In this document: one piece after another, positions 1-64,000 of the stretch
How the letters are laid out: each line of letters opens with the position of its first letter
Position numbering within the stretch: the stretch's first letter is position 1
NCBI RefSeq assembly: GCF_021729015.1
Contig: NZ_JAJQQZ010000001.1
Coordinates: 1,116,001-1,180,000 of the forward strand
Length of the DNA: 64,000 nt
Reading direction: 5' to 3'
From: Halobacterium rubrum
Lineage (GTDB): Archaea; Halobacteriota; Halobacteria; Halobacteriales; Halobacteriaceae
Position numbers and translations under genes: made by a program
The notes under the pieces: model-generated
Databases searched by the model: none
Told to the model about the DNA's origin: nothing
The model's input: the letters and a program-made list of their open reading frames with translations, nothing else

Positions 1-116
1 CCGCCGAGGGCTTCGAGAAGCTCTCGGTCATCTCCGGCATCGGCGCCCGGCAGTACTACAAGCGGAAGCTGGGCTACCACCAGGACGGCCCGTACGTCAG
101 CAAGCGGCTCAAGTAG
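1..116 (+). CDS. elp3: Elp3-family tRNA U34 carboxymethyltransferase, C-terminal end
   Basis: Only the last 38 codons are inside the window (reading frame begins at base 3, stop TAG at 114-116). The ending contains [15 protein letters not shown] followed by a GPYVSKRL-type terminus. That is the characteristic end of the GNAT half of archaeal and eukaryotic Elp3, the radical-SAM/acetyltransferase enzyme that modifies the wobble uridine of tRNA. The radical-SAM half lies outside the window, so the assignment rests on this tail alone, but the tail is highly conserved. Confidence 0.85.
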
Positions 117-502
117 GGCTAGCAGGCGGCGGGCGACTGCGCCGGTGCGTGGTGCCGCCGTTCCGCGTCCGCACGCACCGGCCGGCTGTCAGGTCACGAG
201 CCGAAGTGGTCCTGCTCTCGTACTTGAACCTACGCGGCCGGTAGTGGCTCGCATCCGCGAGCGAGTGGTTCGAAGTTCTCGTGAGCCAGAGGCGAACGAG
301 AGCCCGCGAGACCGAAGGTCTCGCTAAGAACCCGAGCAAAGCGGTTCGCGCTGCGAGCACCAGCGGTGCGAGCAGCGGCCGACGACTGAGGGGAGCGAGC
401 GTAGCGAGCGAACCAAAGGGGGAGTGCTTTTAGTGTAGCTTTTGCCAACGAGCGAGGGCGCCTCAGCGCCCGAGCGAGTGCAGCAAAAGGTACAGGTGCG
501 TG
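117..502. other. Intergenic region with short palindromes and one copy of a dispersed element
   Basis: No convincing gene. It lies between convergent elp3 and the DUF63 gene. Most of it is made of haloarchaeal-style short inverted repeats with tiny loops, for example the gagcgtagcgagc type around 398-412 and gagaccgaaggtctc at 309-323. The last ~75 bases form an element found again behind idsA near 37.3 kb. Small open frames here are low-complexity and overlap each other on both strands, so none is called. Confidence 0.6.
424..500 (-). repeat. 3'-flanking dispersed element, copy A
   Basis: On the minus strand this follows directly behind the DUF63 stop codon. It has two conserved blocks: GTACCTTTT next to the gene and CTACACTAAAAGC at the far end. 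Between them lies a GC-rich palindromic middle. The same two blocks flank a different palindromic middle behind idsA (37232-37315). The T-rich blocks could act as transcription terminators. The function is inference; the similarity is directly visible. Confidence 0.6.
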
Positions 503-1645
503 TTATATCCCGAACGTCGCCCGCAGCATGTCGCGGGTGCCGGGGCCGAGGCCGACGGCGAGGACGGCGACGAGCATGAGCGTGGTGTAGCGCGGGGCTT
601 CGTCGCGGAGCTGTTCGTCGAACAGGGAGAGGACGAGGAGGACGGCGGCGACTTTCACGAGGATGAACGGCCAGGTGTCGCCGGTGAAGTGGACGACGGA
701 TTCGGGGAGGAGGGCGTGGGTGGCGTCGACGATGTACTCGTTGAGGGGGTGTTTGGAGACGAGGTCGCCGCGGGGGTAGCCGAGTTCGGCGCCCCAGTCG
801 AGGCCGAGGACGTTGGCGACGCCGTCGACGGCGTGGCCCCAGAGGATGAGGGCGCCGGCGGTTTCGGTGCCGCTGGTGACACTCGGGAGCCAGCGGCGGG
901 CGGCCCACCAGACGACCGCGGTGATGACCGTGGCGAGGCCGAGCGTGAGCACGGTGAACACGGGGATGAACTGGACGTAGTCGCGGGTGGCGGCGAGGTA
1001 GCCGAGGCCGAGAACGTTGGCGGCGAGGATGGCGGTACCGATTGCGGCGAGCGGGCGGTGGTAGTCGTCGAAGACGTCGGTGCGCCGGGCGAGCAGGACG
1101 GTGCTCACGAGCGCAGCGAGCGTCACCGCGAACATGACGAAGTAGATGACCGGACTGATGATGAGCGTGTTCAGCGGGTAGGAGATGAAGGGATCGACGT
1201 TCCCGAAGAGTTCGGTCGCGTTGTTGGCGTCTTCGACGACGCGGAGGGCGCCGCCGAGCAGGACGAACGGGAACAGCGCGTAGAGGAGGTTCAGGCGCTC
1301 GCCGACCCGGAACCGCTCGAGGAAGAAGTGGACGCCGACGAGCGATCCCAGCAGGGTGACGGCGTACCCGATCTCGGAGACGATGGTGTAGCCGGGGTAC
1401 GCGACCGGTTCGCTGGCGGCGGCGCAGGCGGCTTTGTTGAAGACGAGTTCGACGGCGCCGCCACTCCAGACGGCGCACTGGGCGCCCTGCGCGTCTGCGT
1501 AGACGGGCCCCCAGAAGTAGTGCCAGATGAAGTCGCCGTAGACGGTGTCGGTGAACAACAGCGACCCGACGACGAGCGCGGCGACGACGGCGAGCACAGT
1601 CGCCGTCCACGTGCGCTCGGCGCTGGTCTCCGGGAAGGAGGTCAT
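503..1645 (-). CDS. DUF63 family membrane protein
   Basis: A 380-residue polytopic membrane protein with about eight or nine hydrophobic segments, for example near residues 14-32, 85-107, 155-185, 225-245 and 325-345. Conserved polar stretches such as PLNEY and WGHAVDG lie between them. It matches the archaeal DUF63 family, whose members are integral membrane proteins of unknown function common in halophiles. The start ATG is 39 bases after the stop of the Lrp-family gene transcribed the same way, so the two may share a message. No catalytic motif is recognisable. Confidence 0.85.
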   Translation of the reverse strand: MTSFPETSAERTWTATVLAVVAALVVGSLLFTDTVYGDFIWHYFWGPVYADAQGAQCAVWSGGAVELVFNKAACAAASEPVAYPGYTIVSEIGYAVTLLGSLVGVHFFLERFRVGERLNLLYALFPFVLLGGALRVVEDANNATELFGNVDPFISYPLNTLIISPVIYFVMFAVTLAALVSTVLLARRTDVFDDYHRPLAAIGTAILAANVLGLGYLAATRDYVQFIPVFTVLTLGLATVITAVVWWAARRWLPSVTSGTETAGALILWGHAVDGVANVLGLDWGAELGYPRGDLVSKHPLNEYIVDATHALLPESVVHFTGDTWPFILVKVAAVLLVLSLFDEQLRDEAPRYTTLMLVAVLAVGLGPGTRDMLRATFGI

Positions 1646-1684
1646 GTCCGTACGCGTGTGCGGACCGGGTTTTACCGTTGCGGT

Positions 1685-2134
1685 CTACAGCGGGAGTTCG
1701 GCCGACTCGTACTCGGTGCCGAGCACGACCATCGTCTGGGAGCGCGCGAAGCCGTCCATGTCGGCGATGCGTTCGAACATGAGCTCCCGGAGGTGGTCCG
1801 TGTTCTCCGCGACGACGCGGAGGATGATGTCCCACTCGCCCGTAGTGAGGTTGACTTCCTGGACGCCGTCGATGGCCGTGAGGCGGTCGAGCGTCTCGTC
1901 CTCGCGGCCCTGTTCGACGCGGAGGCCGACGAACGCCGACGTGCCGAAGCCGACGGCCTTCGGGTCGACGTCGGCGTGGTAGCCGCGGATGACGCCGGCC
2001 TCCTCCATGCGGTTGACACGGTCGTGGACGGTCGCAGACGACATGTCGATCTCGCGCGCGATCTCGCTGAACGGTTTTCTGGCGTCGTTCTGGAGCGCGC
2101 GGAGGATGGCGCGGTCCGTGTCGTCGAGGTCCAT
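1685..2134 (-). CDS. Lrp/AsnC family transcriptional regulator
   Basis: A 149-residue regulator. Residues 3-50 form the AsnC-type winged helix (DDTDRAILRALQNDARKPFS, then SSATVHDRVNRMEEAGVI). Residues ~65-140 form the RAM effector-binding domain (GVQEVNLTTGEWDIIL). The downstream frame is open past the chosen start, but the ATG at 2134 gives the canonical MDLDDTDR beginning. Such proteins sense amino acids and bind DNA as dimers or octamers. The gene sits just upstream of DUF63, so that gene is a plausible target; the effector cannot be read from sequence. Confidence 0.93.
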   Translation of the reverse strand: MDLDDTDRAILRALQNDARKPFSEIAREIDMSSATVHDRVNRMEEAGVIRGYHADVDPKAVGFGTSAFVGLRVEQGREDETLDRLTAIDGVQEVNLTTGEWDIILRVVAENTDHLRELMFERIADMDGFARSQTMVVLGTEYESAELPL

Positions 2135-2168
2135 ACCCGCGGTACTCGTTGGCAGGCCCAATACCTTA

Positions 2169-2984
2169 CTACTCGGGGCGAATCTCGCGAGCGGCGGCGA
2201 GCACCTCGTCGTGGGCCTCGCCGTTGGAGGCGACGAGGCCTTCGGCGCCCGGCGTCCAGCGGTCGCCGTGGACGTCCGTGACCGTGCCGCCGGCCTGCCG
2301 GACGAGGTGGACGCCGGCGACGCTGTCCCAGGGGTGCGCGTAGACGTTCGTGATGGTGGCTTCGAGCTGGCCGCTGGCGACCATCGAGAGGACGGCTTGC
2401 GCGCAGCCGTAGCGCCGCATGTCCCCGAAGCGGTCGACGATAGCGGCGCAGGCGTTCCCGTACTCGTCGCGGCGGTCGAAGTCCCACCAGATGGTGGGCG
2501 CGACCACGAACGCCTCCGGGTCGGTCTTCTCGCTGACGGAGACCGGATCACCGTTCAGCGTGGTGCCGTCGTCGCCGGCGACGTAGGTGTCACCGAGCGC
2601 GGGGAGGTGGTTGCAGGCGGCGACAGCTTCGCCGTCGTCGACCGCGGCGACGGCGGTCGCCCAGATCTGGGTGTCCCGCACGAAGTTGTTCGTGCCGTCG
2701 ATGGGGTCGATGACCCAGGCGTCGCCCTGCTCGGGGACGGTCTTGAGTTCGTCTTCTTCCTCGCCGACGATGGCGTCTTCGGCGTGTGTCTCCCGGATGA
2801 CTTCGATGACGCGGCGCTGGGCGGCCCGGTCGGCCTGGGTGACCACGTCGGTCTTCCCCGACTTGGTCTCCACGTCGATGCCGGTGCGGAACGCGTCCAG
2901 CGCGACGTCGCCGCCAGCCCTCGCGGCGCGCTCGGCGACGGTGACGTGGTGGGCTGTCTCGCCCGTGTCGTCGTCGTCGTTCAT
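2169..2984 (-). CDS. Inositol monophosphatase/FBPase superfamily phosphatase
   Basis: 271 residues with the three metal-binding signatures of the Mg-dependent, lithium-sensitive phosphatase family: GEEEDE near residue 72, DPIDGTNNF near residue 90 and HPWDSVAG near residue 217. Family members hydrolyse inositol-1-phosphate, fructose-1,6-bisphosphate or both. Which sugar phosphate this one uses is not decidable here. A start ten codons upstream is possible, but the acidic MNDDDD start at 2984 fits haloarchaeal relatives better. The gene is on the same strand as the neighbouring lrp and globin genes, with short gaps. Confidence 0.9.
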   Translation of the reverse strand: MNDDDDTGETAHHVTVAERAARAGGDVALDAFRTGIDVETKSGKTDVVTQADRAAQRRVIEVIRETHAEDAIVGEEEDELKTVPEQGDAWVIDPIDGTNNFVRDTQIWATAVAAVDDGEAVAACNHLPALGDTYVAGDDGTTLNGDPVSVSEKTDPEAFVVAPTIWWDFDRRDEYGNACAAIVDRFGDMRRYGCAQAVLSMVASGQLEATITNVYAHPWDSVAGVHLVRQAGGTVTDVHGDRWTPGAEGLVASNGEAHDEVLAAAREIRPE

Positions 2985-3041
2985 GCCCCGAGAACTGGCG
3001 TGCCCGCCCAAAGAGCCGTCGGTCTCGCGTCTCGCGCTCCC

Positions 3042-3428
3042 TCAGTCGTCGTCGGCGGCGTCTGCGGAGCTCGCCAGCAGCTCGTCCTCGAAGGCGGCGA
3101 CCGCTTCGACGACACGGTCGGCGTCCTCGTCGGGGACGTCGAACGCGTCGAGACTCTCGTACAGCAGTTCGATCGCGCGCTGGATGTCCGTCGGCGTGAA
3201 CGGCACGTGGGCGTGCGCCTCCTGGACTGGTGCGGCGTCGTACGTCTCTGGGCCACCGGCCGCCTCGCAGAGGAAGTCCGTCTGCGTCCGACGCAGCGAG
3301 TCGATGTCGGCGCCCTCGAAGTAGGGGCCGAGGTCGTCGTCGGCCACGAGCCGGTCGTAGAAGTCGTCGACCACCGCGCGGATCCCGTCGCGCTCGCCGA
3401 GCCGCTCGTACAGCGTCTCCTCAGTCAT
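3042..3428 (-). CDS. Truncated haemoglobin (group 1-like globin)
   Basis: 128 residues, the usual size of a 2-on-2 globin. The N-terminal LYERLGERDGIRAVVDDFY is the family's B-helix entrance. The segment DLGPYFEGADIDSLRRTQ leads into the E helix, and EAHAHVPFT carries the proximal haem histidine. Such proteins bind oxygen or nitric oxide in the cytoplasm. Residues after ~118 are an acidic tail. The ligand-binding role is family knowledge; nothing nearby narrows the substrate. Confidence 0.88.
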   Translation of the reverse strand: MTEETLYERLGERDGIRAVVDDFYDRLVADDDLGPYFEGADIDSLRRTQTDFLCEAAGGPETYDAAPVQEAHAHVPFTPTDIQRAIELLYESLDAFDVPDEDADRVVEAVAAFEDELLASSADAADDD

Positions 3429-3556
3429 GCCGCGATGGAGGGACTACTGCGAGGAAAAACCTCGCGACGATTCCAGACCGGTGGTAGCGGACCGGCGACG
3501 CTAACCCCGGAAGTGACGTCGCCGTCGCTGCTGGACAGTGCCAGGCTACGTAGTTT

Positions 3557-3586
3557 TGCGAGGGAAGTCCGTCTCGCGGACTTCCC
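3557..3586 (-). repeat. Hairpin carrying a tRNA-Leu acceptor-like segment
   Basis: The 11 bases tgcgagggaag also begin the 3' ends of the tRNA-Leu(CAA) gene and of its tail copy at 3608. Here the motif is fused to a perfect 10-base inverted repeat (3562-3571 pairs with 3577-3586, loop of 5). It is the outermost and most decayed member of a short array downstream of the tRNA. Confidence 0.55.
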
Positions 3587-3607
3587 GCATCACCCGCGGT
3601 CGCGGGG

Positions 3608-3651
3608 CGATGCGAGGGAAGGGATTCGAACTTCCGTCGGTGGCCCGACGG
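3608..3651 (-). repeat. Duplicated 3' tail of tRNA-Leu(CAA) with adjoining hairpin
   Basis: Bases 3608-3631 repeat 3695-3718 exactly (24 bases). They cover the T-loop, the 3' acceptor strand, the discriminator base and three downstream bases of the real tRNA. Where the rest of the tRNA should be there is instead a 7-base inverted repeat (3634-3640 with 3645-3651). It is a tRNA fragment, not a functional tRNA. Confidence 0.75.
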
Positions 3652-3697
3652 CGTTCGAACCCCCTGCATCTATCTCGCGCGCAGGGCGCGAGTACGA

Positions 3698-3782
3698 TGC
3701 GAGGGAAGGGATTCGAACCCTCGAACTCCTACGAGAACGGATCTTGAGTCCGTCGCCGTTGGCCGAGCTTGGCTACCCTCGC
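3698..3782 (-). tRNA. tRNA-Leu, anticodon CAA
   Basis: An 85-base class II tRNA. The acceptor stem pairs GCGAGGG with CCCTCGC, followed by discriminator A. The D-arm has GCCAAGCTCGGCC, and the anticodon stem ACGGA/TCCGT encloses loop CTCAAGA, giving anticodon CAA (codon UUG). A long variable arm precedes a complete T-arm. CCA is not encoded. It is one of three leucine tRNAs in this window. Confidence 0.95.
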
Positions 3783-3818
3783 ACGCGTTCGTCCGTGGGC
3801 GAGTCTGTCGCTTAGTCG

Positions 3819-4511
3819 TTGCGAATTGAGGACCAGTCGGCAGAGAACTTTTCACGAAACAGTACAGAAGTTCGTGCAGGAACGATTGTGCCGCCCTGGA
3901 TAGACCCGAATGAAACCCGGTCAGTGTGGGACAAGGAGTCCGAACAGCACCTCCCCGACCGAATCCGACCGACAGTCGAGCGAGCACACGAGGTGTCGGT
4001 GCCGTTTCAGTACCGGGAGCAGCGGAGCTTCGACGGGACGCTCTCCGACGTCGAAGTGGACGGCGTCGAGTACACGTCCGGCGAGTACGTTGTGGACGCC
4101 GGGGTGACCCACGAGCGGTTGCTGAAACTCCACGTTCGCGGGGTCCTCTGGCAGGCCGGCGACTCCGGGAGTGGACGCCGGTTCAAACTCCAGATTGTCC
4201 GGGAGAAGCCCCCCACGGATACCGTTCCGTACGACAAGTACGCAGTCTGGCAGCGCTACCAGTTCGGGGACGTGACGGTCGACCCGGTCGAGGGACCGCA
4301 GTTCGACCCTGACGCGGAGCCGACTCAGACCGAGCGGACCACCACGACGTTCGACGCCCTCCAGAAACCGCTCCGGCTGCACATCTCGGAGCTGGAGCTG
4401 GTGCGGAACCCGGAGTTCGCGGAGTACCGACTGGCGGAGAACGACCAGTGGGAGGAGTACGGCGCCGTGTTCCGCTGGCGGGCTGACGCCTTCCAGCACC
4501 GCCTCGAGTGA
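3819..4511 (+). CDS. Hypothetical protein of unknown function
   Basis: The frame is open for 230 residues from a TTG at 3819. A GTG at 3888 is an alternative start, and no ATG begins the frame convincingly. The protein is soluble, acidic and rich in beta-forming segments (for example RFKLQIVREKP and KYAVWQRYQFGDVTV), with no signal peptide or membrane helix. I recognise no domain. It starts only 36 bases from the 5' end of tRNA-Leu(CAA), pointing away from it, and precedes the DUF5784 gene by about 100 bases. Base composition in its first 100 bases is lower in G+C than its neighbours. Confidence 0.65.
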   Translation: MRIEDQSAENFSRNSTEVRAGTIVPPWIDPNETRSVWDKESEQHLPDRIRPTVERAHEVSVPFQYREQRSFDGTLSDVEVDGVEYTSGEYVVDAGVTHERLLKLHVRGVLWQAGDSGSGRRFKLQIVREKPPTDTVPYDKYAVWQRYQFGDVTVDPVEGPQFDPDAEPTQTERTTTTFDALQKPLRLHISELELVRNPEFAEYRLAENDQWEEYGAVFRWRADAFQHRLE

Positions 4512-4613
4512 GCGGGACCGACCACCGACCAGACGGCGCCAGTCACGGGGAACGGAAGACCACGACCACGACGACGACGAAACCGGTAAGCCGCAGGCCG
4601 GAGTAGGTTCGGT

Positions 4614-5621
4614 GTGGCGAAACCCCTCCGGTTCCGGCACTCGCGGGAGCGCTGGGACAGCGGCCGCGTCGCTCGAGCCCTCCACAGTGAGCTCGACGAC
4701 AACCTCGGGGCGTCGATGGGCGCGCCGTGGTTCAGGCAGCCGTCGGGCTACGAGGCGGTGCGGTTCGACGTGGACAACGGCGACACGGCGCTGTTCGCGT
4801 GGCGGGCGGGCGACGACGAGACCGGCGGCTGGTGGCTGGGGAACACGGAGACGCCGTCGCCGCTGTGGCGGACGGACAAACAGACGTTCGCGCAGGCGCC
4901 GTTCGACCTGAGCCGGTGGGCGCAACGCGAGTTCACGGCGGAGCTCCACGAGCAGGCGCCGTGGCTGGAGCCGTACCCGTACGTGTCGTGGTTCTTCCTG
5001 CCGGTGTTCTGCTCGAAGGACGGCCGGGAGACCACCCGGGCGTTCTTCCGCGAGCACGCCGCCGGCTTCCCGGACGCGGACTCCGAGGACGCCCTGGACT
5101 TCTACGAGTCGTTCCTGTCGACGGGCGTCTTCGACGACCACCGCCACGAGATGGCGGGGAAGCTCGGGACCTCCGAGTACCTGGACGTGACGCGGTCGAG
5201 TTCGGCGATGAGTGAGTTCCACGCCGCGTGGCTGCTGCGGGAGGCCGGCTACGACGTCACCCCGGAGATCGAGGTGACGACCGGGCACAGCCTCGACTTC
5301 CGTGCCGACCGCGAGGGCGAGCAGGGCGTGCTCGTTGAGGTCACGCGGCCCGTGCCGACGAACGACCGCGCGGCGAGCACGCCAATCGCGGCGATTCGGG
5401 ACACGGCGGCGACGAAGACCGACGGCCAACTCAGCGAGCACGGCGGCGGCGCGGTGCTGTTCGTGGACTGTTCGTCGTTCCCGGACGACGAGTGGCGCCG
5501 GATTCTCGGCGAGCAGCCGGACGTCCACCACCGGCCGGCGGTCGTGTTCCGGCTGCGGCCGGACGGCACCGTGCAGGGCTACACGAAGGGCTCGGTGCCG
5601 CTGGAGCTCCCGCAGCTGTAG
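4614..5621 (+). CDS. DUF5784 family protein with nuclease-like C-terminal domain
   Basis: 335 residues from a GTG start. It looks like the haloarchaeal DUF5784 family, which has no assigned function. Residues ~200-305 show a helix (SEFHAAWLLREAGYDV), strands with SLDFRAD and VLVEVTRP, then a helix with KTDGQLSE and a strand GAVLFVDC. This order of an acidic helix, D, E-x-T and a following helix is that of the PD-(D/E)XK nuclease fold, except that threonine replaces the usual lysine. The N-terminal ~190 residues are tryptophan-rich and unlike anything I recognise. The fold assignment is inference. Confidence 0.75.
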   Translation: MAKPLRFRHSRERWDSGRVARALHSELDDNLGASMGAPWFRQPSGYEAVRFDVDNGDTALFAWRAGDDETGGWWLGNTETPSPLWRTDKQTFAQAPFDLSRWAQREFTAELHEQAPWLEPYPYVSWFFLPVFCSKDGRETTRAFFREHAAGFPDADSEDALDFYESFLSTGVFDDHRHEMAGKLGTSEYLDVTRSSSAMSEFHAAWLLREAGYDVTPEIEVTTGHSLDFRADREGEQGVLVEVTRPVPTNDRAASTPIAAIRDTAATKTDGQLSEHGGGAVLFVDCSSFPDDEWRRILGEQPDVHHRPAVVFRLRPDGTVQGYTKGSVPLELPQL

Positions 5622-5661
5622 CGGGACAAGACCTTTCTCCGTCGCTGCCGCGGTTCGAGGC

Positions 5662-6618
5662 GTGACCGACGCCCTCCACTCCGCCGCCAGCGCGGCGTTC
5701 CCGGACCGCACCATCGAACGCGTGGCCGAGCAGGACACCCGGCCGGGGAACGAGACCGCACTCGTGACGCTGGCCGACGGCGGCCACGCGTACCTGAAGA
5801 CGGCCACCGACCGCACGTACCGACTGGTGCGGGAGATTGCGGCGACGCAGTACGCCGCCGAACACTGCTCCGTGGCCGTCCCGGCGGTGCTGGCCGCCGA
5901 TGCCGACGGCGACCGGCCGTACCTCGCGACGGCGCCGCTGGATGGGACGGCGATGACCGACGTGTGGCAGGACGAGGACGTCGACCGCGAGTGGCTCGCC
6001 CGCGAGGCGGGTCGCGCGCTCGCCGGCGTCCACGAGGCCCGGTTCGACGCGCCGGCTCAGGTCGTCGGCGGCGACGCCGAGGGCCTTGAACTCGAGGCGG
6101 GCTCGTGGACGGACGTGCTCGTGTGGACCGTCGAGGAGCGCGCGGACGACTGGTGGGCCGAGCGCTTCTCGGACGTCCCCGGACAGGTCGTCGACGTCCT
6201 GGAGGACGCGCGGCCGCTACTCGACGGTGCGCCGGCGGCGCTGCTCCACCTGGACGCCGCTCGACCGAACGTCCACGTCGACCCGCCGGGGCTGCTCGAC
6301 TGGGAGCGGGCGGTCGTCGGCGACCCCGCCCTCGACGTGGTGGACTCCGTCGCCAACAACTTCGACCAGCCGGACGTCCCGGACGACGAGTTCGACAGAC
6401 TGCGGGACGCCCAGTTCGCGGGCTACCGCGAGCGAGCGGGCGGTCTCCCGGACGGCCTCGCGGAGCGACGGCCCGTCTACCGGCTGTTCACGTCCCTCCT
6501 CGCGCCGCAGGCGTTCGAGGACTGGTCGGCCGACGTGGACGTCTCCAGCGACGAACTGGCGGCGAACGTTCGGGCGGAACTCGACGAGCGAATCGGCGCT
6601 GTCCGGGACGCGCTGTAG
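5662..6618 (+). CDS. Aminoglycoside phosphotransferase-family kinase
   Basis: 318 residues from a GTG at 5662. It has the APH/choline-kinase fold: an N-lobe strand pair (HAYLKT) and a catalytic loop LLHLDAARPNVHVD near residue 195, in which H-x-D-x4-N provides the base and metal ligand. The metal-binding LLDWERA follows near residue 213. Relatives phosphorylate small molecules such as aminoglycosides, homoserine or sugars. The substrate here is unknown and resistance should not be assumed. The gene begins 40 bases after the DUF5784 stop, so the two could be co-transcribed. Confidence 0.85.
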   Translation: MTDALHSAASAAFPDRTIERVAEQDTRPGNETALVTLADGGHAYLKTATDRTYRLVREIAATQYAAEHCSVAVPAVLAADADGDRPYLATAPLDGTAMTDVWQDEDVDREWLAREAGRALAGVHEARFDAPAQVVGGDAEGLELEAGSWTDVLVWTVEERADDWWAERFSDVPGQVVDVLEDARPLLDGAPAALLHLDAARPNVHVDPPGLLDWERAVVGDPALDVVDSVANNFDQPDVPDDEFDRLRDAQFAGYRERAGGLPDGLAERRPVYRLFTSLLAPQAFEDWSADVDVSSDELAANVRAELDERIGAVRDAL

Positions 6619-6666
6619 GCCCGGCTTCCGAGGGTTCTTACCCGAGGCCGCCCCACCGACTACCGA

Positions 6667-9102
6667 ATGGGCGACGCCGACGACGCCGCCGCCGACGCCG
6701 GGGAGCCGTGGCGCGAGTTCTTCGGGTTCGAGGCGCCGTACGACCAGCAGGCAGACGCCATCGAGGCCGCCGTCGACGCCGGGGACAGCGACGGCTTCCT
6801 CGCGATGGAGGGGCCCTGCGGGACGGGGAAGACGATGGCTGCGCTGACCGCCGGCGCACACCTCGTCCGGAACACCGACAGCTACGAGCGCGTGCTGGTG
6901 GTGACGCCTGTCAAACAGCAACTGGAGCAGTTCGTCGCCGACCTCCGGACGATGAACGCCAGCCTCGACGAGCCGCTGGACGGCGTGGCGCTCGTCGGGA
7001 AGCGCGACCTCTGCCCGTACGAGCGGGAGGGGAAGTTCCCCGACGAGTCGAGCGTCCACGACCGCTGCGAGGACCTCCGGGAGTCGACCGCGGGGCTCGT
7101 GGACGCGGACGGCGAGGGCGGCGAGTTCGACGGACAGGACGCGAGGGAGTTGACGGAACTCCGAGCGGCGGACGCGCTTGACGAGCCGTGGTGGGACCCC
7201 GTGAAGGGCCGGGACCTCGCGCGGTCGGCGCGCGCCGACGCCAGCCACACGCTCTCCGAGAACCCGCTGCGGACGGACGGCGCGGACTCGCCGTACGTCC
7301 CCCACCAGCCGACCGCGCCCGAGGACTTCTCAGACGGCGACGACGCGCCGCTGTTCTGTCCGTTCGAGGCCGACTGGTACGGCCGGAACAAGGGCTCGCC
7401 GGTCGGCTTCGAAGCGGGCCGGCACAACGTCGTCACGAGCGAGGACGTGTTGCCGACGAGCGTCGAGCACGGGACGTGCCCCCACCGGGTCCAGCAGGTG
7501 ATGCTCGACCACGCGGACGTCGTCGTCGGGAACTACAACCACCTCTTCGACCCGCAGACGCGGGGGCTCACCGAGCACCTCGTCGACGATTCGACGTTCG
7601 TCGTCGTGGACGAGGCCCACCGGCTGGAGGAGCGCGTCCGCGACCTGCTCTCCGACCGGGTCGGTCGGCACACGCTGGCTCGCGCCCGGAACGACTGCCG
7701 GACGCTGCTCACGCAGGCCAAACAGAGCCGGGAGAACCGCCAGGAGGTCGAAGACCGGCTCGCCAGCCACGAACTCTCGCTGGACGCGGTCGAGGTGATG
7801 GTCGAGTTCCTCGGGGACGTCCTGGAGTGGCTGGACGACCGCGTGGCACAGTACCTCGCCGAGGAAGGGTTCGACCCCGAGTTCGCGGCGTCGCTGCCCG
7901 AGCGCGACCACGAGGTACCGCTGCGCGACCCCGAGACCGAGCGGCCGGACGACCTCACGCAGTGGGCCGAACGGAACGGCCACACTGGGGACACGTGGCG
8001 GTCGCTGGCTGCTGTCGGGAGCACCGTGCAGGCGATTCTGGAGGACGAGGGCGACCGGTCGGCGGTGGCGGGGCCGGTCGGCATCACGCTCCAGCGGTGG
8101 TGGGAGCGCGACCACGCGACGTACTTCCGCGAGATAGAGCTGGAGCACGCACCCAAGGACTCGGGGCGGGCGGGCGCGAAGTGGGCCGAGGCGTACACGC
8201 CGGCCCTCGTGATGTTCAACTGCATGCCGGCGCGAGCGCTCCGGGAGACGCTGTCGGAGGTGGGCGGTGGCGTGTTGATGAGCGCGACCCTCGAACCGCT
8301 GGACGTGTTCCGGGAGGTCGCGGGGCTGGACCGGCTCGAGGCGGGCGCGGGCGACGGCGACCCCCGGCCCGTCGTTGAGCGGCGCTACGACCTCCGGTTC
8401 CCGGCCGAGAACCGCGCGAGCTTCCTCGTCGACGCCGCGCCGTTCACCGCCCACAACCGCGGCGACCCGGAACCGGACAACGACAACCGCACCCGCGACG
8501 AGTACCGCTACGTCCTCCGGACCGTCGCCCGCCAGCCGGGCAACGTCCTCGTCTGCATGCCGAACTACCGGGAGGCGGCGTGGGCCGCCGACTACCTCGG
8601 CGGCGACGGCGTCGTGGACAAGGACGTGCTCGTCGACGAGTCGTCGTCGAACGAGGCGACCGACGACCTCAAAGCCGAGTTCTTCCGGGGCGAGGGGAAG
8701 GTACTGGTGACGAGCACGCGCGGGACGCTCACCGAGGGCGTCGACTACGACGGCGAGAAGCTCGCGGCCTGTCTGGTCGTCGGCGTCCCGCTTGTGAACG
8801 TCGGGTCGCCCCGGGTGCGGGCGGTCCGGCGGGCGTACGCCGACGCCTTCGGCGAGGACCACGCCTTCGAGTACGCGCTGACGGTGCCCGCGGTCCGGCG
8901 CGCCCGGCAGGCCATGGGTCGCGTGATTCGCGGCCCCGAGGAGGTCGGCGTGCGCGTGCTCGCCGACGGCCGGTACGTCGAGGGCGCCCGCCACTCCGTC
9001 TTCGAGTATCTCGGCCCGGGCGAGCGGGCGGAGTTCACGAGAATGACGCCGGAGTTCCTCGGCGACCAGCTCGACGCCTTCTGGGCCGACCACGACGCCT
9101 GA
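6667..9102 (+). CDS. XPD/DinG-type ATP-dependent DNA helicase
   Basis: 811-residue superfamily 2 helicase. Walker A is EGPCGTGKT near residue 46, and the DEAH box is VVDEAHRLEE near residue 315. Motif VI is QAMGRVIRG near residue 747. Between Walker A and DEAH lie four spaced cysteines (DLCPYE, DRCED, LFCPFE, GTCPHR), as expected for the 4Fe-4S cluster of XPD, Rad3, FancJ and DinG enzymes. Such 5'-3' helicases act in DNA repair or replication-fork rescue. It is transcribed alone and convergently with the next gene, with a 41-base gap. Confidence 0.92.
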   Translation: MGDADDAAADAGEPWREFFGFEAPYDQQADAIEAAVDAGDSDGFLAMEGPCGTGKTMAALTAGAHLVRNTDSYERVLVVTPVKQQLEQFVADLRTMNASLDEPLDGVALVGKRDLCPYEREGKFPDESSVHDRCEDLRESTAGLVDADGEGGEFDGQDARELTELRAADALDEPWWDPVKGRDLARSARADASHTLSENPLRTDGADSPYVPHQPTAPEDFSDGDDAPLFCPFEADWYGRNKGSPVGFEAGRHNVVTSEDVLPTSVEHGTCPHRVQQVMLDHADVVVGNYNHLFDPQTRGLTEHLVDDSTFVVVDEAHRLEERVRDLLSDRVGRHTLARARNDCRTLLTQAKQSRENRQEVEDRLASHELSLDAVEVMVEFLGDVLEWLDDRVAQYLAEEGFDPEFAASLPERDHEVPLRDPETERPDDLTQWAERNGHTGDTWRSLAAVGSTVQAILEDEGDRSAVAGPVGITLQRWWERDHATYFREIELEHAPKDSGRAGAKWAEAYTPALVMFNCMPARALRETLSEVGGGVLMSATLEPLDVFREVAGLDRLEAGAGDGDPRPVVERRYDLRFPAENRASFLVDAAPFTAHNRGDPEPDNDNRTRDEYRYVLRTVARQPGNVLVCMPNYREAAWAADYLGGDGVVDKDVLVDESSSNEATDDLKAEFFRGEGKVLVTSTRGTLTEGVDYDGEKLAACLVVGVPLVNVGSPRVRAVRRAYADAFGEDHAFEYALTVPAVRRARQAMGRVIRGPEEVGVRVLADGRYVEGARHSVFEYLGPGERAEFTRMTPEFLGDQLDAFWADHDA

Positions 9103-9143
9103 CGGCAGCAGCGACGCCGGCGAAACCAGTGCGCCCGGCCCAG

Positions 9144-10118
9144 TTACAGCGGCACGGAGCCGTCGGTGCGCGCGGCCTCGTAGAGCGCGTCGATGGCGCG
9201 CATGTTCGCGACGGCCTCCTCGCCGTCAGTTCGGGGCTGGTCGCCGGATTCGACGCAGTCGGCGAAGTGCTCTACCTCTAATCGGTACTGGTCGACGGGG
9301 TCGAACTGCTCCTCGACGGTCTTCCCGTCGGTCCCCCAGCGCAGGACGACGCCGTCGCCGTGCGTGGGGTTGAATGCGTCCTCGACCTCCAGCCAGCCGT
9401 CGGTGCCCTCGACGCGGTAGGACTGGTAGTTCCGGGACTCGAAGCTCGCCTCGACGGTCGCCGTGCCGCCGTCGGCGAACTCTAGCGTGCCGGCGACGCT
9501 GGTGTCCACGCCGCAGTCGCGGGCGTCGTGGACGCTGGCGTCGGCGGCCACCGGCTCCCCGAGGAACTGGCGGGCGGCGTTGACGGCGTAACAGCCCACG
9601 TCCATCAGCGACCCGCCCGCCAGCGCCGGGTCGAGGCGGACGTCGTCGGACCGGTCGCGGGGCAGCGGGAAGTTGAACGCGGCGTGGACGTGCTGGACGT
9701 CCCCGAGGTGGCGCTCGGCGACCTCGATGGCGCGCTCGGTCCGCGGGTGGTAGCGGTACATGAACGCCTCCATCAGCGTGACGCCGGCGTTCCGGCAGTG
9801 CTGGACCACCTCGACGGCCTCGTCGGCGTCGCTGGCCAGCGGCTTCTCGCAGAGCACGTCCAGTCCCTCGCTGGCGGCCCGGCACGTCCAGTCGGCGTGC
9901 AGGCTGTTCGGCAGCGGGACGTAGACGGCGTCGACGTCCGCGTCGAACAGCGCGTCGTAGTCGTCGCAGACGACCGGTACGTCGTGGCGGTCGGCGAACG
10001 CCGCGGCACGCTCGCGGTCCCGGGAGGCCACCGCGTGAACCTCGTGCTCGGAGGCCCGGATGGCCGGGGCGACCGCGACGTCCGCGATGTTCGCCGTCGA
10101 GAGGATGCCGAATCGCAC
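9144..10118 (-). CDS. Gfo/Idh/MocA family NAD(P)-dependent oxidoreductase
   Basis: 324 residues from the GTG at 10118, which gives VRFGILSTANIA, the Rossmann start of this family. The open frame continues upstream but is not conserved-looking. The catalytic EKP motif is in LCEKPLASD near residue 93, and the C-terminal alpha/beta domain carries GGSLMDVGCYA. Relatives oxidise or reduce sugars and inositols, or reduce dihydrodiols. The substrate is not evident. The divergent HEWD gene starts 78 bases away, so the two promoters share that gap. Confidence 0.88.
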   Translation of the reverse strand: MRFGILSTANIADVAVAPAIRASEHEVHAVASRDRERAAAFADRHDVPVVCDDYDALFDADVDAVYVPLPNSLHADWTCRAASEGLDVLCEKPLASDADEAVEVVQHCRNAGVTLMEAFMYRYHPRTERAIEVAERHLGDVQHVHAAFNFPLPRDRSDDVRLDPALAGGSLMDVGCYAVNAARQFLGEPVAADASVHDARDCGVDTSVAGTLEFADGGTATVEASFESRNYQSYRVEGTDGWLEVEDAFNPTHGDGVVLRWGTDGKTVEEQFDPVDQYRLEVEHFADCVESGDQPRTDGEEAVANMRAIDALYEAARTDGSVPL

Positions 10119-10195
10119 GACTCCACGAGGACGTGCCAGCCCCCTAACTGTTTGGACCGCAGGCCTCAAGCCACTCCGGGTGCTGTCTGGCTGCA

Positions 10196-10384
10196 ATGAC
10201 AGAAATTCGCACACCCTCGGAGCGGGAGTGCACGCGCTGCCAGCGACACGAACGATGGAGCGACGAGGACGAGCAGTGGCGAATCGACGGCGACGAGGCG
10301 GGAGACGTCCACTGCGTCCACGACTGGGACGTCACCGGGACGTTCACGACGGTACCCGGGGACGCGCCGGACCACGAGGCTTGA
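10196..10384 (+). CDS. HEWD family small protein
   Basis: 62 residues with an N-terminal CTRCQRH zinc-type pair and a later CVHDWDVTGT segment. I recognise the HEWD-type haloarchaeal microprotein family, named from a short conserved string of this kind. Two cysteines, histidines and an acidic body suggest a small metal- or nucleic-acid-binding protein; function is unknown. Its TGA overlaps the ATG of the following acyltransferase gene (TGATG at 10382-10386 region), so the two are almost certainly co-transcribed and translationally coupled. Confidence 0.8.
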   Translation: MTEIRTPSERECTRCQRHERWSDEDEQWRIDGDEAGDVHCVHDWDVTGTFTTVPGDAPDHEA

Positions 10385-10905
10385 TGACGGAGGGGGGCGA
10401 AGCCGACAGCGTGCCCACCCGCCACGACCGCCTCGACCGACACCAGACGCCCGACGGCGGGAACTCCCTGTGGTTCTGGACTGACGCCAAACACCCCCTG
10501 CGGGTCGCCGTGAACTACGTCGCCATCGTCCTCGCCCGCATCTCGCCGAGCCTCAAGCTGAAGAACTGGCTGCTCGCGAGCATCGGCGTCACCGTCGGCG
10601 ACGGCGTCTCGTGGGGGCTGGAGTCGACGCCGGACGTCTTCTGGCCGGAACTGGTCACGGTCGGCGACGAGGCCATCGTCGGCTACGACGCGACTCTGCT
10701 GTGCCACGAATTCCTGCAGGACGAGTACCGCACGGGCGAAGTCGTCGTCGGCGACCGCGCGATGATCGGCGCCGGTGCCGTGGTGTTGCCCGGCGTCGAG
10801 ATCGGCGAGGGCGCGCAGGTCGCCGCGAACTCGCTGGTGGCCGACGACGTCCCGCCCGGCGAGACGGTCGCGGGCGTGCCGGCAGAGCCTGTCGACTCCG
10901 ACTAG
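10384..10905 (+). CDS. Hexapeptide-repeat (left-handed beta-helix) acyltransferase
   Basis: 173 residues. The C-terminal half has imperfect hexapeptide turns (VVVGDRAMIGAGAVVLPGV, then IGEGAQVAANSLV) ending in PPGETVAGVPAEPV, the usual exit of LacA/CysE/maa-type acetyltransferases. The N-terminal ~60 residues contain hydrophobic VNYVAIVLARISPSLKLKNWLL, which may associate with the membrane. The acceptor substrate is unknown. It overlaps the preceding HEWD gene. Its TAG shares the tetranucleotide CTAG (10902-10905) with the stop of the gene coming from the other side. Confidence 0.85.
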   Translation: MTEGGEADSVPTRHDRLDRHQTPDGGNSLWFWTDAKHPLRVAVNYVAIVLARISPSLKLKNWLLASIGVTVGDGVSWGLESTPDVFWPELVTVGDEAIVGYDATLLCHEFLQDEYRTGEVVVGDRAMIGAGAVVLPGVEIGEGAQVAANSLVADDVPPGETVAGVPAEPVDSD

Positions 10906-11582
10906 CGCGGGGGTTCGTCGCTACGACTGCCACCGCCGCCGCCGTTGCCGTCCTCTTCTCCGCCAGTGCCGGCGATCGAACCGGTATCAGGGCTCCCCTG
11001 TTCCTCTCCTCGCTCACGCTCACCGGCCGCCGTATCGCTTCGCTCCGCTGTCCCAGTACGGCTGCGTCCGCTCCCCGGGACGAGCGCGCCGACCGCCGTC
11101 AGACCGCCGAGGACCGCCAGCAGCCCGCCGAAGGACAGCGCGCCGACGGCACTCAGTGTCGCGTCGACGGCGACCCCGCCGGTCAGCGCGGCCAGCAGGA
11201 ACGCCACGCCTGCGACCGCGAGCCCGTACCGGGTCACGCGGAACTCCGTCGCCGCCACCTGCCAGAACGCCCGGAGAACCGAGCCGAGGGACGCGTCGGC
11301 GACGCGGTGCTCCACGGTGCACGCCGCGCCCGCAGCCGCCAGAGACGCCGAGCCGAACGCGAGCACGCCGGCCGCGAAGTAGGCGAGGATTCCCTGCGCC
11401 GGCGACGACGGGAAGACGCCCGTCGCCGCGCCCGCGACCAGCACACCGAGCGCCCCGACGCGTCGCGTCCACGCGCGACCGCGCGTCGACGCTGCCCACG
11501 ACCGCACGCCCGGTCGGCTCACGAGCACAGCACCCACCGCGGCGAACGCCACCGCGCCGAGTGCGGTGTAGAGACCGTCCAT
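10902..11582 (-). CDS. Polytopic membrane protein, third gene of dacZ-mscS operon
   Basis: 226 residues with about five hydrophobic helices in the first ~160 residues (for example LGAVAFAAVGAVLVS, LGVLVAGAATGVF and LLAVLGGLTAVGAL). A polar, glycine- and serine-rich tail with a run of glycines follows. I do not recognise the family. The ATG overlaps the mscS stop as ATGA, so it is translationally coupled to the channel gene and through it to the c-di-AMP cyclase gene. That context suggests a membrane role in osmotic or cyclic-dinucleotide response, by inference only. Confidence 0.78.
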   Translation of the reverse strand: MDGLYTALGAVAFAAVGAVLVSRPGVRSWAASTRGRAWTRRVGALGVLVAGAATGVFPSSPAQGILAYFAAGVLAFGSASLAAAGAACTVEHRVADASLGSVLRAFWQVAATEFRVTRYGLAVAGVAFLLAALTGGVAVDATLSAVGALSFGGLLAVLGGLTAVGALVPGSGRSRTGTAERSDTAAGERERGEEQGSPDTGSIAGTGGEEDGNGGGGGSRSDEPPR

Positions 11583-12367
11583 CACTGCTGCTCGTGGACG
11601 AGGACGACGCCCTGCCGGAGTACGAGGTGGTTCGGCACGACGTACTCGCGCTGTTCGGCCTCCACGTGCGTCACGAACACGTCGACCTCCTGGACGATTC
11701 CCTCGTGGTCGCCGATGGCCACCCGGTCGCCGATACCGTACGGCTCCCGCAACAGGAGGAAGACGCCCGCCGCAGCCGACGTCAACAGGTGCCGGGTCGC
11801 CACCAGCGTGAACACGACCACGGACCCGACGTAGACGGCGAACACCACGACGAGCGCGGTCACGGCGACGCCGAGTTGCGCCAGCGCCACGAGCCCGGCC
11901 ACGAGGAGGATCGTGTACTTCGCCGCCATCGGCACCACCGAGACCTCCGGTAGCTTCACCGACCGCAGCCGTTCGCTCACGAACAACTCGACCCGGTCGC
12001 CGACCAGTACGCCCGCCATCAACACCACCACCGCGACGACGACCGACGGCAAGTAACTCAGCACGGGGTACCACAGCGGCGTCTGAATCGAGAACCGTGC
12101 GATGTCGAGTGCCACCAGCGCCGCCACGACGTACACCACCCAGGACGTGAACCGTGCGACGACCCGGACTGTCGTCGACCCTGCGCGGTCTACGACCTGC
12201 TCGACGCTCGTCCCCTCCACGGCCTCGTCGACGCCGAGGGCGCGAAGCACGCGCTCGTTCACGCGACCCACGAGGTACCCCAGCAGCAGCCCGAGGACGA
12301 ACACCACGGCGGCGAGCGCGTACCGGAACTGCGGGCCGGTCAGTGCGTCCAGTTGCGCGGCCACCAT
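11582..12367 (-). CDS. mscS: MscS-family mechanosensitive channel-like protein
   Basis: 261 residues. There are about four membrane segments (residues 15-35, 73-90, 103-122 and 150-178), then the MscS beta domain GIGDRVAIGDHEGIVQEVDVFVTHVEA and VVPNHLVLRQG. The protein ends soon after the beta domain and lacks the long C-terminal alpha/beta cage of E. coli MscS, so it is a short form. It lies one base after the dacZ stop and overlaps the following membrane-protein gene, indicating a single operon. Confidence 0.9.
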   Translation of the reverse strand: MVAAQLDALTGPQFRYALAAVVFVLGLLLGYLVGRVNERVLRALGVDEAVEGTSVEQVVDRAGSTTVRVVARFTSWVVYVVAALVALDIARFSIQTPLWYPVLSYLPSVVVAVVVLMAGVLVGDRVELFVSERLRSVKLPEVSVVPMAAKYTILLVAGLVALAQLGVAVTALVVVFAVYVGSVVVFTLVATRHLLTSAAAGVFLLLREPYGIGDRVAIGDHEGIVQEVDVFVTHVEAEQREYVVPNHLVLRQGVVLVHEQQ

Positions 12368-12368
12368 C

Positions 12369-13181
12369 TCAGTACTCCTCGGGGTCCAGCTCCAGCACCA
12401 GTTCGCCGTCTTTGAACGCCCGGACGAGCCCGTCCGACTCGGAGAGCACGATGGCGACGGCGTTCGTGTCCCGCGTGATCGCGCCCGCAGCCATGTGTCG
12501 GGCGCCCAGCCCCTTCGGGATGTCTGTGCCCTCCGCGCCCGGCTCGAGGTACCGGTACGAGGACACGATCTTCCCCGAGTCCGAGATGACGAACGCGCCG
12601 TCCAGCCGCGAGAACTCCTTCAGCATCACGTTCACGATGGGGTCGCCGACGTGCACGTGGCTCTTCTCGAAGGGGTTGTACGACAGCGGCCGGCTCTTGT
12701 TCATCACCTTCCCGGCGTCCCCGACGACGAACAGCGCGCCGACGGGCTCGCCCTTCTGGCCCTTCCGTCCGAGCTCGATGGCGACCTCGAAGACGTCGCG
12801 GATGACCCCCGGCTCCCCGCGGGAGTTCGCGAACAGGTCGTACACCCCGGAGTGGTCCGAGTCGTCCGCGCGCGTCCGGGTCACCATGTCGATGTCGTCG
12901 CCGAACAGCGGCGCGGCACACCCGAGTTCGTCGCCGTCGGTCACCACGCCCTCGCTCAGCGCGCCCTCGACGCCGAACCGGATGCGTTCGCGCACGTCGT
13001 CGAACTCCAGTGGCAGCTCCACGAACTCGTCTGCGTCCACGGTGTTCTCCTGGGCCACCACCACGACGGCCGTGTCCTCGAGGTCGGTCGCGCGCTCGTA
13101 GTACGCGCCGCTCGGCGAGAACAGTAACAGCACGTCGATGCCCTCCACGATGTCCCCGACGAGCTCCGGTGGCCGACTCAT
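12369..13181 (-). CDS. dacZ: Diadenylate cyclase DacZ (c-di-AMP synthase)
   Basis: 270 residues. The C-terminal DisA_N domain holds the two catalytic signatures: LDGAFVISDSGKIVSS near residue 190 (DGA) and GLGARHMAAGAI near residue 222 (RHx). The N-terminal half matches the archaeal DacZ architecture rather than bacterial DisA. The enzyme makes c-di-AMP from two ATP. DacZ of Haloferax volcanii is known to be essential and tied to osmoregulation. A TATA-like cataaaaag (13205-13213) lies ~27 bases before the ATG, indicating a leaderless message that continues into mscS. Confidence 0.93.
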   Translation of the reverse strand: MSRPPELVGDIVEGIDVLLLFSPSGAYYERATDLEDTAVVVVAQENTVDADEFVELPLEFDDVRERIRFGVEGALSEGVVTDGDELGCAAPLFGDDIDMVTRTRADDSDHSGVYDLFANSRGEPGVIRDVFEVAIELGRKGQKGEPVGALFVVGDAGKVMNKSRPLSYNPFEKSHVHVGDPIVNVMLKEFSRLDGAFVISDSGKIVSSYRYLEPGAEGTDIPKGLGARHMAAGAITRDTNAVAIVLSESDGLVRAFKDGELVLELDPEEY

Positions 13182-13203
13182 TTACTGGTACCTCTCGCCG
13201 CGC

Positions 13204-13213
13204 GCATAAAAAG
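13204..13213 (-). promoter_or_regulatory. TATA box of dacZ operon
   Basis: On the minus strand this reads CTTTTTATGC, centred ~27 bases before the dacZ ATG. That is the spacing of a leaderless haloarchaeal promoter. Confidence 0.6.
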
Positions 13214-13433
13214 GATGCCGGCCCGTTCGTCTGACGCCCGCACGACGACCAGCACTGCTCCCACTGTGAACGGACGACTCACTGGTAATCGCTCGCCTGC
13301 CCTGATTGGGGTCGAAGACGAACTTGGCAGGTCCGGATTCGACACGGCGACGGGTTCGGTTCGTTCGTTCGTGCTCACGGCTCGCGCTGCTCGCCGTTCG
13401 CAATACGCAGACGCTCACTTCGTTCGCGCCTCG

Positions 13434-13486
13434 CAGTGCGCGGGACCGGATTTGAACCGGAGGAAGACTCGCTGCGCTCGTCTTCC
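13434..13486 (-). repeat. Duplicated 3' tail of tRNA-Leu(UAG) with adjoining hairpin
   Basis: Bases 13434-13460 repeat 13546-13572 exactly (27 bases). They cover the whole T-arm 3' part, the acceptor 3' strand, the discriminator and three bases beyond. The T-arm stem CCGG/CCGG is intact. The remainder of the tRNA is replaced by an inverted repeat (13462-13468 with 13480-13486). The layout is the same as at tRNA-Leu(CAA): hairpin, T-arm, acceptor 3' strand. Confidence 0.75.
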
Positions 13487-13548
13487 AGAGTTCGAATCCG
13501 TGCCTGCTCCATCCTTCGCTTTCTCGCTCCGCTCGAAAACTCGGTCAG

Positions 13549-13632
13549 TGCGCGGGACCGGATTTGAACCGGCGGACCCCTACGGGACAGCGTCCTAAGC
13601 GCTGCGCCGTTTCCTGGCTTGGCTACCCGCGC
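13549..13632 (-). tRNA. tRNA-Leu, anticodon UAG
   Basis: An 84-base class II tRNA. Acceptor GCGCGGG pairs with CCCGCGC, followed by discriminator A. The anticodon stem CAGCG/CGCTG encloses loop CTTAGGA, giving anticodon TAG (codon CUA and related). A long variable arm and a perfect T-arm (CCGG stem, TTCAAAT loop) follow. CCA is not encoded. Confidence 0.95.
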
Positions 13633-13810
13633 GCGTACTCCGGTACCCGGCAGACGCAAAAAACCGTTGCGCTCCGCTCCGGGGACACCGAGGGCGTCCA
13701 GCGAGCCCAGACCGAGCAACGCGAGGCCGGCCAGCACGACGGTAGCGACGGCCCACGCGCCGACGCCGACGAGGCCGGCGCGCCGAATTACTGTGGATTG
13801 CCGGACGAAG

Positions 13811-13829
13811 GTTTACGTCGGAGCCGACG
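13811..13829 (+). promoter_or_regulatory. Promoter and palindromic operator of TFIIB-like gene
   Basis: TATA-like gtttac at 13811-13816 lies ~27 bases before the ATG at 13841. It abuts a perfect 14-base palindrome CGTCGGAGCCGACG (13816-13829) placed between the TATA box and the transcription start. A protein bound there would block initiation. The operator role is inference. Confidence 0.45.
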
Positions 13830-13840
13830 AACGGTGTGGT

Positions 13841-14152
13841 ATGTACCGTGCGGGCGACGAGTTCGAGCAGCGCGAGTGGCTGGACGAACTCGAGGCCGTC
13901 GCCGACGAGCTCGAACTGGACGCCGAGGCTCGGTCGACCGCCAAAGACCTGTTTCTGTCGACCGCCGAGAGCCCGGCGGAGCGCTCGAAGCCGGCGGCTG
14001 TCGCGGCGAGCATCTACGCCGGCGCGCTCATCGCCGGCGACCAGCGCAGCCAGACCGCCGTCGCGGACGCCGCCGGCGTGTCGCGGCTCGTGGTGCAGGA
14101 GCGCTGGAAGCCGATGCTGGAGCGAGCGGGCTTCGACCCGCCGACGTGGTAG
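13841..14152 (+). CDS. Single-domain TFIIB cyclin-fold protein
   Basis: 103 residues. Residues ~28-100 (TAKDLFLSTAESPAERSKPA, then AASIYAGALI, then TAVADAAGVSRLVVQERW) match one cyclin repeat of archaeal TFB, including its recognition helix-turn-helix. A full TFB has a zinc ribbon and two such repeats; this protein has neither ribbon nor second repeat. It may be a small DNA-binding regulator derived from TFB. It is transcribed alone behind its own palindrome-bearing promoter. Confidence 0.8.
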   Translation: MYRAGDEFEQREWLDELEAVADELELDAEARSTAKDLFLSTAESPAERSKPAAVAASIYAGALIAGDQRSQTAVADAAGVSRLVVQERWKPMLERAGFDPPTW

Positions 14153-14188
14153 ACCGGTTCGACGTCCGTTCCCGAGACGGGCAGAAGA

Positions 14189-14674
14189 CTACTGGGGGGT
14201 GCGGCCGTCGCGTTCGGGCGTCAGGTTGCCGTGTTCGTCGATTTCGCCCTTCACGATGCGGGTCGAGGAGATGATGTCGCCGTCGTCGGCTTCGACGTGG
14301 TCGACGACCTCGATGTCGAGGGGGCCGGTTCCGTCCTCCGCGCGGAGGTCGTTGATGCGCTGGCCGCCGTCCTCCGTCTCCGGGGAGACGACGAGTACGT
14401 CGAAGTGCGGTTCGGTGGCGATGCCGGTGGGCGACTCGAGTTTCCGAATTCGGTAGTCGCGGCCGTACTCGTCGGCGAGGGCGGCGAGTTCCTCGTCGAG
14501 GTCGGCGCGGCGCGCGTCGAACGAGCGGACGTACCGGTCGACGTGCCGGGTCTCGGCCGCCAGGTCGTCGCTGGTGAGGCCGACGGTCACGTCGCCGAGG
14601 TCGAACGCGCGCTCGAAGAGCTTCCGGTGGCCGTCGTGGATCGGGTCGAACGTGCCACCGAGAGCGACGTTCAT
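14189..14674 (-). CDS. coaD: Phosphopantetheine adenylyltransferase
   Basis: 161 residues. The nucleotidyltransferase signature GGTFDPIHDGHRKLFERAF is at residues 6-24, and the second motif ISSTRI is near residue 139. The archaeal/eukaryotic type PPAT converts 4'-phosphopantetheine and ATP to dephospho-CoA, the penultimate step of CoA synthesis. The length is typical of the archaeal form. The gene directly follows the HTH regulator gene on the same strand, with a 39-base gap. Confidence 0.92.
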   Translation of the reverse strand: MNVALGGTFDPIHDGHRKLFERAFDLGDVTVGLTSDDLAAETRHVDRYVRSFDARRADLDEELAALADEYGRDYRIRKLESPTGIATEPHFDVLVVSPETEDGGQRINDLRAEDGTGPLDIEVVDHVEADDGDIISSTRIVKGEIDEHGNLTPERDGRTPQ

Positions 14675-14713
14675 GTCCCGCCGGTCGGTCCGGGCGCGTT
14701 TAGCAGTTTGGAT

Positions 14714-15253
14714 TCAGGCGCCGTCGTCGCCGTCTTTCCGGTGGTCGGCGTCCGCGTCGTCGCCGTCGCTGGAGCTGTCCTCGACTTCGATGCGGACCGG
14801 CGCGTCATCCGTAGCGTCGCCGCCGGTGGTGCCGGCGTCGACGTCGCGGTCGAGGCGGTCGTCGAGGTTGAACACCGTGTTGAGCTCGTTCTGGACGCGG
14901 CCGACCGCGCCGGAGACGAGGTCGCTCGGCGGGATGGCGGTGTACTCGTAGGGGTTGTTGCCGGCGCCCTCGGCCTGTCGTTTGCGTCGCTCGACGACGT
15001 CGTCGTCCGCGAGCTCGGCCAGTGCCTCCCGCACGGTCGACGGGTAGAGACCGGTGCCGTCGGCGACCTCTTCGCTGGTGCTCCAGGGGTGCTGGCGGAG
15101 GTAGACGAAGATGCGAGCGCGGGTTTCGGTGTCGAGCAGCCAGGCGAGAATGTCGACGACGCCCTGGTCGAACCCGGAGACGGCGCGGTCCTTGCCGTCC
15201 TCGAGACGGTCCCGGGGGGAGGCTCCGTCGTCGTCAGGTGTGTCCTCGGACAT
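14714..15253 (-). CDS. Winged-helix transcriptional regulator
   Basis: 179 residues. Residues ~38-95 form a winged helix (TRARIFVYLRQHPWSTSEEVA, then LYPSTVREALAELADDDVV) of the MarR/ArsR/TrmB type. An acidic, disordered tail follows that contains no sensor domain I recognise. Upstream, a TATA-like stretch at ~15285-15296 and an imperfect dyad at 15260-15275 lie just before the ATG, suggesting autoregulation. Target genes are unknown; coaD is immediately downstream and gshA upstream on the same strand. Confidence 0.82.
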   Translation of the reverse strand: MSEDTPDDDGASPRDRLEDGKDRAVSGFDQGVVDILAWLLDTETRARIFVYLRQHPWSTSEEVADGTGLYPSTVREALAELADDDVVERRKRQAEGAGNNPYEYTAIPPSDLVSGAVGRVQNELNTVFNLDDRLDRDVDAGTTGGDATDDAPVRIEVEDSSSDGDDADADHRKDGDDGA

Positions 15254-15259
15254 GCGTTG

Positions 15260-15275
15260 TTTCGTCTAGGACAAA
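15260..15275 (-). promoter_or_regulatory. Imperfect dyad before the winged-helix gene
   Basis: TTTCGTC and GACAAA arms flank a TAG centre, with one mismatch between arms. It lies 7 bases before the start codon and downstream of the TATA-like element. That is a typical place for a self-repressor site; the role is not proven. Confidence 0.3.
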
Positions 15276-15361
15276 AGCGACGAGCGGATGAAAAACCCTT
15301 CGTCGTTTCAGACGCCCGACGGCGGGCGAGTTCGGGGTCCGTCGCCGCACTCGCGTGTCCG

Positions 15362-16444
15362 CTACAGCACCAGGGACTCGTAGAGCGCACGCTCGCCGTC
15401 GGCCTCGAGGACGCTTCGCTGACGCTCGCTGCCCGACTCGGCATCGTAGACGTCCCGGATGCCGGAGACGCCGAGTCGCTCGCACTCCCGGTCGACGACC
15501 TCCCCGAGGTCGACGGTGTCGGCGCCGTCCCGCGCCACGAACGACGCGTCGTGGCCGTGCCGCGTCGCCCGCCACTTGTTCTCGTCGAGGAGTTCCCGGC
15601 GCAGGCCGTTCTCGGCGAACGGCTCGGGGTGGTCCTCGAAGCGTTCGGCGAGGTCGGTGACGAGCGCGTGCGAGTACTCCACGAACGCCTCCACGACCTC
15701 GGGGCTGGCCTGCGCGTCGGGCGCCCGCACCTCGACGCTGCCGTGGCCCGAGTGGGGGCGGACATCGTACCAGAGCTCGCCGCGGTCGTCGATGCTGCCG
15801 TACTCCACCATCCGGCGCTCGAACTGCTGGAAGTCCTCGTAGGAGTCGAACGCGGTCGGCATCCCGGTGTTCGGCAGCCCCTCGAAGATCTTCGCGCGGG
15901 CCGACGCCAGCCCCGTGTCGAAGCCGTTCCAGTACGGTGAGTTCGCCGACAGCGCCAACATTACGGGCGTGTGCCACCGCAGACGGTTCGCCACCCAGAC
16001 CGCCTTGTCCGGGTCGTCGACGCCGACGTGCACGTGCAGGCCCGCCGTCGTGTTCCGGTGCTGGGGGTACTGGATGCGCTCGAGCTGCGACCGGTACCGG
16101 GGCTTCTCGGCGTGCTCGTGCTGCCGCCACCGCGCCCCCGGGTGGAGCCCTGCAGCCGCAATCCGGAAGCCGTGCTCCTCGGCGTACGCCACCAGCGCCG
16201 CCCGCACGTCCCGAATTGCCGCCGGCGCCGCCCCGGGGCCGTCGAGCTTCGGCGTCTGCGTCTCGATGACGAACTTGAACAGCTCGTGGTCCAGCCGGCC
16301 CTCCAGCAGCTCCGGCGGCTCGCCCTCGTACACCAGTTCGTCGCTGCCGGCGGTGGGCACGCCGCGCTCGTCGACCACGAAGAACTCCTCCTCGACGCCC
16401 AGCGTCCCCATCTCCGCGAACGCCTCCGGCGAACCCACGTCCAT
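15362..16444 (-). CDS. gshA: Glutamate-cysteine ligase, haloarchaeal GshA type
   Basis: 360 residues. The N-terminal [13 protein letters not shown] and the later [11 protein letters not shown] and [12 protein letters not shown] are the conserved blocks of the GCS2/YbdK-like glutamate-cysteine ligase family. Halobacteria use gamma-glutamylcysteine in place of glutathione, and a member of this family was shown to make it in Halobacterium. The enzyme joins glutamate and cysteine using ATP. A TATA-like ctatttacg on the minus strand (~16473-16481) lies ~30 bases before the ATG, so it is transcribed on its own. Confidence 0.9.
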
Positions 16445-16523
16445 GCTGGCCCGAGCTTTCAGTTCGAGCGCGTAAATAGTTCTGGAACCGGCGGTGTGGG
16501 TCGTCTTCAGTCTGCCGGGGGCG

Positions 16524-17159
16524 TCACTCCGGCGTCGCGACGACCGCGAGGTGGTCGTCGTGGAACGGCTCCATGCGCTCGGTCGCCAGCACCTCGTAGC
16601 CGTCGCGGAGCTCGTCGAGCACGCGCTCGAAGACGGCCTCGGGCGCTTCGGTCACGTCCTCACTGCGGGCCTTGATTGCGGCGACGAGGCGGCCGTCGTC
16701 GGCGAGGAACTGGCGGTTCGCCAGCGCCACGTCGGCCTGCCCGCGGGTCGCGACGTCCTGCACGATGGCGTCCAGCCCCGATTCGACGACGTGCGCGTAC
16801 GTCTCGGGCTTCCGGGCGTCCTTCAGCAGCGGGAACAGCGTCTCGCGGGCTTCGGCGACGTCGAGCAGGTCTCGGACCGGCCGGGGCGCGAACTCGACGG
16901 CGTACGTCGGGCCCGCGAAGTCGGCGACGTGGCTCACGGTCGTGCCGTTCGCGGCGCCGAGGTACAGCACCCCGTCGCCGCCCGACAGCCCCGTGTCCAG
17001 GCCGAGTTCGAGCGTCGCGCCGAACTTCGAGCGGTGGGCCTCCCAGCGCCGCCAGCCGTCTACGACCGGTTCGCCGTACGACGGCTCGCCCCGGGTCGCG
17101 AGCACCTCGTCGCCCCCGTCGAACTCCCGTCGCTGCACGCCCTCGGGGAGGTCGGTCAT
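16524..17159 (-). CDS. flpA: Fibrillarin-like RNA 2'-O-methyltransferase
   Basis: 211 residues. It has the Rossmann methyltransferase core ([18 protein letters not shown] binding SAM near residue 65, then [15 protein letters not shown]-like YAVEFA) and the end [11 protein letters not shown]-like region [14 protein letters not shown]. Fibrillarin is the catalytic subunit of box C/D ribonucleoproteins that methylate rRNA and tRNA using guide RNAs. The ATG overlaps the nop5 stop as ATGA, so the scaffold and enzyme are made together. Confidence 0.93.
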
Positions 17160-17989
17160 TCCGTATCACGAGCGCGGATGCGCTCCATGCGTTCGTCCAG
17201 CTCGTCCCGGAGTTCGGGCCGTCTGTCCCCCGAGTAGTGGTCGACGCGAGCCGCAATCGAGAGCTTCCCGGCGAGCGCGCGCGACGCCGACCCCCGCTCG
17301 TCGGGGTGGGTGCCACGCACGTACTCGTGGGTGTAGATGACGCCGTGTTTCGGCGAGGGCGCGTGCCCCCGGAGGTGCGCGAACAGCGCGTCTTCGGCGC
17401 CGAGCACCTGCACGGTCCCGGAGGGCATCTTCGCCAGCTCCTCGAGGCCGCCGGCGAGCGCAATCAGGCGCGCGGCGAGCACGGGTCCGGCGAGCATCGA
17501 GAGGTTCGGCGCGACCGCCGGCGCCTGCGCTTCCACGAACTCCCGGACGCGCTCCCGCTCGTCGCCGAGGTCTGCGGCCCGCCGGCAGAGCGCGACGGCG
17601 CGCTCCTCGGCCGGGGTCTCGGGCTCGCGGCCCGCCACAGCGCGCGCGCCCTCGACGCCTCCCTCCACGTCCTCGAAGAGGCTGCCGGCCCACTCGACGG
17701 CGCGCTCGGCGACCTCGTTGGCGGCGTCCGAGAGGTCCGCCATCGCCCGGACGGCGTGCACGAGTTGCTGGTCGTCGGCGCGCTCGCGCTCCCGGACGGC
17801 CGCCCGCGTCCCCGCGAGCGTCGCCGCTCGCAGGCGGTCGTAGTACTCGGCCTCGTCGCTGGCGGCGCCGTCCGCGACGGCCACCGCCGGCCAGTCGTCG
17901 GGGGCGTCGGCCCGGCCCGTCCGGACCGCGTCACCCGCCGCGTCGGGGTTCCGGACGTCGACGTCCGCGAACCAGCCCTTGTCGGTCAT
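17156..17989 (-). CDS. nop5: Nop5/Nop56/Nop58 box C/D RNP scaffold protein
   Basis: 277 residues from the ATG at 17989 (MTDKGWFAD). The Nop domain is clear: APNLSMLAGPVLAARLIALAG, then LAKMPSGTVQVLGAEDALF and GVIYTHEYVRG. It bridges L7Ae and fibrillarin on box C/D guide RNAs. The C-terminal lysine-rich tail common elsewhere is absent. The promoter reads GTTTAACC on the minus strand (18013-18020), ~27 bases before the start, and the gene leads a two-gene operon with flpA. L7Ae itself is encoded at ~32 kb. Confidence 0.93.
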   Translation of the reverse strand: MTDKGWFADVDVRNPDAAGDAVRTGRADAPDDWPAVAVADGAASDEAEYYDRLRAATLAGTRAAVRERERADDQQLVHAVRAMADLSDAANEVAERAVEWAGSLFEDVEGGVEGARAVAGREPETPAEERAVALCRRAADLGDERERVREFVEAQAPAVAPNLSMLAGPVLAARLIALAGGLEELAKMPSGTVQVLGAEDALFAHLRGHAPSPKHGVIYTHEYVRGTHPDERGSASRALAGKLSIAARVDHYSGDRRPELRDELDERMERIRARDTE

Positions 17990-18109
17990 GGCCGTCGATT
18001 CCCGCCGCGCGCGGTTAAACCTACCTCGCCGGAGGCGACGTGTCGGCGGCGGGACGGGTACCCGCGGCATTAACCTGTTCGCCACCGCTACTGGGTGTAT
18101 CAACGAGCG

Positions 18110-18778
18110 ATGAACGACGACCCAGCGCCGGCCGTCCACGACGAAACGGACGCTCCACCGGTCACGCTCAGGTGCGGCAGCGACGACGCCCGAGACGAGA
18201 GCGACGACTGTGTCACGGCGTGGAACGCGGCCGCGGCCGCCGCAACGGGCCGCGAGGACCTCGCCGGCGTGCGCTTCGAGGAGGTCTGGCGGACCGTCGA
18301 GACGGACGGCGTGGCACTCGACGTTCGGGCGTCACGGCGCGTGTCCGCCGACCGGAGCCGGCTCCAGCAGTTGCTGTCGAACCTCTTCCGGAACGCCGTG
18401 GAGCACGGGCCCCGAGTGACCGAGTCCACGGACGCGAGTGACCCGGCGGGAGACGAGGGTGTGGTCGTGACAGGGGAGCAGTCGGACGGGGTCGAGGGCG
18501 AAGCGAACGGCCTGCCGGGCGGGCCGGTCGCGACCGTCACGCTCGGCGACACCGACGACGGCTTCTACGTCGCCGACGACGGCCCCGGTATCCCGGAGAG
18601 CGAGCGCGAGGACGTCTTCGAGCACGGCTTCACCACGAGCGCGGACGGGACGGGGTTCGGGCTCAGCATCGTCTCGAACGTCGCAGACGCGCACGGCTGG
18701 ACGGTGTCCGTCACCGAGAGCGACGCGGGCGGCGCGCGCTTCGAGTTCGCGGACGTCGACGCCGCGTCGGACCTATAA
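18110..18778 (+). CDS. Histidine-kinase ATPase domain without phospho-accepting histidine
   Basis: 222 residues from the ATG at 18110; a GTG at 18095 is an equally placed alternative given a TATA-like attaac near 18070. A short PAS-like fragment (CVTAWNAAAAAATGREDLAG) runs straight into the ATP-binding domain: N-box LQQLLSNLFRNAVEHG, G1 box DDGPGIPE, and G2 box GTGFGLSIVSNVADAHGW. No dimerisation/H-box region exists between PAS and N-box, and there is an acidic insert after the N-box. It cannot autophosphorylate in the usual way. It may be a remnant or an ATP-dependent partner. Confidence 0.82.
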   Translation: MNDDPAPAVHDETDAPPVTLRCGSDDARDESDDCVTAWNAAAAAATGREDLAGVRFEEVWRTVETDGVALDVRASRRVSADRSRLQQLLSNLFRNAVEHGPRVTESTDASDPAGDEGVVVTGEQSDGVEGEANGLPGGPVATVTLGDTDDGFYVADDGPGIPESEREDVFEHGFTTSADGTGFGLSIVSNVADAHGWTVSVTESDAGGARFEFADVDAASDL

Positions 18779-18803
18779 GGACCTCCGGTGTGACCGCTCG
18801 GTC

Positions 18804-19385
18804 ATGAGCGAGCGAGCGAGCCGTTCGGACGGTTCGGGCGGGCGGGACCGGCCGGACGTCTCCGACCTCTTCGACGAACTCGAGGAGCTGGACGAGGTCG
18901 TCGACGACCCCGAGGCCCAGCGCCAGCTCGACGAGATCAAGACCCTCACCGGGAGTATTCAGGGGTCGGCGTTCGGGCAGGTCATCTACGGGTTCGACCG
19001 GCACGACGCCGCAGAGGCCGCGCTCGGCAGCCTCCTGTTCGGCATCCCGATGGCCGTCGAGGGCGGTACGAACGAGGCGGGGGAGTTCGTCGCGGCCTCG
19101 CCGTGGCTGCTGGTGGGGACCGTCGCCGCCACCGTCGCCATCGTGCATGCTGTCCTCTACGTCGCGGAGTTCCAGGACGTCCGGGTCGCGCGGACGCTTT
19201 TCGGCTTCGTGCCGCGACGGCTCGCCGGCGTGCTCGCCGTCTCGCTGGCGACGGCCGCCGTCCTGCTGGCGGGCTGGGGGCGGCTCCCCGCCGACGACCC
19301 CCCAGTCGCCGCCGCGACGGTCCTCGTCGCGTGGGTGCCGATGGCCATCGGCGCCGCCCTCGGCGACATCCTCCCGGGTTCGTAG
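18804..19385 (+). CDS. DUF2391 family membrane protein
   Basis: 193 residues. There is an acidic, soluble N-terminus (residues 1-65, predicted helical) followed by four hydrophobic segments: SLLFGIPMAVEG, LLVGTVAATVAIVHAVLYV, LAGVLAVSLATAAVLLAGW and VLVAWVPMAIGAALGDIL. It looks like the archaeal DUF2391 family, function unknown. The TATA box cctataagg (~18772-18780) overlaps the stop codon of the preceding kinase-like gene and sits ~27 bases before the ATG, so it has its own promoter. Confidence 0.8.
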   Translation: MSERASRSDGSGGRDRPDVSDLFDELEELDEVVDDPEAQRQLDEIKTLTGSIQGSAFGQVIYGFDRHDAAEAALGSLLFGIPMAVEGGTNEAGEFVAASPWLLVGTVAATVAIVHAVLYVAEFQDVRVARTLFGFVPRRLAGVLAVSLATAAVLLAGWGRLPADDPPVAAATVLVAWVPMAIGAALGDILPGS

Positions 19386-19457
19386 CGTCGACGGGGTGGA
19401 CGCCCGGAGCGCTGCCGAAAGACAATGGTTAAAACGCGTCCGGGCGATACCAGTTGT

Positions 19458-19631
19458 ATGAGCGAAGCCTCGCAGGCGCGCAAGTGCGTCTCCTGTGGCA
19501 TCAACATCTCCGGCACGACCGCCGCGTCGTTCAAGTGCCCGGACTGCGGCCAGCAGATTTACCGCTGTGCGAAGTGCCGCAAGCAGAGCAACCTCTACGA
19601 GTGTCCCGACTGCGGGTTCCGGGGGCCCTGA
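19458..19631 (+). CDS. HVO_2753-type zinc-finger microprotein
   Basis: 57 residues with four CxxC pairs (CVSC, CPDC, CAKC, CPDC), enough for two zinc sites. It matches the haloarchaeal zinc-finger microprotein represented by Haloferax HVO_2753, for which a two-zinc structure and links to swarming and biofilm formation have been reported. A TATA-like ggttaaaac near 19427 lies ~27 bases before the ATG. It is followed two bases after its stop by the aEF-1 beta gene, a conserved pairing. Confidence 0.88.
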
Positions 19632-19633
19632 CC

Positions 19634-19900
19634 ATGAGCAAGGTCGCCGCCGTCCTCAAGGTCATGCCGGAGAGCCCGGAGATCGACCTCGACGACCTCC
19701 AGGAGTCCCTCTCGGATTCGCTTCCGGAGGGCGCGAAGATCAACGGGACCGACACGGAGGAGGTCGCGTTCGGTCTGACCGCGCTCCTGACGACGGTCAT
19801 CGTTCCCGACGACTCCGGTGGGACCGAAGCCGTCGAAGAGGCGTTCTCGAACGTCGAGGACGTCGAGTCCGTCAGCGTCGAGGAAGTCGGCCGCCTGTAA
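19634..19900 (+). CDS. ef1b: Translation elongation factor aEF-1 beta
   Basis: 88 residues. [20 protein letters not shown], then [17 protein letters not shown] and [18 protein letters not shown] match archaeal EF-1 beta, the guanine nucleotide exchange factor that recharges aEF-1 alpha with GTP. The size matches the archaeal single-domain form, which corresponds to the C-terminal catalytic domain of the eukaryotic factor. It is co-transcribed with the upstream zinc microprotein. It is convergent with the MBL-fold gene, 15 bases away. Confidence 0.92.
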
Positions 19901-19915
19901 GCGGCTCCAGTTCTC

Positions 19916-20599
19916 TCAGCTGTCGCCGCCACTGCGCAGCGACGCGTTCAGGTCGCGGATGTCGTCGCTGGTGGCGTCGGTGTACCCGCCGTGGAAGGCG
20001 AGCACGCCGTCGACGTTCAGCTCCGCGAGCCGTCCGAGGGAATCGACAGCGGTGTCCATCTTCTCCGTGAACTCCGGGTCCGGGCCGGCGAGCTCGTCGT
20101 CCTCGACCCTGAGCGCGTCGGCGGCGAGCAGTAGCCCGCGGTCGGGCAGGTACAGTGAGGCGTGGCCGTCGGTGTGGCCGGGCGTGTCGACGACCCGGAG
20201 CGGGCCGGCGTCGGTGCGGAGCTCCGTCCCGTCGGTGATGCGTACGTCGGCGTCGGCCGGCGGGTAGCCGCCTCCGCCGCCCCGCGGTCCGCGGTCGCCC
20301 TCCACGACGGGGGCGTCGCCCTTCGCGACGAGTACGGCCGCGTCGGTCTCCTCCGTGAGCGCGGCGAGGCAGCCGGCGTGGTCGCCGTCCTCGTGGGTGA
20401 CGACGACGAACTCGACGTCCCGCAGCCGGAACTCCTCGTCATCGAGTGCGGCCTCGAGGTCGTCGAGGTGGCCGGGGAGCGCGGTGTCCACGAGCACCAG
20501 CCCGTCGTCCGTCTCGACGCCGGCCGGGTGGAACGTCACGTCGCGGCCGTCTCGCTGTACGGTCACCGGGAACGCGTAGACGCCGTTGGCGAGTCGCAT
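19916..20599 (-). CDS. MBL-fold metallo-hydrolase
   Basis: 227 residues with the metallo-beta-lactamase fold. The metal motif is THEDGDHAG near residue 69 (H-x-D-x-D-H), with further ligands in VDTPGHTDGHAS near residue 137, AADAL near 159 and AFHGG near 205. This order is that of glyoxalase II-like hydrolases. The substrate is not evident. A loop rich in glycine (GPRGGGGGYPP) near residue 103 is unusual. The gene is convergent with aEF-1 beta and has no operon partner. Confidence 0.87.
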   Translation of the reverse strand: MRLANGVYAFPVTVQRDGRDVTFHPAGVETDDGLVLVDTALPGHLDDLEAALDDEEFRLRDVEFVVVTHEDGDHAGCLAALTEETDAAVLVAKGDAPVVEGDRGPRGGGGGYPPADADVRITDGTELRTDAGPLRVVDTPGHTDGHASLYLPDRGLLLAADALRVEDDELAGPDPEFTEKMDTAVDSLGRLAELNVDGVLAFHGGYTDATSDDIRDLNASLRSGGDS

Positions 20600-20689
20600 A
20601 CGGTTCCTACGACGTCAGACCGGAAAGCAGTAGGGGGCAGTCGGCGGGCCGCAGACGGGAAGAAAAACGGCAGACTGCGGACTACGCCC

Positions 20690-21871
20690 TCACTCCAGAG
20701 CGGCCTCGATGGCCTGCTGGAGGTCGGCCTTGAGGTCGTCGGCGTGCTCGATGCCGATACTCGCCCGAATCAGGCCGTCGGTGAGGCCGGCGGCCTCGCG
20801 TTCCGCCTTCGGGATGGCGGCGTGGGTCATCGCCGCGGGCTGCTCGATGAGCGACTCGACGCCGCCCAGCGACTCCGCGAGCGTGAACACCTCGGTCTCG
20901 CCGACGAAGTCGCTGGCCTCCTCGAGGGTGGCGTCCAGTTCGAAGGAGACCATCCCGCCGAAGTCGTCCATCTGTTCGGCCGCGAGCTCGTGGTCGGGGT
21001 GGCTCTCGAGACCGGGGTAGTGCACCTGACTGACGTGCTCGTGGTCCTCGAGCCACTCCGCGAGGTCCATCGCCGTGTCGCAGTGTCGGTCCATGCGCAC
21101 GCCCAGCGTCTTCGTGCCGCGCAGGACGAGGAAGCAGTCGAAGGGACTGGGCGTGGCGCCGACGGAGTTCTGGTAGAACCCGAACTGCTCGTCCAGCTCC
21201 TCGTCGTCGGTAATCAGGGCGCCCGCGACGAGGTCCGAGTGGCCGCCCAGGTACTTCGTGAGGCTGTGGCAGACGACGTCCGCGCCGAACTCCAGCGGGC
21301 GCTGGAGGTACGGCGTCGCGAACGTGTTGTCGACCGCGCACAGTGCGTCGTGTTCGTGGGCGATGTCCGCGAGTGCGCCGATGTCGTTGACGTTCATCAG
21401 CGGGTTCGTCGGCGTCTCCACCCAGACGAGTTCGGTCGAGTCGCGCATCGCCGCGCGGACCGCGTCGTGGTCGGTGGTGTCGACGAAGTCGAAGTCGATG
21501 TCGTAGTCCTCGTATACCTGCGTGAAGATGCGGTGGGTGCCGCCGTAGACGTCGTCGCCCGCGACCACGTGGTCGCCGGCCTCGAGGAGGTTCAGCACGG
21601 TGTTGATGGCGCCCATCCCCGAGGAGAACGCGCGGCCGTACTCGCCGCCCTCGAGGCTCGCGAGGTTGTCCTCGAGGTCCGTCCGGGTGGGGTTGCCGGT
21701 CCGGGAGTACTCGTAGCCGCGGTGGTCGCCGGGCCCGTCCTGGACGTACGTGGAGTTCGCGAAGATGGGCGTCATCAGCGCGCCCGTCTCCTCGTCGGGC
21801 GCCTGGCCCGCGTGGATGGCGCGCGTCTCGAAGCGCTCGTGGTCGTCGTCGCCGCCGTCGTCGCCGGTCAT
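20690..21871 (-). CDS. Cystathionine gamma-synthase/lyase family PLP enzyme
   Basis: 393 residues of the Cys/Met metabolism PLP family. The N-terminal motif is [10 protein letters not shown], the phosphate-binding loop is [11 protein letters not shown], the PLP lysine is in [13 protein letters not shown] near residue 203, and the end contains [17 protein letters not shown]. Members make or split cystathionine or use O-acetylhomoserine, so the exact reaction is not certain. The metE pair at 28-30 kb covers the next step of methionine synthesis but is not adjacent. Confidence 0.9.
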
Positions 21872-22069
21872 GCTCGAACGGTCGCCGGCCCGCGAGTTAG
21901 GTCTGTCCGTTCCGGGCCTCCCGGCCTCGACTCCGGACGCGTCACTCCCGGCGACCCCGCCCCGGGTGTGGTCTCCGCTCGAGCTCCTCGGCGAAAACGG
22001 GCGTCGGCGGGGAGAAACGGCAGTCTACGCCGGGAAACGGGGTCGCGTCCGACCACCCGAAACGGACGG

Positions 22070-22077
22070 ATAATTAA
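22070..22077 (+). promoter_or_regulatory. TATA box of zinc-ribbon gene
   Basis: ataattaa, 26-33 bases before the GTG at 22103. It supports the GTG start and a leaderless message. Confidence 0.6.
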
Positions 22078-22102
22078 GTGGGCAGTCCCGCAATCAGGTA
22101 CT

Positions 22103-22246
22103 GTGGTACTGGACCGCCTGCGAGCCCTCGGCCGCGACCGGTCGACCGTGCTCCGCGAGTGTCGGGACTGCGGGACGACACTCGACGACCAGCTGTCGGA
22201 GTGCCCGACCTGCGGCTCGAGCGAGATTGCCGCCTACGAACTCTGA
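22103..22246 (+). CDS. Small zinc-ribbon protein
   Basis: 47 residues from a GTG. The protein is mostly one zinc ribbon: ECRDCGTTL followed by CPTCGSSEIAAYEL, giving two CxxC pairs 14 residues apart. The ATAATTAA TATA box at the correct distance makes this a real gene despite its size. Many haloarchaea encode such single-ribbon proteins; the role is unknown. The following gene, trkH, starts 157 bases later. Confidence 0.75.
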   Translation: MVLDRLRALGRDRSTVLRECRDCGTTLDDQLSECPTCGSSEIAAYEL

Positions 22247-22403
22247 GAGGCCTCCTTCCGGGGCTGTCTCGCGTCTCACCGGGACAGCCGGGAGCGTTCG
22301 GGAGGCCGACAGCCCGACAGCGGCTCGCGCCGGCGTGACCGTCTTCTGTGCTCCGGACCGAAACGGCAAACCGTCTGCCACCTGAGCGTGGGTACATCAA
22401 CCG

Positions 22404-23951
22404 ATGTCTGGCGGCCGCACCAGGTACGTCGACTACCGCGTCAGTCTCGCGTACGTCGGGACCGTGCTGCGGTACATCGGCGTCACTCCGCTGTTCCCGC
22501 TCGTGCTGGCGCTGTACTACGGGGAGGACCCGCTCCCGTTCCTCGCCACGTCGGTCGTGATGGTCGGCGTCGGCACGCTCCTCGAAGGGACCGACAGCGG
22601 CGAGGAGCTCGCCCGACGGGAGGCGTTCCTGCTGGTGAGTCTCGCGTGGCTGGTCGTCCCGGTGTTCGGGACGACACCGTACCTCGTCGCCGGGACGGGC
22701 ACCGTCGCGGGCCCAGTCAACGCCCTCTTCGAGTCGATGAGCGGGTTCACGACGACGGGCGCCACCGTCCTCGGCGAGATATCGGTCGACCGCCACGGGC
22801 ACGCCATGCTGATGTGGCGCCAGCTGACGCAGTGGCTGGGCGGCATGGGCATCCTCGTGTTGATGGTCGCCATCCTGCCGAAGCTCTCCGTCGGCGGCGC
22901 CCAGGTCATCAGCGAGGAGTCCCCCGGGCTCGCCCTGGAGAAGCTGACGCCGCGCATTCAGGAGACCGCTCGCGCCCTCTGGGGCATCTACGCCGGGTTC
23001 ACGGTGCTCGCGGCGGTCGTCTACTACGCGCTTCACCACCTCGGCGTCGCGCCGAACATGGACCTCTACAACGCCGTCGCTCACGCGCTCACGACGATGC
23101 CGACCGGCGGCTTCTCGCCCGAGGCCCGGAGCGTCGAGGCGTTCTCGCCGGTCGTCCAGTGGGCGTTCGTGCCGTTCATGGTGGTCGCGGGGACGAACTT
23201 CGCGCTGTTCTGGTACGTCCTCCGCGGGGAGCCCCGCCGGCTCACCGACAACGTCGAGTTCCGGTCGTACCTGCTCGCGATGGCCGCGTTCGGGGTGGTC
23301 GTCACTGGGGTGCTCTACCTCGGCGTCGGGCTCGCGGAGACGCCGGCGAACGTCGGCGCGATTCCCGGCGAGCTGGAGGACTCGCTCCGGCAGGGCGTCT
23401 TCCAGGTCGTCGCCGTGGTGACGACCACGGGGTACGCGAGCATGGACGTCAACACCTGGGACGCGTCCGCCCAGACCGTCCTCCTGTTCGCGTACTTCCT
23501 GGGTGGGTCTGCGGGCTCGGCGGCGGGCTCGGTGAAGATCGTGCGATGGGTGCTCGCGAAGAGAGCCATCGGCCGGTCGCTGTTCACTGCCGTCCACCCG
23601 GAGGCTGTGAAGGCGATACGGCTAGACGGCAGCGTCGTCGACGACGACACCATCCGGGACGTCTTCGTGTTCATCGTCGTCTTCCTCGGGCTGTTCGCCG
23701 TCTCGACGGTGGTGCTGTACGTCGACAGCTTCCGGACGCCCGAGGTGACGCTGACCGGGCTGGACGCCATGAGCGTCGCTATCGCCACGCTCGGGAACGT
23801 CGGCCCGGGGTTCGGCGTCGTCGGCCCGATGGGGAGTTTCGAGCCGTTCTCGAACGCAGCGAAGCTCTACATGGTGTTCCTGATGTGGATCGGTCGCCTG
23901 GAGGTGCTGTCGGTGCTCGTCGTGCTCACGCCCGCGTTCTGGCAGCGCTGA
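22404..23951 (+). CDS. trkH: TrkH-family potassium uptake protein
   Basis: 515 residues. It has four M1-P-M2 repeats with recognisable selectivity loops: SGFTTTGATV near residue 112, TTMPTGGFS near 231, TTTGYASMD near 340 and GNVGPGFG near 470. These are the pore segments of the TrkH/KtrB potassium translocators. LMWIGRLEVLSVLVVLTP at the C-terminus is also typical. It normally works with a cytoplasmic TrkA/NAD-binding regulator, and none is encoded next to it. Haloarchaea need large potassium uptake for the salt-in strategy. Confidence 0.94.
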   Translation: MSGGRTRYVDYRVSLAYVGTVLRYIGVTPLFPLVLALYYGEDPLPFLATSVVMVGVGTLLEGTDSGEELARREAFLLVSLAWLVVPVFGTTPYLVAGTGTVAGPVNALFESMSGFTTTGATVLGEISVDRHGHAMLMWRQLTQWLGGMGILVLMVAILPKLSVGGAQVISEESPGLALEKLTPRIQETARALWGIYAGFTVLAAVVYYALHHLGVAPNMDLYNAVAHALTTMPTGGFSPEARSVEAFSPVVQWAFVPFMVVAGTNFALFWYVLRGEPRRLTDNVEFRSYLLAMAAFGVVVTGVLYLGVGLAETPANVGAIPGELEDSLRQGVFQVVAVVTTTGYASMDVNTWDASAQTVLLFAYFLGGSAGSAAGSVKIVRWVLAKRAIGRSLFTAVHPEAVKAIRLDGSVVDDDTIRDVFVFIVVFLGLFAVSTVVLYVDSFRTPEVTLTGLDAMSVAIATLGNVGPGFGVVGPMGSFEPFSNAAKLYMVFLMWIGRLEVLSVLVVLTPAFWQR

Positions 23952-23989
23952 CACCCGCGGAGGGTCGTCGGCCCGGGCCGTAACGGTCC

Positions 23990-23998
23990 TTTTTTAAC
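23990..23998 (+). promoter_or_regulatory. TATA box of rpl21e-rpoF operon
   Basis: ttttttaac lies 31-39 bases before the rpl21e ATG at 24029, so the leader is only a few bases long. Confidence 0.55.
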
Positions 23999-24028
23999 CG
24001 CGACGGAAGTAGGGTGGTGCATACGACT

Positions 24029-24331
24029 ATGCCGAACTCCAACGGACCCCTCAGCAACAGTGGTGGGAAGCTCCAGAACGACCCGCGAGACCGCGGCACG
24101 TCGCCGCCCCAGCGCGCCATCGCCGACTTCGACGACGGCCAGACGGTCCACCTGAAGATCGACCCGAGTGTGCAGGACGGCCGGTTCCACCCGCGCTTCA
24201 GCGGCCTCACCGGCACCGTCGTCGGCACGCAGGGCGACGCGTTCAAAGTCGAGATCAACGACGGTGGGATGGACAAGGTCGTCATCGCGGCCGCCGCCCA
24301 CCTCCGCGCACAGGAGCAGGCCGAGGAGTAG
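24029..24331 (+). CDS. rpl21e: 50S ribosomal protein L21e
   Basis: 100 residues from the ATG at 24029 ([17 protein letters not shown]). [20 protein letters not shown] and [15 protein letters not shown]-like [17 protein letters not shown] match archaeal and eukaryotic L21e. This SH3-like protein of the large subunit is absent from bacteria. One base separates its stop from the rpoF start, so they form an operon seen widely in archaea. Confidence 0.95.
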
Positions 24332-24332
24332 T

Positions 24333-24692
24333 ATGACGATCTTCAAGGAGACAGTCGAGACGGAGCCGCTGACGGTCTCGGAGGCCAAAGAGCTGCTCTC
24401 CGAGGTCGAGGCAGAGCGCGCGCTCGACGAGGACCGCGAGCTCCGCTTCGAGCTGTCGCGGGCCATCGAGCACGCGAACCGGTTCGCGGTGCTGGAGGCC
24501 GAGGAGTCCCGGGAGTTCGTCGACGAGCTGCTGGCCCTCGACGTGCTCGACGACGAGGACGTGGCGTACAAGGTCGTGGACCTGCTGCCGCGGACGCGGA
24601 CGGAGCTGCGCTCGGTCTTCGCGAACGAGCGGTACGCGATGTCCGGCGACGAGCTGGACGAGATTCTGAACGTCGTCGCGAAGTACGCCTGA
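24333..24692 (+). CDS. rpoF: RNA polymerase subunit Rpo4 (Rpb4/RpoF)
   Basis: 119 residues beginning MTIFKETVETEPLTVSEAK. The Rpb4 signature is the helical SRAIEHANRFAVLEAEES followed by LLALDVLDDEDVAYKVVDLLP and a C-terminal MSGDELDEILNVVAKYA. It pairs with Rpo7 (RpoE) to form the RNA polymerase stalk; rpoE is not in this window. It is co-transcribed with rpl21e, with a one-base gap. Confidence 0.93.
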   Translation: MTIFKETVETEPLTVSEAKELLSEVEAERALDEDRELRFELSRAIEHANRFAVLEAEESREFVDELLALDVLDDEDVAYKVVDLLPRTRTELRSVFANERYAMSGDELDEILNVVAKYA

Positions 24693-24702
24693 GTGGCCGA
24701 CC

Positions 24703-24710
24703 GTTTAAGT
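24703..24710 (+). promoter_or_regulatory. TATA box of DUF655 gene
   Basis: gtttaagt, about 27 bases before the ATG at 24734, within the 41-base gap after rpoF. It indicates separate transcription. Confidence 0.5.
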
Positions 24711-24733
24711 GTCGGCTCGGCGTACGTCCTCGT

Positions 24734-25306
24734 ATGAGTGATACGTCTTCGACGGACGACGACGAGGTCGAGTCTGCCGTCGTCCTCGACTTTCTCGCGC
24801 ACGGCCGATCGGACGGCCGGAGCTACGGCGACGGCGCGGTGGCGTACGCCGTCTCCACCGAGGATTTCACGCTCTACGAGCTGAGTCTGTCGGGCGACGC
24901 CGACATCTCTATCCTGGACCGAGTGCGGGTCCGGCCGGACTTCGAGGACGGCATCGAGCGCGGACGGACGGCGGAGTACGACGACCTCTCGGACGGCGCG
25001 CGGTCGGAACTGGACTACGTCGTCGAGGACGTCGTGGACGCCAACGAGCGGCGGTTCGTGGACTTCTACAACGACGCCCAGCCCATCTCCCTGCGGCTCC
25101 ACCAGCTGAATCTGCTGCCGGGCATCGGGGAAAAACTCCGGGACAACATTCTCGACGAGCGCAAGCGCCACGGGCCCTTCGAGAGCTTCGAGGACATCGA
25201 GGAGCGCGTGGACGGCCTGCACAACCCCCGAGAGGTCGTCGTGGAGCGCATCCTCGACGAGATCCGAGACGACGACCTGAAGTACTACAACTTCGCGTCC
25301 TCGTAG
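24734..25306 (+). CDS. DUF655 family nucleic acid-binding protein
   Basis: 190 residues. The N-terminal half is a beta-rich OB-like domain (AVAYAVSTEDFTLYELSL). Residues ~118-180 form helix-hairpin-helix motifs (LLPGIGEKLRDNILDERK, then FESFEDIEERV). This is the archaeal DUF655 protein, nearly always found between rpoF and ksgA, so a role in rRNA or tRNA maturation or in transcription is often supposed. No catalytic residues are evident. Confidence 0.9.
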   Translation: MSDTSSTDDDEVESAVVLDFLAHGRSDGRSYGDGAVAYAVSTEDFTLYELSLSGDADISILDRVRVRPDFEDGIERGRTAEYDDLSDGARSELDYVVEDVVDANERRFVDFYNDAQPISLRLHQLNLLPGIGEKLRDNILDERKRHGPFESFEDIEERVDGLHNPREVVVERILDEIRDDDLKYYNFASS

Positions 25307-25343
25307 CGGGGGGTTTAGGGGGGGTGAGAGGGTACATCCGGCA

Positions 25344-26183
25344 ATGACTGCTTCGCGGGACCCGGACGCGCTGATTCGACGCGCGGGCCGTCCAGACCCC
25401 GAGTTCGACCAGCACTTCCTCGTGGACGACCGGGTGCTCGACCGCATTCCCACGTACGCCGAGCGCTTCGACCGCAGCCACGTTCTCGAGGTCGGCGCGG
25501 GGACGGGCGCCCTCACGGACCGGCTGCTCGACGTCGCGGACCGCGTGACGGCCGTCGAGCGCGACGAGGACTACGCCGCGTTCCTCCGCGAGGAGTTCGC
25601 CGACGAGATAGCCGCTGGCGACCTCGACGTCGTGCAGGGCGACGCGCTCGACGTCGACCTCCCCGAGTTCTCGTGTTCGGTGTCGAATCTGCCCTACGGC
25701 GTCTCGAGCGAGGTGACGTTCCGGCTGCTCCCCGAGGGCGAGCCGATGGTGTTGATGTACCAGCTGGAGTTCGCCGAGCGGATGGCCGCCGAGCCGGGGA
25801 CGAGTGACTACGGCCGGCTGTCGGTGGCGGCCCAGCACTACGCGGACGTCGAACTGGTCGAGACCGTCCCCCCCGAGGCGTTCGACCCGCAGCCGCGCGT
25901 CGAGAGCGCCGTCGTTCGATTGACGCCCCGCGAGCCCGACTACGAGGTCGGCGACGAGGCGTTCTTCCTCGACTTCGTGAAGGCGCTGTTCACGCAGCGC
26001 CGGAAGACCACCCGGAACGCCATCCGGAACACCGCCCACATCTCGGGCCTGGAGCGGCCCGACGCGGTCGTGGACGCCGTCGACGAGGACGTGCTCCGGC
26101 AGCGGCCCGGGAACCTCGACCCGTCGGCGTTCGCGGCGCTGGCGAACGTCGCGCTCGGCGTCGAGGGGGGTGGCGACCCGTGA
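25344..26183 (+). CDS. ksgA: 16S rRNA dimethyladenosine transferase KsgA/RsmA
   Basis: 279 residues. The SAM-binding loop is VLEVGAGTGALT near residue 48, and the catalytic motif SNLPYGVSSEV is near residue 115. The C-terminal helical domain has FTQRRKTTRNAIRNT. The enzyme dimethylates two adjacent adenosines at the 3' end of 16S rRNA, a universal late step in small-subunit assembly. A TATA-like gtttagg near 25313 is ~27 bases before the ATG. The stop overlaps the next gene's GTG. Confidence 0.95.
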   Translation: MTASRDPDALIRRAGRPDPEFDQHFLVDDRVLDRIPTYAERFDRSHVLEVGAGTGALTDRLLDVADRVTAVERDEDYAAFLREEFADEIAAGDLDVVQGDALDVDLPEFSCSVSNLPYGVSSEVTFRLLPEGEPMVLMYQLEFAERMAAEPGTSDYGRLSVAAQHYADVELVETVPPEAFDPQPRVESAVVRLTPREPDYEVGDEAFFLDFVKALFTQRRKTTRNAIRNTAHISGLERPDAVVDAVDEDVLRQRPGNLDPSAFAALANVALGVEGGGDP

Positions 26184-27322
26184 CCACCACCGCGAGCGAA
26201 GTGGTCGACACCCTGCACGGGCTGTCGCTCGTCGAACAGGTCGGTGCGACCGTGTTCGCCGTGGCGCTGCTGGTGGCAGCGCTGTGGCTGGCGCGCCGCG
26301 TGTGGTGGAGCCGGGAGTCGCGAATCCTGCACGTCGTGGTGGGCGCCGTCGGGCTGGCGGCGATCGGCGCGGCCGGCGCAGTGGTGGTGGTCGTCTGGGG
26401 GCTGGAGAGCGCGGCCGTCGACCGCCTCCGGAGCCTCCAGGTGGGCGTTCGAGTGGTGGCCCGAATCGCCATCACGATGGGGTTGTTCGCGGCTGTCTAC
26501 GTCGGCACTGGCGCCCTCGAGGACGTCGTCGAGCGGTTCACGCGGACGCAGGAGGGCATCACCGACCACCAGACCGAGGTGACGTTCCGCATCCTCCAGA
26601 TCACGCTGTACATCGCGACGCTGATCGCGGCCCTCGGGTTCTGGAACGTCGACCTCTCCGGGCTGCTCATCGGTGCGGGCTTCGCCGGCATCGTGCTCGG
26701 CATGGCCGCCCGACAGACACTGGGCGCGGTCATCGCCGGACTCGTCTTGATGTTCTCGCGGCCGTTCGAGATCGGGGACTGGGTGAAGATCGGGGACAAG
26801 CACGGCATCGTGACGGACATCACCATCGTGAACACGCGCCTGCAGACGTTCGACGGCGAGTACGTGATGTTGCCCAACGACCTCGTCGGCTCCAACGAGA
26901 TCGTGAACCGGTCGCGGAAGGGCCGGCTACGCATCCACGTCGAGGCCGGCGTGGACTACGGGACGGACGTGCAACACGCGATGGACGTGGCGAAGTCGGC
27001 GCTGAGCGACGTCGAGGACGTGCTGTCGGTGCCGCGGCCGCAGGTCGTCCTGAAGGAGTTCGCGGACTCGGCGGTGGTGCTGGACATCCGGGTGTGGATC
27101 GACAAGCCGAGTTCGCGGCGGCGCTGGCGCGCCCAGACCGCGGTCATCCGCGCGGTGAAGTCTGCTTTCGAGGAGGAGGGCATCAAGATCCCGTTCCCGC
27201 AGCGGGAGGTCTCGGGTCGCGCGGAGACCGGTGGCTTCCGGGTGCACGAACAACAGCCCGGGGACGAAGCGGTGGAGGACGCCTCGGAGCCCCGGCAGGT
27301 CGAGGGTGAGGACGATGACTGA
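26180..27322 (+). CDS. mscS: MscS-family mechanosensitive channel, long form
   Basis: 380 residues from a GTG that overlaps the ksgA stop. There are about four or five membrane segments in residues 20-200. The pore helix region is AGFAGIVLGMAARQTLGAVI, the beta domain is FEIGDWVKIGDKHGIVTDI and VMLPNDLVGSNEIVN, and a full C-terminal alpha/beta cage ends in IKIPFPQREV. This is the complete MscS layout, unlike the shorter protein beside dacZ. It releases solutes during hypo-osmotic shock. Its end overlaps the next methyltransferase gene by 8 bases. Confidence 0.93.
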   Translation: MTTTASEVVDTLHGLSLVEQVGATVFAVALLVAALWLARRVWWSRESRILHVVVGAVGLAAIGAAGAVVVVVWGLESAAVDRLRSLQVGVRVVARIAITMGLFAAVYVGTGALEDVVERFTRTQEGITDHQTEVTFRILQITLYIATLIAALGFWNVDLSGLLIGAGFAGIVLGMAARQTLGAVIAGLVLMFSRPFEIGDWVKIGDKHGIVTDITIVNTRLQTFDGEYVMLPNDLVGSNEIVNRSRKGRLRIHVEAGVDYGTDVQHAMDVAKSALSDVEDVLSVPRPQVVLKEFADSAVVLDIRVWIDKPSSRRRWRAQTAVIRAVKSAFEEEGIKIPFPQREVSGRAETGGFRVHEQQPGDEAVEDASEPRQVEGEDDD

Positions 27323-27890
27323 CCTCGCCGACCGCCGGGGCGCTGGCGCGGACGTCTACCAGCCGGCCGAGGACACGCACCTGCTGGCGGAGGCGGCGGT
27401 CGCGGAGATTCAGCCGCCGGCGCGCGTGCTGGACGTCGGGACGGGTTCGGGCTACGTGGCGGCGACCGTGCGCGACGAGACGGGCGCCGACGTGGTCGGG
27501 ACCGACCTGAATCCGTTCGCGGTCCGGCAGGCCGCCGACCGCGGGGTGCCGGTCGTCCGGGGGGACCTGGTGTCCGCGTTCCGCGAGGACGCCTTCGACG
27601 TGGTGGTGTTCAATCCGCCGTACCTGCCGCGGGACGAGAACGCCGCCCGGGACGACTGGATGGAGGTCGCGCTGTCGGGCGGCGAGACCGGCCGGGAGGT
27701 CGTCGAGGCCTTCTTCGACGCCGTGGGGCGCGTGCTGGCTCCGGACGGCTTCGTGCTCGTGCTCGTGAGCACGCTCACTGGCGTCGAGGAAGTCGTCGAG
27801 TACGCCGGCGGGCGGGGGTTCTCGGCGGCGGCGGTCCGCGAGGAGTCGTTCCCCTTCGAGACCCTGACCGTGCTCAAACTCCGCGAATAA
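27315..27890 (+). CDS. HemK2/Mtq2-type protein or RNA N-methyltransferase
   Basis: 191 residues. The SAM site is VLDVGTGSGYVAATV near residue 37, and the catalytic NPPY motif is in VVVFNPPYLPRDENA near residue 98. NPPY enzymes methylate glutamine or adenine nitrogen. The small single-domain form with VYQPAEDTHLL at the start is the archaeal/eukaryotic HemK2 (Mtq2) type, which modifies the glutamine of release factor eRF1 or aRF1. It is in an operon with mscS and ksgA, overlapping the former. Confidence 0.88.
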   Translation: MTDLADRRGAGADVYQPAEDTHLLAEAAVAEIQPPARVLDVGTGSGYVAATVRDETGADVVGTDLNPFAVRQAADRGVPVVRGDLVSAFREDAFDVVVFNPPYLPRDENAARDDWMEVALSGGETGREVVEAFFDAVGRVLAPDGFVLVLVSTLTGVEEVVEYAGGRGFSAAAVREESFPFETLTVLKLRE

Positions 27891-27902
27891 CTATCGGGTA
27901 TA

Positions 27903-27925
27903 TTCTCGTAGAGAAAATATTAAAC
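27903..27925 (+). promoter_or_regulatory. metE operon promoter with abutting palindrome
   Basis: A perfect inverted repeat TTCTC-GTA-GAGAA (27903-27915) runs directly into the TATA element aaaatattaaac (27914-27925). The start codon is at 27951. A second motif, tgtcgtag, occurs twice (27933 and 27943 regions) near the transcription start. The AT-rich stretch contrasts with its surroundings. The palindrome overlaps the BRE position, so it could bind a repressor of methionine genes. Confidence 0.5.
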
Positions 27926-27950
27926 GTGGGAATGTCGTAGCGTGTCGTAG

Positions 27951-28964
27951 ATGACACGCATCGCCACGACGCCCGGCCTGTTCCCGCTGCCCGACGACGC
28001 CAAGGAGGCGCTGTCGGACCTGAAAGGCCACCAGAAGGGCGACCTCGTCTCCGGCGACGAATCCGCTGACGTCTCGGCCGTCTACGACGACGTCCGCGAG
28101 GAACTCGTCGCACTCCAGCAGGACGCCGGCCTCGACCGCGTGGTCGAAGGGCAGGCACGCTGGGACGACATGCTCGCCCACCCACTGACCGTACACGACA
28201 ACGTCTCGCCCGGCGGCATCGTCCGCTACTACGACAACAACAACTTCTACCGCGACCCCGTCGTCGAGGGCGAGCTGACGTTCTCCGGCGACCTCGCCGG
28301 CGACCTCGAGACGGCGGCCGGCCTCACCGACGACCTGCAGGCGGTCGTCCCCGGCCCGTACTCGCTGGCCGACCTCGCGACCGACGAGCACTACGGCGAC
28401 GACGCCGACTTCCAGGCCGCCGTCGCCGACTTCCTCGCGGGCGAGGTCGAAGCGTTCCCGGAGGCCGTCGAGACGGTGTTCCTCCTCGAGCCCTCGCTGG
28501 TCGAGAACGCACCCGGCGACGGCGCCGACGAGCGAGCCAGCGAGGCCATCGACACTGTCGCGTCGGCCGTGGACGCCGACGTGGTCGCCCACCCCTACTG
28601 GGGCGCGCTGGACGAGAAGGTCCACGCCCACCTGCTGGACGCCGACGTCGACGCGGTCGGCTACGACCTCGTCGCCGACCACGACGACAACGTCTACAAC
28701 GTCGCCGAGTACGGCACCAAAGACTCGGTCGCGCTGGGCGTCGTCGACGGTCAGAACACGCTCGTGGAGTCCCCAGACACCATCCGCGAGCGCGTCGACT
28801 GGTTCGAAGACCAGGTGCCAAACGACTTCGAGGACGTCTACGTCACCGCGAACACCGGCCTGTTCTACCTGCCCGTGAACCGCTTCGAAGAGAAACTCCG
28901 CGCGCTCGGCGCCGCCACCGGTGCGGACGACAGCGAAGACCACGAGGACGAGGTGACAGCATGA
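27951..28964 (+). CDS. MetE-like methionine synthase paralogue, zinc-site-deficient
   Basis: 337 residues related to cobalamin-independent methionine synthase. TTPGLFPLPDDAKEAL at the start and PGPYSLADLATDEHYGDD match the barrel of the family. The translated sequence contains no cysteine at all, whereas MetE binds its catalytic zinc through cysteines and a histidine. It therefore probably corresponds to the non-catalytic, substrate-binding half or partner. It overlaps the following catalytic metE gene by ATGA, so the two are made together, perhaps as a complex. Confidence 0.82.
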   Translation: MTRIATTPGLFPLPDDAKEALSDLKGHQKGDLVSGDESADVSAVYDDVREELVALQQDAGLDRVVEGQARWDDMLAHPLTVHDNVSPGGIVRYYDNNNFYRDPVVEGELTFSGDLAGDLETAAGLTDDLQAVVPGPYSLADLATDEHYGDDADFQAAVADFLAGEVEAFPEAVETVFLLEPSLVENAPGDGADERASEAIDTVASAVDADVVAHPYWGALDEKVHAHLLDADVDAVGYDLVADHDDNVYNVAEYGTKDSVALGVVDGQNTLVESPDTIRERVDWFEDQVPNDFEDVYVTANTGLFYLPVNRFEEKLRALGAATGADDSEDHEDEVTA

Positions 28965-30070
28965 CCGACACCCGCGAGCAGTTCCGGCCCGAGGACCACG
29001 ACAACGACCACTTCCTGCTGACGACCGTCGTCGGCTCCTACCCGAAGCCGAAGTGGCTCGACCGCGCGAAGGACCTCTACGAGGACAGCGTTGCGACGGA
29101 GTCGCAACGAGACGGAGGCGGCGAAGCCGCCGGAGCAGCCGACTTCGGCGAGGACGAGTGGGAGGAGGCCAAGGACGACGCCGCCCGCCTCATCACGAAC
29201 GAGCACGAGCGCGCCGGCCTCGACGTGGTCGTGGACGGCGAGATGCGGCGCAACGAGATGGTGGAGTTCTTCGCCCACCGCATCGACGGCTACGAGTTCA
29301 ACGGCCCGGTGAAGGTCTGGGGCCACAACTACTTCGACAAGCCCAGCGTCGTCGACGAGGTCAGCTACGACGAGTCCTGGCTCGTCGACGAGTACGAGTT
29401 CACCGCGAGCGTCGCCGACCGCCCGGTCAAAGTCCCCATCACGGGGCCGTACACGCTCGCGAACTGGAGTTTCAACGAGGCCTACGACGACGAGGAGAGT
29501 CTGGCCTACGACCTCGCGGACCTCGTCAACGAGGAGATCGAGAAGCTCGTCGAGGCGGGCGCCCGCTACATCCAGATCGACGAGCCGGCGCTGGCGACGA
29601 CGCCCGACGACCACGCCATCGTCGGCGAGTGCCTCGAACGCATCGCCGCCGGCATCCCCGAGGACGTCCGCATCGGCCTCCACGTCTGTTACGGGGACTA
29701 CTCCCGCATCTACCCCGAGATTCTGGAGTTCCCGGTCGACGAGTTCGACCTCGAGCTCGCGAACGGCGACTACGAACAGCTCGACGTCTTCGAGGACCCC
29801 GCGTTCACGAAGGACCTCGCGCTCGGCGTCGTCGACGCGCACGTCGCCGAAGTCGAGTCCGTCGAGGAGATCGAGGCGAACATCCGGAAGGGCCTGGAGG
29901 TCGTCCCGCCCGAACAGCTCACCGTCAGCCCCGACTGCGGCGTGAAGCTGCTACCCCGCGAGGTCGCCTACGGGAAGATGGCGAACCTCGTCGAGGCCGC
30001 CCGCAACGTCGAAGCAGACCTCGACAGCGGCGACATCGACGTCGCGGCACCCACCCCGGCAGGCGACTAG
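28961..30070 (+). CDS. metE: Methionine synthase, cobalamin-independent (MetE C-terminal type)
   Basis: 369 residues with the catalytic barrel of MetE. TTVVGSYPKPKWLDRA starts it, VDGEMRRNEMVEFF is the substrate loop, and the zinc ligands appear in IGLHVCYGDY (H-x-C) and TVSPDCGVKL (C). The enzyme methylates homocysteine to methionine using a methylated pterin or a corrinoid protein in archaea. Residues ~43-58 are an in-frame insertion encoded by two perfect palindromes (29090-29108 and 29117-29131). Its stop shares CTAG with the convergent zinc gene. Confidence 0.9.
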   Translation: MTDTREQFRPEDHDNDHFLLTTVVGSYPKPKWLDRAKDLYEDSVATESQRDGGGEAAGAADFGEDEWEEAKDDAARLITNEHERAGLDVVVDGEMRRNEMVEFFAHRIDGYEFNGPVKVWGHNYFDKPSVVDEVSYDESWLVDEYEFTASVADRPVKVPITGPYTLANWSFNEAYDDEESLAYDLADLVNEEIEKLVEAGARYIQIDEPALATTPDDHAIVGECLERIAAGIPEDVRIGLHVCYGDYSRIYPEILEFPVDEFDLELANGDYEQLDVFEDPAFTKDLALGVVDAHVAEVESVEEIEANIRKGLEVVPPEQLTVSPDCGVKLLPREVAYGKMANLVEAARNVEADLDSGDIDVAAPTPAGD

Positions 30071-30348
30071 AGCCCCTCGCTGCGGAGGTCCTCGAGGTGG
30101 CGCGTGCAGACGACGCCCTCCGCCACGAGTTCGCGCTCCGACTCGGCGCCTTCTCCGCCGCTGTCCGCCACCGAGCCGACGTACTCGAAGAGGTCGTAGT
30201 CGGCCGACCCACCACAGTACATGCAGGTGTCGTCGTCGAGCTCGTCGAGGAGGTGCTCGGCGACGCACTGCTCGCAGACCCCCAGCCTGCCCTCCCCCGC
30301 GACGAGTCGGTACGTCCCCCCGGTCTGATTGCAGACGACGCAGTCCAT
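30067..30348 (-). CDS. Small zinc-binding protein of unknown function
   Basis: 93 residues with three metal-type pairs: MDCVVCNQTG at the start, VCEQCVAEH near residue 24 and TCMYCGGS near residue 41. A C..H (VVCTRHLEDL) follows near the end. The arrangement suggests one or two zinc sites, as in a treble-clef or HNH-like finger, but no catalytic motif is clear. The stop codon shares CTAG (30067-30070) with metE from the opposite strand. Not recognised beyond that. Confidence 0.75.
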   Translation of the reverse strand: MDCVVCNQTGGTYRLVAGEGRLGVCEQCVAEHLLDELDDDTCMYCGGSADYDLFEYVGSVADSGGEGAESERELVAEGVVCTRHLEDLRSEGL

Positions 30349-30398
30349 ACGCCGTGCTGACGGTCGACGGCCAAGAGTCTACGGGCCGACGGACCGGT

Positions 30399-30893
30399 TC
30401 ACGCCACCGGCTCCCGAATCGTCTCGTACTCCTCGTCCGAGTAAGCGATGAACCGGACGTCATCGAGGTGGTCGGGGTCGAACGCCCGAATCTCGTCGGC
30501 GATGAGTGCGGCGCCCTCCCGGAGGTCGAACCCGGCGACGCCACAACCCAGCGCCGGCACCACCACGGACTGGCAGCCGCGCTCGTCGGCCGCCGTGAGC
30601 GCGTTCCGGGTGGCCGAACGGATGCTCTCGCTGGTGGCCTTCCCGTCTCCATAGTGTGGCATCGCGGCCGCGTGCACTACATACTCGGCGTCGAGGTCGA
30701 ACGCGTCGGTCACGGCGACTTCGCCGAGATTCACCGGCCCCTCTGCCATCGCAGCCTCGTTCAACTGCTGGCCGGCCGCACGCCGGAGCGCGCCCGCCAC
30801 ACCGGACCCCATCCGCAGGCTCGTTCCGGCGGCGTTCACCAGCGCGTCCGCGGACTGTTCGGCGATGTCTCCCTGGACGACGGTGAACTGCAT
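30399..30893 (-). CDS. Macro-domain ADP-ribose-binding hydrolase
   Basis: 164 residues. The macro domain begins FTVVQGDIAEQSADALVNAA near residue 3, with GSGVAGALRRAAG binding the phosphates and VVVPALGCGVAGFDLREGA near residue 113. Macro domains bind or hydrolyse ADP-ribose, O-acetyl-ADP-ribose or ADP-ribosyl adducts. The full domain is present without extra modules. The gene precedes (downstream of) ndk on the same strand, with a 46-base gap, and may share its transcript. Confidence 0.88.
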   Translation of the reverse strand: MQFTVVQGDIAEQSADALVNAAGTSLRMGSGVAGALRRAAGQQLNEAAMAEGPVNLGEVAVTDAFDLDAEYVVHAAAMPHYGDGKATSESIRSATRNALTAADERGCQSVVVPALGCGVAGFDLREGAALIADEIRAFDPDHLDDVRFIAYSDEEYETIREPVA

Positions 30894-30939
30894 AGCTACG
30901 CGAGTGTTCTGCTCGCTCCCGCAAAAAGGTCGGCGTCCG

Positions 30940-31422
30940 TCAGTGGTCGCCGGCGTCCTCGTACACCCACTGCGAGGTGCCGAGGTCCCAGTCGACGAGT
31001 TCGTCGTCGTCGAAGAACAGGGCGATCTCGCGCTCGTTGGCGCCCTCGTCCTCGTGGTCGCTACCGTGGATGAGGTTGTGACCCAGGTCGTTGCCGTAGT
31101 CGCCGCGGATGGTGCCGGGCGCCGCTTCCTGGGCGTCCGTCGCACCCATCATCTGGCGGACCTGGCGGGTGGCGTCGGCGCCCTCCCAGACCATCGCGAA
31201 CACGGGACCCGACGTGATGAACTCGACGAGCCCGTCGAAGAACGGCTTGTCCTCGTGCTCGGCGTAGTGCTCGTGGGCGAGCTCCTCGCTGATCTGCATG
31301 AACTTCCCGCCCACCATCTTCAGCCCCTTGTCCTCCAGCCGGGAGACGACGTCGCCGATGAGCCCGCGCTGGACGCCGTCGGGCTTGACCATCACGAACG
31401 TGCGCTCGTCGTGGTGGCTCAC
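30940..31422 (-). CDS. ndk: Nucleoside diphosphate kinase
   Basis: 160 residues from the GTG at 31422, giving the start [19 protein letters not shown]. The catalytic histidine is in [19 protein letters not shown] near residue 120, and the KPDG and GLMVGGK-like [11 protein letters not shown] blocks are complete. The enzyme equilibrates nucleoside tri- and diphosphates. It ends in an acidic extension of the halophilic type. It follows rpl24e in the archaeal rpl7ae-rps28e-rpl24e-ndk cluster, 59 bases downstream. Confidence 0.94.
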
Positions 31423-31481
31423 GCCGACCACCCCGTGGTCGCGTGAGCGTCGAGCGTCGCGAAGCGTCGCTCGGAAGTCAT

Positions 31482-31670
31482 CTACTGGCCCTCCCCGACT
31501 TCTTCCTCCTCGGTCCACTCCACGTCGCGTGGCTCGCGGCCGAGGTCGGCGTTCTTCTCGCACTTCGCCGAACAGAAGTGGACGGTGCTCCCGTCGTTGT
31601 GCACGAACATCGTACCCGTACCGGGCTCGATGTCCGCGCCACAGTAGTCACAGCTCCGGTTCTCCACCAT
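31482..31670 (-). CDS. rpl24e: 50S ribosomal protein L24e
   Basis: 62 residues. The zinc-binding pairs [11 protein letters not shown] and FCSAKCEKN (four cysteines) define L24e, and [14 protein letters not shown] is the conserved middle. The start overlaps the rps28e stop by one base (31670). It is archaeal/eukaryotic-specific and belongs to the rpl7ae operon. Confidence 0.95.
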
Positions 31671-31894
31671 TATTGACCACCGATGGAGTCCGCTTCGCGG
31701 GCCGTTTCCTTGAGCTGGATGATGTCACCAACTCGGACGGGGCCCAGGACGTTCCGCGTGATGATGCGGCCCTGGTTGCCACCCTCCTGGATGCGACACT
31801 TCACCTGCATCGCCTCGCCGTGCATCCCGGTCTTGCCGACGACCTCGATGACCTCGGCAGCCGTGGCGCCCTCTTCAGATTCCTCTGCACTCAT
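31670..31894 (-). CDS. rps28e: 30S ribosomal protein S28e
   Basis: 74 residues. [19 protein letters not shown], then [19 protein letters not shown] and [11 protein letters not shown] match S28e, a small OB-fold protein near the mRNA exit of the small subunit. The N-terminal ~10 residues are acidic, as usual in halophiles. It sits six bases after rpl7ae and abuts rpl24e. Confidence 0.95.
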
Positions 31895-31900
31895 TGTTGG

Positions 31901-32263
31901 TTACTGCAGGTCCTCGACCTTCGTCGAGATGTCCTCGATCTCGTCCTCGGCGTCGCCGGCGTCGACGACGGCCGCGGCAGCGGAGCCGACCTCGAGGCCG
32001 GCCGCGTTGCCGAGCTCGTCCTGGGTCTCCACGAAGACGACCTGGATCCCCTTCTCGGCGGCGAGCTCGGGGAGGTGCATGACGATCTCCTCGGGGGAGA
32101 CGTCCTCCGCGACGAACACGACGTCGGCGTTGCCGCGCTCGACGGCCTTCGTCGTCTCGTTGGTACCTTTCTTCACGCTACCGGTGTCGCGAGCGACCTC
32201 GAGGGACTCGAGGGCTCGCTCCTGGAGGTCTGCTGGAACGTCGTAGTCTACGTATACTGGCAT
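31901..32263 (-). CDS. rpl7ae: 50S ribosomal protein L7Ae
   Basis: 120 residues from the ATG at 32263 ([14 protein letters not shown]). [19 protein letters not shown] and [18 protein letters not shown] are the L7Ae/L30e kink-turn binding surface. L7Ae serves in the ribosome, in box C/D and H/ACA ribonucleoproteins and in archaeal RNase P. It is the first gene of its operon. The nearest TATA-like element on the minus strand lies ~115-120 bases upstream, so the message probably has an unusually long leader. Confidence 0.95.
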
Positions 32264-32464
32264 TGTGTTCACCTATCCCGCGGACGGGCTTGCGCTCTCG
32301 GCCGAGTAGAGACCTTCCGGCCTCAAGCATCATCGACCCCCGCAGGCTGTATCCCAACACTGGGTCGCCCTCCCGTAAAAGCGCTTTCAATGCCATCGGG
32401 GCGTGTCACGCCGGCACAGCCGCGGACGAAACGCCCTTGCCGCCACTCGCCGTACCCCGACGCG
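32264..32464. promoter_or_regulatory. Divergent control region of rpl7ae and tmcA
   Basis: For rpl7ae, a TATA-like CTTTTAC (minus strand, ~32374-32381) overlaps the palindrome AAAGCGCTTT (32378-32387). It predicts a leader of ~85-90 bases containing GATGATGC (32327-32334). For tmcA no strong TATA box is visible within 40 bases of its ATG. No gene is seen here. Confidence 0.4.
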
Positions 32465-34699
32465 ATGGACACAGCGGCCGCCCGCGACCTGCTGGCCGAA
32501 GCCGAGCGCGCGAACGAGCGCCGCGTCCTCGTGCTCGCCGGCGACCGGGCGGCGGGCGTGGACGCCGCCGACGGGCTGCTCGACGCGCTCCCGGTCGCGC
32601 TCTCCGAGACGAGTCTCGTCTCCACGCGCGACGACCTCGCCTGCGAGCACGTCCCGACGCGGAACGCCGGCCGCCTGCTCGGCACGACCCGCCGCGCGGT
32701 CGTCCTCGACCTCCACGCCGACTGCCGGCCGAACGCGCTCGGGCGTGTCGTCGGCGCCGTCGACGGCGGCGGCCTCCTCGTCGTCCTCGCGCCCGCCCTC
32801 GACGACTGGCCGGCCCACCGCGAGTCGTTCGACGAGGGGCTCGCCGTCCCGCCGTTCGACACCGGCGACGTCACTGGGCGCTTCCGCCGCCGACTCGTCG
32901 ACACGCTCCGCGCCCACCCCGGCATCGCCATCTACGACGTCGACGACGAGACGCTCGAACGCGACGGGCTCACCGACCCCGCGCCCCGAATGCGCGAGCC
33001 ACTCCCGGACCCACCCGAATCCACCGCCTTCCCCCGCGAGGCGTACGAGGCCTGCCTGACCGCCGACCAGGCAGACGCCCTCGCAACCTTCGAGTCCCTT
33101 CGAGAGCCCGGGCACGCAGTCGTCGCGGACGCCGACCGCGGCCGCGGGAAGTCCAGCGCTGCAGGCCTCGCCGCGGCGTGTCTCGCTCGCGAGGGACTGG
33201 ACGTGCTCGTCACCGCCCCCGACCACCGGAGCGCGGCGGAGCTGTTCGCTCGCGCCCGGGAGCGCCTCGACGCTCTCGGCGACCTCGACAGCGACGGCGA
33301 CACCGTCGAGACGACCACGGGGGGCCGTATCCGGTTCGCGAAGCCGCCGGCGGCGGCCGACCTGCCGGGTGACCCCGACGCCGTCTTCGCCGACGAGGCG
33401 GCCGCGATTCCCGTCCGCCTCCTCGAATCGCTGGTGGGCTGCCAGCGGCTGGCGTTCACGACGACCGTCCACGGCTACGAGGGCGCCGGCCGGGGGTTCG
33501 ACGTGCGCTTCCGGGACCGGCTCGCCGAGACCGACCACGAGGTCCACGAGACGTCGCTCGTCGACCCCATCCGGTACGCCGGCGGTGACCCGGTCGAGGC
33601 GTGGGCGTTCCGCGCGCTCCTGCTGGACGCCCGGCCCGCCGTCGACCCGCTAGTCGCCGACGCCACGCCCGAGACCGTCGAGTACGTCTCGCTGTCGGGC
33701 GACGACCTCGCCGGGGACGAACACCTGCTCAGGGAGGTTTTCGGCCTGCTCGTCTACGCCCACTACCGCACCGAGCCCAACGACCTCGCGCGCCTGCTGG
33801 ACGCCCCGAACCTCGCGGTTCGGGCGCTCCGCCACGACGGCCACATCGCGTCGGTCGCGCTGCTCGCCCGCGAGGGCGGCCTCGACGCCGACCTGCGGGC
33901 CGCGATGTACGACGGCGAGCGCGTGAAGGGCAACATGATTCCCGACGTGCTCACGAGCCAGCTCCGGGACGAGGCGGCAGCGGTCCCGTTCGGCTACCGC
34001 GTGATGCGCATCGCCACCCACCCCGCCGTGCGTTCCCGGGGCCTCGGCTCGCGGCTGCTCGGCGACGTCCGCTCGGAGTTCGACGGCGAGGCCGACTGGC
34101 TCGGCGTCGGCTACGGCGCAACCCCCGAACTGCTGTCGTTCTGGGCCGCGAACGGCTACGGGACGGTCCAGCTCTCGACGACGCGCAACGACACCAGCGG
34201 CGAGTACTCCGCCATCATGCTCGACCCCCTCTCCGACGCCGGCCGCGAGCTCTACGACCGCCACGCCGACTGGTTCGCCGACCGCATCGGCGGCGTGCTC
34301 TCGGACGCGCTCCGGGACCTCGACCTCGACGTCGCTCGCGCGGCGCTTCGGTCCTGTGACGCGACTTCTGGCTTCGACTTGGGCGAGCGCGACTGGCGGG
34401 TCGTCGCGGGCGCTGCCCACGGTCCGGGGATGTACGGCGTCGACCCGGAACCGTTCCGCGCGCTCGCCGTCCACCACCTCGTCGCGGGCGACGCCGACCT
34501 GCTCTCCGCAGACGAGCAGCGCCTGCTCGTCGGGAAGCTCCTGCAGTCCCGGCCGTGGGACGACCTCGCCGACGAACTCGGCTACCACTCCACGAGCCAG
34601 GCGATGCGCGCGCTCGGCGACGCGCTCCGACCGCTCGTGGAGGCGTACGGGTCGGAGGCAGCCCGCGCGGAACTCCGGCGGTTCGAGAACGACGACTGA
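32465..34699 (+). CDS. tmcA: tRNA(Met) cytidine acetyltransferase TmcA
   Basis: 744 residues from the ATG at 32465. The helicase-like module has VADADRGRGKSSAAGLAAAC (Walker A near residue 220) and VFADEAAAIPVRLLE (Walker B near residue 305). The GNAT module has RVMRIATHPAVRSRGLGSRL near residue 515. The family acetylates the wobble cytidine of elongator tRNA-Met and, in archaea, many rRNA cytidines, using ATP and acetyl-CoA. The length and domain order are complete. It is divergent from rpl7ae. Confidence 0.93.
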   Translation: MDTAAARDLLAEAERANERRVLVLAGDRAAGVDAADGLLDALPVALSETSLVSTRDDLACEHVPTRNAGRLLGTTRRAVVLDLHADCRPNALGRVVGAVDGGGLLVVLAPALDDWPAHRESFDEGLAVPPFDTGDVTGRFRRRLVDTLRAHPGIAIYDVDDETLERDGLTDPAPRMREPLPDPPESTAFPREAYEACLTADQADALATFESLREPGHAVVADADRGRGKSSAAGLAAACLAREGLDVLVTAPDHRSAAELFARARERLDALGDLDSDGDTVETTTGGRIRFAKPPAAADLPGDPDAVFADEAAAIPVRLLESLVGCQRLAFTTTVHGYEGAGRGFDVRFRDRLAETDHEVHETSLVDPIRYAGGDPVEAWAFRALLLDARPAVDPLVADATPETVEYVSLSGDDLAGDEHLLREVFGLLVYAHYRTEPNDLARLLDAPNLAVRALRHDGHIASVALLAREGGLDADLRAAMYDGERVKGNMIPDVLTSQLRDEAAAVPFGYRVMRIATHPAVRSRGLGSRLLGDVRSEFDGEADWLGVGYGATPELLSFWAANGYGTVQLSTTRNDTSGEYSAIMLDPLSDAGRELYDRHADWFADRIGGVLSDALRDLDLDVARAALRSCDATSGFDLGERDWRVVAGAAHGPGMYGVDPEPFRALAVHHLVAGDADLLSADEQRLLVGKLLQSRPWDDLADELGYHSTSQAMRALGDALRPLVEAYGSEAARAELRRFENDD

Positions 34700-34738
34700 C
34701 AGCGGTACCCTGAAGCCTGCGGCGGCCCCCGATGGTGT

Positions 34739-35212
34739 ATGGAGCCGTTCGTCGCCGCAGCGCTCGTCCTGCTCGCCGTCGGCGTCGCCGGCAGCGTCCT
34801 CCCGCTGCTCCCGAGTGGCCTGCTCTCGCTGGCCGGACTGTTGCTGTACTGGACGCAGACCGGCCGCCCGGGCCCGATTCTGCTGGTCGCGCTGGCCGGG
34901 CTCGCCGTCCTCGCGACGCTGGTCGACTGGCTGGCGGGCGTCGTCGGCGCGCGCGCCAGCGGCGTCGACACCCGGACATCGATACTCGCGGGCGCCGTCG
35001 GGTTCGGCGCCATGCTGGTGACCGGTCCGGTCGGCCTCCTGCTCGGCGTCGCGGGCGTCGTCTTCGCCGTCGAGTTCCGCGAGAACGAGAACGTCGCCGA
35101 GAGCGCGCGACGAGCGGGGTACGCGACGGTCGGCGTCCTCGGGTCGGCCGCGATGCAGGTCGTGTTGACCGTCGTCGTGCTCGCGGCCGTGCTCTGGCTG
35201 CAGTTCCTCTAG
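34739..35212 (+). CDS. DUF456 family membrane protein
   Basis: 157 residues with about five hydrophobic segments and the small polar loop LPLLPSGLLSLAG typical of DUF456. Function is unknown in all domains. It begins 39 bases after the tmcA stop, possibly in the same transcript. Its TAG forms a shared CTAG (35209-35212) with the stop of gltX, which arrives from the other strand. Confidence 0.85.
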   Translation: MEPFVAAALVLLAVGVAGSVLPLLPSGLLSLAGLLLYWTQTGRPGPILLVALAGLAVLATLVDWLAGVVGARASGVDTRTSILAGAVGFGAMLVTGPVGLLLGVAGVVFAVEFRENENVAESARRAGYATVGVLGSAAMQVVLTVVVLAAVLWLQFL

Positions 35213-36966
35213 GGGTGCGTGAAGTACGCCACGGACGCCTCGGCGTCGTGGGCGTCGACGCGCGCGAACCCGACGCGGACGAACTGCACGACAGTGTCCA
35301 CGGACTGGTCGGCGAACCCGGGTTCGGCGTAGCCGGTTGCGTCGCCGTCCATCGTGCGCAGCCGGACTTCGACGTTGTCGTCGGCGGGCACCCAGTGCAC
35401 CACGTCGACGCCCTCCTCGCGCACGATGTCGATGTCGGCGTCGAGGAACTCGAAGCGCTCGCCGTCGTAGCGCACCGGCCCGTAGCCCTTCAGCCAGACG
35501 CGGTCGCCCTGCTCGGGGAGGTCGGCGGCCTCCACGAGTACGCCGTCACCGACCGGAATCTCGCGGTCGCCGCGGTCGGGGTGCTCGGGGTGGACCTGCG
35601 GCGTCGCCTCGTCGGGCCCGCCGTCGACCGGAACCACGACGGCCTCGTACGATTCGCCGTCGCCCTCGCCGCGGGCCTCGAAGCCGTCCCGGACGAGGAA
35701 CTGCCGTGGCGCCTCGTCGTCCACGAGGTCGCGGTTGTTCGCGTACACCGAGGACATCGCGAGGTCGACGTCCGACGAGGAGGTGCCGAGATCCACCATC
35801 GCGTCCACGACGGCCTCCCCGCGGATGCCGCGGCGCTTCACGCTCTGCACGGTCGGCGCGCGCGGGTCGTCCCAGCCGTCGAGCTCGCCGCTCGCGACGA
35901 GCTCCTTGATTGTCGAGGTGGACATCTTCACGTCGTAGGCGTCCAGCTGGACGTGCCCCCAGTGCAGGACCTCGGGGTACTCCCAGTCGAAGTAGTCGTA
36001 GAGGAAGCGCTGGCGCTTCGCGGAGTCCTGGAGGTCGATGCCGCGGATGATGTGCGTGACGCCGGTGAGGTGGTCGTCGACGCCGGACTGGAAGTCCAGC
36101 ATCGGCCAGCAGCGGTACTCGCTGGCTTCCTCGCGGGGGTGTGGGGTGTCGACCATCCGGAACGCCACCCAGTCCCGGAGCGCGGGGTTCTTGTGCTCGA
36201 TGTCGGTCTTGATTCGGAGGACCATCTCACCGGACTCGTACTCGCCGTCGACCATCGCCTCGAACTCTTCGGCGACCGTCTCCGGGTCCTTCTCGCGGTG
36301 CGGACACGCCTCCGCGCTGTTCTTCAGCTCGGAGAACTCCTCGCCGGGGCAGCTACACGTGTACGCGCCGCCTTTCCCGATGAGCCGGCGGGCGTGCTCG
36401 TAGTACTCATCGACCCGGTCGCTGGCCTTGATGACCTCGTCGGCCTCGAACCCGAGGTAGTCGAGGTCGTCGAGAATCTGGTCGTAGGCGTCGAGGTCTG
36501 GGCGCTTGGTCTCCGGGTCGGTGTCGTCGAACCGGACGAGCATCCAGCCGTCGTACATCTCCTTGTACGTCCCGATGACGGCGGGCATCCGGGCGCTCCC
36601 GAGGTGCCACGGGCCGTTCGGGTTCGGCGCACACCGCATCCGCACCTCGTCGTACGCCTCGGCGTTCGGGAGGTCCGGCAGCGGCTGGTCGTCTTCTTCG
36701 TCCTCGCTGTCCAGTTTCTCGACGTCCTCGGGCGCGAGTTCCGCGAGGCGCTCGCGCTGCTCGTCGTCGCTCATCCCGTTGACGTCCTCGATGACGGGCG
36801 CGATGACGCCGGGAATCTCGTCGCCGTGCTCCCGGAACTCTGGGTTCTCCCCCATCATCGGCCCCATGATGGCCCCGACCTGTGCGTCGCTCCCGTGTTT
36901 CAGGGCGTTAAACAGCGCGGCCCGCTCTGCCTCCCGGCGGACCCGCTCGCGGAGTTCGTCGTCCAT
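35209..36966 (-). CDS. gltX: Glutamyl-tRNA synthetase, archaeal type
   Basis: 585 residues. The HIGH-equivalent is PNPNGPWHLGSARMPAV near residue 112 (HLGS here). The KMSKS-equivalent is DVKMSTSTIKE near residue 345, and the DDTDPETKRPD loop follows the first motif. Cysteines in TCSCPGEEF and ACPHRE form the expected metal site. It is the archaeal, non-discriminating type that usually charges both tRNA-Glu and tRNA-Gln. The first ~95 residues are a helical, acidic extension of the archaeal form. A palindrome sits at promoter position upstream. Confidence 0.94.
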   Translation of the reverse strand: MDDELRERVRREAERAALFNALKHGSDAQVGAIMGPMMGENPEFREHGDEIPGVIAPVIEDVNGMSDDEQRERLAELAPEDVEKLDSEDEEDDQPLPDLPNAEAYDEVRMRCAPNPNGPWHLGSARMPAVIGTYKEMYDGWMLVRFDDTDPETKRPDLDAYDQILDDLDYLGFEADEVIKASDRVDEYYEHARRLIGKGGAYTCSCPGEEFSELKNSAEACPHREKDPETVAEEFEAMVDGEYESGEMVLRIKTDIEHKNPALRDWVAFRMVDTPHPREEASEYRCWPMLDFQSGVDDHLTGVTHIIRGIDLQDSAKRQRFLYDYFDWEYPEVLHWGHVQLDAYDVKMSTSTIKELVASGELDGWDDPRAPTVQSVKRRGIRGEAVVDAMVDLGTSSSDVDLAMSSVYANNRDLVDDEAPRQFLVRDGFEARGEGDGESYEAVVVPVDGGPDEATPQVHPEHPDRGDREIPVGDGVLVEAADLPEQGDRVWLKGYGPVRYDGERFEFLDADIDIVREEGVDVVHWVPADDNVEVRLRTMDGDATGYAEPGFADQSVDTVVQFVRVGFARVDAHDAEASVAYFTHP

Positions 36967-36993
36967 ACCACCGATTCCACGCCGAGGGGTGAA

Positions 36994-37007
36994 AATCCCG
37001 CGGGATT
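36994..37007 (-). promoter_or_regulatory. Palindrome at gltX promoter
   Basis: A perfect 14-base palindrome AATCCCGCGGGATT lies 28-41 bases before the gltX ATG, where the TATA box and BRE are expected. The minus-strand TATA-like GATTTTC continues from its end. It is a candidate operator. Confidence 0.45.
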
Positions 37008-37231
37008 CGACTGCAGGAGTGCGTGGTGGCTCGGTCGGCTGCTGTTGTCTCGGTTTCTCTTGGAGGGGAAAGCTCTCGCCAGTCTCGCCTTTCAATCCGC
37101 CAGGGAGTAGCTGTCTCTCATTGCAGAGTCCTCTGTGTCAGAACTTTGCTACAGCCGCCTGGAAAACGTTGGATAGCATCCGCGCGGCGAAGCCGCACGG
37201 TTCACTCGCACGAGCGAAGCGAGTGCGAGGA

Positions 37232-37315
37232 CGTTTTTAGCGTAGATTTTTGCGAGGAGCGGTTCCCGCAGGGAGCGAAGCGACCGAGGAAACCCGACGA
37301 GTAAAAAGGTACAAA
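37232..37315 (-). repeat. 3'-flanking dispersed element, copy B
   Basis: On the minus strand it follows the idsA stop. GTACCTTTTTAC is next to the gene and GCAAAAATCTACGCTAAAAACG is split across the far end; between them lies a GC-rich region with ggagcg/cgaagcgacc palindromes. The blocks match copy A at 424-500, including order and spacing to the stop codon. Both copies are flanked by gagcgaagcgag-type repeats. Confidence 0.6.
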
Positions 37316-37322
37316 CGGTGCG

Positions 37323-38369
37323 TTAATATCCTCGTTCGATGAGGTAGTCCGCGATCTGCTCCAGTCGGTGGCGGGCCTCGTTCTCGGGGAGCACGTCGAG
37401 GTGGGCTTTGCCCTCCGCGACGAGGTCCTCGGCGAGGTCGCTGGCGTACTGGATGCTGCCGGCGTCGCGGAGTTCCTGGACGGCCGCCTCGACCTCGTTG
37501 TCGGTGACGTCCTCGGGGTCGTCGGCCTCCAGCAAGCCCTCGACGTCGACGCCGTGTTCTTCGGCGTGCAGCGTGATGATGGTCTTCTTGTGCTCGACCA
37601 GGTCGGAGCCGCGCTGCTTGCCGAGTTCCTCGGAGGGAACCGTGAGGTCGAGGACGTCGTCCTGAATCTGGAACGCCTGCCCGACCCGCAGCCCGTAGTT
37701 GTAGAGGGCTTCGACGGTCTCCTCGTCCGCGGAGAGGAGCTGCGCCGGCAGTGTGGCGGCCGCAGCGTACAGCACCGCGGTCTTCAGCTCCACCATGTCG
37801 AGGTACTCGTCGGTGACGACGTTGCCCCGGGTCTCGAATCCCATGTCCATCGCCTGCCCCTCGCAGATGTGGGTGCAGGTCTCCGCGAGCGTCCGCATCG
37901 CGCGGAGGCCGCGTTCGGGCGGTGCGCCCGTCTGGAGCATTATCTCGAACGCTTTCGAGTACAGCGTGTCGCCCGCGAGAATCGCGGTCTCGGTGTCGTA
38001 CTCGCGGTGGACCGCAGGGACGCCCCGTCGGAGGTCGTCGTCGTCCATGATGTCGTCGTGGATGAGCGTGAACGACTGGATGACCTCGATGGAGACTGCC
38101 GCCGACATCACGTCGACCTCGCCGCCGTTCAGGTCTGGGAACGCCCGGTAGTCGGCGGCCGCGGCGTCCACGCCAGACAGCGCTTCGGCTGTCAACAACA
38201 GGACCGCCGGTCGCAGCCGTTTCCCGCCGGCCTCGAGGATGTAGCGGGTCGCCTCGTAGAGCCGCTCGGGGTCGGCCATCGGCAGGTCCTCGTCGATGGC
38301 GTCGTTGACCTGCTGCCGGCGCTCGCGGACCGCCGCGAGCACCGCCTGTTCGCGCGCTTCCTGGGACAT
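37323..38369 (-). CDS. idsA: Polyprenyl (geranylgeranyl/geranylfarnesyl) diphosphate synthase
   Basis: 348 residues. The first aspartate-rich motif is LIHDDIMDDDDLRRG near residue 104, and the second is FQIQDDVLDLT near residue 232. GGKRLRPAVLLLTAEAL binds the homoallylic diphosphate. Such enzymes join isopentenyl units into the C20 or C25 chains of archaeal lipids; chain length is not decided here. It abuts rnj (stop to ATG with no gap), and ipk and mvk lie upstream, consistent with an isoprenoid gene cluster. Confidence 0.93.
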   Translation of the reverse strand: MSQEAREQAVLAAVRERRQQVNDAIDEDLPMADPERLYEATRYILEAGGKRLRPAVLLLTAEALSGVDAAAADYRAFPDLNGGEVDVMSAAVSIEVIQSFTLIHDDIMDDDDLRRGVPAVHREYDTETAILAGDTLYSKAFEIMLQTGAPPERGLRAMRTLAETCTHICEGQAMDMGFETRGNVVTDEYLDMVELKTAVLYAAAATLPAQLLSADEETVEALYNYGLRVGQAFQIQDDVLDLTVPSEELGKQRGSDLVEHKKTIITLHAEEHGVDVEGLLEADDPEDVTDNEVEAAVQELRDAGSIQYASDLAEDLVAEGKAHLDVLPENEARHRLEQIADYLIERGY

Positions 38370-39716
38370 CTACTCGACGAGCTGGATGGTGTTGCCGTTC
38401 TCGGTCACGTGTAGGTCGCGACCGACCTTGTACCCCTGGCTCTTCGCGAGCTTCGTGTACGGCGCGAAGCCAGCCATGTCCTGGTGGGCGGGGATGAGGT
38501 GCTGGGGCTGGAGCGCCTGCAGCATCTGGTAGTGGCCCTCCTCGCGGAGGTGGCCGGAGACGTGGATGTCGTCGTAGATGCGGGCGCCCTGCATGCGGAG
38601 CAGCTGTTCGCTCTGGTAGCGCTGACCCTCGTTGGTCGGCTCCGGGATGACACTCGCCGAGAAGATGACCTTGTCACCGTCCTCGATGTCGTAGGGCGTC
38701 TCGCCGCGACCCATCCGGGTGAGCATCGCGCGGGGCTCGCCCTGGTGGCCGGTGACGATTGGGAGGAAGTTCTCCTTGCCCTCGTTCATCACGCGCTTGA
38801 ACGCGCGGTCGACGGACTTCCGGTGCCCGAACATGCCGAGGTCGTCGGGGAAGTTCACGCGACCCATGCGCTCGGCGGTGCCCGAGTACCGCTCCATCGA
38901 GCGGCCGAGCAGGATGGGCTCGCGGCCGATGTCCTTCGCGAACTCCACGAGCGAGGACACCCGCGAGATGTGGCTGGAGAACGTCGTGGCGATGATGCCG
39001 CCGTCGTAGTCCTCGACGCTCTTCATCACGTCCTCGAGGTGGCGTCGCGCCGTGCTCTCGGAGGGCGTCCGGCCCTTCTTCCCGGCGTTCGTACAGTCCT
39101 CGATGTAACAGAGGACGCCCTCGCCCTCGCGGCCGATCTCCCTGAACCGTTCCATGTCGATGGGGTCCTCGAGGACCGGGTCGTGGTCCATGCGCTTGTC
39201 GAGGCCGTAGACGACGGCGCCCTCGGGCGTGTGGAGCACGGGGTTGATGGCGCCGATGATGGAGTGCGTGACGTGGACGAACTCGAGTTCGCAGTCGTCG
39301 CCGATGGGCATCGTGCCGCCGGCCTCCATCTTCACGAGGTCGTTCTCGACGCCGAACTTCTGCTCGCTCTCGATCTCGCCTTTCACGAGCTCAATGGTGA
39401 ACGGGCTGCCCACGATGGGGGCGTCGTAGCGGTGTGCGAGCTTCGAGATGGCGCCGATGTGGTCGAGGTGGCCGTGCGTCGGCACGATGGCCTTCACGTC
39501 GCCCTCGAGGTCGGACATGACGCGGTCGTCGGGGATGGCGCCCATGTCGATCAGGTCGAGGCTGTGCATCTTCTCGGTCTCGACGTTGTCGTGAATCAGG
39601 ACCTGCGAGAGGTTGAGGCCCATGTCGAAGATCACGATGTCGTCGCCCGCACGGACGGCAGTCATCTGCCGTCCGACCTCCTCGTAGCCGCCGATTGTGG
39701 CAATTTCGATTTCCAT
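38370..39716 (-). CDS. rnj: Ribonuclease J
   Basis: 448 residues. It is a beta-CASP metallo-beta-lactamase with the metal motif [12 protein letters not shown] near residue 80, further histidines in VHVTHSI near residue 150, and the beta-CASP region [13 protein letters not shown] and [12 protein letters not shown] near residues 320-400. Archaeal RNase J is a 5'-3' exoribonuclease and sometimes an endonuclease. It is placed between ipk and idsA, a conserved archaeal neighbour of lipid genes. A 332-base upstream region carries its likely promoter far from the start codon. Confidence 0.93.
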
Positions 39717-40048
39717 AGTTCTGAAGCACTGAAACCCGCGTTTTCGCGCGTCTCGAAACAGTCGCGCGCTGGCCGCGGTCGACCCCGGCGTCTTGCAGCC
39801 GTCGACCGCCGCGGCGTTGCCGCCCGCGACGTCTTGCTTGTCCGGGGGTATGCGCCACGCTGTTAAAAACAGCGGGGATTGCGCGGTCGACTGGAGGGAG
39901 ACCGCGAATCAAACGAGCGGGGAGCGTTACGACCCGTGAGTTGCGTGCCCGAGCGCAGCGAGGCCACGTTGTTGCGAGCGGCGACCGGAGGGAGCCGCGA
40001 GCACTGCGGTGTGGCGGCCCGCAGCGGAGGGCACGGAAGCGCCGGGGG
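39717..40048. other. Leader and promoter region of rnj
   Basis: No gene. A perfect palindrome CGCTGTTAAAAACAGCG (39858-39874) contains the only TATA-like motif on the minus strand (GTTTTTAAC) and is ~142 bases before the rnj ATG. An additional stem (cgcggtc with gaccgcg, ~39881-39905) is adjacent. The remaining sequence is GC-rich with short inverted repeats and includes the end of the ipk transcript. Confidence 0.5.
39858..39874 (-). promoter_or_regulatory. TATA-containing palindrome upstream of rnj
   Basis: Seven-base arms around AAA. If used as a TATA box it predicts a message with a leader of roughly 110-120 bases, unusual in haloarchaea. It could alternatively act as the terminator hairpin of ipk. 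Confidence 0.4.
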
Positions 40049-40792
40049 TCAGCCCTCGATGCGGGTGCCGGCGTCGTCGCCGGCGAAGAAGTCGCCGAGA
40101 GCGTCGGGGCCGAAGACGAAGGCGGGAGAGCCGAGGGCGAGGAGCGCGCGGACTTTGGCGGCCATGCCACCGGTGACGTCGGTGGCGTCGCTCCCGCCGA
40201 GCGCGCCGCCGACGTCCTCGAAGGCGGTGATTTCGGGGATGACGTCGCCGTCCTCGTCGAGGACACCGGGGACGGTCGAGCAGAGGCCGACGCGGTCGGC
40301 GTCGAGTCCTCGCGTGACCGAGACGACGAGGTCGTCCCCGGAGACGATGGTGACGCCGTCGCCGGCGGTGGTGAGCACGTCGCCGTGGAGGACGGGGACG
40401 AAGCCCTCCTCGAGCATCGCTGCGATGTGGCCGGTGGGGAGTTCGAGGTCGCCGTCGGCGTCCCGGTACCCCGCCGAGAAGGGGTGGACTGGGACGGCAG
40501 CGACGCCGGCGTCGGCGAGCGCGCCGACAACTGCGCTGTTCAGGTTCTCCATCGCGGCGGCGATGTCGCGGACTGCTTCGGGGTCCCGAGTGGCGTCGGT
40601 GCTGGAGACACCGTGTTCGGCGGCGTGCGGGTGCCCGAAGCTCCCGCCGCCGTGGACGACGACGATGTCCGAGACGTCACTGCTGGCGATTGCCCTCGCG
40701 AGGGCTGCGAGCCGGTCGCCGGCGACCGTCTCGGGCTGGTCTTTCTCGGTAACGACGCTGCCGCCGAGTTTGAGAACGACGGTCCCGGTCAT
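40049..40792 (-). CDS. ipk: Isopentenyl phosphate kinase
   Basis: 247 residues of the amino acid kinase fold. VLKLGGSVVTEKD is at the N-terminus, the catalytic histidine motif VVVHGGGSFGHPHA is near residue 50, and SGDDLVVSVT-type and DVTGGMAAKV loops bind ATP. The histidine in HGGGSFGH distinguishes IPK from other kinases of the fold. It converts isopentenyl phosphate to isopentenyl diphosphate, the last step of the archaeal mevalonate variant. Its ATG overlaps the mvk stop (ATGA). Confidence 0.93.
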   Translation of the reverse strand: MTGTVVLKLGGSVVTEKDQPETVAGDRLAALARAIASSDVSDIVVVHGGGSFGHPHAAEHGVSSTDATRDPEAVRDIAAAMENLNSAVVGALADAGVAAVPVHPFSAGYRDADGDLELPTGHIAAMLEEGFVPVLHGDVLTTAGDGVTIVSGDDLVVSVTRGLDADRVGLCSTVPGVLDEDGDVIPEITAFEDVGGALGGSDATDVTGGMAAKVRALLALGSPAFVFGPDALGDFFAGDDAGTRIEG

Positions 40793-41775
40793 TCGCTGCG
40801 GACGCCCTCCCGGGCGAGTTCGGCGCGGAACGCTTCCTCGCACTCCGGCGTCAGCGAGAGCGCGGTCTCGGCGCCGTCGCCGTCGTCGAGGGCGACGATA
40901 GACCCCCCGCCGCCCGCGCCGGTGAGCTTCGCGCCGTGGGCGTTGCCGTCGCGTGCCGCCCACACCATCGAGTCGAGGGTGCGCGCGGAGACGCCGAGCG
41001 CCGAGAGCAGGCCGTGGTTGACGTCCATCAGGCGGCCGAGCGTCTCGACGTCGCCCTCGGCGAGTGCCGCCTCGCCGCGCCGCACGAGGTCGCCGATGGC
41101 CGAGACGGTGTCGGCGGCGAACCCGAACTCGTCTCGGAGGTCCCGCACCCCGGCGACGAGCTCGCCGGTGTCGTGGCTCGTGCCGTCGTAGCCGACGACG
41201 AACGGGAGGTCGGGGGCGTCCAGCGTCTCGCAGTCGTCACCCTCGACGCGGACGGCGCCACCCATCGCGGAGCAGAACGTGTCCGCGCGAGACGCCTGCC
41301 CGTCCTGGACGGCGTGTTCGACCTGGTAGGCGCGGTCGGCCAGCTCGCGAGCGTCCAGTTCGACGCCGAGTTCGCGCGTGGCGGCGTCGACGCCCGCGAC
41401 GACGACGGCTGCCGACGAGCCGAGGCCCGCGCCGAGCGGAATCTCGCTGTCGATTTCGACGTCGAAGCCGGCGTCGGGTGCCTCCGCAGCGTCCCGGGCC
41501 TGCTCGACCGCCTCGTCGACGTACCCCATCGCCGCTTCCACGATGGGCGCCGGGACGTCGACGTCCGGCGTGTCGTCGGTGCCGCCGCTGTACTCCACGG
41601 TGAAACCGTCGATGGAGAGGTCGCCCGCCGACACCCGAAGGCGGCCGTCCTCGCGCTCGGAGACTGTGACGTGCGCGCGCCGCTCGATGGCACACGGCAC
41701 CGCCGGCTCCCCGTACACGACGGCGTGCTCGCCGAAGAGGTAGACCTTCCCCGGCGCACTCGAAGTCGTCGTCAT
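40789..41775 (-). CDS. mvk: Mevalonate kinase
   Basis: 328 residues of the GHMP kinase family. SSAPGKVYLFGEHAVVYGEP is at the start, the ATP loop is IPLGAGLGSSAAVVVAG near residue 108, and the third motif is AKLTGAGGGGSIVAL near residue 290. The enzyme phosphorylates mevalonate at the 5 position. It is coupled to ipk by a four-base overlap, giving two mevalonate-route kinases in one message. The decarboxylase step is not encoded in this window. Confidence 0.94.
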   Translation of the reverse strand: MTTTSSAPGKVYLFGEHAVVYGEPAVPCAIERRAHVTVSEREDGRLRVSAGDLSIDGFTVEYSGGTDDTPDVDVPAPIVEAAMGYVDEAVEQARDAAEAPDAGFDVEIDSEIPLGAGLGSSAAVVVAGVDAATRELGVELDARELADRAYQVEHAVQDGQASRADTFCSAMGGAVRVEGDDCETLDAPDLPFVVGYDGTSHDTGELVAGVRDLRDEFGFAADTVSAIGDLVRRGEAALAEGDVETLGRLMDVNHGLLSALGVSARTLDSMVWAARDGNAHGAKLTGAGGGGSIVALDDGDGAETALSLTPECEEAFRAELAREGVRSE

Positions 41776-41910
41776 ACCGTGGCGTGTGCCCCGGGAGGTT
41801 ACAGGGTTTCCGGAACGCGGCCGACGCCGCCACTGCCGGGGAACGGGGGCGGCTCCCGGCACCTGGAGGGCGGCCGCAGGCTTATCAACGGCAACCGAGT
41901 ACGGCGGGGC

Positions 41911-42726
41911 ATGCGTCCGGTCATCGACCACGTGCCGTTCACGGGGGCGTCTCACGACGTCCTCGTCGAGCGGTTCGAGACGGCAGGGTTCGACCCCCGG
42001 TACGGCGGCGAACACCCCGACGCGGGCACCGAGATGTCGATGCTCGTGTTCCCGGACGGGTCGTACGTCGAGCTCGTCGCACCCACGCAGGACGAGACCG
42101 GCTGGTGGGGTGACTTCTTCGACGCCGCCGACCCCCTCGCCGGCCCGAGCGACTGGTGCGTGGAGACCGGGAGCGTCCACGCCGAGTGCCAGCGCCTCAT
42201 CGACCACGACGTCGAAGTCCACGGCCCGACCCGGGGTCGCCGCGAGCGCCCCGACGGCACCAGCGTCGAGTGGGACTCGGCGTTCCTCGGGCCGCCGGAC
42301 CGACACCTGCTGCCGTTCCTCGTCGCCGACCGCACCCCACGCGAGTACCGCGTCCCGGACGCCAACAACTTCGGCGCGCCAGTCTCCGGCGTCGAGTGCG
42401 TCGTGCTCGCCGTCCCCGACCTCGAGGCCGCCATCGACGCCTTCCAGCGCGTCTACCGCTTCCCCGACCCGAACCGGGACTACGACGACGAGTTCGGCGA
42501 CCTCGCCACGTTCCCCGGGCAGGACGTCGTGCTCTCCGAGCCGTCCTCGGGGTGGGTCGCCGACCGCGTCGACACCCACGGCGCCGTGCCCGCAACTGTT
42601 CTCCTCACGGCGGACGTCGACGACGCCCGCCACCGGCACCCGCTGGACGGCGGCCGGGAGTGGTTCGGCCGCCGCGTCCGCATGGTCGACGGCCTCGACG
42701 GCTACCTCGGCGTCGTCTCCCGGTAA
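41911..42726 (+). CDS. VOC/glyoxalase-like domain protein
   Basis: 271 residues. The start PVIDHVPFTGASHDVLVERF and LVFPDGSYVELVAPTQ form the first VOC repeat, resembling the Glyoxalase_3 family. VECVVLAVPDLEAAIDAFQ begins a second repeat near residue 155. Family members are metal-dependent or metal-free isomerases, dioxygenases or binding proteins, so no reaction is assigned. A TATA-like gcttatcaa near 41879 gives a leaderless start. It is a lone plus-strand gene between mvk and rps2, breaking the minus-strand cluster. Confidence 0.82.
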   Translation: MRPVIDHVPFTGASHDVLVERFETAGFDPRYGGEHPDAGTEMSMLVFPDGSYVELVAPTQDETGWWGDFFDAADPLAGPSDWCVETGSVHAECQRLIDHDVEVHGPTRGRRERPDGTSVEWDSAFLGPPDRHLLPFLVADRTPREYRVPDANNFGAPVSGVECVVLAVPDLEAAIDAFQRVYRFPDPNRDYDDEFGDLATFPGQDVVLSEPSSGWVADRVDTHGAVPATVLLTADVDDARHRHPLDGGREWFGRRVRMVDGLDGYLGVVSR

Positions 42727-42841
42727 CTCCAGCACTGCCGCTACCGTCGTCGTCGATTTCGGAAACAAAGAGCGACCACGCGCCTGCGGCGCTGTCGCTA
42801 CGCGGACGAAACACGCGGAAACGAAAAGGCTCGTAGCCGGG

Positions 42842-43618
42842 TTACAGGCCGTCCTCGAAGTCCTCGAGGGCGTACGTCGGCTCCGCGCCGCGCCGGTCGA
42901 GAGTCTCGTTGGCGAGCAGCCAGTAGACCACGGACAGTGCGCGACGACCCTTGTTGTTCGTCGGCACGACCAGGTCCACGTTCCCGGTCTGATTGTTCGA
43001 GTCACACATCGCAATCACGGGGATGCCGACCGTGATGGCCTCCTTGACGGCCTGCGAGTCACCAATCGGGTCGGTGACCACGAGGACGTCCGGCTCGATG
43101 TAGCCGTCGTAGTCGGGGTTCGTCAGCGTCCCCGGAATGAACCGCCCGGTGCGGGCGCGAGCGCCGACGGCCTCCGCGAACTTCTCCGCGGGGAACCGGC
43201 CGTACTGGCGACTCGACGTCACCAGAATCTGCTCGGGGTCGTAGTTCGCCAGGAAGTCCGCCGCCGTCCGAATACGGTCGTCCGTCTTCGAGACGTCGAG
43301 GACGTACAGACCGTCCGTCCGGACGCGGTGGATGAACCGGTCCATGTCGTTGGTCTTCTGCTGGGTACCGATGTGGACGCCAGCGCCCAGGTAGTCCTCG
43401 ACGGGGATGAGGAGGTCGGCCTCCTCGTCGGACATCACGTCCTCCGTCGCCGTGGACTCCGGCTCGGGCTCCTCGGCGGCGTCCTCCTCGGCTTCTGTCT
43501 GTTCGTCTGTCTGGGCCTCGCTCTCGGCCGCCGCCTCGACGGCATCGGCGTCGTCCGCCGGCTCGTCGGGGGCGTTCTCCTCGAGGTCGGCCTCGGTGTC
43601 GGATTCGTTCTCGCTCAT
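42842..43618 (-). CDS. rps2: 30S ribosomal protein S2
   Basis: 258 residues. The S2 core starts at residue ~70 ([20 protein letters not shown]) and contains [32 protein letters not shown] and [12 protein letters not shown]. The first ~65 residues are a highly acidic glutamate/aspartate-rich extension, a halophile feature. The ATG overlaps the eno stop (ATGA), so it is the last gene of the operon that begins with rpl18e. Confidence 0.95.
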
Positions 43619-44811
43619 GCTTCGTCCGCGATGCGGATGAGTTCATTTAGCTTGGCGGTTCGCTCGCCGCCGACGGCGCCGGTCTTGATGAACGGCGCGT
43701 CGGTCGCCACGGCGAGGTGTGCGATGGTCGCGTCCTCGGTCTCGCCGCTCCGGTGGGACACGACTGCGTCGTACCCGTTCCGGGTGGCGAGCTCGATTGC
43801 GTCGAAGGCGTCCGTCAGCGTCCCGATCTGGTTGGGCTTGACGAGGATGCTGTTGGCAGCCCCCTCGTCGACGCCGCGCTGCAGGCGCTCCGTGTTCGTC
43901 ACGAACAGGTCGTCGCCGCAGACCAGCGTCTCGTCGCCCACGCGGTCGGTCAGCTCCGCGAACGCCGCGAAGTCGTTCTCGTCGAGCGGGTCCTCGACGT
44001 ACGCGAGGTCGTACTCGGCAACCAGTCCGGCGACGTACTCGATCTGCTCCTCGGTGGAGCGGCGGTCGTCACCGAAGACGTACTCGTCTCCGTCGTAGCA
44101 CTCGGCGGCAGCGAGGTCGAGGCCCAGCTGGACCTCGAACCCGTACTCGTCGGCGACGTCGCTGGCGGCCTCGGCCACCACGTCGAACGCGGTGGCGTCG
44201 TCGACGGCAGGCGCCCACGCGCCCTCGTCGCCTTTCGCCGCCGGCACGTCGTCCGCCTCGAGGAGCTCCTTGACGCGTCCGTGCACGGCCGCGTTCGCGA
44301 ACACGGCGTCCCGGACGCTCGGCGCGCCGGTCGGCGCGACGAGGAACTCCTGGATGGCGGTCGCGTCGTCGGCGTGCGCACCGCCGCCGAGGACGTTCCC
44401 GAGCGGCACCGGGAAGTTCCGGCCGCGGAACGCGCCGCCGAGGTGCTGGTAGGTGTGCACACCGAGGACGTCCGCAGCGGCCTTCGCGGCCGCCATGCTC
44501 GTCGCGACGGCGACGTTCGCGCCGACCTCGGAGAAGTCCTCCGTGCCGTCGGCGGCGTGCAGCGCCGCGTCGACGCCGCGCTGGTCGCCCGCGAACTCGC
44601 GCCCCTCCAGTCGAGGTGCGACGTGCTCGCGACCGGCCGCAATCGCTTCGCCGACCGGCAGCTCGACGGCCTCGTGCTCGCCCGTGCTCGCCCCGGAGGG
44701 CGCCGCTGCACGACCGAACCCGCCGTCCTCGCTCGACACCTCGGCCTCAACGGTCTTGTTCCCGCGGGAGTCGAGGACGGGCCGGTAGCGGACTGCCTCG
44801 ATGCGCGTCAT
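43615..44811 (-). CDS. eno: Enolase
   Basis: 398 residues. Enolase signatures include [14 protein letters not shown] near residue 38, [13 protein letters not shown] near residue 254, [17 protein letters not shown] near residue 328 and [20 protein letters not shown] near residue 352. The enzyme interconverts 2-phosphoglycerate and phosphoenolpyruvate. It is one base after rpoK and overlaps rps2, in the archaeal arrangement where eno sits inside a ribosomal/RNA polymerase operon. Confidence 0.96.
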
Positions 44812-44812
44812 C

Positions 44813-44992
44813 TCAGTTCTCCCTCCGGACGGTGAACGGGAGCGCGTCCGCGTCGTACTCCTCGGCCGCGATGAGGATCGGCTCCGTCTGGTCGGTGTCG
44901 ACCAGCACGGGCGCCCCGTAGGCCACCTGCAGCGCTCGCGCGCCGATGATTCGGGCCTTCTCGTACCGGCTGAAGTGCTGTGATTCGCTCAT
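44813..44992 (-). CDS. rpoK: RNA polymerase subunit Rpo6 (RpoK/omega)
   Basis: 59 residues. [20 protein letters not shown] is the invariant Rpb6/omega core, and the C-terminal [20 protein letters not shown] completes it. The subunit helps assemble and stabilise the RNA polymerase. Its start overlaps the rpoN stop by one base (TAATG). Confidence 0.95.
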
Positions 44993-45192
44993 TATTGGTA
45001 TGGGGAGACCACGTCGACGAGGTCCTGGTGGGAGATGAGCATCCGGCGACAGCAGTGCCGGTCGACGCCGAGGTCGTCCAGCACGTCGGCCGGATCCTCG
45101 TCGCCCTCGTGGCTCTCGGCTCGCGCCTTGAACTCCTCCCAGTGTTCGCCGACGACAGTACCGCAACTGAAACACCGGACTGGTACCATCAT
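44992..45192 (-). CDS. rpoN: RNA polymerase subunit Rpo10 (RpoN)
   Basis: 66 residues. [20 protein letters not shown] and [20 protein letters not shown] are the Rpb10 signature, with the zinc ligands CFSC and CC intact. The ATG is doubled (45192 and 45189), and either could be used. It bridges the Rpo3/Rpo11 platform to the catalytic subunits and lies between rps9 and rpoK, as in most archaea. Confidence 0.95.
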
Positions 45193-45204
45193 AGTCTGGT
45201 CACC

Positions 45205-45603
45205 TCAGCGGTAGGACTTCTGGTAGCGCGCGCGTGCCCCGGGACCGCCCCACTTCTTGGACTCGCGCTGGCGCACGTCGTTCACCAGCAGGCTCCGGTC
45301 GAACTCGCGGAACGCGTCCCGCAGTTCGGCGTCGCCGTAGTGTTCGACGAGCCCGCGCGCGATGGCGGTCCGGACGGCGTCAGCCTGCCCGGAGAACCCG
45401 CCGCCGGCCACGTCGACGTCGATGTCGACGTCGCCACGGAGGTCGCTGCCCGAGATGCGGAACGGCTCCAGCATCTTCAGGCGCGCCATCTCCGGCTCGA
45501 CGAGCTCGACGGGCTGGGAGTTGATTCGCACGCGACCCTCTCCGTCGCTCACGGTGGCGCGAGCGACAGCCGTCTTCTTCTTGCCTGACGTGTTGGTTAC
45601 CAT
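45205..45603 (-). CDS. rps9: 30S ribosomal protein S9
   Basis: 132 residues. [20 protein letters not shown] at the N-terminus, [20 protein letters not shown] in the middle and the basic tail [17 protein letters not shown] match S9. The tail reaches the P-site tRNA anticodon. The ATG lies inside the end of rpl13 (7-base overlap), indicating coupling. Confidence 0.96.
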
Positions 45604-46034
45604 GTGACGTTCGCCCCCAGTTCCTCGGACACTTCGCTGAGGGTGACGAAGCGGATGGTCGACAGCCGGTCCAGCGAGGTGCCGTCGAGCACTTCGCCGT
45701 CCTCGTCCATCGGATTCCCGACGTACACGCGGACGCTATCGAGCGCCTCGCGGCCGTCGTCCTGCTTGTACGGCAGCATGCCACGAATGGCACGCTTGAA
45801 GATGCCGTCGGGGCGCTTCGGGTAGTACGGACCGCGGTCGGACCCGAGCTCGGCGCGCTTCCGGTACGTGGAGAACACGTCGTCCTCCGTCCCGGTGATG
45901 ACGGCCTGCTCGGCGTTCACGACGGCGACCCGCTCGCCGGCGAGCGCGCGCTCGGCGACGTTGCTCGCGACTCGACCCATGATGCAGTCGCGGGCGTCCA
46001 CGACCACGTCGGCGTCGAACTCTGCGAGACTCAT
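45597..46034 (-). CDS. rpl13: 50S ribosomal protein L13
   Basis: 145 residues. [39 protein letters not shown] and the domain containing [17 protein letters not shown] identify L13, one of the first proteins in large-subunit assembly. It overlaps rpl18e by four bases at its start and rps9 by seven bases at its end. Confidence 0.96.
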
Positions 46035-46384
46035 CGGATCACCCGCACGTCGCTCCCTTCGGGGTTCTGTTCGACTGCCTGTTCCAGGTGGACGGCCTCG
46101 CCGTCGGCGTGCTGGATCTTCGTCTCCGCGCTGCTGGAGAAATCCACAGCAGCGACGGTGACGGACTTCCGCAGCGCGCCGGACCCCAGGACCTTCCCGG
46201 GGACGACGACCGTCTCGTCCTCGTTCGCGTACCGTTCGATGCGACTCAGGTTCACCTCGGCGTGCGTGGAACGGGGCTTCTCCAGCCGGCCGGCCACGTC
46301 GTGCCAGACGTCCGCACCCGAATCTCGGGCGACGGACTTCAGTTCGGCGATGAGACTGCTGAGTCTCGGACTTGTCTTGCTCAT
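46031..46384 (-). CDS. rpl18e: 50S ribosomal protein L18e
   Basis: 117 residues from the ATG at 46384 ([20 protein letters not shown]). [21 protein letters not shown] and FSSSAETKI mark the L18e/L15 fold. It is the first protein gene of the rpl18e-rpl13-rps9-rpoN-rpoK-eno-rps2 run. The start is 36 bases past the 3' end of tRNA-Leu(CAG), so tRNA and ribosomal protein are likely transcribed together. Confidence 0.95.
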
Positions 46385-46420
46385 GCTCCTAACTCTCGGA
46401 AATTCTGGTGAGAAGTCGAA

Positions 46421-46505
46421 TGCAGGGAGCAGGATTTGAACCTGCGAACCCCTACGGGACAGCGCCCTGAACGCTGCGCCTTTGGCCAAACTTGGCTATC
46501 CCTGC
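46421..46505 (-). tRNA. tRNA-Leu, anticodon CAG
   Basis: An 85-base class II tRNA. Acceptor GCAGGGA pairs with TCCCTGC, followed by discriminator A. The anticodon stem CAGCG/CGCTG encloses loop TTCAGGG, giving anticodon CAG (codon CUG, the main leucine codon in G+C-rich haloarchaea). A long variable arm and a GCAGG/CCTGC T-arm follow. CCA is not encoded. Unlike the other two leucine tRNAs here, it has no tail duplication. Confidence 0.95.
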
Positions 46506-46631
46506 TCGGTCGCGGTGACCTTACACTTCTCCGTAGCCCCCGCCCCTTCTTACCGATTACGATTGCCGGACCCGTCGCTCCCGGGGCAGGAACGGACGCC
46601 GACACGGTGTTGAGGGGGGAGACACTCATAA

Positions 46632-47378
46632 TTACAGTTGAACTGCCTGTTCGAGTTCGTCCGCGCGGTCGACCAGGGTGTCGACCGCCCGCAGCACCAG
46701 CTCTTCGACGGGCATCGAGCCGTCAGACTCGACCTGGAAGACGAACGCGCCGGGGACGTCCTCGACCTCGACCTCCTTGCCGGGGTACCGGTTCGTCAGG
46801 TCGTTGTCGAAGTCGTCGGTCGGCACCAGTTCGCCGTCCTCCTCGATGACGCCCCGGAGCATCCGGGGTTCGTCGTCCGCGTACTCGGGGCTGTCACCGA
46901 CAACGTTGATGCGCTGCAGGTGTCGGTAGCCCACCGCCACCCCGCCCTGGTGTTTGGCGTGGTCGCGGCCGTAGCCCATCACGGCGTCGGCCTCGAGCTC
47001 GAGGCGCTGGTCGTCTTTCAGCTCGATGATGGGGATGTTGTCGTCTGCCGGCTCGACCTCGGGGTCGTTGCTCACGAGGTCGCCGGAGTACGCGGTGCCC
47101 GGACCCTCGACGTCGAGCGCGAGCGTGACCGTCTCGCCCGCCTCGTAGTCGTCGGGCGTCGTCAGCGGCACGAGCCCGAGTCGGAGCGCGAGCTGCTCGT
47201 CGAACATCACACTCGAGTTCTCCACGAACCGAACGCTGTCGATGGACAGCGTGGGCACGTCCGCGAGCATCGCTCGACGGACGCCGTTGGCGAACGCGGG
47301 CGTGATGTTCCGGACGACGAACCGGGCTTCCCGGTCGTCGCGGTCGACGAATTCGACGTCGAAGTCCTGGCTACTCAT
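46632..47378 (-). CDS. rpoD: RNA polymerase subunit Rpo3 (RpoD)
   Basis: 248 residues. [21 protein letters not shown] is the alpha-like dimerisation motif, and [19 protein letters not shown] occupies the insert. In many archaea that insert region holds a ferredoxin-like domain with 4Fe-4S cysteines, but this protein has no cysteine anywhere, so no cluster can form. It pairs with Rpo11. It lies four bases after rps11. Confidence 0.95.
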
Positions 47379-47382
47379 GGTT

Positions 47383-47766
47383 CTAGTACCCGCTGTTCTT
47401 CGGCGGTCGCGTCCCGTCGTGCGGGATGGGCGTGACGTCCTCGATGCGACCGATCTCGAGGCCGGCTCGGGCGAGCGCGCGGATCGCCGCCTGCGCGCCC
47501 GGGCCCGGGCTCCGCTGGAGGTTCCCGCCGGGACCGCGAACCCGGACGTGGACCTTCTCGATGCCCTGGTCGAGTACTTCCTCTGCGAGCTTTTCTGCCA
47601 TCTGCATCGCGGCGTACGGCGACGCCTCGTCCCGGTTCTGCTTCACCACGGAACCGCCGCTGGACTTCGCGAGCGTCTCGGCGCCCGTCTGGTCCGTGAC
47701 GGTCATGATGGTGTTGTTGAACGAGGCGTGGATGTGCGCGATGCCCCATTTGGTGTCGTCAGCCAT
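47383..47766 (-). CDS. rps11: 30S ribosomal protein S11
   Basis: 127 residues. [23 protein letters not shown], then [21 protein letters not shown] and the ending [15 protein letters not shown] are diagnostic of archaeal S11, which sits at the platform near the mRNA exit. It starts seven bases before... i.e. immediately after the rps4 gene and is followed by rpoD. Confidence 0.96.
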
Positions 47767-47772
47767 GCGTTA

Positions 47773-48285
47773 TCACTCCTGAGCACCGGCGCGAGCCGGG
47801 TGCAGTTCGTCGGTGAGGTCGCTCGTTTCGTCGAACTCGAGGGTCCCCTCTTCGTCGACGGGCACCGTGTACGACGGCTCCGTGACGCGGCTGCCGTCGA
47901 CGGTGACGTGGCCGTGAGAGACGAACTGACGGGCCTGCCCCATCGTGTTCGCGAGTCCCTCGCGGTAGACGATTGTCTGGAGACGGCGCTCGAGCACGTC
48001 CGTGACCTCGAGGGACAGGACGTCGTCGAGGCTCTCCTCGGCGGAGAGGATGCCGATGCGCTGCAGGCGAGCGACGAACTCGTCGCCGGACACCGTACCG
48101 GTCTGCCCGAGCAGGCGTCGCGCCTCGCGGCGGTAGTCACGCAGCTCGGACTGTGCTCGCCAGAGCTCCTCTTTGTTCTTCAGGCCGTAGCGCGAGAGGA
48201 GGTCGGACTCCTCTGCGATGCGCTCGCCCTGATAGGGGTGGTTCGGCGTCTCGTAGAACTTGGTGTTCTCGCCGGGGAGCGCCAT
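47773..48285 (-). CDS. rps4: 30S ribosomal protein S4
   Basis: 170 residues. The N-terminus [20 protein letters not shown] is archaeal/eukaryotic (S9e-like). The S4 RNA-binding domain is [20 protein letters not shown] and [13 protein letters not shown] near residues 105-135. It is a primary 16S rRNA binder. The ATG overlaps the rps13 stop by one base. Confidence 0.96.
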
Positions 48286-48800
48286 TACTCCTCACCCCCC
48301 TCTGCCGCTTCTTCCTCTGCCTGTTCTTCCTTGATAGCCTCGACGTTGACGCCGATGGTGCCCTCCGTACGACCGGTGGACTTCGTGCGCTGACCGCGGA
48401 CCTTCTGTCCGCGCTCGTGACGGATGCCCTTGTACGAGCGGATCATCCGCATGCGGTTGATGTCCTGGTCGCGGGTGAGCCCCACGTCGTTGCCCGTGAT
48501 GTGCTGGTCCTCGCCGGAGTAGAAGTCGTTCTGGCGGTTCGCCAGCCACTCGGGGGCGTGCTCGGTGAAGCTGTCGACGGCTTCGGTGACGCTCTCGATG
48601 GCGTCGTCCTCGAGGCCGCCCATCGTCGCGGTTCGATCGACGCCGGCTTCCTCGGCGACGACCCGCGCGACGCGACGGCCGACGCCGTCGAGCTCCGCGA
48701 GAGCACGCTCGACGGACTTGGTGCCGTCGAGGTCTGTCTGGCCGATGCGGACGAAGTACTGAATGTCCTCGTCCACGTCTTCTTGTTCTTCCGAACTCAT
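48285..48800 (-). CDS. rps13: 30S ribosomal protein S13
   Basis: 171 residues. [20 protein letters not shown], then [17 protein letters not shown] and the basic [20 protein letters not shown] are the S13/S18e signature. It contacts tRNAs and bridges the subunits. It is the first protein gene of the rps13-rps4-rps11-rpoD operon and starts 21 bases after the 3' end of tRNA-Ser(GCU). Confidence 0.96.
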
Positions 48801-48821
48801 GATTGGGTTGTCTGTGAAAGG

Positions 48822-48904
48822 CGTCGTGGCGGGGATTTGAACCCCGGAGGCTTACGCCACAGAGTTAGCAACCCTGCGCCTTGACCAGGCTAGGCTACCA
48901 CGAC
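48822..48904 (-). tRNA. tRNA-Ser, anticodon GCU
   Basis: An 83-base class II tRNA. Acceptor GTCGTGG pairs with CCACGAC, followed by discriminator G, the serine identity base. The anticodon stem CAGGG/CTCTG (one wobble pair) encloses loop TTGCTAA, giving anticodon GCT (codons AGC/AGU). It has a long variable arm and a CCGGGG/CCCCG-type T-arm. A TATA-like GTTTAAGTG on the minus strand near 48985 suggests a primary transcript starting ~60 bases upstream and running into rps13. Confidence 0.94.
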
Positions 48905-49134
48905 AGGCTTTCGCGTGTATCTTCGCCCTCTCGGACTCGGGGCCTGGGCCCCTACAGTGACTGCACTCGTGCGAACTCGGGCACGGCACTTAAACACTAC
49001 GAAGGGCGGCGCCAGAATCCGCACCCAGCGTGGGTATGCGGCCCACACACGCGACCACGCGACTCCGGCGACGGCCGCCGGCCCATCCACCGCCGACACA
49101 ACCCTTATCGGCCGACCCGGCCCTATCCGAACCC

Positions 49135-50166
49135 ATGAACGAAGACGACGTCCTCGCGCTCCTCGAAGGCGTCGAGGACCCCGCCCTCGGCGACGACATC
49201 GTCTCTCTCGGCCTCGTCAACGACCTCGACGTCGACGGCGACACCGTCACCATCTCGCTCGCGCTGGGCGCCCCCTACTCGCCGACCGAGAACGACATCG
49301 CCGCACGCGTACGCGAAGTACTCCAAGCCGAGGGCCTGGAGCCGGACCTCACCGCCGCCATCCCCGACCGCGCCGAGACGGAGGTCCTCCCCGGCGTCAA
49401 GAACGTCGTCGCCGTCGCCTCCGGCAAAGGCGGTGTCGGTAAATCCACGGTCGCCGTCAACCTCGCCGCCGGCCTCGCCGACCGCGGCGCCCGCGTCGGC
49501 CTCTTCGACGCCGACATCTACGGCCCGAACGTCCCCCGCATGGTCGACGCCGACGACCACCCACAGGCCACCGAGAGCGAGACCATCGTCCCGCCCGAGA
49601 AACACGGCATGAAGCTCATGAGCATGGCGTTCATGGTCGGCGAAGACGACCCCGTCATCTGGCGCGGCCCGATGGTCCACAAGGTCCTCACCCAGCTCAT
49701 CGAGGACGTCGAGTGGGGCCACCTCGACTACCTCGTCGTCGACCTCCCGCCGGGCACCGGCGACACCCAGCTCACCCTCCTCCAGACGCTCCCGCTCACG
49801 GGCTCCGTCGTGGTCACCACTCCCGAGGACGTCGCCGTCGACGACGCCCGCAAAGGCCTCCGCATGTTCGGCCGCCACGACACCACCGTCCTCGGCGTCG
49901 TCGAGAACATGTCCACGTTCGTCTGCCCCGACTGCGGCGGCACCCACGACATCTTCGGCGCCGGCGGCGGCCAGGACTTCGCCGACGCCAACGACCTCCC
50001 GTTCCTCGGCTCCATCCCCCTCGACCCCAGCGTCCGCCAGGGCGGCGACCAGGGTGCCCCCGTCGTCCTCGACGAGGACAACCAGACGGGCGACTCCTTC
50101 CGCGAGTTCGCCGCCGAAACCGCCGACATGCTCGGCTTCGTCCAGCGACGAGGAGTCGGTGAATGA
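49135..50166 (+). CDS. mrp: Mrp/NBP35-type iron-sulfur carrier P-loop ATPase
   Basis: 343 residues from the ATG at 49135. Residues 1-80 form a MIP18/PaaD-like (DUF59) domain (VLALLEGVEDPALGDDIVSL). The deviant Walker A VASGKGGVGKSTVAVNLA is near residue 97, VDLPPGTGDTQLT near residue 203, and a CPDCGG pair near residue 262. The CxxC of two monomers holds a transferable 4Fe-4S cluster. The protein assembles or delivers iron-sulfur clusters in the cytoplasm. A TATA-like cttatcgg lies ~27 bases before the start. It overlaps the next gene as ATGA. Confidence 0.93.
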   Translation: MNEDDVLALLEGVEDPALGDDIVSLGLVNDLDVDGDTVTISLALGAPYSPTENDIAARVREVLQAEGLEPDLTAAIPDRAETEVLPGVKNVVAVASGKGGVGKSTVAVNLAAGLADRGARVGLFDADIYGPNVPRMVDADDHPQATESETIVPPEKHGMKLMSMAFMVGEDDPVIWRGPMVHKVLTQLIEDVEWGHLDYLVVDLPPGTGDTQLTLLQTLPLTGSVVVTTPEDVAVDDARKGLRMFGRHDTTVLGVVENMSTFVCPDCGGTHDIFGAGGGQDFADANDLPFLGSIPLDPSVRQGGDQGAPVVLDEDNQTGDSFREFAAETADMLGFVQRRGVGE

Positions 50167-50381
50167 CCGGGGACTTCGACGACACACAGAAACGCGACGC
50201 CCTCCGCGAGGTCGCCGACGACCTCCGCGACGAAGACTCAGACGAAGCCGAACGTATCGCCGCACTCGTCCACCGCGTCAGCGACATCTACGACGACGCA
50301 GAAGACGTCGACGCCCAGCACGTCTACCTCAACATGCGGAACATCCTCCAGATCTCCGAACAGGGCGGCATCGAACGGTAA
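50163..50381 (+). CDS. Small conserved-looking protein coupled to mrp
   Basis: 72 residues, acidic and almost wholly helical by composition (REVADDLRDEDSDEAERIAA, then ALVHRVSDIYDD). The C-terminal part has HVYLNMRNILQISEQGG. There are no cysteines, so it is not a cluster scaffold. Its ATG overlaps the mrp stop, implying translational coupling. I do not recognise the family. A helper or regulator of Mrp is a guess from context only. Confidence 0.65.
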   Translation: MTGDFDDTQKRDALREVADDLRDEDSDEAERIAALVHRVSDIYDDAEDVDAQHVYLNMRNILQISEQGGIER

Positions 50382-50390
50382 CCCGGCTGC

Positions 50391-51344
50391 CTACCGCCGC
50401 CAGAACCAGAACCCGCCGACGACCAGCAGGACGACGAGTACCGCCCCCGCTTTCGAGGCAGTTTCAGAAATCGGGTCTACGTCTGGACCGCCGTACTTCT
50501 TCTTCGCCGACTCGTTCTCGTAGTACACCTCTCGCTGTTCGATCTCCCGATCTGTTGGAATCTCTCCGAATTCCGGCTCCCAGATCTCGTAGGTTCCATT
50601 CGGGTAGGACACGAAACTCATGCGGTCGAATTTCGTTCCAGGGTTGAATTTGCCTCCGTACAGCCGGACGGTTCCGACGATGACACCGTCGTTCGATTCA
50701 CTGAGACGTACCGAGTACCGTCCACCGGGGCTCCCGTCGGGTGCGTCGTTCAGGTAACGCGAATCAGATTCGAACGTTCGTACTTCTGCCTCTGGGACGT
50801 AGGTTCGTCTGCCTTCGTTCTCGACCTCAAGAATGACCCGAGGCTGCCCGCTCTTCGTCCCGTTTCGTTTCACCGTTAGGCTCTCGAAGTGTGGTGTCGG
50901 GACACCCTGTTCATTCATCGTATCTATCTCTTGAGTGAAATTGAAATAGAACGTGCCGTTGTGTGAAGAAACTCTCACAGAGTGGTTGTCTCTCGTCGCA
51001 TCGATGCCATCTGTAATAGTCCGATTGTCCGTGAACTCGTCACCTGGAGCTAATCTCACAGAGCCACTATCCGCGAAAGGTGCGTCGTCAACCCAAATGC
51101 TGTAACCGAAACTCTCGTTCTTCTCTCCAGTATTTTTTGCCACTGCACACACTCGCTGTGTGCTTTCATTGTACGTAATTGCGTACTCGACACGACTGAA
51201 GAAGTTACTCACCCCCGTCTCGGTTTGACCGTCACACTCTACCTCTGGCGGTTCGTCGGCTACTTGGTTTGCTGTCGCAGGTGCAGCAAGCAGCAACGAC
51301 ATCCCGAGGAGCACGCTGAGTATGAGGCTAGAAGCTTTCTGCAT
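50391..51344 (-). CDS. Secreted, membrane-anchored glycoprotein-like protein
   Basis: 317 residues. A signal peptide (residues 1-25, MQKASSLILSVLLGMSLLLA) is followed by a soluble beta-rich ectodomain with nine N-x-S/T glycosylation sequons. A C-terminal membrane helix (KAGAVLVVLLVVGGFWFW, residues ~297-314) ends in two arginines, so it is a type I surface protein. The ectodomain resembles CARDB/Ig-like modules but no family is certain. It overlaps the upstream PKD-protein gene by 17 bases. The low G+C of both sets them apart from the surroundings. Confidence 0.75.
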   Translation of the reverse strand: MQKASSLILSVLLGMSLLLAAPATANQVADEPPEVECDGQTETGVSNFFSRVEYAITYNESTQRVCAVAKNTGEKNESFGYSIWVDDAPFADSGSVRLAPGDEFTDNRTITDGIDATRDNHSVRVSSHNGTFYFNFTQEIDTMNEQGVPTPHFESLTVKRNGTKSGQPRVILEVENEGRRTYVPEAEVRTFESDSRYLNDAPDGSPGGRYSVRLSESNDGVIVGTVRLYGGKFNPGTKFDRMSFVSYPNGTYEIWEPEFGEIPTDREIEQREVYYENESAKKKYGGPDVDPISETASKAGAVLVVLLVVGGFWFWRR

Positions 51345-54300
51345 GTGTTTTGTTCGACTCCTCTCGGATGATATTATTAGCTTCTTCGATTGGAACGAAT
51401 CGGTCGGCTGTTTCGGTGACGTCTACAACCCGTTCGTTAGTAACAATCTTTGAGCGTACCGACGGATCCGGTGGGAGATACCGTGCCTCAACGTGAGCCC
51501 TTGCGGTCATTCTAGTCTCGACGACGCTGGACCGCTGTTCGGGTGCATCGGTAACTCGAGTGACCGTGCCGTCCTGTCTTCGCAGCGTCCACTCAAGGGT
51601 TCGATCGGTGCTGGCCTGCCGGATGTCCGGGGTCGTCGTCATGACTGAAGCGGCCCGCTCGGTCGTCACTGTCTCGTGATGCTGCCACTCGTACTTCGCC
51701 GGTTGAACTTTCTCCCTCGTCGATACGTGGTATACCCGCTCCCAGTACGTCTCCGTCTCTTCGACGCGGTACTCGTACTGGCGCTCGTACTCCGCCCGCT
51801 CGACTGTCCGTGTTCTGGTGTCTCCAGTCCAGTCGTGGGTAGGATTCCGTGGGAAAGAGGACCAGTAGTCGTGCTCTGTGGTCCGCGTCTCTTCGGTCGT
51901 CGTCTCGACGGTGTACGTCCGACAGCCCAGCCCCGGGAGACAACTCTCACGTTCCTCCTCTTCGGTCACTTGTACCGTGTACTCCGTCTCGTATTCGTAC
52001 TCTCGGAGCGTCTCCACCTCCGCAGGTTCGACCCTGACCCGCCGGGTGTCACCCGTGAGTTCACCGGGGCCGCCGCGGTAGTCGCGCCAGACCCGGTCCA
52101 CCTGTGTACGCTCACGTCGTTCCTCACTCGTCCCGTCGGCCTGCCAGCTATCAGTTCCGTCGAGGAACAACTGCCGCTGGAATTTGCTGTCGAAATCCTT
52201 GGTGACGGTTTCCCACTGCGCCGGCTGGGTCTTCACGTGTTTCTCAAGGTGATACTCGGTCCCGGACTGCCGAGCAGTGTAGAGGTCGAAGCCCATCCGC
52301 TGCAACGCCTCTTTCCGCTCGGACTTCGCAGTTCTTTCTACCTCGTATTGGGGGTGCTCCTCAACGTACTGCACGTCGAACTCCCAGAGATCGACCGACG
52401 ACCCGATCTGGTCGTACATTCTCGGGTCTGGTAGTTCGACTTCGCGGAATGCTTCGTCCTGACTCGTCGACTGGATCCTGACCGTCGGCTGGTCTCCTCT
52501 CAGGAATTCGCTCGCTGGAAGCGAAACGAACCATTCGTGGAAGATGTACGAATCCTCGAACCCCTCAGGACGGCTCTGGTCGAAACTACCGCCATTCTCG
52601 TTCTCCCAGTAGCGGCTGTGACCACCGACGCTGCCTACGTCAGAAACTAGTTCGAAGTCTATTAGCTTGCCTAACTCTTCTTTCTCGTACACTGCCTGAG
52701 AAAGCTCGTACTCACTCGTCCGAACCCGGTACGTTACGGTATCTTGCGGGAAGACCGTCTCGACGTTCTGTGCCTCTGGCGACTGGATTCCAGGGACAAA
52801 CCATTCGAGTATACTATACGTCTTATTGGACTGATCCTGCTCATCGGTTATATTCAAATAAATTAGTTTCCGTGGATGGAGTTGTTTGATTGGGCCCCTC
52901 CACTCGTCACTGTTGTTCGCGTCTTTCCATTGGAAAGTTAGATTTGAACCATCCGGATCAAATGACTCCGAGGCGTCGAAGGTCGCTCCGAGGCTACCGA
53001 CCCGGTTCTGCCCATCGACCAACTCTAGACGGATAACTGGCTCCGAGAGTTCACTGTACGTAGTTCCGCTGACTCCGTCTACCGGCTGTCGGGTGTTTCC
53101 TCGCTCCCAGTACACTGCACCGGTTGCGTTGATGGTCCCCTCGTACACTCTCGAGTAGTTTTGTTGGATGGTCAAACCGTATCCTCGGGAGGGGGTCCGG
53201 GTCTGTGATTCGGAGATAGAAACGAGGTCTTTTCTCGGCTCTCGGAACTCTGCGACGGCAAGTTCCGGGTCGACGCCGTTGAGCTCGATGTCGATTTGGA
53301 ACTTGCCGGTGTAGTCTTCTGGGTCGAGCTTCGGGTGTCTCGAGGTGAGTGGTTCGTCGTTGACGAACCGGGCGTCCATGACCACTGGTGGCCCCGGGAC
53401 GTGGATAGTTCGGGTGGCGGAGTCGGTCTGTCCTCGCGAGTCGGTGGCTCTGACTGTGATGTTCCGGTTGCCGGGAGGGATGGCTGTGTAGCGTTCGAGG
53501 ACAGCGAGGTAGCCGCCGCCACTGGACCGACGTTCGATGCCGCCGACCGTTTCACTGCTTTTGACGTTGCCGTCGACGAGGATTTCGATCGTCTGGAGGT
53601 TCGCGAGGTCGTCGGTTGCGTAGGCTTCGACGGTGACGACGCTCTCCTCGGTCACTCGTTCGAGGTGGACGTCCGGAGCGGGGTCAGCGACGACGGTGCG
53701 GGTGCCGTCGGGGAAGTTCGCGACGCCGCCGCTGTCGGGTGCGGCGTAGAGTTCGTGGGTGCCGGGGGCGAGCGTGAGCGTCGCGGTGCTGCCTACGCCG
53801 GCGTGCCGGTCGTCGAGGAACCAGTCGCCTGCGGCGCCGTCGGTGAGGCTGTACGTGGCGTCGAGAACGGTGTCGCCGGTTACGACTCGTGGGCCGTCGA
53901 CGTGCGGGGAGCCCGGATTATCCTCGGTGGTGGTCTCTTCGTCCGGTGGGTCGCCGGTGGGGTCGACAGTACCCGACGCGGAGACAGTCACAGTCCGGGT
54001 GGCGTTGCCTCGCTGGTCGTCTGTGTCGACAGCGACAGCACGGATTTCGTGGCCGCCCGAGTCGGGAAACTGGAGTCGCTGGTCGGTGGACGCAGCGGTA
54101 CCCTCGATGTCCTCGGAACTGTGGCGTTCGCCGTCGACGTACCAGACGACGCGGTCGAGTCGTGCGGCGCCCGCCGAGACGCTTGTCGAGTACGTGGCGC
54201 GTTCGCCGGTCGCGAGCTGTGTGGGGCCGGCCAGTGACACCGACGGTGGTGCGCCCGGTTCGACGTCGACGTACAGCGTGTCCGTCGCCGTGGCGCCGTC

Positions 54301-54606
54301 GTCGTCCGTGACGGTGAGTGTGACCTCGTGTTCGCCGACCGCGCTGGCGGGGAACTGCGCCTGTTCGCAGTCGACGCAGTCCAATGTCGTCGTCGAGCCG
54401 TCGGGGGCTTCGACGGTCCACTCGTAGTTGGCGATTGTGCCGTCGGGGTCTCTAGAACCGCCGGCGTCGAGGTGGATAGTGGTGCTGCGGGTGACCGTCT
54501 GGTCGAGCCCGGCGTCCGCGAGCGGTGCTTCGTTGGGTGCTGCGATGGCGGGGGTGGTTGCTGCCGTGACGAGTAGCAGGACTGCGAGCAGGCTCGTATA
54601 TTTCAC
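51328..54606 (-). CDS. Large secreted PKD-domain protein
   Basis: 1092 residues from a GTG start. A signal peptide (residues ~1-23) precedes a PKD domain (residues ~25-117: ADAGLDQTVTRSTTIHLDAG, then SRDPDGTIANYEW), a second Ig/PKD-like module to ~210, a linker rich in T/E/D, and further beta modules to ~600. From ~700 the protein is charged and tyrosine-rich. Two related units start with TGDTRRVRVEPAEVE (~855) and TGDTRTRTVERAEYE (~930). It has no membrane anchor or PGF-CTERM, so it is probably released or held by the co-encoded membrane protein. A TATA box lies at 54633-54645. Confidence 0.78.
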   Translation of the reverse strand: MKYTSLLAVLLLVTAATTPAIAAPNEAPLADAGLDQTVTRSTTIHLDAGGSRDPDGTIANYEWTVEAPDGSTTTLDCVDCEQAQFPASAVGEHEVTLTVTDDDGATATDTLYVDVEPGAPPSVSLAGPTQLATGERATYSTSVSAGAARLDRVVWYVDGERHSSEDIEGTAASTDQRLQFPDSGGHEIRAVAVDTDDQRGNATRTVTVSASGTVDPTGDPPDEETTTEDNPGSPHVDGPRVVTGDTVLDATYSLTDGAAGDWFLDDRHAGVGSTATLTLAPGTHELYAAPDSGGVANFPDGTRTVVADPAPDVHLERVTEESVVTVEAYATDDLANLQTIEILVDGNVKSSETVGGIERRSSGGGYLAVLERYTAIPPGNRNITVRATDSRGQTDSATRTIHVPGPPVVMDARFVNDEPLTSRHPKLDPEDYTGKFQIDIELNGVDPELAVAEFREPRKDLVSISESQTRTPSRGYGLTIQQNYSRVYEGTINATGAVYWERGNTRQPVDGVSGTTYSELSEPVIRLELVDGQNRVGSLGATFDASESFDPDGSNLTFQWKDANNSDEWRGPIKQLHPRKLIYLNITDEQDQSNKTYSILEWFVPGIQSPEAQNVETVFPQDTVTYRVRTSEYELSQAVYEKEELGKLIDFELVSDVGSVGGHSRYWENENGGSFDQSRPEGFEDSYIFHEWFVSLPASEFLRGDQPTVRIQSTSQDEAFREVELPDPRMYDQIGSSVDLWEFDVQYVEEHPQYEVERTAKSERKEALQRMGFDLYTARQSGTEYHLEKHVKTQPAQWETVTKDFDSKFQRQLFLDGTDSWQADGTSEERRERTQVDRVWRDYRGGPGELTGDTRRVRVEPAEVETLREYEYETEYTVQVTEEEERESCLPGLGCRTYTVETTTEETRTTEHDYWSSFPRNPTHDWTGDTRTRTVERAEYERQYEYRVEETETYWERVYHVSTREKVQPAKYEWQHHETVTTERAASVMTTTPDIRQASTDRTLEWTLRRQDGTVTRVTDAPEQRSSVVETRMTARAHVEARYLPPDPSVRSKIVTNERVVDVTETADRFVPIEEANNIIREESNKTHAESF

Positions 54607-54632
54607 TACACTCGAAACTGAATATTCCGCCC

Positions 54633-54645
54633 GGTATTTAAAATT
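54633..54645 (-). promoter_or_regulatory. TATA box of the secreted-protein pair
   Basis: TAATTTTAAATACC-type sequence on the minus strand, 27-39 bases before the GTG at 54606. It supports that start and joint transcription of both genes. Confidence 0.5.
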
Positions 54646-54805
54646 ACAGTCTATGGAATTGCGAATATATTTGAGGAGGTACGCCCGCAGCGACTCGCGC
54701 GGTCAGCGTGCGCCGGGATTGGGAGGTACCGGCCTCAGTACGGTCCTTCATCATCGTTCAATGCTAATGGATGGCAAACGATTTAGTGGCAACCACGCGT
54801 AGTCT

Positions 54806-54815
54806 CGAATATTGG
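54806..54815 (+). promoter_or_regulatory. TATA-like element of korAB
   Basis: cgaatattgg lies 25-34 bases before the ATG at 54840. It favours that start over the longer open frame beginning 69 bases upstream. Confidence 0.45.
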
Positions 54816-54839
54816 TCCACGGCTGGGCCAGACCACATT

Positions 54840-56726
54840 ATGACTGACGACGAACTCATCTGGCGAATCGCAGGCGGTTCCGGCGACGGAATCGACTCGA
54901 CCAGCCAGAACTTCGCCAAGGCGCTGATGCGCTCGGGCCTCGACGTGTTCACGCACCGGCACTATCCGTCGCGAATCCGGGGCGGCCACACGTTCGTGGA
55001 GATTCGGGCGCGGGACGAGAACGTAACGTCGCGCGGGGACGGCTACAACTTCCTGCTGGCGCTCGGTGACTCGTTCGCCCGCAACCCCACAGAGGAGGCC
55101 GTCTACGGGGACGAGGAAGTGAAGCCCCTCACCGAGAACCTCGAGGACCTCCGCGAGGGCGGGGTCATCGTCTACGACGAAGGTCTGCTCGACAGCGAGG
55201 ACGTCGGCGACCTCGAGGAGCGAGCCGAAGAGAACGACTGGCACGTCTATCCGCTGGACCTCCGTGGCCTCGCGAAAGAGCACGGCCGCGAGGTCATGCG
55301 GAACACCGCTGGTGTCGGCGCGACCGCGGCGCTCATCGGCATGGACCTCGGCCACGTCGAGGACCTGATGAGCGACGCGATGGGCGGTGAGATCCTCGAG
55401 CAGAACCTCGAGGTCCTCCACGACGCCCACGACCAGGTCGCGGAGATGGAGCACACCCACGACCTGACGGTGCCGACCGGCAGCCACGACGAGGAGCAGG
55501 TCCTCGTCTCCGGCAGCCACGCCATCGCGTACGGCGCCATCGACGCCGGGTGTCGGTTCATCTCCGGGTACCCGATGACGCCGTGGACGGACGCGTACAC
55601 TATCATGACCCAGCTCCTGCCGGACATGGGCGGCATCTCCGAGCAGGTCGAGGACGAGATTGCGGCGGCGGCGATGGCGGTCGGTGCAAGCCACGCCGGC
55701 GTGAAGGCGATGTCCGGGTCCTCTGGTGGTGGATTCGCGCTGATGAGCGAGCCGCTCGGACTCGCGGAGATGACCGAGACGCCGCTCGTGCTGCTGGAAG
55801 CGCAGCGCGCCGGTCCCTCCACGGGGATGCCGACGAAGCCCGAGCAGGCCGACCTGGAGCACGTCCTGTACACGAGTCAGGGCGACAGCCACCGGGTCGC
55901 GTTCGGGCCGAAAGACCCCAAGGAGTGCTACGAGCAGACGCGGACGGCGTTCGAAATCGCGTACGACTACCAGATTCCGGTCATCGTGCTGTACGACCAG
56001 AAGCTGTCCGGCGAGTACCGGAACGTCGACGCGTCGTTCTTCGACCGCGAGCCGGCACCGGACCTCGGGAAGACGCTGACCGAGGACCAGATTCCGGACG
56101 CGCCCCACGACCCGACCGGGAAGTACCACCGCTACCAGCACGACGTCGAGGACGGCGTCAGCCCGCGGACGATTCCCGGGCAGTCGGGCGGTCGGTACCT
56201 CGCGTCCGGTAACGAGCACTGGCCGAACGGCCACATCAGCGAGGACACGGACAACCGCGTGGCGCAGGTCGAGCGCCGCCTCCAGAAGCTGGAGGCGATT
56301 CGTGACGACCTCGACGAGCGCGACCAGCAGACCCACTACGGCGACGAGGACGCGGACATCGGCCTCATCGCGTGGGGCAGCCAGGAGGGCACCGTCGAGG
56401 AGGCCGTCCAGCGGCTGAACGACGACGGGAACAGCGTGAAGGCGCTGGGCGTCAGCGACATGATGCCGTTCCCCGTCGAGGAGGTTCGCGAGTTCGTCGA
56501 GAGCGTCGACGAGGCAATCGTCGTGGAGATGTCGTCGACGAAGCAGTTCCGCGGCCTCATGCAGAAGGAGGTCGGGGACATCGGCGACAAGCTCTCGAGT
56601 CTGCTGAAGTACAACGGCGACCCGTTCGAGCCTCACGAGGTCGTGGAGGCCGTCGAAATCGCACAGGCGGGCGACGGCGCGCAGCCGACCGCCCAGACCA
56701 CTCTGGAGCCCGCGGCAGGTGACTGA
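54840..56726 (+). CDS. korA: 2-oxoacid:ferredoxin oxidoreductase, alpha (gamma-alpha fused) subunit
   Basis: 628 residues from the ATG at 54840. Residues ~1-190 are the gamma domain (WRIAGGSGDGIDSTSQNFAK) and the rest is the alpha domain (FISGYPMTPWTDAYTIM, with GMPTKPEQADLEHVLY). This fused form is typical of the two-subunit haloarchaeal enzymes that oxidise pyruvate or 2-oxoglutarate to the acyl-CoA with ferredoxin as acceptor. Which substrate is used is not settled by sequence; kor is the more common label. The beta subunit follows two bases after the stop. Confidence 0.9.
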   Translation: MTDDELIWRIAGGSGDGIDSTSQNFAKALMRSGLDVFTHRHYPSRIRGGHTFVEIRARDENVTSRGDGYNFLLALGDSFARNPTEEAVYGDEEVKPLTENLEDLREGGVIVYDEGLLDSEDVGDLEERAEENDWHVYPLDLRGLAKEHGREVMRNTAGVGATAALIGMDLGHVEDLMSDAMGGEILEQNLEVLHDAHDQVAEMEHTHDLTVPTGSHDEEQVLVSGSHAIAYGAIDAGCRFISGYPMTPWTDAYTIMTQLLPDMGGISEQVEDEIAAAAMAVGASHAGVKAMSGSSGGGFALMSEPLGLAEMTETPLVLLEAQRAGPSTGMPTKPEQADLEHVLYTSQGDSHRVAFGPKDPKECYEQTRTAFEIAYDYQIPVIVLYDQKLSGEYRNVDASFFDREPAPDLGKTLTEDQIPDAPHDPTGKYHRYQHDVEDGVSPRTIPGQSGGRYLASGNEHWPNGHISEDTDNRVAQVERRLQKLEAIRDDLDERDQQTHYGDEDADIGLIAWGSQEGTVEEAVQRLNDDGNSVKALGVSDMMPFPVEEVREFVESVDEAIVVEMSSTKQFRGLMQKEVGDIGDKLSSLLKYNGDPFEPHEVVEAVEIAQAGDGAQPTAQTTLEPAAGD

Positions 56727-56728
56727 TC

Positions 56729-57667
56729 ATGAGCAAGGCATTCAGCGCAATCGATGAGGACCGCGAGGTCGACCGGGACGAGTTCACGCCCGGTGTGGAA
56801 CCGCAGCCGACGTGGTGTCCTGGCTGCGGCGACTTCGGCGTCCTGAAAGCCCTGAAGGGGGCGATGGCAGAGCTCGGCAAAGACCCCGAGGAGATTCTCC
56901 TCGCGACCGGTATCGGGTGTTCCGGGAAGCTCAACAGCTACTTCGACAGCTACGGCTTCCACACGATTCACGGTCGCTCCCTGCCCGTGGCCCGGGCGTC
57001 GAAGCTGGCGAACCACGACCTCGAGGTCGTGGCCGCTGGCGGCGACGGTGACGGCTACGGAATCGGCGGGAACCACTTCATGCACACCGCCCGGGAGAAC
57101 CACGACATCACGTACATCGTGTTCAACAACGAGGTCTTCGGCCTGACGAAGGGCCAGACCTCGCCGACGAGCCCGAAGGGCCACAAGTCGAAGACCCAGC
57201 CCCACGGCTCGGCGAAGGACCCGATTCGGCCGCTCTCGCTGAGCATGACGTCGGGCGCGTCGTACGTGGCGCGGACGGCGGCAGTGAACCCGAATCAGGC
57301 GAAGGACATCCTCGTGGAGGCCATCGAGCACGACGGCTTCGCGCACGTGGACTTCCTGACGCAGTGCCCGACCTGGAACAAGGACGCGAAGCAGTACGTC
57401 CCGTACGTGGACGTCCAGGAGTCCGACGACTACGACTTCGACGTCACCGACCGCCGGGAGGCCCAGGAGCTGATGACGGAGACGGAGGAGGCCCTCTACG
57501 AGGGCACCGTCCTGACGGGCCGCTACTACAAGGACGAGGAACGGCCGTCCTACCAGGCCGAGAAGCAGTCTCGGGGCGACATGCCCGACGACCCCGTGGC
57601 GGAGCAGTACTTCGACGAGGAGAAGGAGTGGGAGCGCTCGTTCGACTTCGTCGACCGCCACAAGTAG
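56729..57667 (+). CDS. korB: 2-oxoacid:ferredoxin oxidoreductase, beta subunit
   Basis: 312 residues. The thiamine diphosphate motif starts at GGDGDGYGIGGNH near residue 104 and ends in IVFNNEVFGLTKGQ. The N-terminal WCPGCGDFGV and ATGIGCSGKLNSY, together with TQCPTWN later, supply cluster cysteines for the single 4Fe-4S of the haloarchaeal enzyme. It forms an alpha2beta2 complex with KorA. No ferredoxin-domain delta subunit is present. It is co-transcribed with korA. Confidence 0.92.
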   Translation: MSKAFSAIDEDREVDRDEFTPGVEPQPTWCPGCGDFGVLKALKGAMAELGKDPEEILLATGIGCSGKLNSYFDSYGFHTIHGRSLPVARASKLANHDLEVVAAGGDGDGYGIGGNHFMHTARENHDITYIVFNNEVFGLTKGQTSPTSPKGHKSKTQPHGSAKDPIRPLSLSMTSGASYVARTAAVNPNQAKDILVEAIEHDGFAHVDFLTQCPTWNKDAKQYVPYVDVQESDDYDFDVTDRREAQELMTETEEALYEGTVLTGRYYKDEERPSYQAEKQSRGDMPDDPVAEQYFDEEKEWERSFDFVDRHK

Positions 57668-57767
57668 CGACCGCCAGGCCCCGGTTCGGTGGCGCCGTCC
57701 TGTTCGGCGTTTAGACGGCCGAAGCGGCCGTATGACGCGATTCGCCGTCTGGGTTGCCGATTCGGAA

Positions 57768-57777
57768 GATATTTTTT
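57768..57777 (+). promoter_or_regulatory. TATA box of lrp gene downstream of korAB
   Basis: gatatttttt lies 23-32 bases before the GTG at 57800. It supports GTG as the start and a leaderless message. Confidence 0.6.
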
Positions 57778-57799
57778 CGCAGGAACCAAATCGTCTATC

Positions 57800-58228
57800 G
57801 TGAGCACTGAATCGACGGAAGAGCGAATCCTCGCCGCGCTCGAGGAGGACGCGCAAGCGTCGTACGCGGACATCGCGGCGCGAGCGGACGTCTCCAAGCC
57901 CACCGTCCGCAAGTACATCGACCGGCTGGAGGAGGAGGGCGTCATCGTCGGCTACTCGGCGGACGTCGACCCGAAGAAGCTCTCCGGCCAGAGCATCGCG
58001 ATGGTGGGCATCGACGTGGCCTCCGAGCAGTACGTGGAGGCGACACGGGCGCTCCAGGAGCTGGAGTCCGTACAGGCGCTGTACTCCTCGAGTGGCGACC
58101 ACATGTTGATGGCGGAGGTACGGGCCGCCGACGGGGACGCGCTCGGCGACGTCATCAGCGACGAGGTTCTCGCCATCGACGGGGTCACCGCCGCCCACCC
58201 CTCTTTCCTGCAGGAGCGACTCAAGTAG
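57800..58228 (+). CDS. lrp: Lrp/AsnC family transcriptional regulator
   Basis: 142 residues from the GTG. The winged helix is TEERILAALEEDAQASYADI with DVSKPTVRKYIDRLEEEGVI, and the RAM domain includes VQALYSSSGDHMLMAEV. Its last bases overlap the end of the convergent aminotransferase gene by 8 bases. In Halobacterium salinarum an Lrp protein was reported to regulate an aspartate aminotransferase gene; this pair may be the counterpart, which I recall but cannot confirm here. Confidence 0.92.
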   Translation: MSTESTEERILAALEEDAQASYADIAARADVSKPTVRKYIDRLEEEGVIVGYSADVDPKKLSGQSIAMVGIDVASEQYVEATRALQELESVQALYSSSGDHMLMAEVRAADGDALGDVISDEVLAIDGVTAAHPSFLQERLK

Positions 58229-59375
58229 TCGTCGTGGTTCTGGTGTCGGCGAGCAGGGCGTCGATACGGTCGACGGCGTCGCGGACGTTCTCTGTGCTGG
58301 TGGCGAACGACGCGCGCAGACACGTCGCCGCGTTCTCGCCGAAGTCCGGTCCGGGCGTCATGGCGACGCCGGCGTCCTCGAGGAAGACGTCTGCGACGTC
58401 GAAGGGGTCGCCGAGGTCCGAGACGTCCAGCAGCACGTAGTAGGCGCCCTCCGGGGTGTAGCCGAGGTCGAACCCCCAGCGTTCGGCGGCCTCTAGCAGG
58501 ATGTCGCGGCGTTCGCGGTAGTCCTCCCGGACCTCGGGCAGCCAGCCGGTGCCCTCGCGGATGGCGGCTTCGGCACCGGCCTGCACGAAGGAGGGGGCAC
58601 AGATGAGGGCGTTCTGGGCGATTCTGTTGACGGCGTCGACGTACTCCGGCGGGCAGACGACCCAGCCGAGGCGCCAGCCGGTCATGCCGTAGCGCTTGGA
58701 GACGCCGTCGAGGACGAACGCGTCGTCGGTGTACTCGAGGACGGAGTGTTCCTCGGCGTCGAACGCGAGGCCGTGGTAGACCTCGTCGGAGACGACGGCG
58801 GTGTCGGTGCGGTCGGCGAGGTCGACGAGTCCCGAGAGCGTGTCGCCGTCCATCACGGCGCCAGTGGGGTTCCCGGGGGAGTTCAGCAGCATCGCGGCGG
58901 TGTCGTCGTCGACGACGGTCTCGTAGTCCGCGACGTTCGGCTCGAAGCCGTCCGCGGGGTCTAGGTCGACCGTCCGGACGGTCCCGTCGGCGAGGCGGAC
59001 GAAGTTCGGGTAACAGGCGTAGTGTGGGTCCGTGAGGACGACGTCCTCGCCGGGGTCGACGGTCGACAGCATCGAGACGAGCAACGCCGGCGACGACCCG
59101 GGCGTGACGACGATGCGTTCGGCGGGCACCGTCACGCCGTACTCGGTGGCGTAGTAGCCGCTGATGGCGTCCCGCAGCGACCGGGTGCCGCGGGAGGAGG
59201 TGTAGTCGTCGTCGCCTGCGCGGAGCGCCTCGACTGCTGCGTCGGTGGCCGCGGCCGGCGGCCGGAAGTCGGGTTCGCCCACCTCCATGTGGACGACGTC
59301 GTCCAGCTCGCCGGCCCGTTCGAGCACGTCCATGGCAGCGAACGGCGTCGTGGCAGTCGCGCGCTCCGAGGGCAT
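58221..59375 (-). CDS. aspB: Class I/II PLP-dependent aminotransferase (AspB-like)
   Basis: 384 residues. VHMEVGEPDFRPPAAATDAA is the N-terminal motif, NSPGNPTGAVMDGD near residue 165 binds the substrate carboxylate and PLP, and the PLP lysine is in LDGVSKRYGMTGWRLGW near residue 225. The fold is that of aspartate/aromatic aminotransferases; the amino donor cannot be fixed from sequence. It overlaps the convergent lrp gene, which may control it. The 2-oxoacid products would suit the neighbouring KorAB. Confidence 0.9.
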   Translation of the reverse strand: MPSERATATTPFAAMDVLERAGELDDVVHMEVGEPDFRPPAAATDAAVEALRAGDDDYTSSRGTRSLRDAISGYYATEYGVTVPAERIVVTPGSSPALLVSMLSTVDPGEDVVLTDPHYACYPNFVRLADGTVRTVDLDPADGFEPNVADYETVVDDDTAAMLLNSPGNPTGAVMDGDTLSGLVDLADRTDTAVVSDEVYHGLAFDAEEHSVLEYTDDAFVLDGVSKRYGMTGWRLGWVVCPPEYVDAVNRIAQNALICAPSFVQAGAEAAIREGTGWLPEVREDYRERRDILLEAAERWGFDLGYTPEGAYYVLLDVSDLGDPFDVADVFLEDAGVAMTPGPDFGENAATCLRASFATSTENVRDAVDRIDALLADTRTTTTT

Positions 59376-59498
59376 GCAACGTGGGAGGTGTCTGGGCGGG
59401 ATAACCGTTCCCCTACCCCGTCAACGGTTCGCACAGTCGGTGCGGGTAGTTCCTCCCGGAGCCCCGGGAGTTTTGCGCACCTGGTGCCTATCGGGGGT

Positions 59499-59972
59499 AT
59501 GCAGACTTTCGAGCGCGACCTGCGCGTGGACGCACCCCTCGACGAGGTCTGGGCGTTCCACTCCACGGTCGACGGCCTGCTGGCGCTGACTCCGGACTGG
59601 GCGAACCTCCGCGTCGACGATGTGGAGTGGCCCGAGGACCGCGACAACGAGGTCCTCGTCGAGGGCACGCGCATCCACATGTCCGTCAGGCCGCTCGGCA
59701 TCGGTCCGCGACAGACGTGGACGTCGGTCATCACCGAACGCGTCGAGGAGGACGACCACGCGTACTTCGTGGACGCGATGGAGGACGGGCCGTTCCCCGA
59801 GTGGGAGCACACGCACTCCTTCTTCGCGGACGGCGACCAGACGGTGCTCCGGGACCACGTCGAGTACCGCGCGCCGCTGGGCGGCGTCGGCGCGCTCGGG
59901 TCGCCCGCGGTGCTGTGGCCGATGTTCTACTTCCGCCACCAGCAGACCCGCGAGTCCCTCGGCGACGCGTAG
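59499..59972 (+). CDS. SRPBCC (START-like) family protein
   Basis: 157 residues. TFERDLRVDAPLDEVWAFHS starts the helix-grip fold, and WEHTHSFFADGDQTVLRDHVEY with a C-terminal long helix (PAVLWPMFYFRHQQTRESL) completes it. Such proteins bind hydrophobic ligands or act as cyclases and aromatases; the substrate is unknown. The gene starts 124 bases from the divergent aminotransferase. Confidence 0.82.
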   Translation: MQTFERDLRVDAPLDEVWAFHSTVDGLLALTPDWANLRVDDVEWPEDRDNEVLVEGTRIHMSVRPLGIGPRQTWTSVITERVEEDDHAYFVDAMEDGPFPEWEHTHSFFADGDQTVLRDHVEYRAPLGGVGALGSPAVLWPMFYFRHQQTRESLGDA

Positions 59973-60003
59973 TTTTATCGGCTCGCCAGTGTACTGTGTG
60001 TAC

Positions 60004-60564
60004 ATGACACACGTAGCGGTGGTCGGTGGCGGTCCAGCCGGCCTCAGTGCGGCACTGTTCACGGCGAAAAACGACCTCGAGACGTCGGTCTTCGACACCG
60101 ACGAGACGTGGCTGCACAAGGCCCACCTCTTCAACTACCTCGGCATCGACTCGGAGGACGGCTCGGCGTTCGTCGAGGACGCCCGCGAGCAGGTCGACGG
60201 GTTCGGCGTCGACCGCCACCAGGACACCGAGGTGACGGGCGTCAGCGAATCCGGCGACGGCTTCGCGGTCGCGACCGAGGACGGCGACGAGTTCCACGCC
60301 GACTACGTCGTGCTCGCGACGGGCGCCGACCGTGACCTCGCGGAGGACCTCGGCTGCGAGTTCACGGAGGGAGGCGTGGTCGACGTGGACGTGACGATGG
60401 AGACCAGCGTCCAGGATGCCTACGCGACCGGCGCGATGGTGCGCGCCGAGGAGTGGCAGGCGGTCATCTCCGCCGGCGACGGCGCCGCCGCTGCACTGAA
60501 CGTCCTCTCGAAGGAGAAGGGCGAGCACTTCCACGACTTCGACACGCCCGCGGACGCCGAGTAG
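60004..60564 (+). CDS. Single-domain thioredoxin-reductase-like flavoprotein
   Basis: 186 residues. The FAD-binding HVAVVGGGPAGLSAALFTAK is at the N-terminus, and TGADRDLAE plus the C-terminal DAYATGAMVRAEEWQAVIS and GDGAAAALNVL match the two ends of the thioredoxin reductase FAD domain. The middle NADPH domain and its redox CxxC are missing. It therefore cannot be a standard thioredoxin reductase. The TATA-like gttttatcg near 59972 overlaps the stop of the preceding gene. Confidence 0.85.
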   Translation: MTHVAVVGGGPAGLSAALFTAKNDLETSVFDTDETWLHKAHLFNYLGIDSEDGSAFVEDAREQVDGFGVDRHQDTEVTGVSESGDGFAVATEDGDEFHADYVVLATGADRDLAEDLGCEFTEGGVVDVDVTMETSVQDAYATGAMVRAEEWQAVISAGDGAAAALNVLSKEKGEHFHDFDTPADAE

Positions 60565-60583
60565 CGTTCTCCGCTTCGGTTTT

Positions 60584-60841
60584 TCAGACGTCGTCGCGGT
60601 ACAGCGGCGACCCCTCGTTGGTGCACTCCGGGCGCCCGCAGACCCCGGCCTCCTCGCCCGCCTGCTCGACGCCGCCCGCGACTTGCTGGATGTCCCAGTC
60701 GGCGTCGTGGCCGGCCTCCTCGTGGGCTGCCAGCGCTTCGCGAGCGTCTCGCAGTCGGTCGAACGCCGCTTCGAAGCCGCAGGAACACTGGACGACCGTC
60801 TCGCCGGAAGGCATGGGAGTGTCTCGGAGCCGCGTCATCAT
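60584..60841 (-). CDS. Small C2H2-type zinc protein
   Basis: 85 residues from one of two adjacent Met codons (60841 or 60838). CSCGFEAAFDRLRDAREALA followed by AHEEAGH has the C-x-C plus H-x4-H arrangement of a C2H2 finger. A second pair, CGRPECTNEG, is near the end. The spacing suggests a small nucleic-acid or protein-binding module; function is unknown. It is convergent with the flavoprotein gene and divergent from the next membrane-protein gene. Confidence 0.7.
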   Translation of the reverse strand: MMTRLRDTPMPSGETVVQCSCGFEAAFDRLRDAREALAAHEEAGHDADWDIQQVAGGVEQAGEEAGVCGRPECTNEGSPLYRDDV

Positions 60842-60919
60842 AATCGTCCCGGCGGCGGCGTTCCACGCCCGCACCTGTCGTCCCCAAGATACTTCGCCAG
60901 TGCTCGTAAACCGCCAACT

Positions 60920-61162
60920 ATGTCGGACGCAGCCCTCCAGCGGACAGTGAGACGTATCGGCGCCCTCGTGGTCGTAGCACTCTGGCTGCCGACGTCGACG
61001 CTGATCCAGTACGTCCGGTACGACGGCCTCGACGTCCAGTTGCAACTGCTCGGCACGACGGGACTGTTCCTCGGCGCACTCGGTTACCTGTGTCTGAGCT
61101 TCCTGCTGTCCGCCGTGGGGAGCTACGAAGCTGGCGTGGAGGGTGCCCCGGACGGCGAGTAG
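60920..61162 (+). CDS. Small two-helix membrane protein
   Basis: 80 residues with two hydrophobic helices (IGALVVVALWLPTSTLIQYV and LLGTTGLFLGALGYLCLSFLL) joined by a short polar turn. The N-terminus is charged and cytoplasmic by the positive-inside rule. I do not recognise the family. It begins 78 bases from the divergent zinc-protein gene and precedes the EamA transporter by 57 bases. Confidence 0.65.
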   Translation: MSDAALQRTVRRIGALVVVALWLPTSTLIQYVRYDGLDVQLQLLGTTGLFLGALGYLCLSFLLSAVGSYEAGVEGAPDGE

Positions 61163-61219
61163 CCGTCTCCCGCTACCGCGACCCGAACGGCTATCAGCGC
61201 CCGCCGGCGTGGGTGTGAT

Positions 61220-62110
61220 GTGAGCCGGACGGAGTCACCCCGGTTCCCGCCGATGGCGGGACTCGCAGTGGCGGTCGTGGCGGTGTCGACGAGCGCGATT
61301 CTCGTGGACGTGAGCGACGCGCCCAGCCTCGTGAAGGCGGTCTGGCGGGTGGTGTTCATGGCGGCGCTGGTCGCGCCGTTCGCGGTCCGCGAGCGCGACC
61401 AGTTCGAGTCCATCTCGGGGACCGACTGGCTGCTCGTGACGGTCTCTGGAGCGCTGCTGGCGGGACACTTCGCGGCGTGGTTCGCGTCTATCGACTACAC
61501 GAGCATCGCCGCGTCGACGGCGCTCGTGCAGACGCAGCCGGCGTTCGTCGCCGTCGGCGCGTGGCTGCTGCTCGACGAGCGCGTGACTGCTCGCGTGGTC
61601 GGCGGTATCGTCGTCGCTATCGCCGGGTCCGTGTTGCTGTCGGCCGGCGGCCTGCTCGGCGGTGCGACGGTCGGCCCCGACCCGTCGCTGGGGAACGCGC
61701 TGGCGGTGCTGGGCGCCGCCGCCGCGGCGGGCTACGTGCTCGCGGGCCGGTCGGTCCGCCAGCGGCTCTCGCTGGCGCCGTACGTCTTCGTCGTCTACGG
61801 CGTGTGTGCGGCGACGCTCGTCGCGGTTGCGCTCTGGCGGGGGACGCCGCTTTCGGGGTACGCGCCCCACGAGTGGGCGCTGTTCCTCGGGATGGCGGTC
61901 GGCCCGGGGCTGTTCGGACACACGCTCATCAACTGGTCGCTGAAGTACGTGGAGTCCAGCGTCGTCAGCGTCTCCCTGCTCGGCGAGCCGGTCGGGAGCG
62001 CGCTGCTGGCGCTCGTCTTGCTGGCCGAGGTACCGGGACCGTTCACTGTCGCCGGCGGCGCCATCATTCTCGTCGGTATCGCCGCGACGGCGACGAGCCG
62101 AGCGAACTGA
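61220..62110 (+). CDS. EamA/DMT-family transporter
   Basis: 296 residues from a GTG, with ten predicted helices arranged as two EamA repeats. The first starts LAVAVVAVSTSAILVDVSD and contains FAAWFASIDYTSIAASTALV. The second has ALAVLGAAAAAGYVLAGRSV and SLLGEPVGSALLALVLL. The drug/metabolite transporter superfamily exports or imports small organic molecules; the substrate is unknown. Its GTG is immediately preceded by TGAT, so an upstream start is unlikely. Confidence 0.88.
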   Translation: MSRTESPRFPPMAGLAVAVVAVSTSAILVDVSDAPSLVKAVWRVVFMAALVAPFAVRERDQFESISGTDWLLVTVSGALLAGHFAAWFASIDYTSIAASTALVQTQPAFVAVGAWLLLDERVTARVVGGIVVAIAGSVLLSAGGLLGGATVGPDPSLGNALAVLGAAAAAGYVLAGRSVRQRLSLAPYVFVVYGVCAATLVAVALWRGTPLSGYAPHEWALFLGMAVGPGLFGHTLINWSLKYVESSVVSVSLLGEPVGSALLALVLLAEVPGPFTVAGGAIILVGIAATATSRAN

Positions 62111-62125
62111 CACCCGCGAATTTGA

Positions 62126-62137
62126 ACACGTACGTGT
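62126..62137 (+). promoter_or_regulatory. Palindrome upstream of the 5'-nucleotidase-like gene
   Basis: A perfect 12-base palindrome ACACGTACGTGT lies in an AT-rich intergenic stretch. It is followed by an inverted repeat GCTCT/AGAGC (near 62147-62160). The TATA-like cttattg (62194-62200) is ~28 bases before the ATG. Candidate operator upstream of the promoter. Confidence 0.4.
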
Positions 62138-62225
62138 ATGTTTATAGCTCTACGGAGAGCAATAAGCGGATATCTAGACACAAATGAGCAACACTTATTG
62201 TGCAGCTGTCGGACCACGGAGACGC

Positions 62226-64000
62226 ATGCGAACTGCGACGACCGTACTCGTGGCGAGTCTGCTCGTCCTGTCGGCCGCGGTCGGGCCGGCGGGCGCAGTC
62301 GCGGCCCCCACCACTGACGCATCCGCGGCGGACGCCGGGTCTACGGTGGCGGCCGACACCACGGTACAGGCGAACAACACGACGGTGACGATTCTGTCGT
62401 ACAACGACGTCCAGACAGCAGCAGCCGAGAACGGGACCTTCCCGCGGATGGCGTCGCTCATCGACGAGCGACGGGCCGCTCACGACAACCCGACGTTCGT
62501 GTTCGGGGCGGGCGACGAGGTCAGCCCGCACTCGCTGTCCCCGCTGACGCAGTGGAGGACGCCCGTCGACGTACTGAACGAGATCCAGCCCGACGCCGAG
62601 GGCATCGGGAACCACGACCTCGACTTCGGATTCGACGGGGTCGAGAACTTCTCCGAGGCGTCGGAGTTCCCGTGGCTGATGGCGAACATCGTCGACAGCG
62701 AGACCGGCGACCCTATCCCCGGCACTGAGCCGTACACGGTCGTCGAGAAGCAGGGCGTGAAGGTCGGCGTCATCGGTCTCGCCGACGAGAAGATCAAGGG
62801 CAAGACCGCAGTCGACTTCGACAAGCAGGGCTACAAACTGCAGGACTACAGCGAGGTCGGCAGCGAGTACGCCACCCAGCTGAAAGACGAGGAGAACGTC
62901 GACGTGGTCGTCGCACTCGGCCACTTCGGCGTGCCAGTCGCGAAGGACTTCGCGAACAGCACCGACAACGTCGACGTGGTGCTGGTCGGGGACGACGAAC
63001 AGTACTACCCGCCGGAGGAGACTGACGGCGTCGTCATCAGCGAGGCCGAGGCCCGCGCGAACTACGTCGGCGAACTCAACCTCACCGTGTCGGACGGCGA
63101 GGTCGCCGACTGGGACGGCCGCCTGATTTCGACGGAGAACTCGACAAAAGACGAGAACGTCTCCGAGATCATCGAGACGGCGCGCGGCGAGCAGCTCTCG
63201 AGGGTCGCCGGGCAGAGCGAGGTCAAGCTCGATGCGCGGTTCGCGTCGAACTACCACGACGAGACGAACCTCGGGAACCTCGTGACCGACGCGTTCCTCG
63301 CGGAGACCGGCGCCGACGTCGCCATCACGAACGCCGGCGGCATCCGGTCGAACGGCCAGTACGGCCCCGGCAACATCACGGCCGGCGACGTGTACAACAT
63401 GCTGCCGTTCAACAACCACCTCGTGACGGTGGAGCTGACCGGCAGCGAGCTCGAGTCGCTGCTCGCCAGCCAGGTCGTCACCCTGGAGAGCGAGACCGGC
63501 CAGCAGTACGACGCCGAGTCTCAGCTGCAGGTGGGTGGCGTCACCTACGAGTGGTACACGCACAACGACACTGACGACCCGATTCGCTCGATGTACGTCG
63601 GCGGCGAGCCGGTCGACGCCGACGCCACCTACGAGGTCACCGTGAACTCGTACATGGCGGGCTGGGACGGCTCCGTCCTGACGAACGCGACGGTCGTCGA
63701 CAGGGACTACACGCTGTACGGCACGGCACTGTACGACTACATCGAGTCCCAGGGCACCGTCGCGCCCGAGGGTGAGGACCGCATCCGGCGCGTCGACAGC
63801 GAGGTCGACGCCGGCACGGTCGAACTCGACGGCGAGGGCGACGTCGCCGTCTCCTTCGAGAAGCCGACCGCCGAAAACGAGACGGCCGTCGACGCGGAGA
63901 GCTTCTACGCGCTGAACAGCGCCAACGAGCGCGTGAACGCCTCCGCCGCCACCGTGGAAGACGGGACAGTCAGCGTGACGTTCGCCGACAGCGAGCTGTC
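62226..64000 (+). CDS. Secreted 5'-nucleotidase/metallophosphatase-like protein, 3' end outside window
   Basis: At least 591 residues, open to the window edge. A signal peptide (MRTATTVLVASLLVLSAA, cleaved near residue 27) precedes a calcineurin-like domain: VTILSYNDVQTA near residue 55, FGAGDEVSP near 92, GIGNHDLDFG near 128, VALGHFG near 230 and VLVGDDEQ near 255. Residues ~320-510 form the 5'-nucleotidase C-terminal domain (NLGNLVTDAFLAETGADVAI, NAGGIRSNGQYG). Ligands H43 and H252 and Q254 of UshA appear replaced. It would act outside the cell on nucleotides or sugar nucleotides, if active. Confidence 0.85.
   Translation, partial: MRTATTVLVASLLVLSAAVGPAGAVAAPTTDASAADAGSTVAADTTVQANNTTVTILSYNDVQTAAAENGTFPRMASLIDERRAAHDNPTFVFGAGDEVSPHSLSPLTQWRTPVDVLNEIQPDAEGIGNHDLDFGFDGVENFSEASEFPWLMANIVDSETGDPIPGTEPYTVVEKQGVKVGVIGLADEKIKGKTAVDFDKQGYKLQDYSEVGSEYATQLKDEENVDVVVALGHFGVPVAKDFANSTDNVDVVLVGDDEQYYPPEETDGVVISEAEARANYVGELNLTVSDGEVADWDGRLISTENSTKDENVSEIIETARGEQLSRVAGQSEVKLDARFASNYHDETNLGNLVTDAFLAETGADVAITNAGGIRSNGQYGPGNITAGDVYNMLPFNNHLVTVELTGSELESLLASQVVTLESETGQQYDAESQLQVGGVTYEWYTHNDTDDPIRSMYVGGEPVDADATYEVTVNSYMAGWDGSVLTNATVVDRDYTLYGTALYDYIESQGTVAPEGEDRIRRVDSEVDAGTVELDGEGDVAVSFEKPTAENETAVDAESFYALNSANERVNASAATVEDGTVSVTFADSEL

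What the first reader, a model, noticed from the sequence alone, without database searches (positions are those of the whole stretch)
50391..54606. Lower-G+C cassette of two overlapping secreted proteins with no recognised function
Two genes overlap by 17 bases, share one promoter and are clearly richer in A+T than the flanking housekeeping genes (one 60-base stretch at 52801-52860 has 22 G+C). The first encodes a 1092-residue exported protein with PKD modules and a charged, tyrosine-rich C-terminus that holds two related TGDTR-initiated units. The second encodes a 317-residue, sequon-rich type I membrane protein. The large protein lacks any anchor, so the small one is a candidate tether. Together they look like a laterally acquired cell-surface or adhesion system inserted between mrp and korAB.
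Basis: partly seen in the sequence, partly recalled or inferred. Interest (0 to 1): 0.65.

Follow-up and report, generated by a model that had tools for sequence, protein, structure and literature searches.

The report
Haloarchaeal swappable-tail surface protein pair
Beside two housekeeping gene clusters, a salt-loving archaeon carries an old, inherited pair of genes for a large secreted protein made of immunoglobulin-like modules and a small membrane-anchored partner that has never been found without it; other salt-loving archaea keep the same secreted head but attach different tails, often next to a different anchored partner, which suggests a modular cell-surface system of unknown role.

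Summary
In detail: on the minus strand a 1092-aa exported protein (51328-54606) and a 317-aa exported, C-terminally anchored protein (50391-51344) overlap by 17 nt and are AT-richer than their flanks. The lateral-insertion reading does not hold. mrp-orf72-[small<-large]-korA-korB is conserved across Halobacterium, related genera and another family. The pair's tree agrees with the korAB tree (16 of 23 splits; at most 2 by chance). The low GC3 recurs in every relative tested. Genomes without the pair show scars or clean joins at the site. The genes are inseparable: all 65 genomes (of 392) with an assessable large gene have the small gene beside it, and none has the small gene alone. The main new point is that the large protein's first ~210 residues are a haloarchaeal head (93 of 243 genomes, one copy each) joined to many unrelated tails. 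The small partner occurs only with this tail. Other tails often precede a lipoprotein gene instead (a CAP-domain lipoprotein at the korA site). Best explanation: a secreted PKD/Ig rod held on the cell by a tail-specific membrane anchor, for adhesion or recognition. Binding and function are inferred. The closest described system is VARTIG of Thermococcales.

The parts
51328..54606 (-). Large gene: 1092-aa exported protein, GTG start
   Evidence: ORF; start context conserved; full-length relatives in 65 of 392 genomes of the order plus one cut by a contig end
54538..54606 (-). Signal peptide of the large protein (about residues 1-23)
   Evidence: Hydrophobic N-terminus ending AIA|A; aligned in all relatives; cleavage point inferred
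54262..54534 (-). Head, first part: PKD domain with a C-x2-C motif (residues 25-115)
   Evidence: Pfam PKD_4 2.8e-13, K319L-like_PKD 2.7e-13; motif in A7
53977..54261 (-). Head, second part: Ig-like stretch (residues 116-210); end of the region shared with proteins that have other tails
   Evidence: Head profile A7 matches one copy per genome in 93 of 243 genomes
53395..53895 (-). Further Ig-like region (residues 238-404)
   Evidence: Conserved in form-A relatives; sub-threshold Ig-type Pfam matches
52417..53394 (-). Middle beta-sandwich region of the form-A tail (residues 405-730)
   Evidence: AlphaFold2 model, pLDDT mostly 75-90; Ig-type fold matches, best Z 8.6
51406..52413 (-). Form-A tail, long-beta-strand region (residues 732-1067), rich in E, T, R, Y, W
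   Evidence: Predicted strands of 20-30 residues; conserved W and Y columns; composition
51964..52056 (-). Repeat unit 1, TGDTRRVRVEPAEVETLREYEYE
   Evidence: hhalign against unit 2: probability 97.8, 46 columns
51742..51828 (-). Repeat unit 2, TGDTRTRTVERAEYERQYEYRVE
   Evidence: hhalign against unit 1
50391..51344 (-). Small gene: 317-aa exported, C-terminally anchored protein; overlaps the large gene by 17 nt
   Evidence: ORF; adjacent to every assessable large gene
51270..51344 (-). Signal peptide of the small protein (about residues 1-25)
   Evidence: Predicted helix 2-18 then APATA; conserved
50931..51227 (-). Ig-like domain 1 of the small protein (residues 40-138)
   Evidence: AlphaFold2 pLDDT about 90-96; best fold match V. 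cholerae RbmA, Z 9.9, rmsd 2.0 over 91 residues
50595..50900 (-). Ig-like domain 2 of the small protein (residues 149-250)
   Evidence: AlphaFold2 model; Ig-like domains of GH2 enzymes, Z about 8
50397..50465 (-). C-terminal transmembrane helix and basic tail (residues 294-316)
   Evidence: Helix 294-316 with pLDDT 90-95; present in the complete homologues read
54635..54643 (-). TATA-like element of the shared promoter (TTTTAAATA)
   Evidence: A similar element at the same distance in the Halobacterium relatives; function inferred

Best explanation
The two genes are one transcription unit that makes a two-part cell-surface structure. Both proteins are exported with signal peptides. The large protein is a rod: a conserved PKD head, further Ig-like domains, and a C-terminal third of very long beta strands. 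It has no anchor of its own. The small protein stands on the membrane by its C-terminal helix and shows two Ig-like domains outside. It holds the large protein by the tail, so that the head projects from the cell for adhesion or recognition. The locus is old and inherited with korAB and mrp. In other haloarchaea the same head carries another tail, often followed by a different membrane-anchored protein. Shown: gene order, strict co-occurrence, vertical descent, head/tail architecture, dependence of the small gene on this tail, predicted folds. Inferred: that the two are co-transcribed and bind, that the small protein tethers the large one, that the head is exposed, and adhesion or recognition as the purpose.
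For: Small gene beside the large gene in 65 of 65 assessable genomes, same strand and order, overlapping by 4-17 nt or within about 60 nt in the first 16 pairs measured. The small gene is missing from every locus read whose head carries another tail, so it goes with the tail. Other tails are followed within 400 nt by a lipoprotein-type gene in 23 of 56 loci against 43 of 389 control genes (Fisher p 1.9e-7), and in 6 of 7 uncut loci of the korA-site type; the korA-site ones tested are CAP-domain proteins. Distances in the large and small protein trees correlate beyond the korAB distance (partial r 0.87, 0 of 2000 permutations). The small protein is modelled as two Ig-like domains plus a TM helix. 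The large protein lacks any C-terminal anchor.
Against: No complex could be predicted and no binding was tested. Correlated rates may only reflect that both proteins are fast-evolving exteriors. The lipoprotein detector is home-made and permissive (11% background), and 33 of 56 other-tail loci gave no anchored partner by it. CAP partners go with two different tail clusters, so tail and partner are not strictly one to one. The long-strand region had no usable fold match.
Confidence: 0.5

Rival explanations
1. An effector and its protector, as in polymorphic toxin systems or VARTIG: the head is a delivery part, the changing tail is the active part, and the tail-specific anchored protein protects the producer.
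For: Conserved head with many unrelated tails and a tail-specific downstream gene. Makarova et al. 2021 (PMC8416519) describe this logic for VARTIG, with downstream membrane proteins.
Against: The form-A tail is about 880 residues of largely predicted beta structure, conserved across families and inherited vertically. No toxin domain in Pfam. One head copy per genome in the sample, with no cassettes of spare tails or immunity genes seen. A CAP domain is no known immunity protein (own knowledge).
Confidence: 0.17
2. A structural or processing component of the cell envelope that stabilises or spaces the S-layer, with no partner recognition role.
For: Sequon-rich, beta-sandwich, exported, widely inherited.
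Against: Present in only 66 of 392 genomes in this form and lost cleanly in close relatives, so not basic to the envelope. Sequence changes about seven times faster than korAB (tree lengths 16.6 and 2.4).
Confidence: 0.15
3. A secreted binding or hydrolysis module for polysaccharide, with the anchored protein keeping it near the cell.
For: PKD and Sde0182_C-like stretches occur in polysaccharide-binding enzymes; fold matches to Ig-like domains of GH2 enzymes.
Against: No catalytic domain is recognised in either protein, and the Ig matches are generic.
Confidence: 0.1
4. A laterally acquired cassette recently inserted between mrp and korAB.
For: AT-rich compared with its flanks; patchy presence.
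Against: Same site in several families; pair and korAB trees agree; scars of loss in G003 and G021; equally AT-rich in all relatives tested; no plasmid or viral relatives found.
Confidence: 0.03

Closest known systems
VARTIG modules of Thermococcales (Makarova et al. 2021, PMC8416519)
   Same: A large secreted protein of Ig-like domains encoded first in an operon, smaller membrane-associated proteins after it, variable C-terminal part.
   Different: Here the head is a PKD module at a fixed, inherited site, normally one copy per genome, with one downstream partner; variation is between genera by whole-tail exchange, not hypervariable between strains. The authors found no VARTIG-like module in other archaea; arCOG07710 membership was not tested here.
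Polymorphic toxin systems
   Same: Constant head, changing tail, tail-associated downstream gene.
   Different: No toxin domain, no immunity cassettes, long conserved beta tail.
RbmA, biofilm scaffold of Vibrio cholerae
   Same: Fold of one Ig/FnIII-like domain of the small protein (Z 9.9 over 91 residues).
   Different: RbmA is secreted and soluble (own knowledge); sequence identity about 11%; a shared fold does not show shared function.
PKD- and CARDB-type archaeal surface proteins (E-set Ig folds)
   Same: PKD in the head; weak CARDB similarity in two small-protein homologues.
   Different: The head has a conserved signature (PLADAGLDQ, C-x2-C, DTLYV) and travels as a unit; the tail matches no Pfam family over its length.

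Membership tests
PKD domain proteins | PKD domain above curated cut-off | tested here: met
   PKD_4 50.2 bits against cut-off 27
CARDB | CARDB match above curated cut-off in the small protein | tested here: not met
   No match in the window protein; 2 of 43 homologues weakly, best E 0.00045
VARTIG | Large Ig-domain secreted protein encoded first in an operon with membrane proteins downstream | tested here: met
VARTIG | Hypervariable, recombining C-terminal Ig domain among close relatives | tested here: not met
   Form-A tail inherited vertically; tail clusters mostly follow genera or larger groups
VARTIG | arCOG07710 membership | not tested
   arCOG profiles were not available
Polymorphic toxin system | Recognisable C-terminal toxin domain | tested here: not met
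   None in Pfam or NCBIfam for the window protein, nor in Pfam for 45 tails
Polymorphic toxin system | Cognate downstream protector | not testable with these tools
   A tail-specific downstream gene exists, but protection needs experiment
Archaeosortase substrates (PGF-CTERM type) | C-terminal sorting signal above cut-off | tested here: not met
   No NCBIfam model reaches its cut-off; GVDTG_CTERM only 14.8 bits against 29 for the small protein
RbmA-like biofilm scaffold | Sequence homology to RbmA | tested here: inconclusive
   Fold similarity only, 11% identity
Recently acquired island | Absence of the genes at the same site in relatives, and a tree that conflicts with the host | tested here: not met

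The most novel reading that the evidence does not exclude
Haloarchaea have a modular recognition system: one conserved PKD head gene at an ancestral site next to korAB, fitted in different lineages with different tails, each with its own membrane-anchored partner, used to tell kin from stranger or to choose partners for adhesion and cell fusion; a haloarchaeal counterpart of VARTIG, of which its discoverers found none outside Thermococcales.
Probability: 0.2. Interest if true: 0.75.

Novelty: new variant of a known kind. Interest (0 to 1): 0.5.

Why it matters
Little is known about how haloarchaea recognise and hold on to each other, although they form biofilms and fuse to exchange DNA. A normally single-copy head gene with exchangeable tails and tail-matched anchors gives a defined, small, genetically accessible candidate: two genes, in Halobacterium, with near relatives that lost them cleanly as natural controls. 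It also warns that a low-GC dip in a haloarchaeal genome can be an old, inherited feature of exported proteins and not a sign of recent transfer.

Tried and rejected
Recent lateral insertion: rejected. Plasmid or viral origin: no match for the small protein or the tail in 72,556 plasmids and none for the large-protein alignment in viral contigs; the viral scan with the small-protein alignment could not run. First genome-contig scan with the single large protein found nothing; the alignment worked. Full-length folding of the large protein failed, so only residues 405-1092 were modelled. Fold searches of that model returned only generic Ig chains covering residues 405-730; the long-strand part is effectively untested. 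Common origin of the small protein and the lipoprotein partners: not detected (hmmsearch no hits; hhalign probability about 5). Relatives outside haloarchaea: only a short PKD-like stretch. A first gene-calling pass mis-called some antisense ORFs and was replaced. Literature searches found no study of this locus.
Full report
WHAT IS THERE. The window is from a haloarchaeon of the genus Halobacterium (a held genome of the same genus, G005, matches Halobacterium bonnevillei in contig length and gene order). On the minus strand lie a 1092-aa ORF with GTG start (51328-54606) and a 317-aa ORF (50391-51344) that overlaps it by 17 nt. The start of the large gene is fixed by conserved upstream sequence in its relatives, and a TATA-like element lies 29-37 nt before it. 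The small gene starts inside the end of the large one in most close relatives (overlaps of 4-17 nt), so one promoter is likely.

THE PAIR IS ONE UNIT. In 392 genomes of the order, 66 carry the large C-terminal part, and in 65 of them the small gene is present; the exception, G040, is a 59%-complete genome in which the large gene is cut by a contig end. No genome has a strong small-gene match (E below 1e-20) without the large gene. The genes are adjacent on one strand in every genome read, with G041 split by a contig break inside the small gene.

THE SITE IS ANCESTRAL. mrp, a 72-aa gene, small, large, korA, korB stand in this order in Halobacterium, two further genera of its family, and Halorussus, Haladaptatus and Halomicrococcus of another family; some other lineages keep only the mrp side (G255, G383, Halomarina) or the korA side (G201, G265), and some have the pair elsewhere. 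Trees of korAB and of the pair for 26 loci share 16 of 23 splits, against a maximum of 2 in 1000 label shuffles; the pair changes about seven times faster. The third-position GC of both genes is below korA in all 24 loci compared, on average by 0.27, so the dip is a standing property and not a trace of recent arrival. Where the pair is missing, the site shows loss: G006 joins korA to the 72-aa gene with a 159-nt gap; G003 keeps what looks like the old promoter and the first codons of the large gene followed by the end of the small gene; G021 keeps the first 405 residues; G010 has an unrelated 261-aa gene there.

A HEAD WITH MANY TAILS. The first ~210 residues (signal peptide, a PKD domain with a C-x2-C motif, one Ig-like stretch) occur in many haloarchaea whose remaining sequence is unrelated. 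A profile of this head finds exactly one copy in each of 93 of 243 genomes, in 30 of 77 genera; a few genomes elsewhere, such as Halosimplex salinum, have two. Single-linkage clustering of 63 proteins puts all heads in one group and the tails in 26. In Halobaculum and Halolamina the head gene stands divergently next to korA, and in Halosimplex next to mrp, with other tails: the same gene position with the tail replaced. None of the other-tail proteins has a C-terminal membrane helix by the hydropathy screen. The small gene of our pair is found with none of them, so it belongs to the tail, not to the head.

OTHER TAILS, OTHER ANCHORS. Downstream of the other-tail genes, 23 of 56 loci have a lipoprotein-type gene within 400 nt, against 43 of 389 control genes (p 1.9e-7); at the korA site 6 of 7 uncut loci have one. 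These lipoproteins form two main families (13 and 8 members): one without a clear name, and one of CAP-domain proteins (three members tested, E down to 5.7e-17). CAP partners accompany two tail clusters, so the match of tail and partner is loose in that case. The detector is home-made, so the numbers are indicative.

STRUCTURE. The small protein is modelled (mean pLDDT 78.9) as two Ig-like domains and a C-terminal helix; domain 1 resembles RbmA of Vibrio cholerae (Z 9.9, 91 residues, 11% identity), domain 2 the Ig-like domains of GH2 enzymes. Residues 405-1092 of the large protein (mean pLDDT 80.1, pTM 0.45, so domain placement is uncertain) are beta-sandwiches followed by strands of 20-30 residues. 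This last region contains the TGDTR repeats. Its fold could not be tested properly.

HOW IT MAY WORK. Shown here: export signals, gene order, co-occurrence, descent, head/tail architecture, link of the small gene to this tail, predicted folds. Correlated rates of the two proteins beyond the korAB distance (partial r 0.87) agree with contact but do not prove it. Inferred: the small protein holds the large one by its long-strand tail, leaving the head exposed, for adhesion or recognition. The effector-and-protector reading is the main rival.

COMPARISON. VARTIG of Thermococcales (PMC8416519) is the nearest described system: large Ig protein first, membrane proteins after it, variable C-terminal part. 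Its authors searched other archaea and found no close counterpart. The present locus differs: inherited site, normally one copy, one partner, tail exchange between genera. It works on a similar plan but is not a VARTIG member by the hypervariability criterion. I rate it a new variant of a known kind.

LIMITS. Genome samples were drawn evenly, not exhaustively. No complex prediction was available. Two folding jobs were allowed, and the full-length job failed. Statements on adhesion rest on architecture alone.

Noticed in passing
window 48800-49135: A moaA-type radical-SAM gene stands divergently beside mrp in most relatives but is missing here and in G004; in G000, G004 and G006 a match covering only residues 3-243 of the query lies elsewhere in the genome.
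   Followed up: partly
window 50163-50381: A 72-aa acidic protein gene follows mrp with a 4-nt overlap and is kept in most genomes of the family, with or without the pair; function not examined.
   Followed up: no
L204, L210, L211, L214, L219, L221: Head proteins with a ~900-aa different tail next to korA are followed by a lipoprotein gene of CAP (cysteine-rich secretory protein) type in Halobaculum and Halolamina relatives.
   Followed up: partly
L166:9382-10215 and equivalents in Halosimplex: The other-tail head gene is followed by a ~270-aa protein without an evident export signal, unlike the other groups.
   Followed up: no
L125:2031-2816: In Halobacterium genome G010 the site between korA and the 72-aa gene holds an unrelated 261-aa gene with hydrophobic stretches.
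   Followed up: no
L121:4125-4703: Genome G260 has a second small-gene copy near a contig end, besides a complete pair on another contig.
   Followed up: no
L122:5739-6166: Scar of the pair in G003: promoter-like remnant and first codons of the large gene followed by the end of the small gene.
   Followed up: yes
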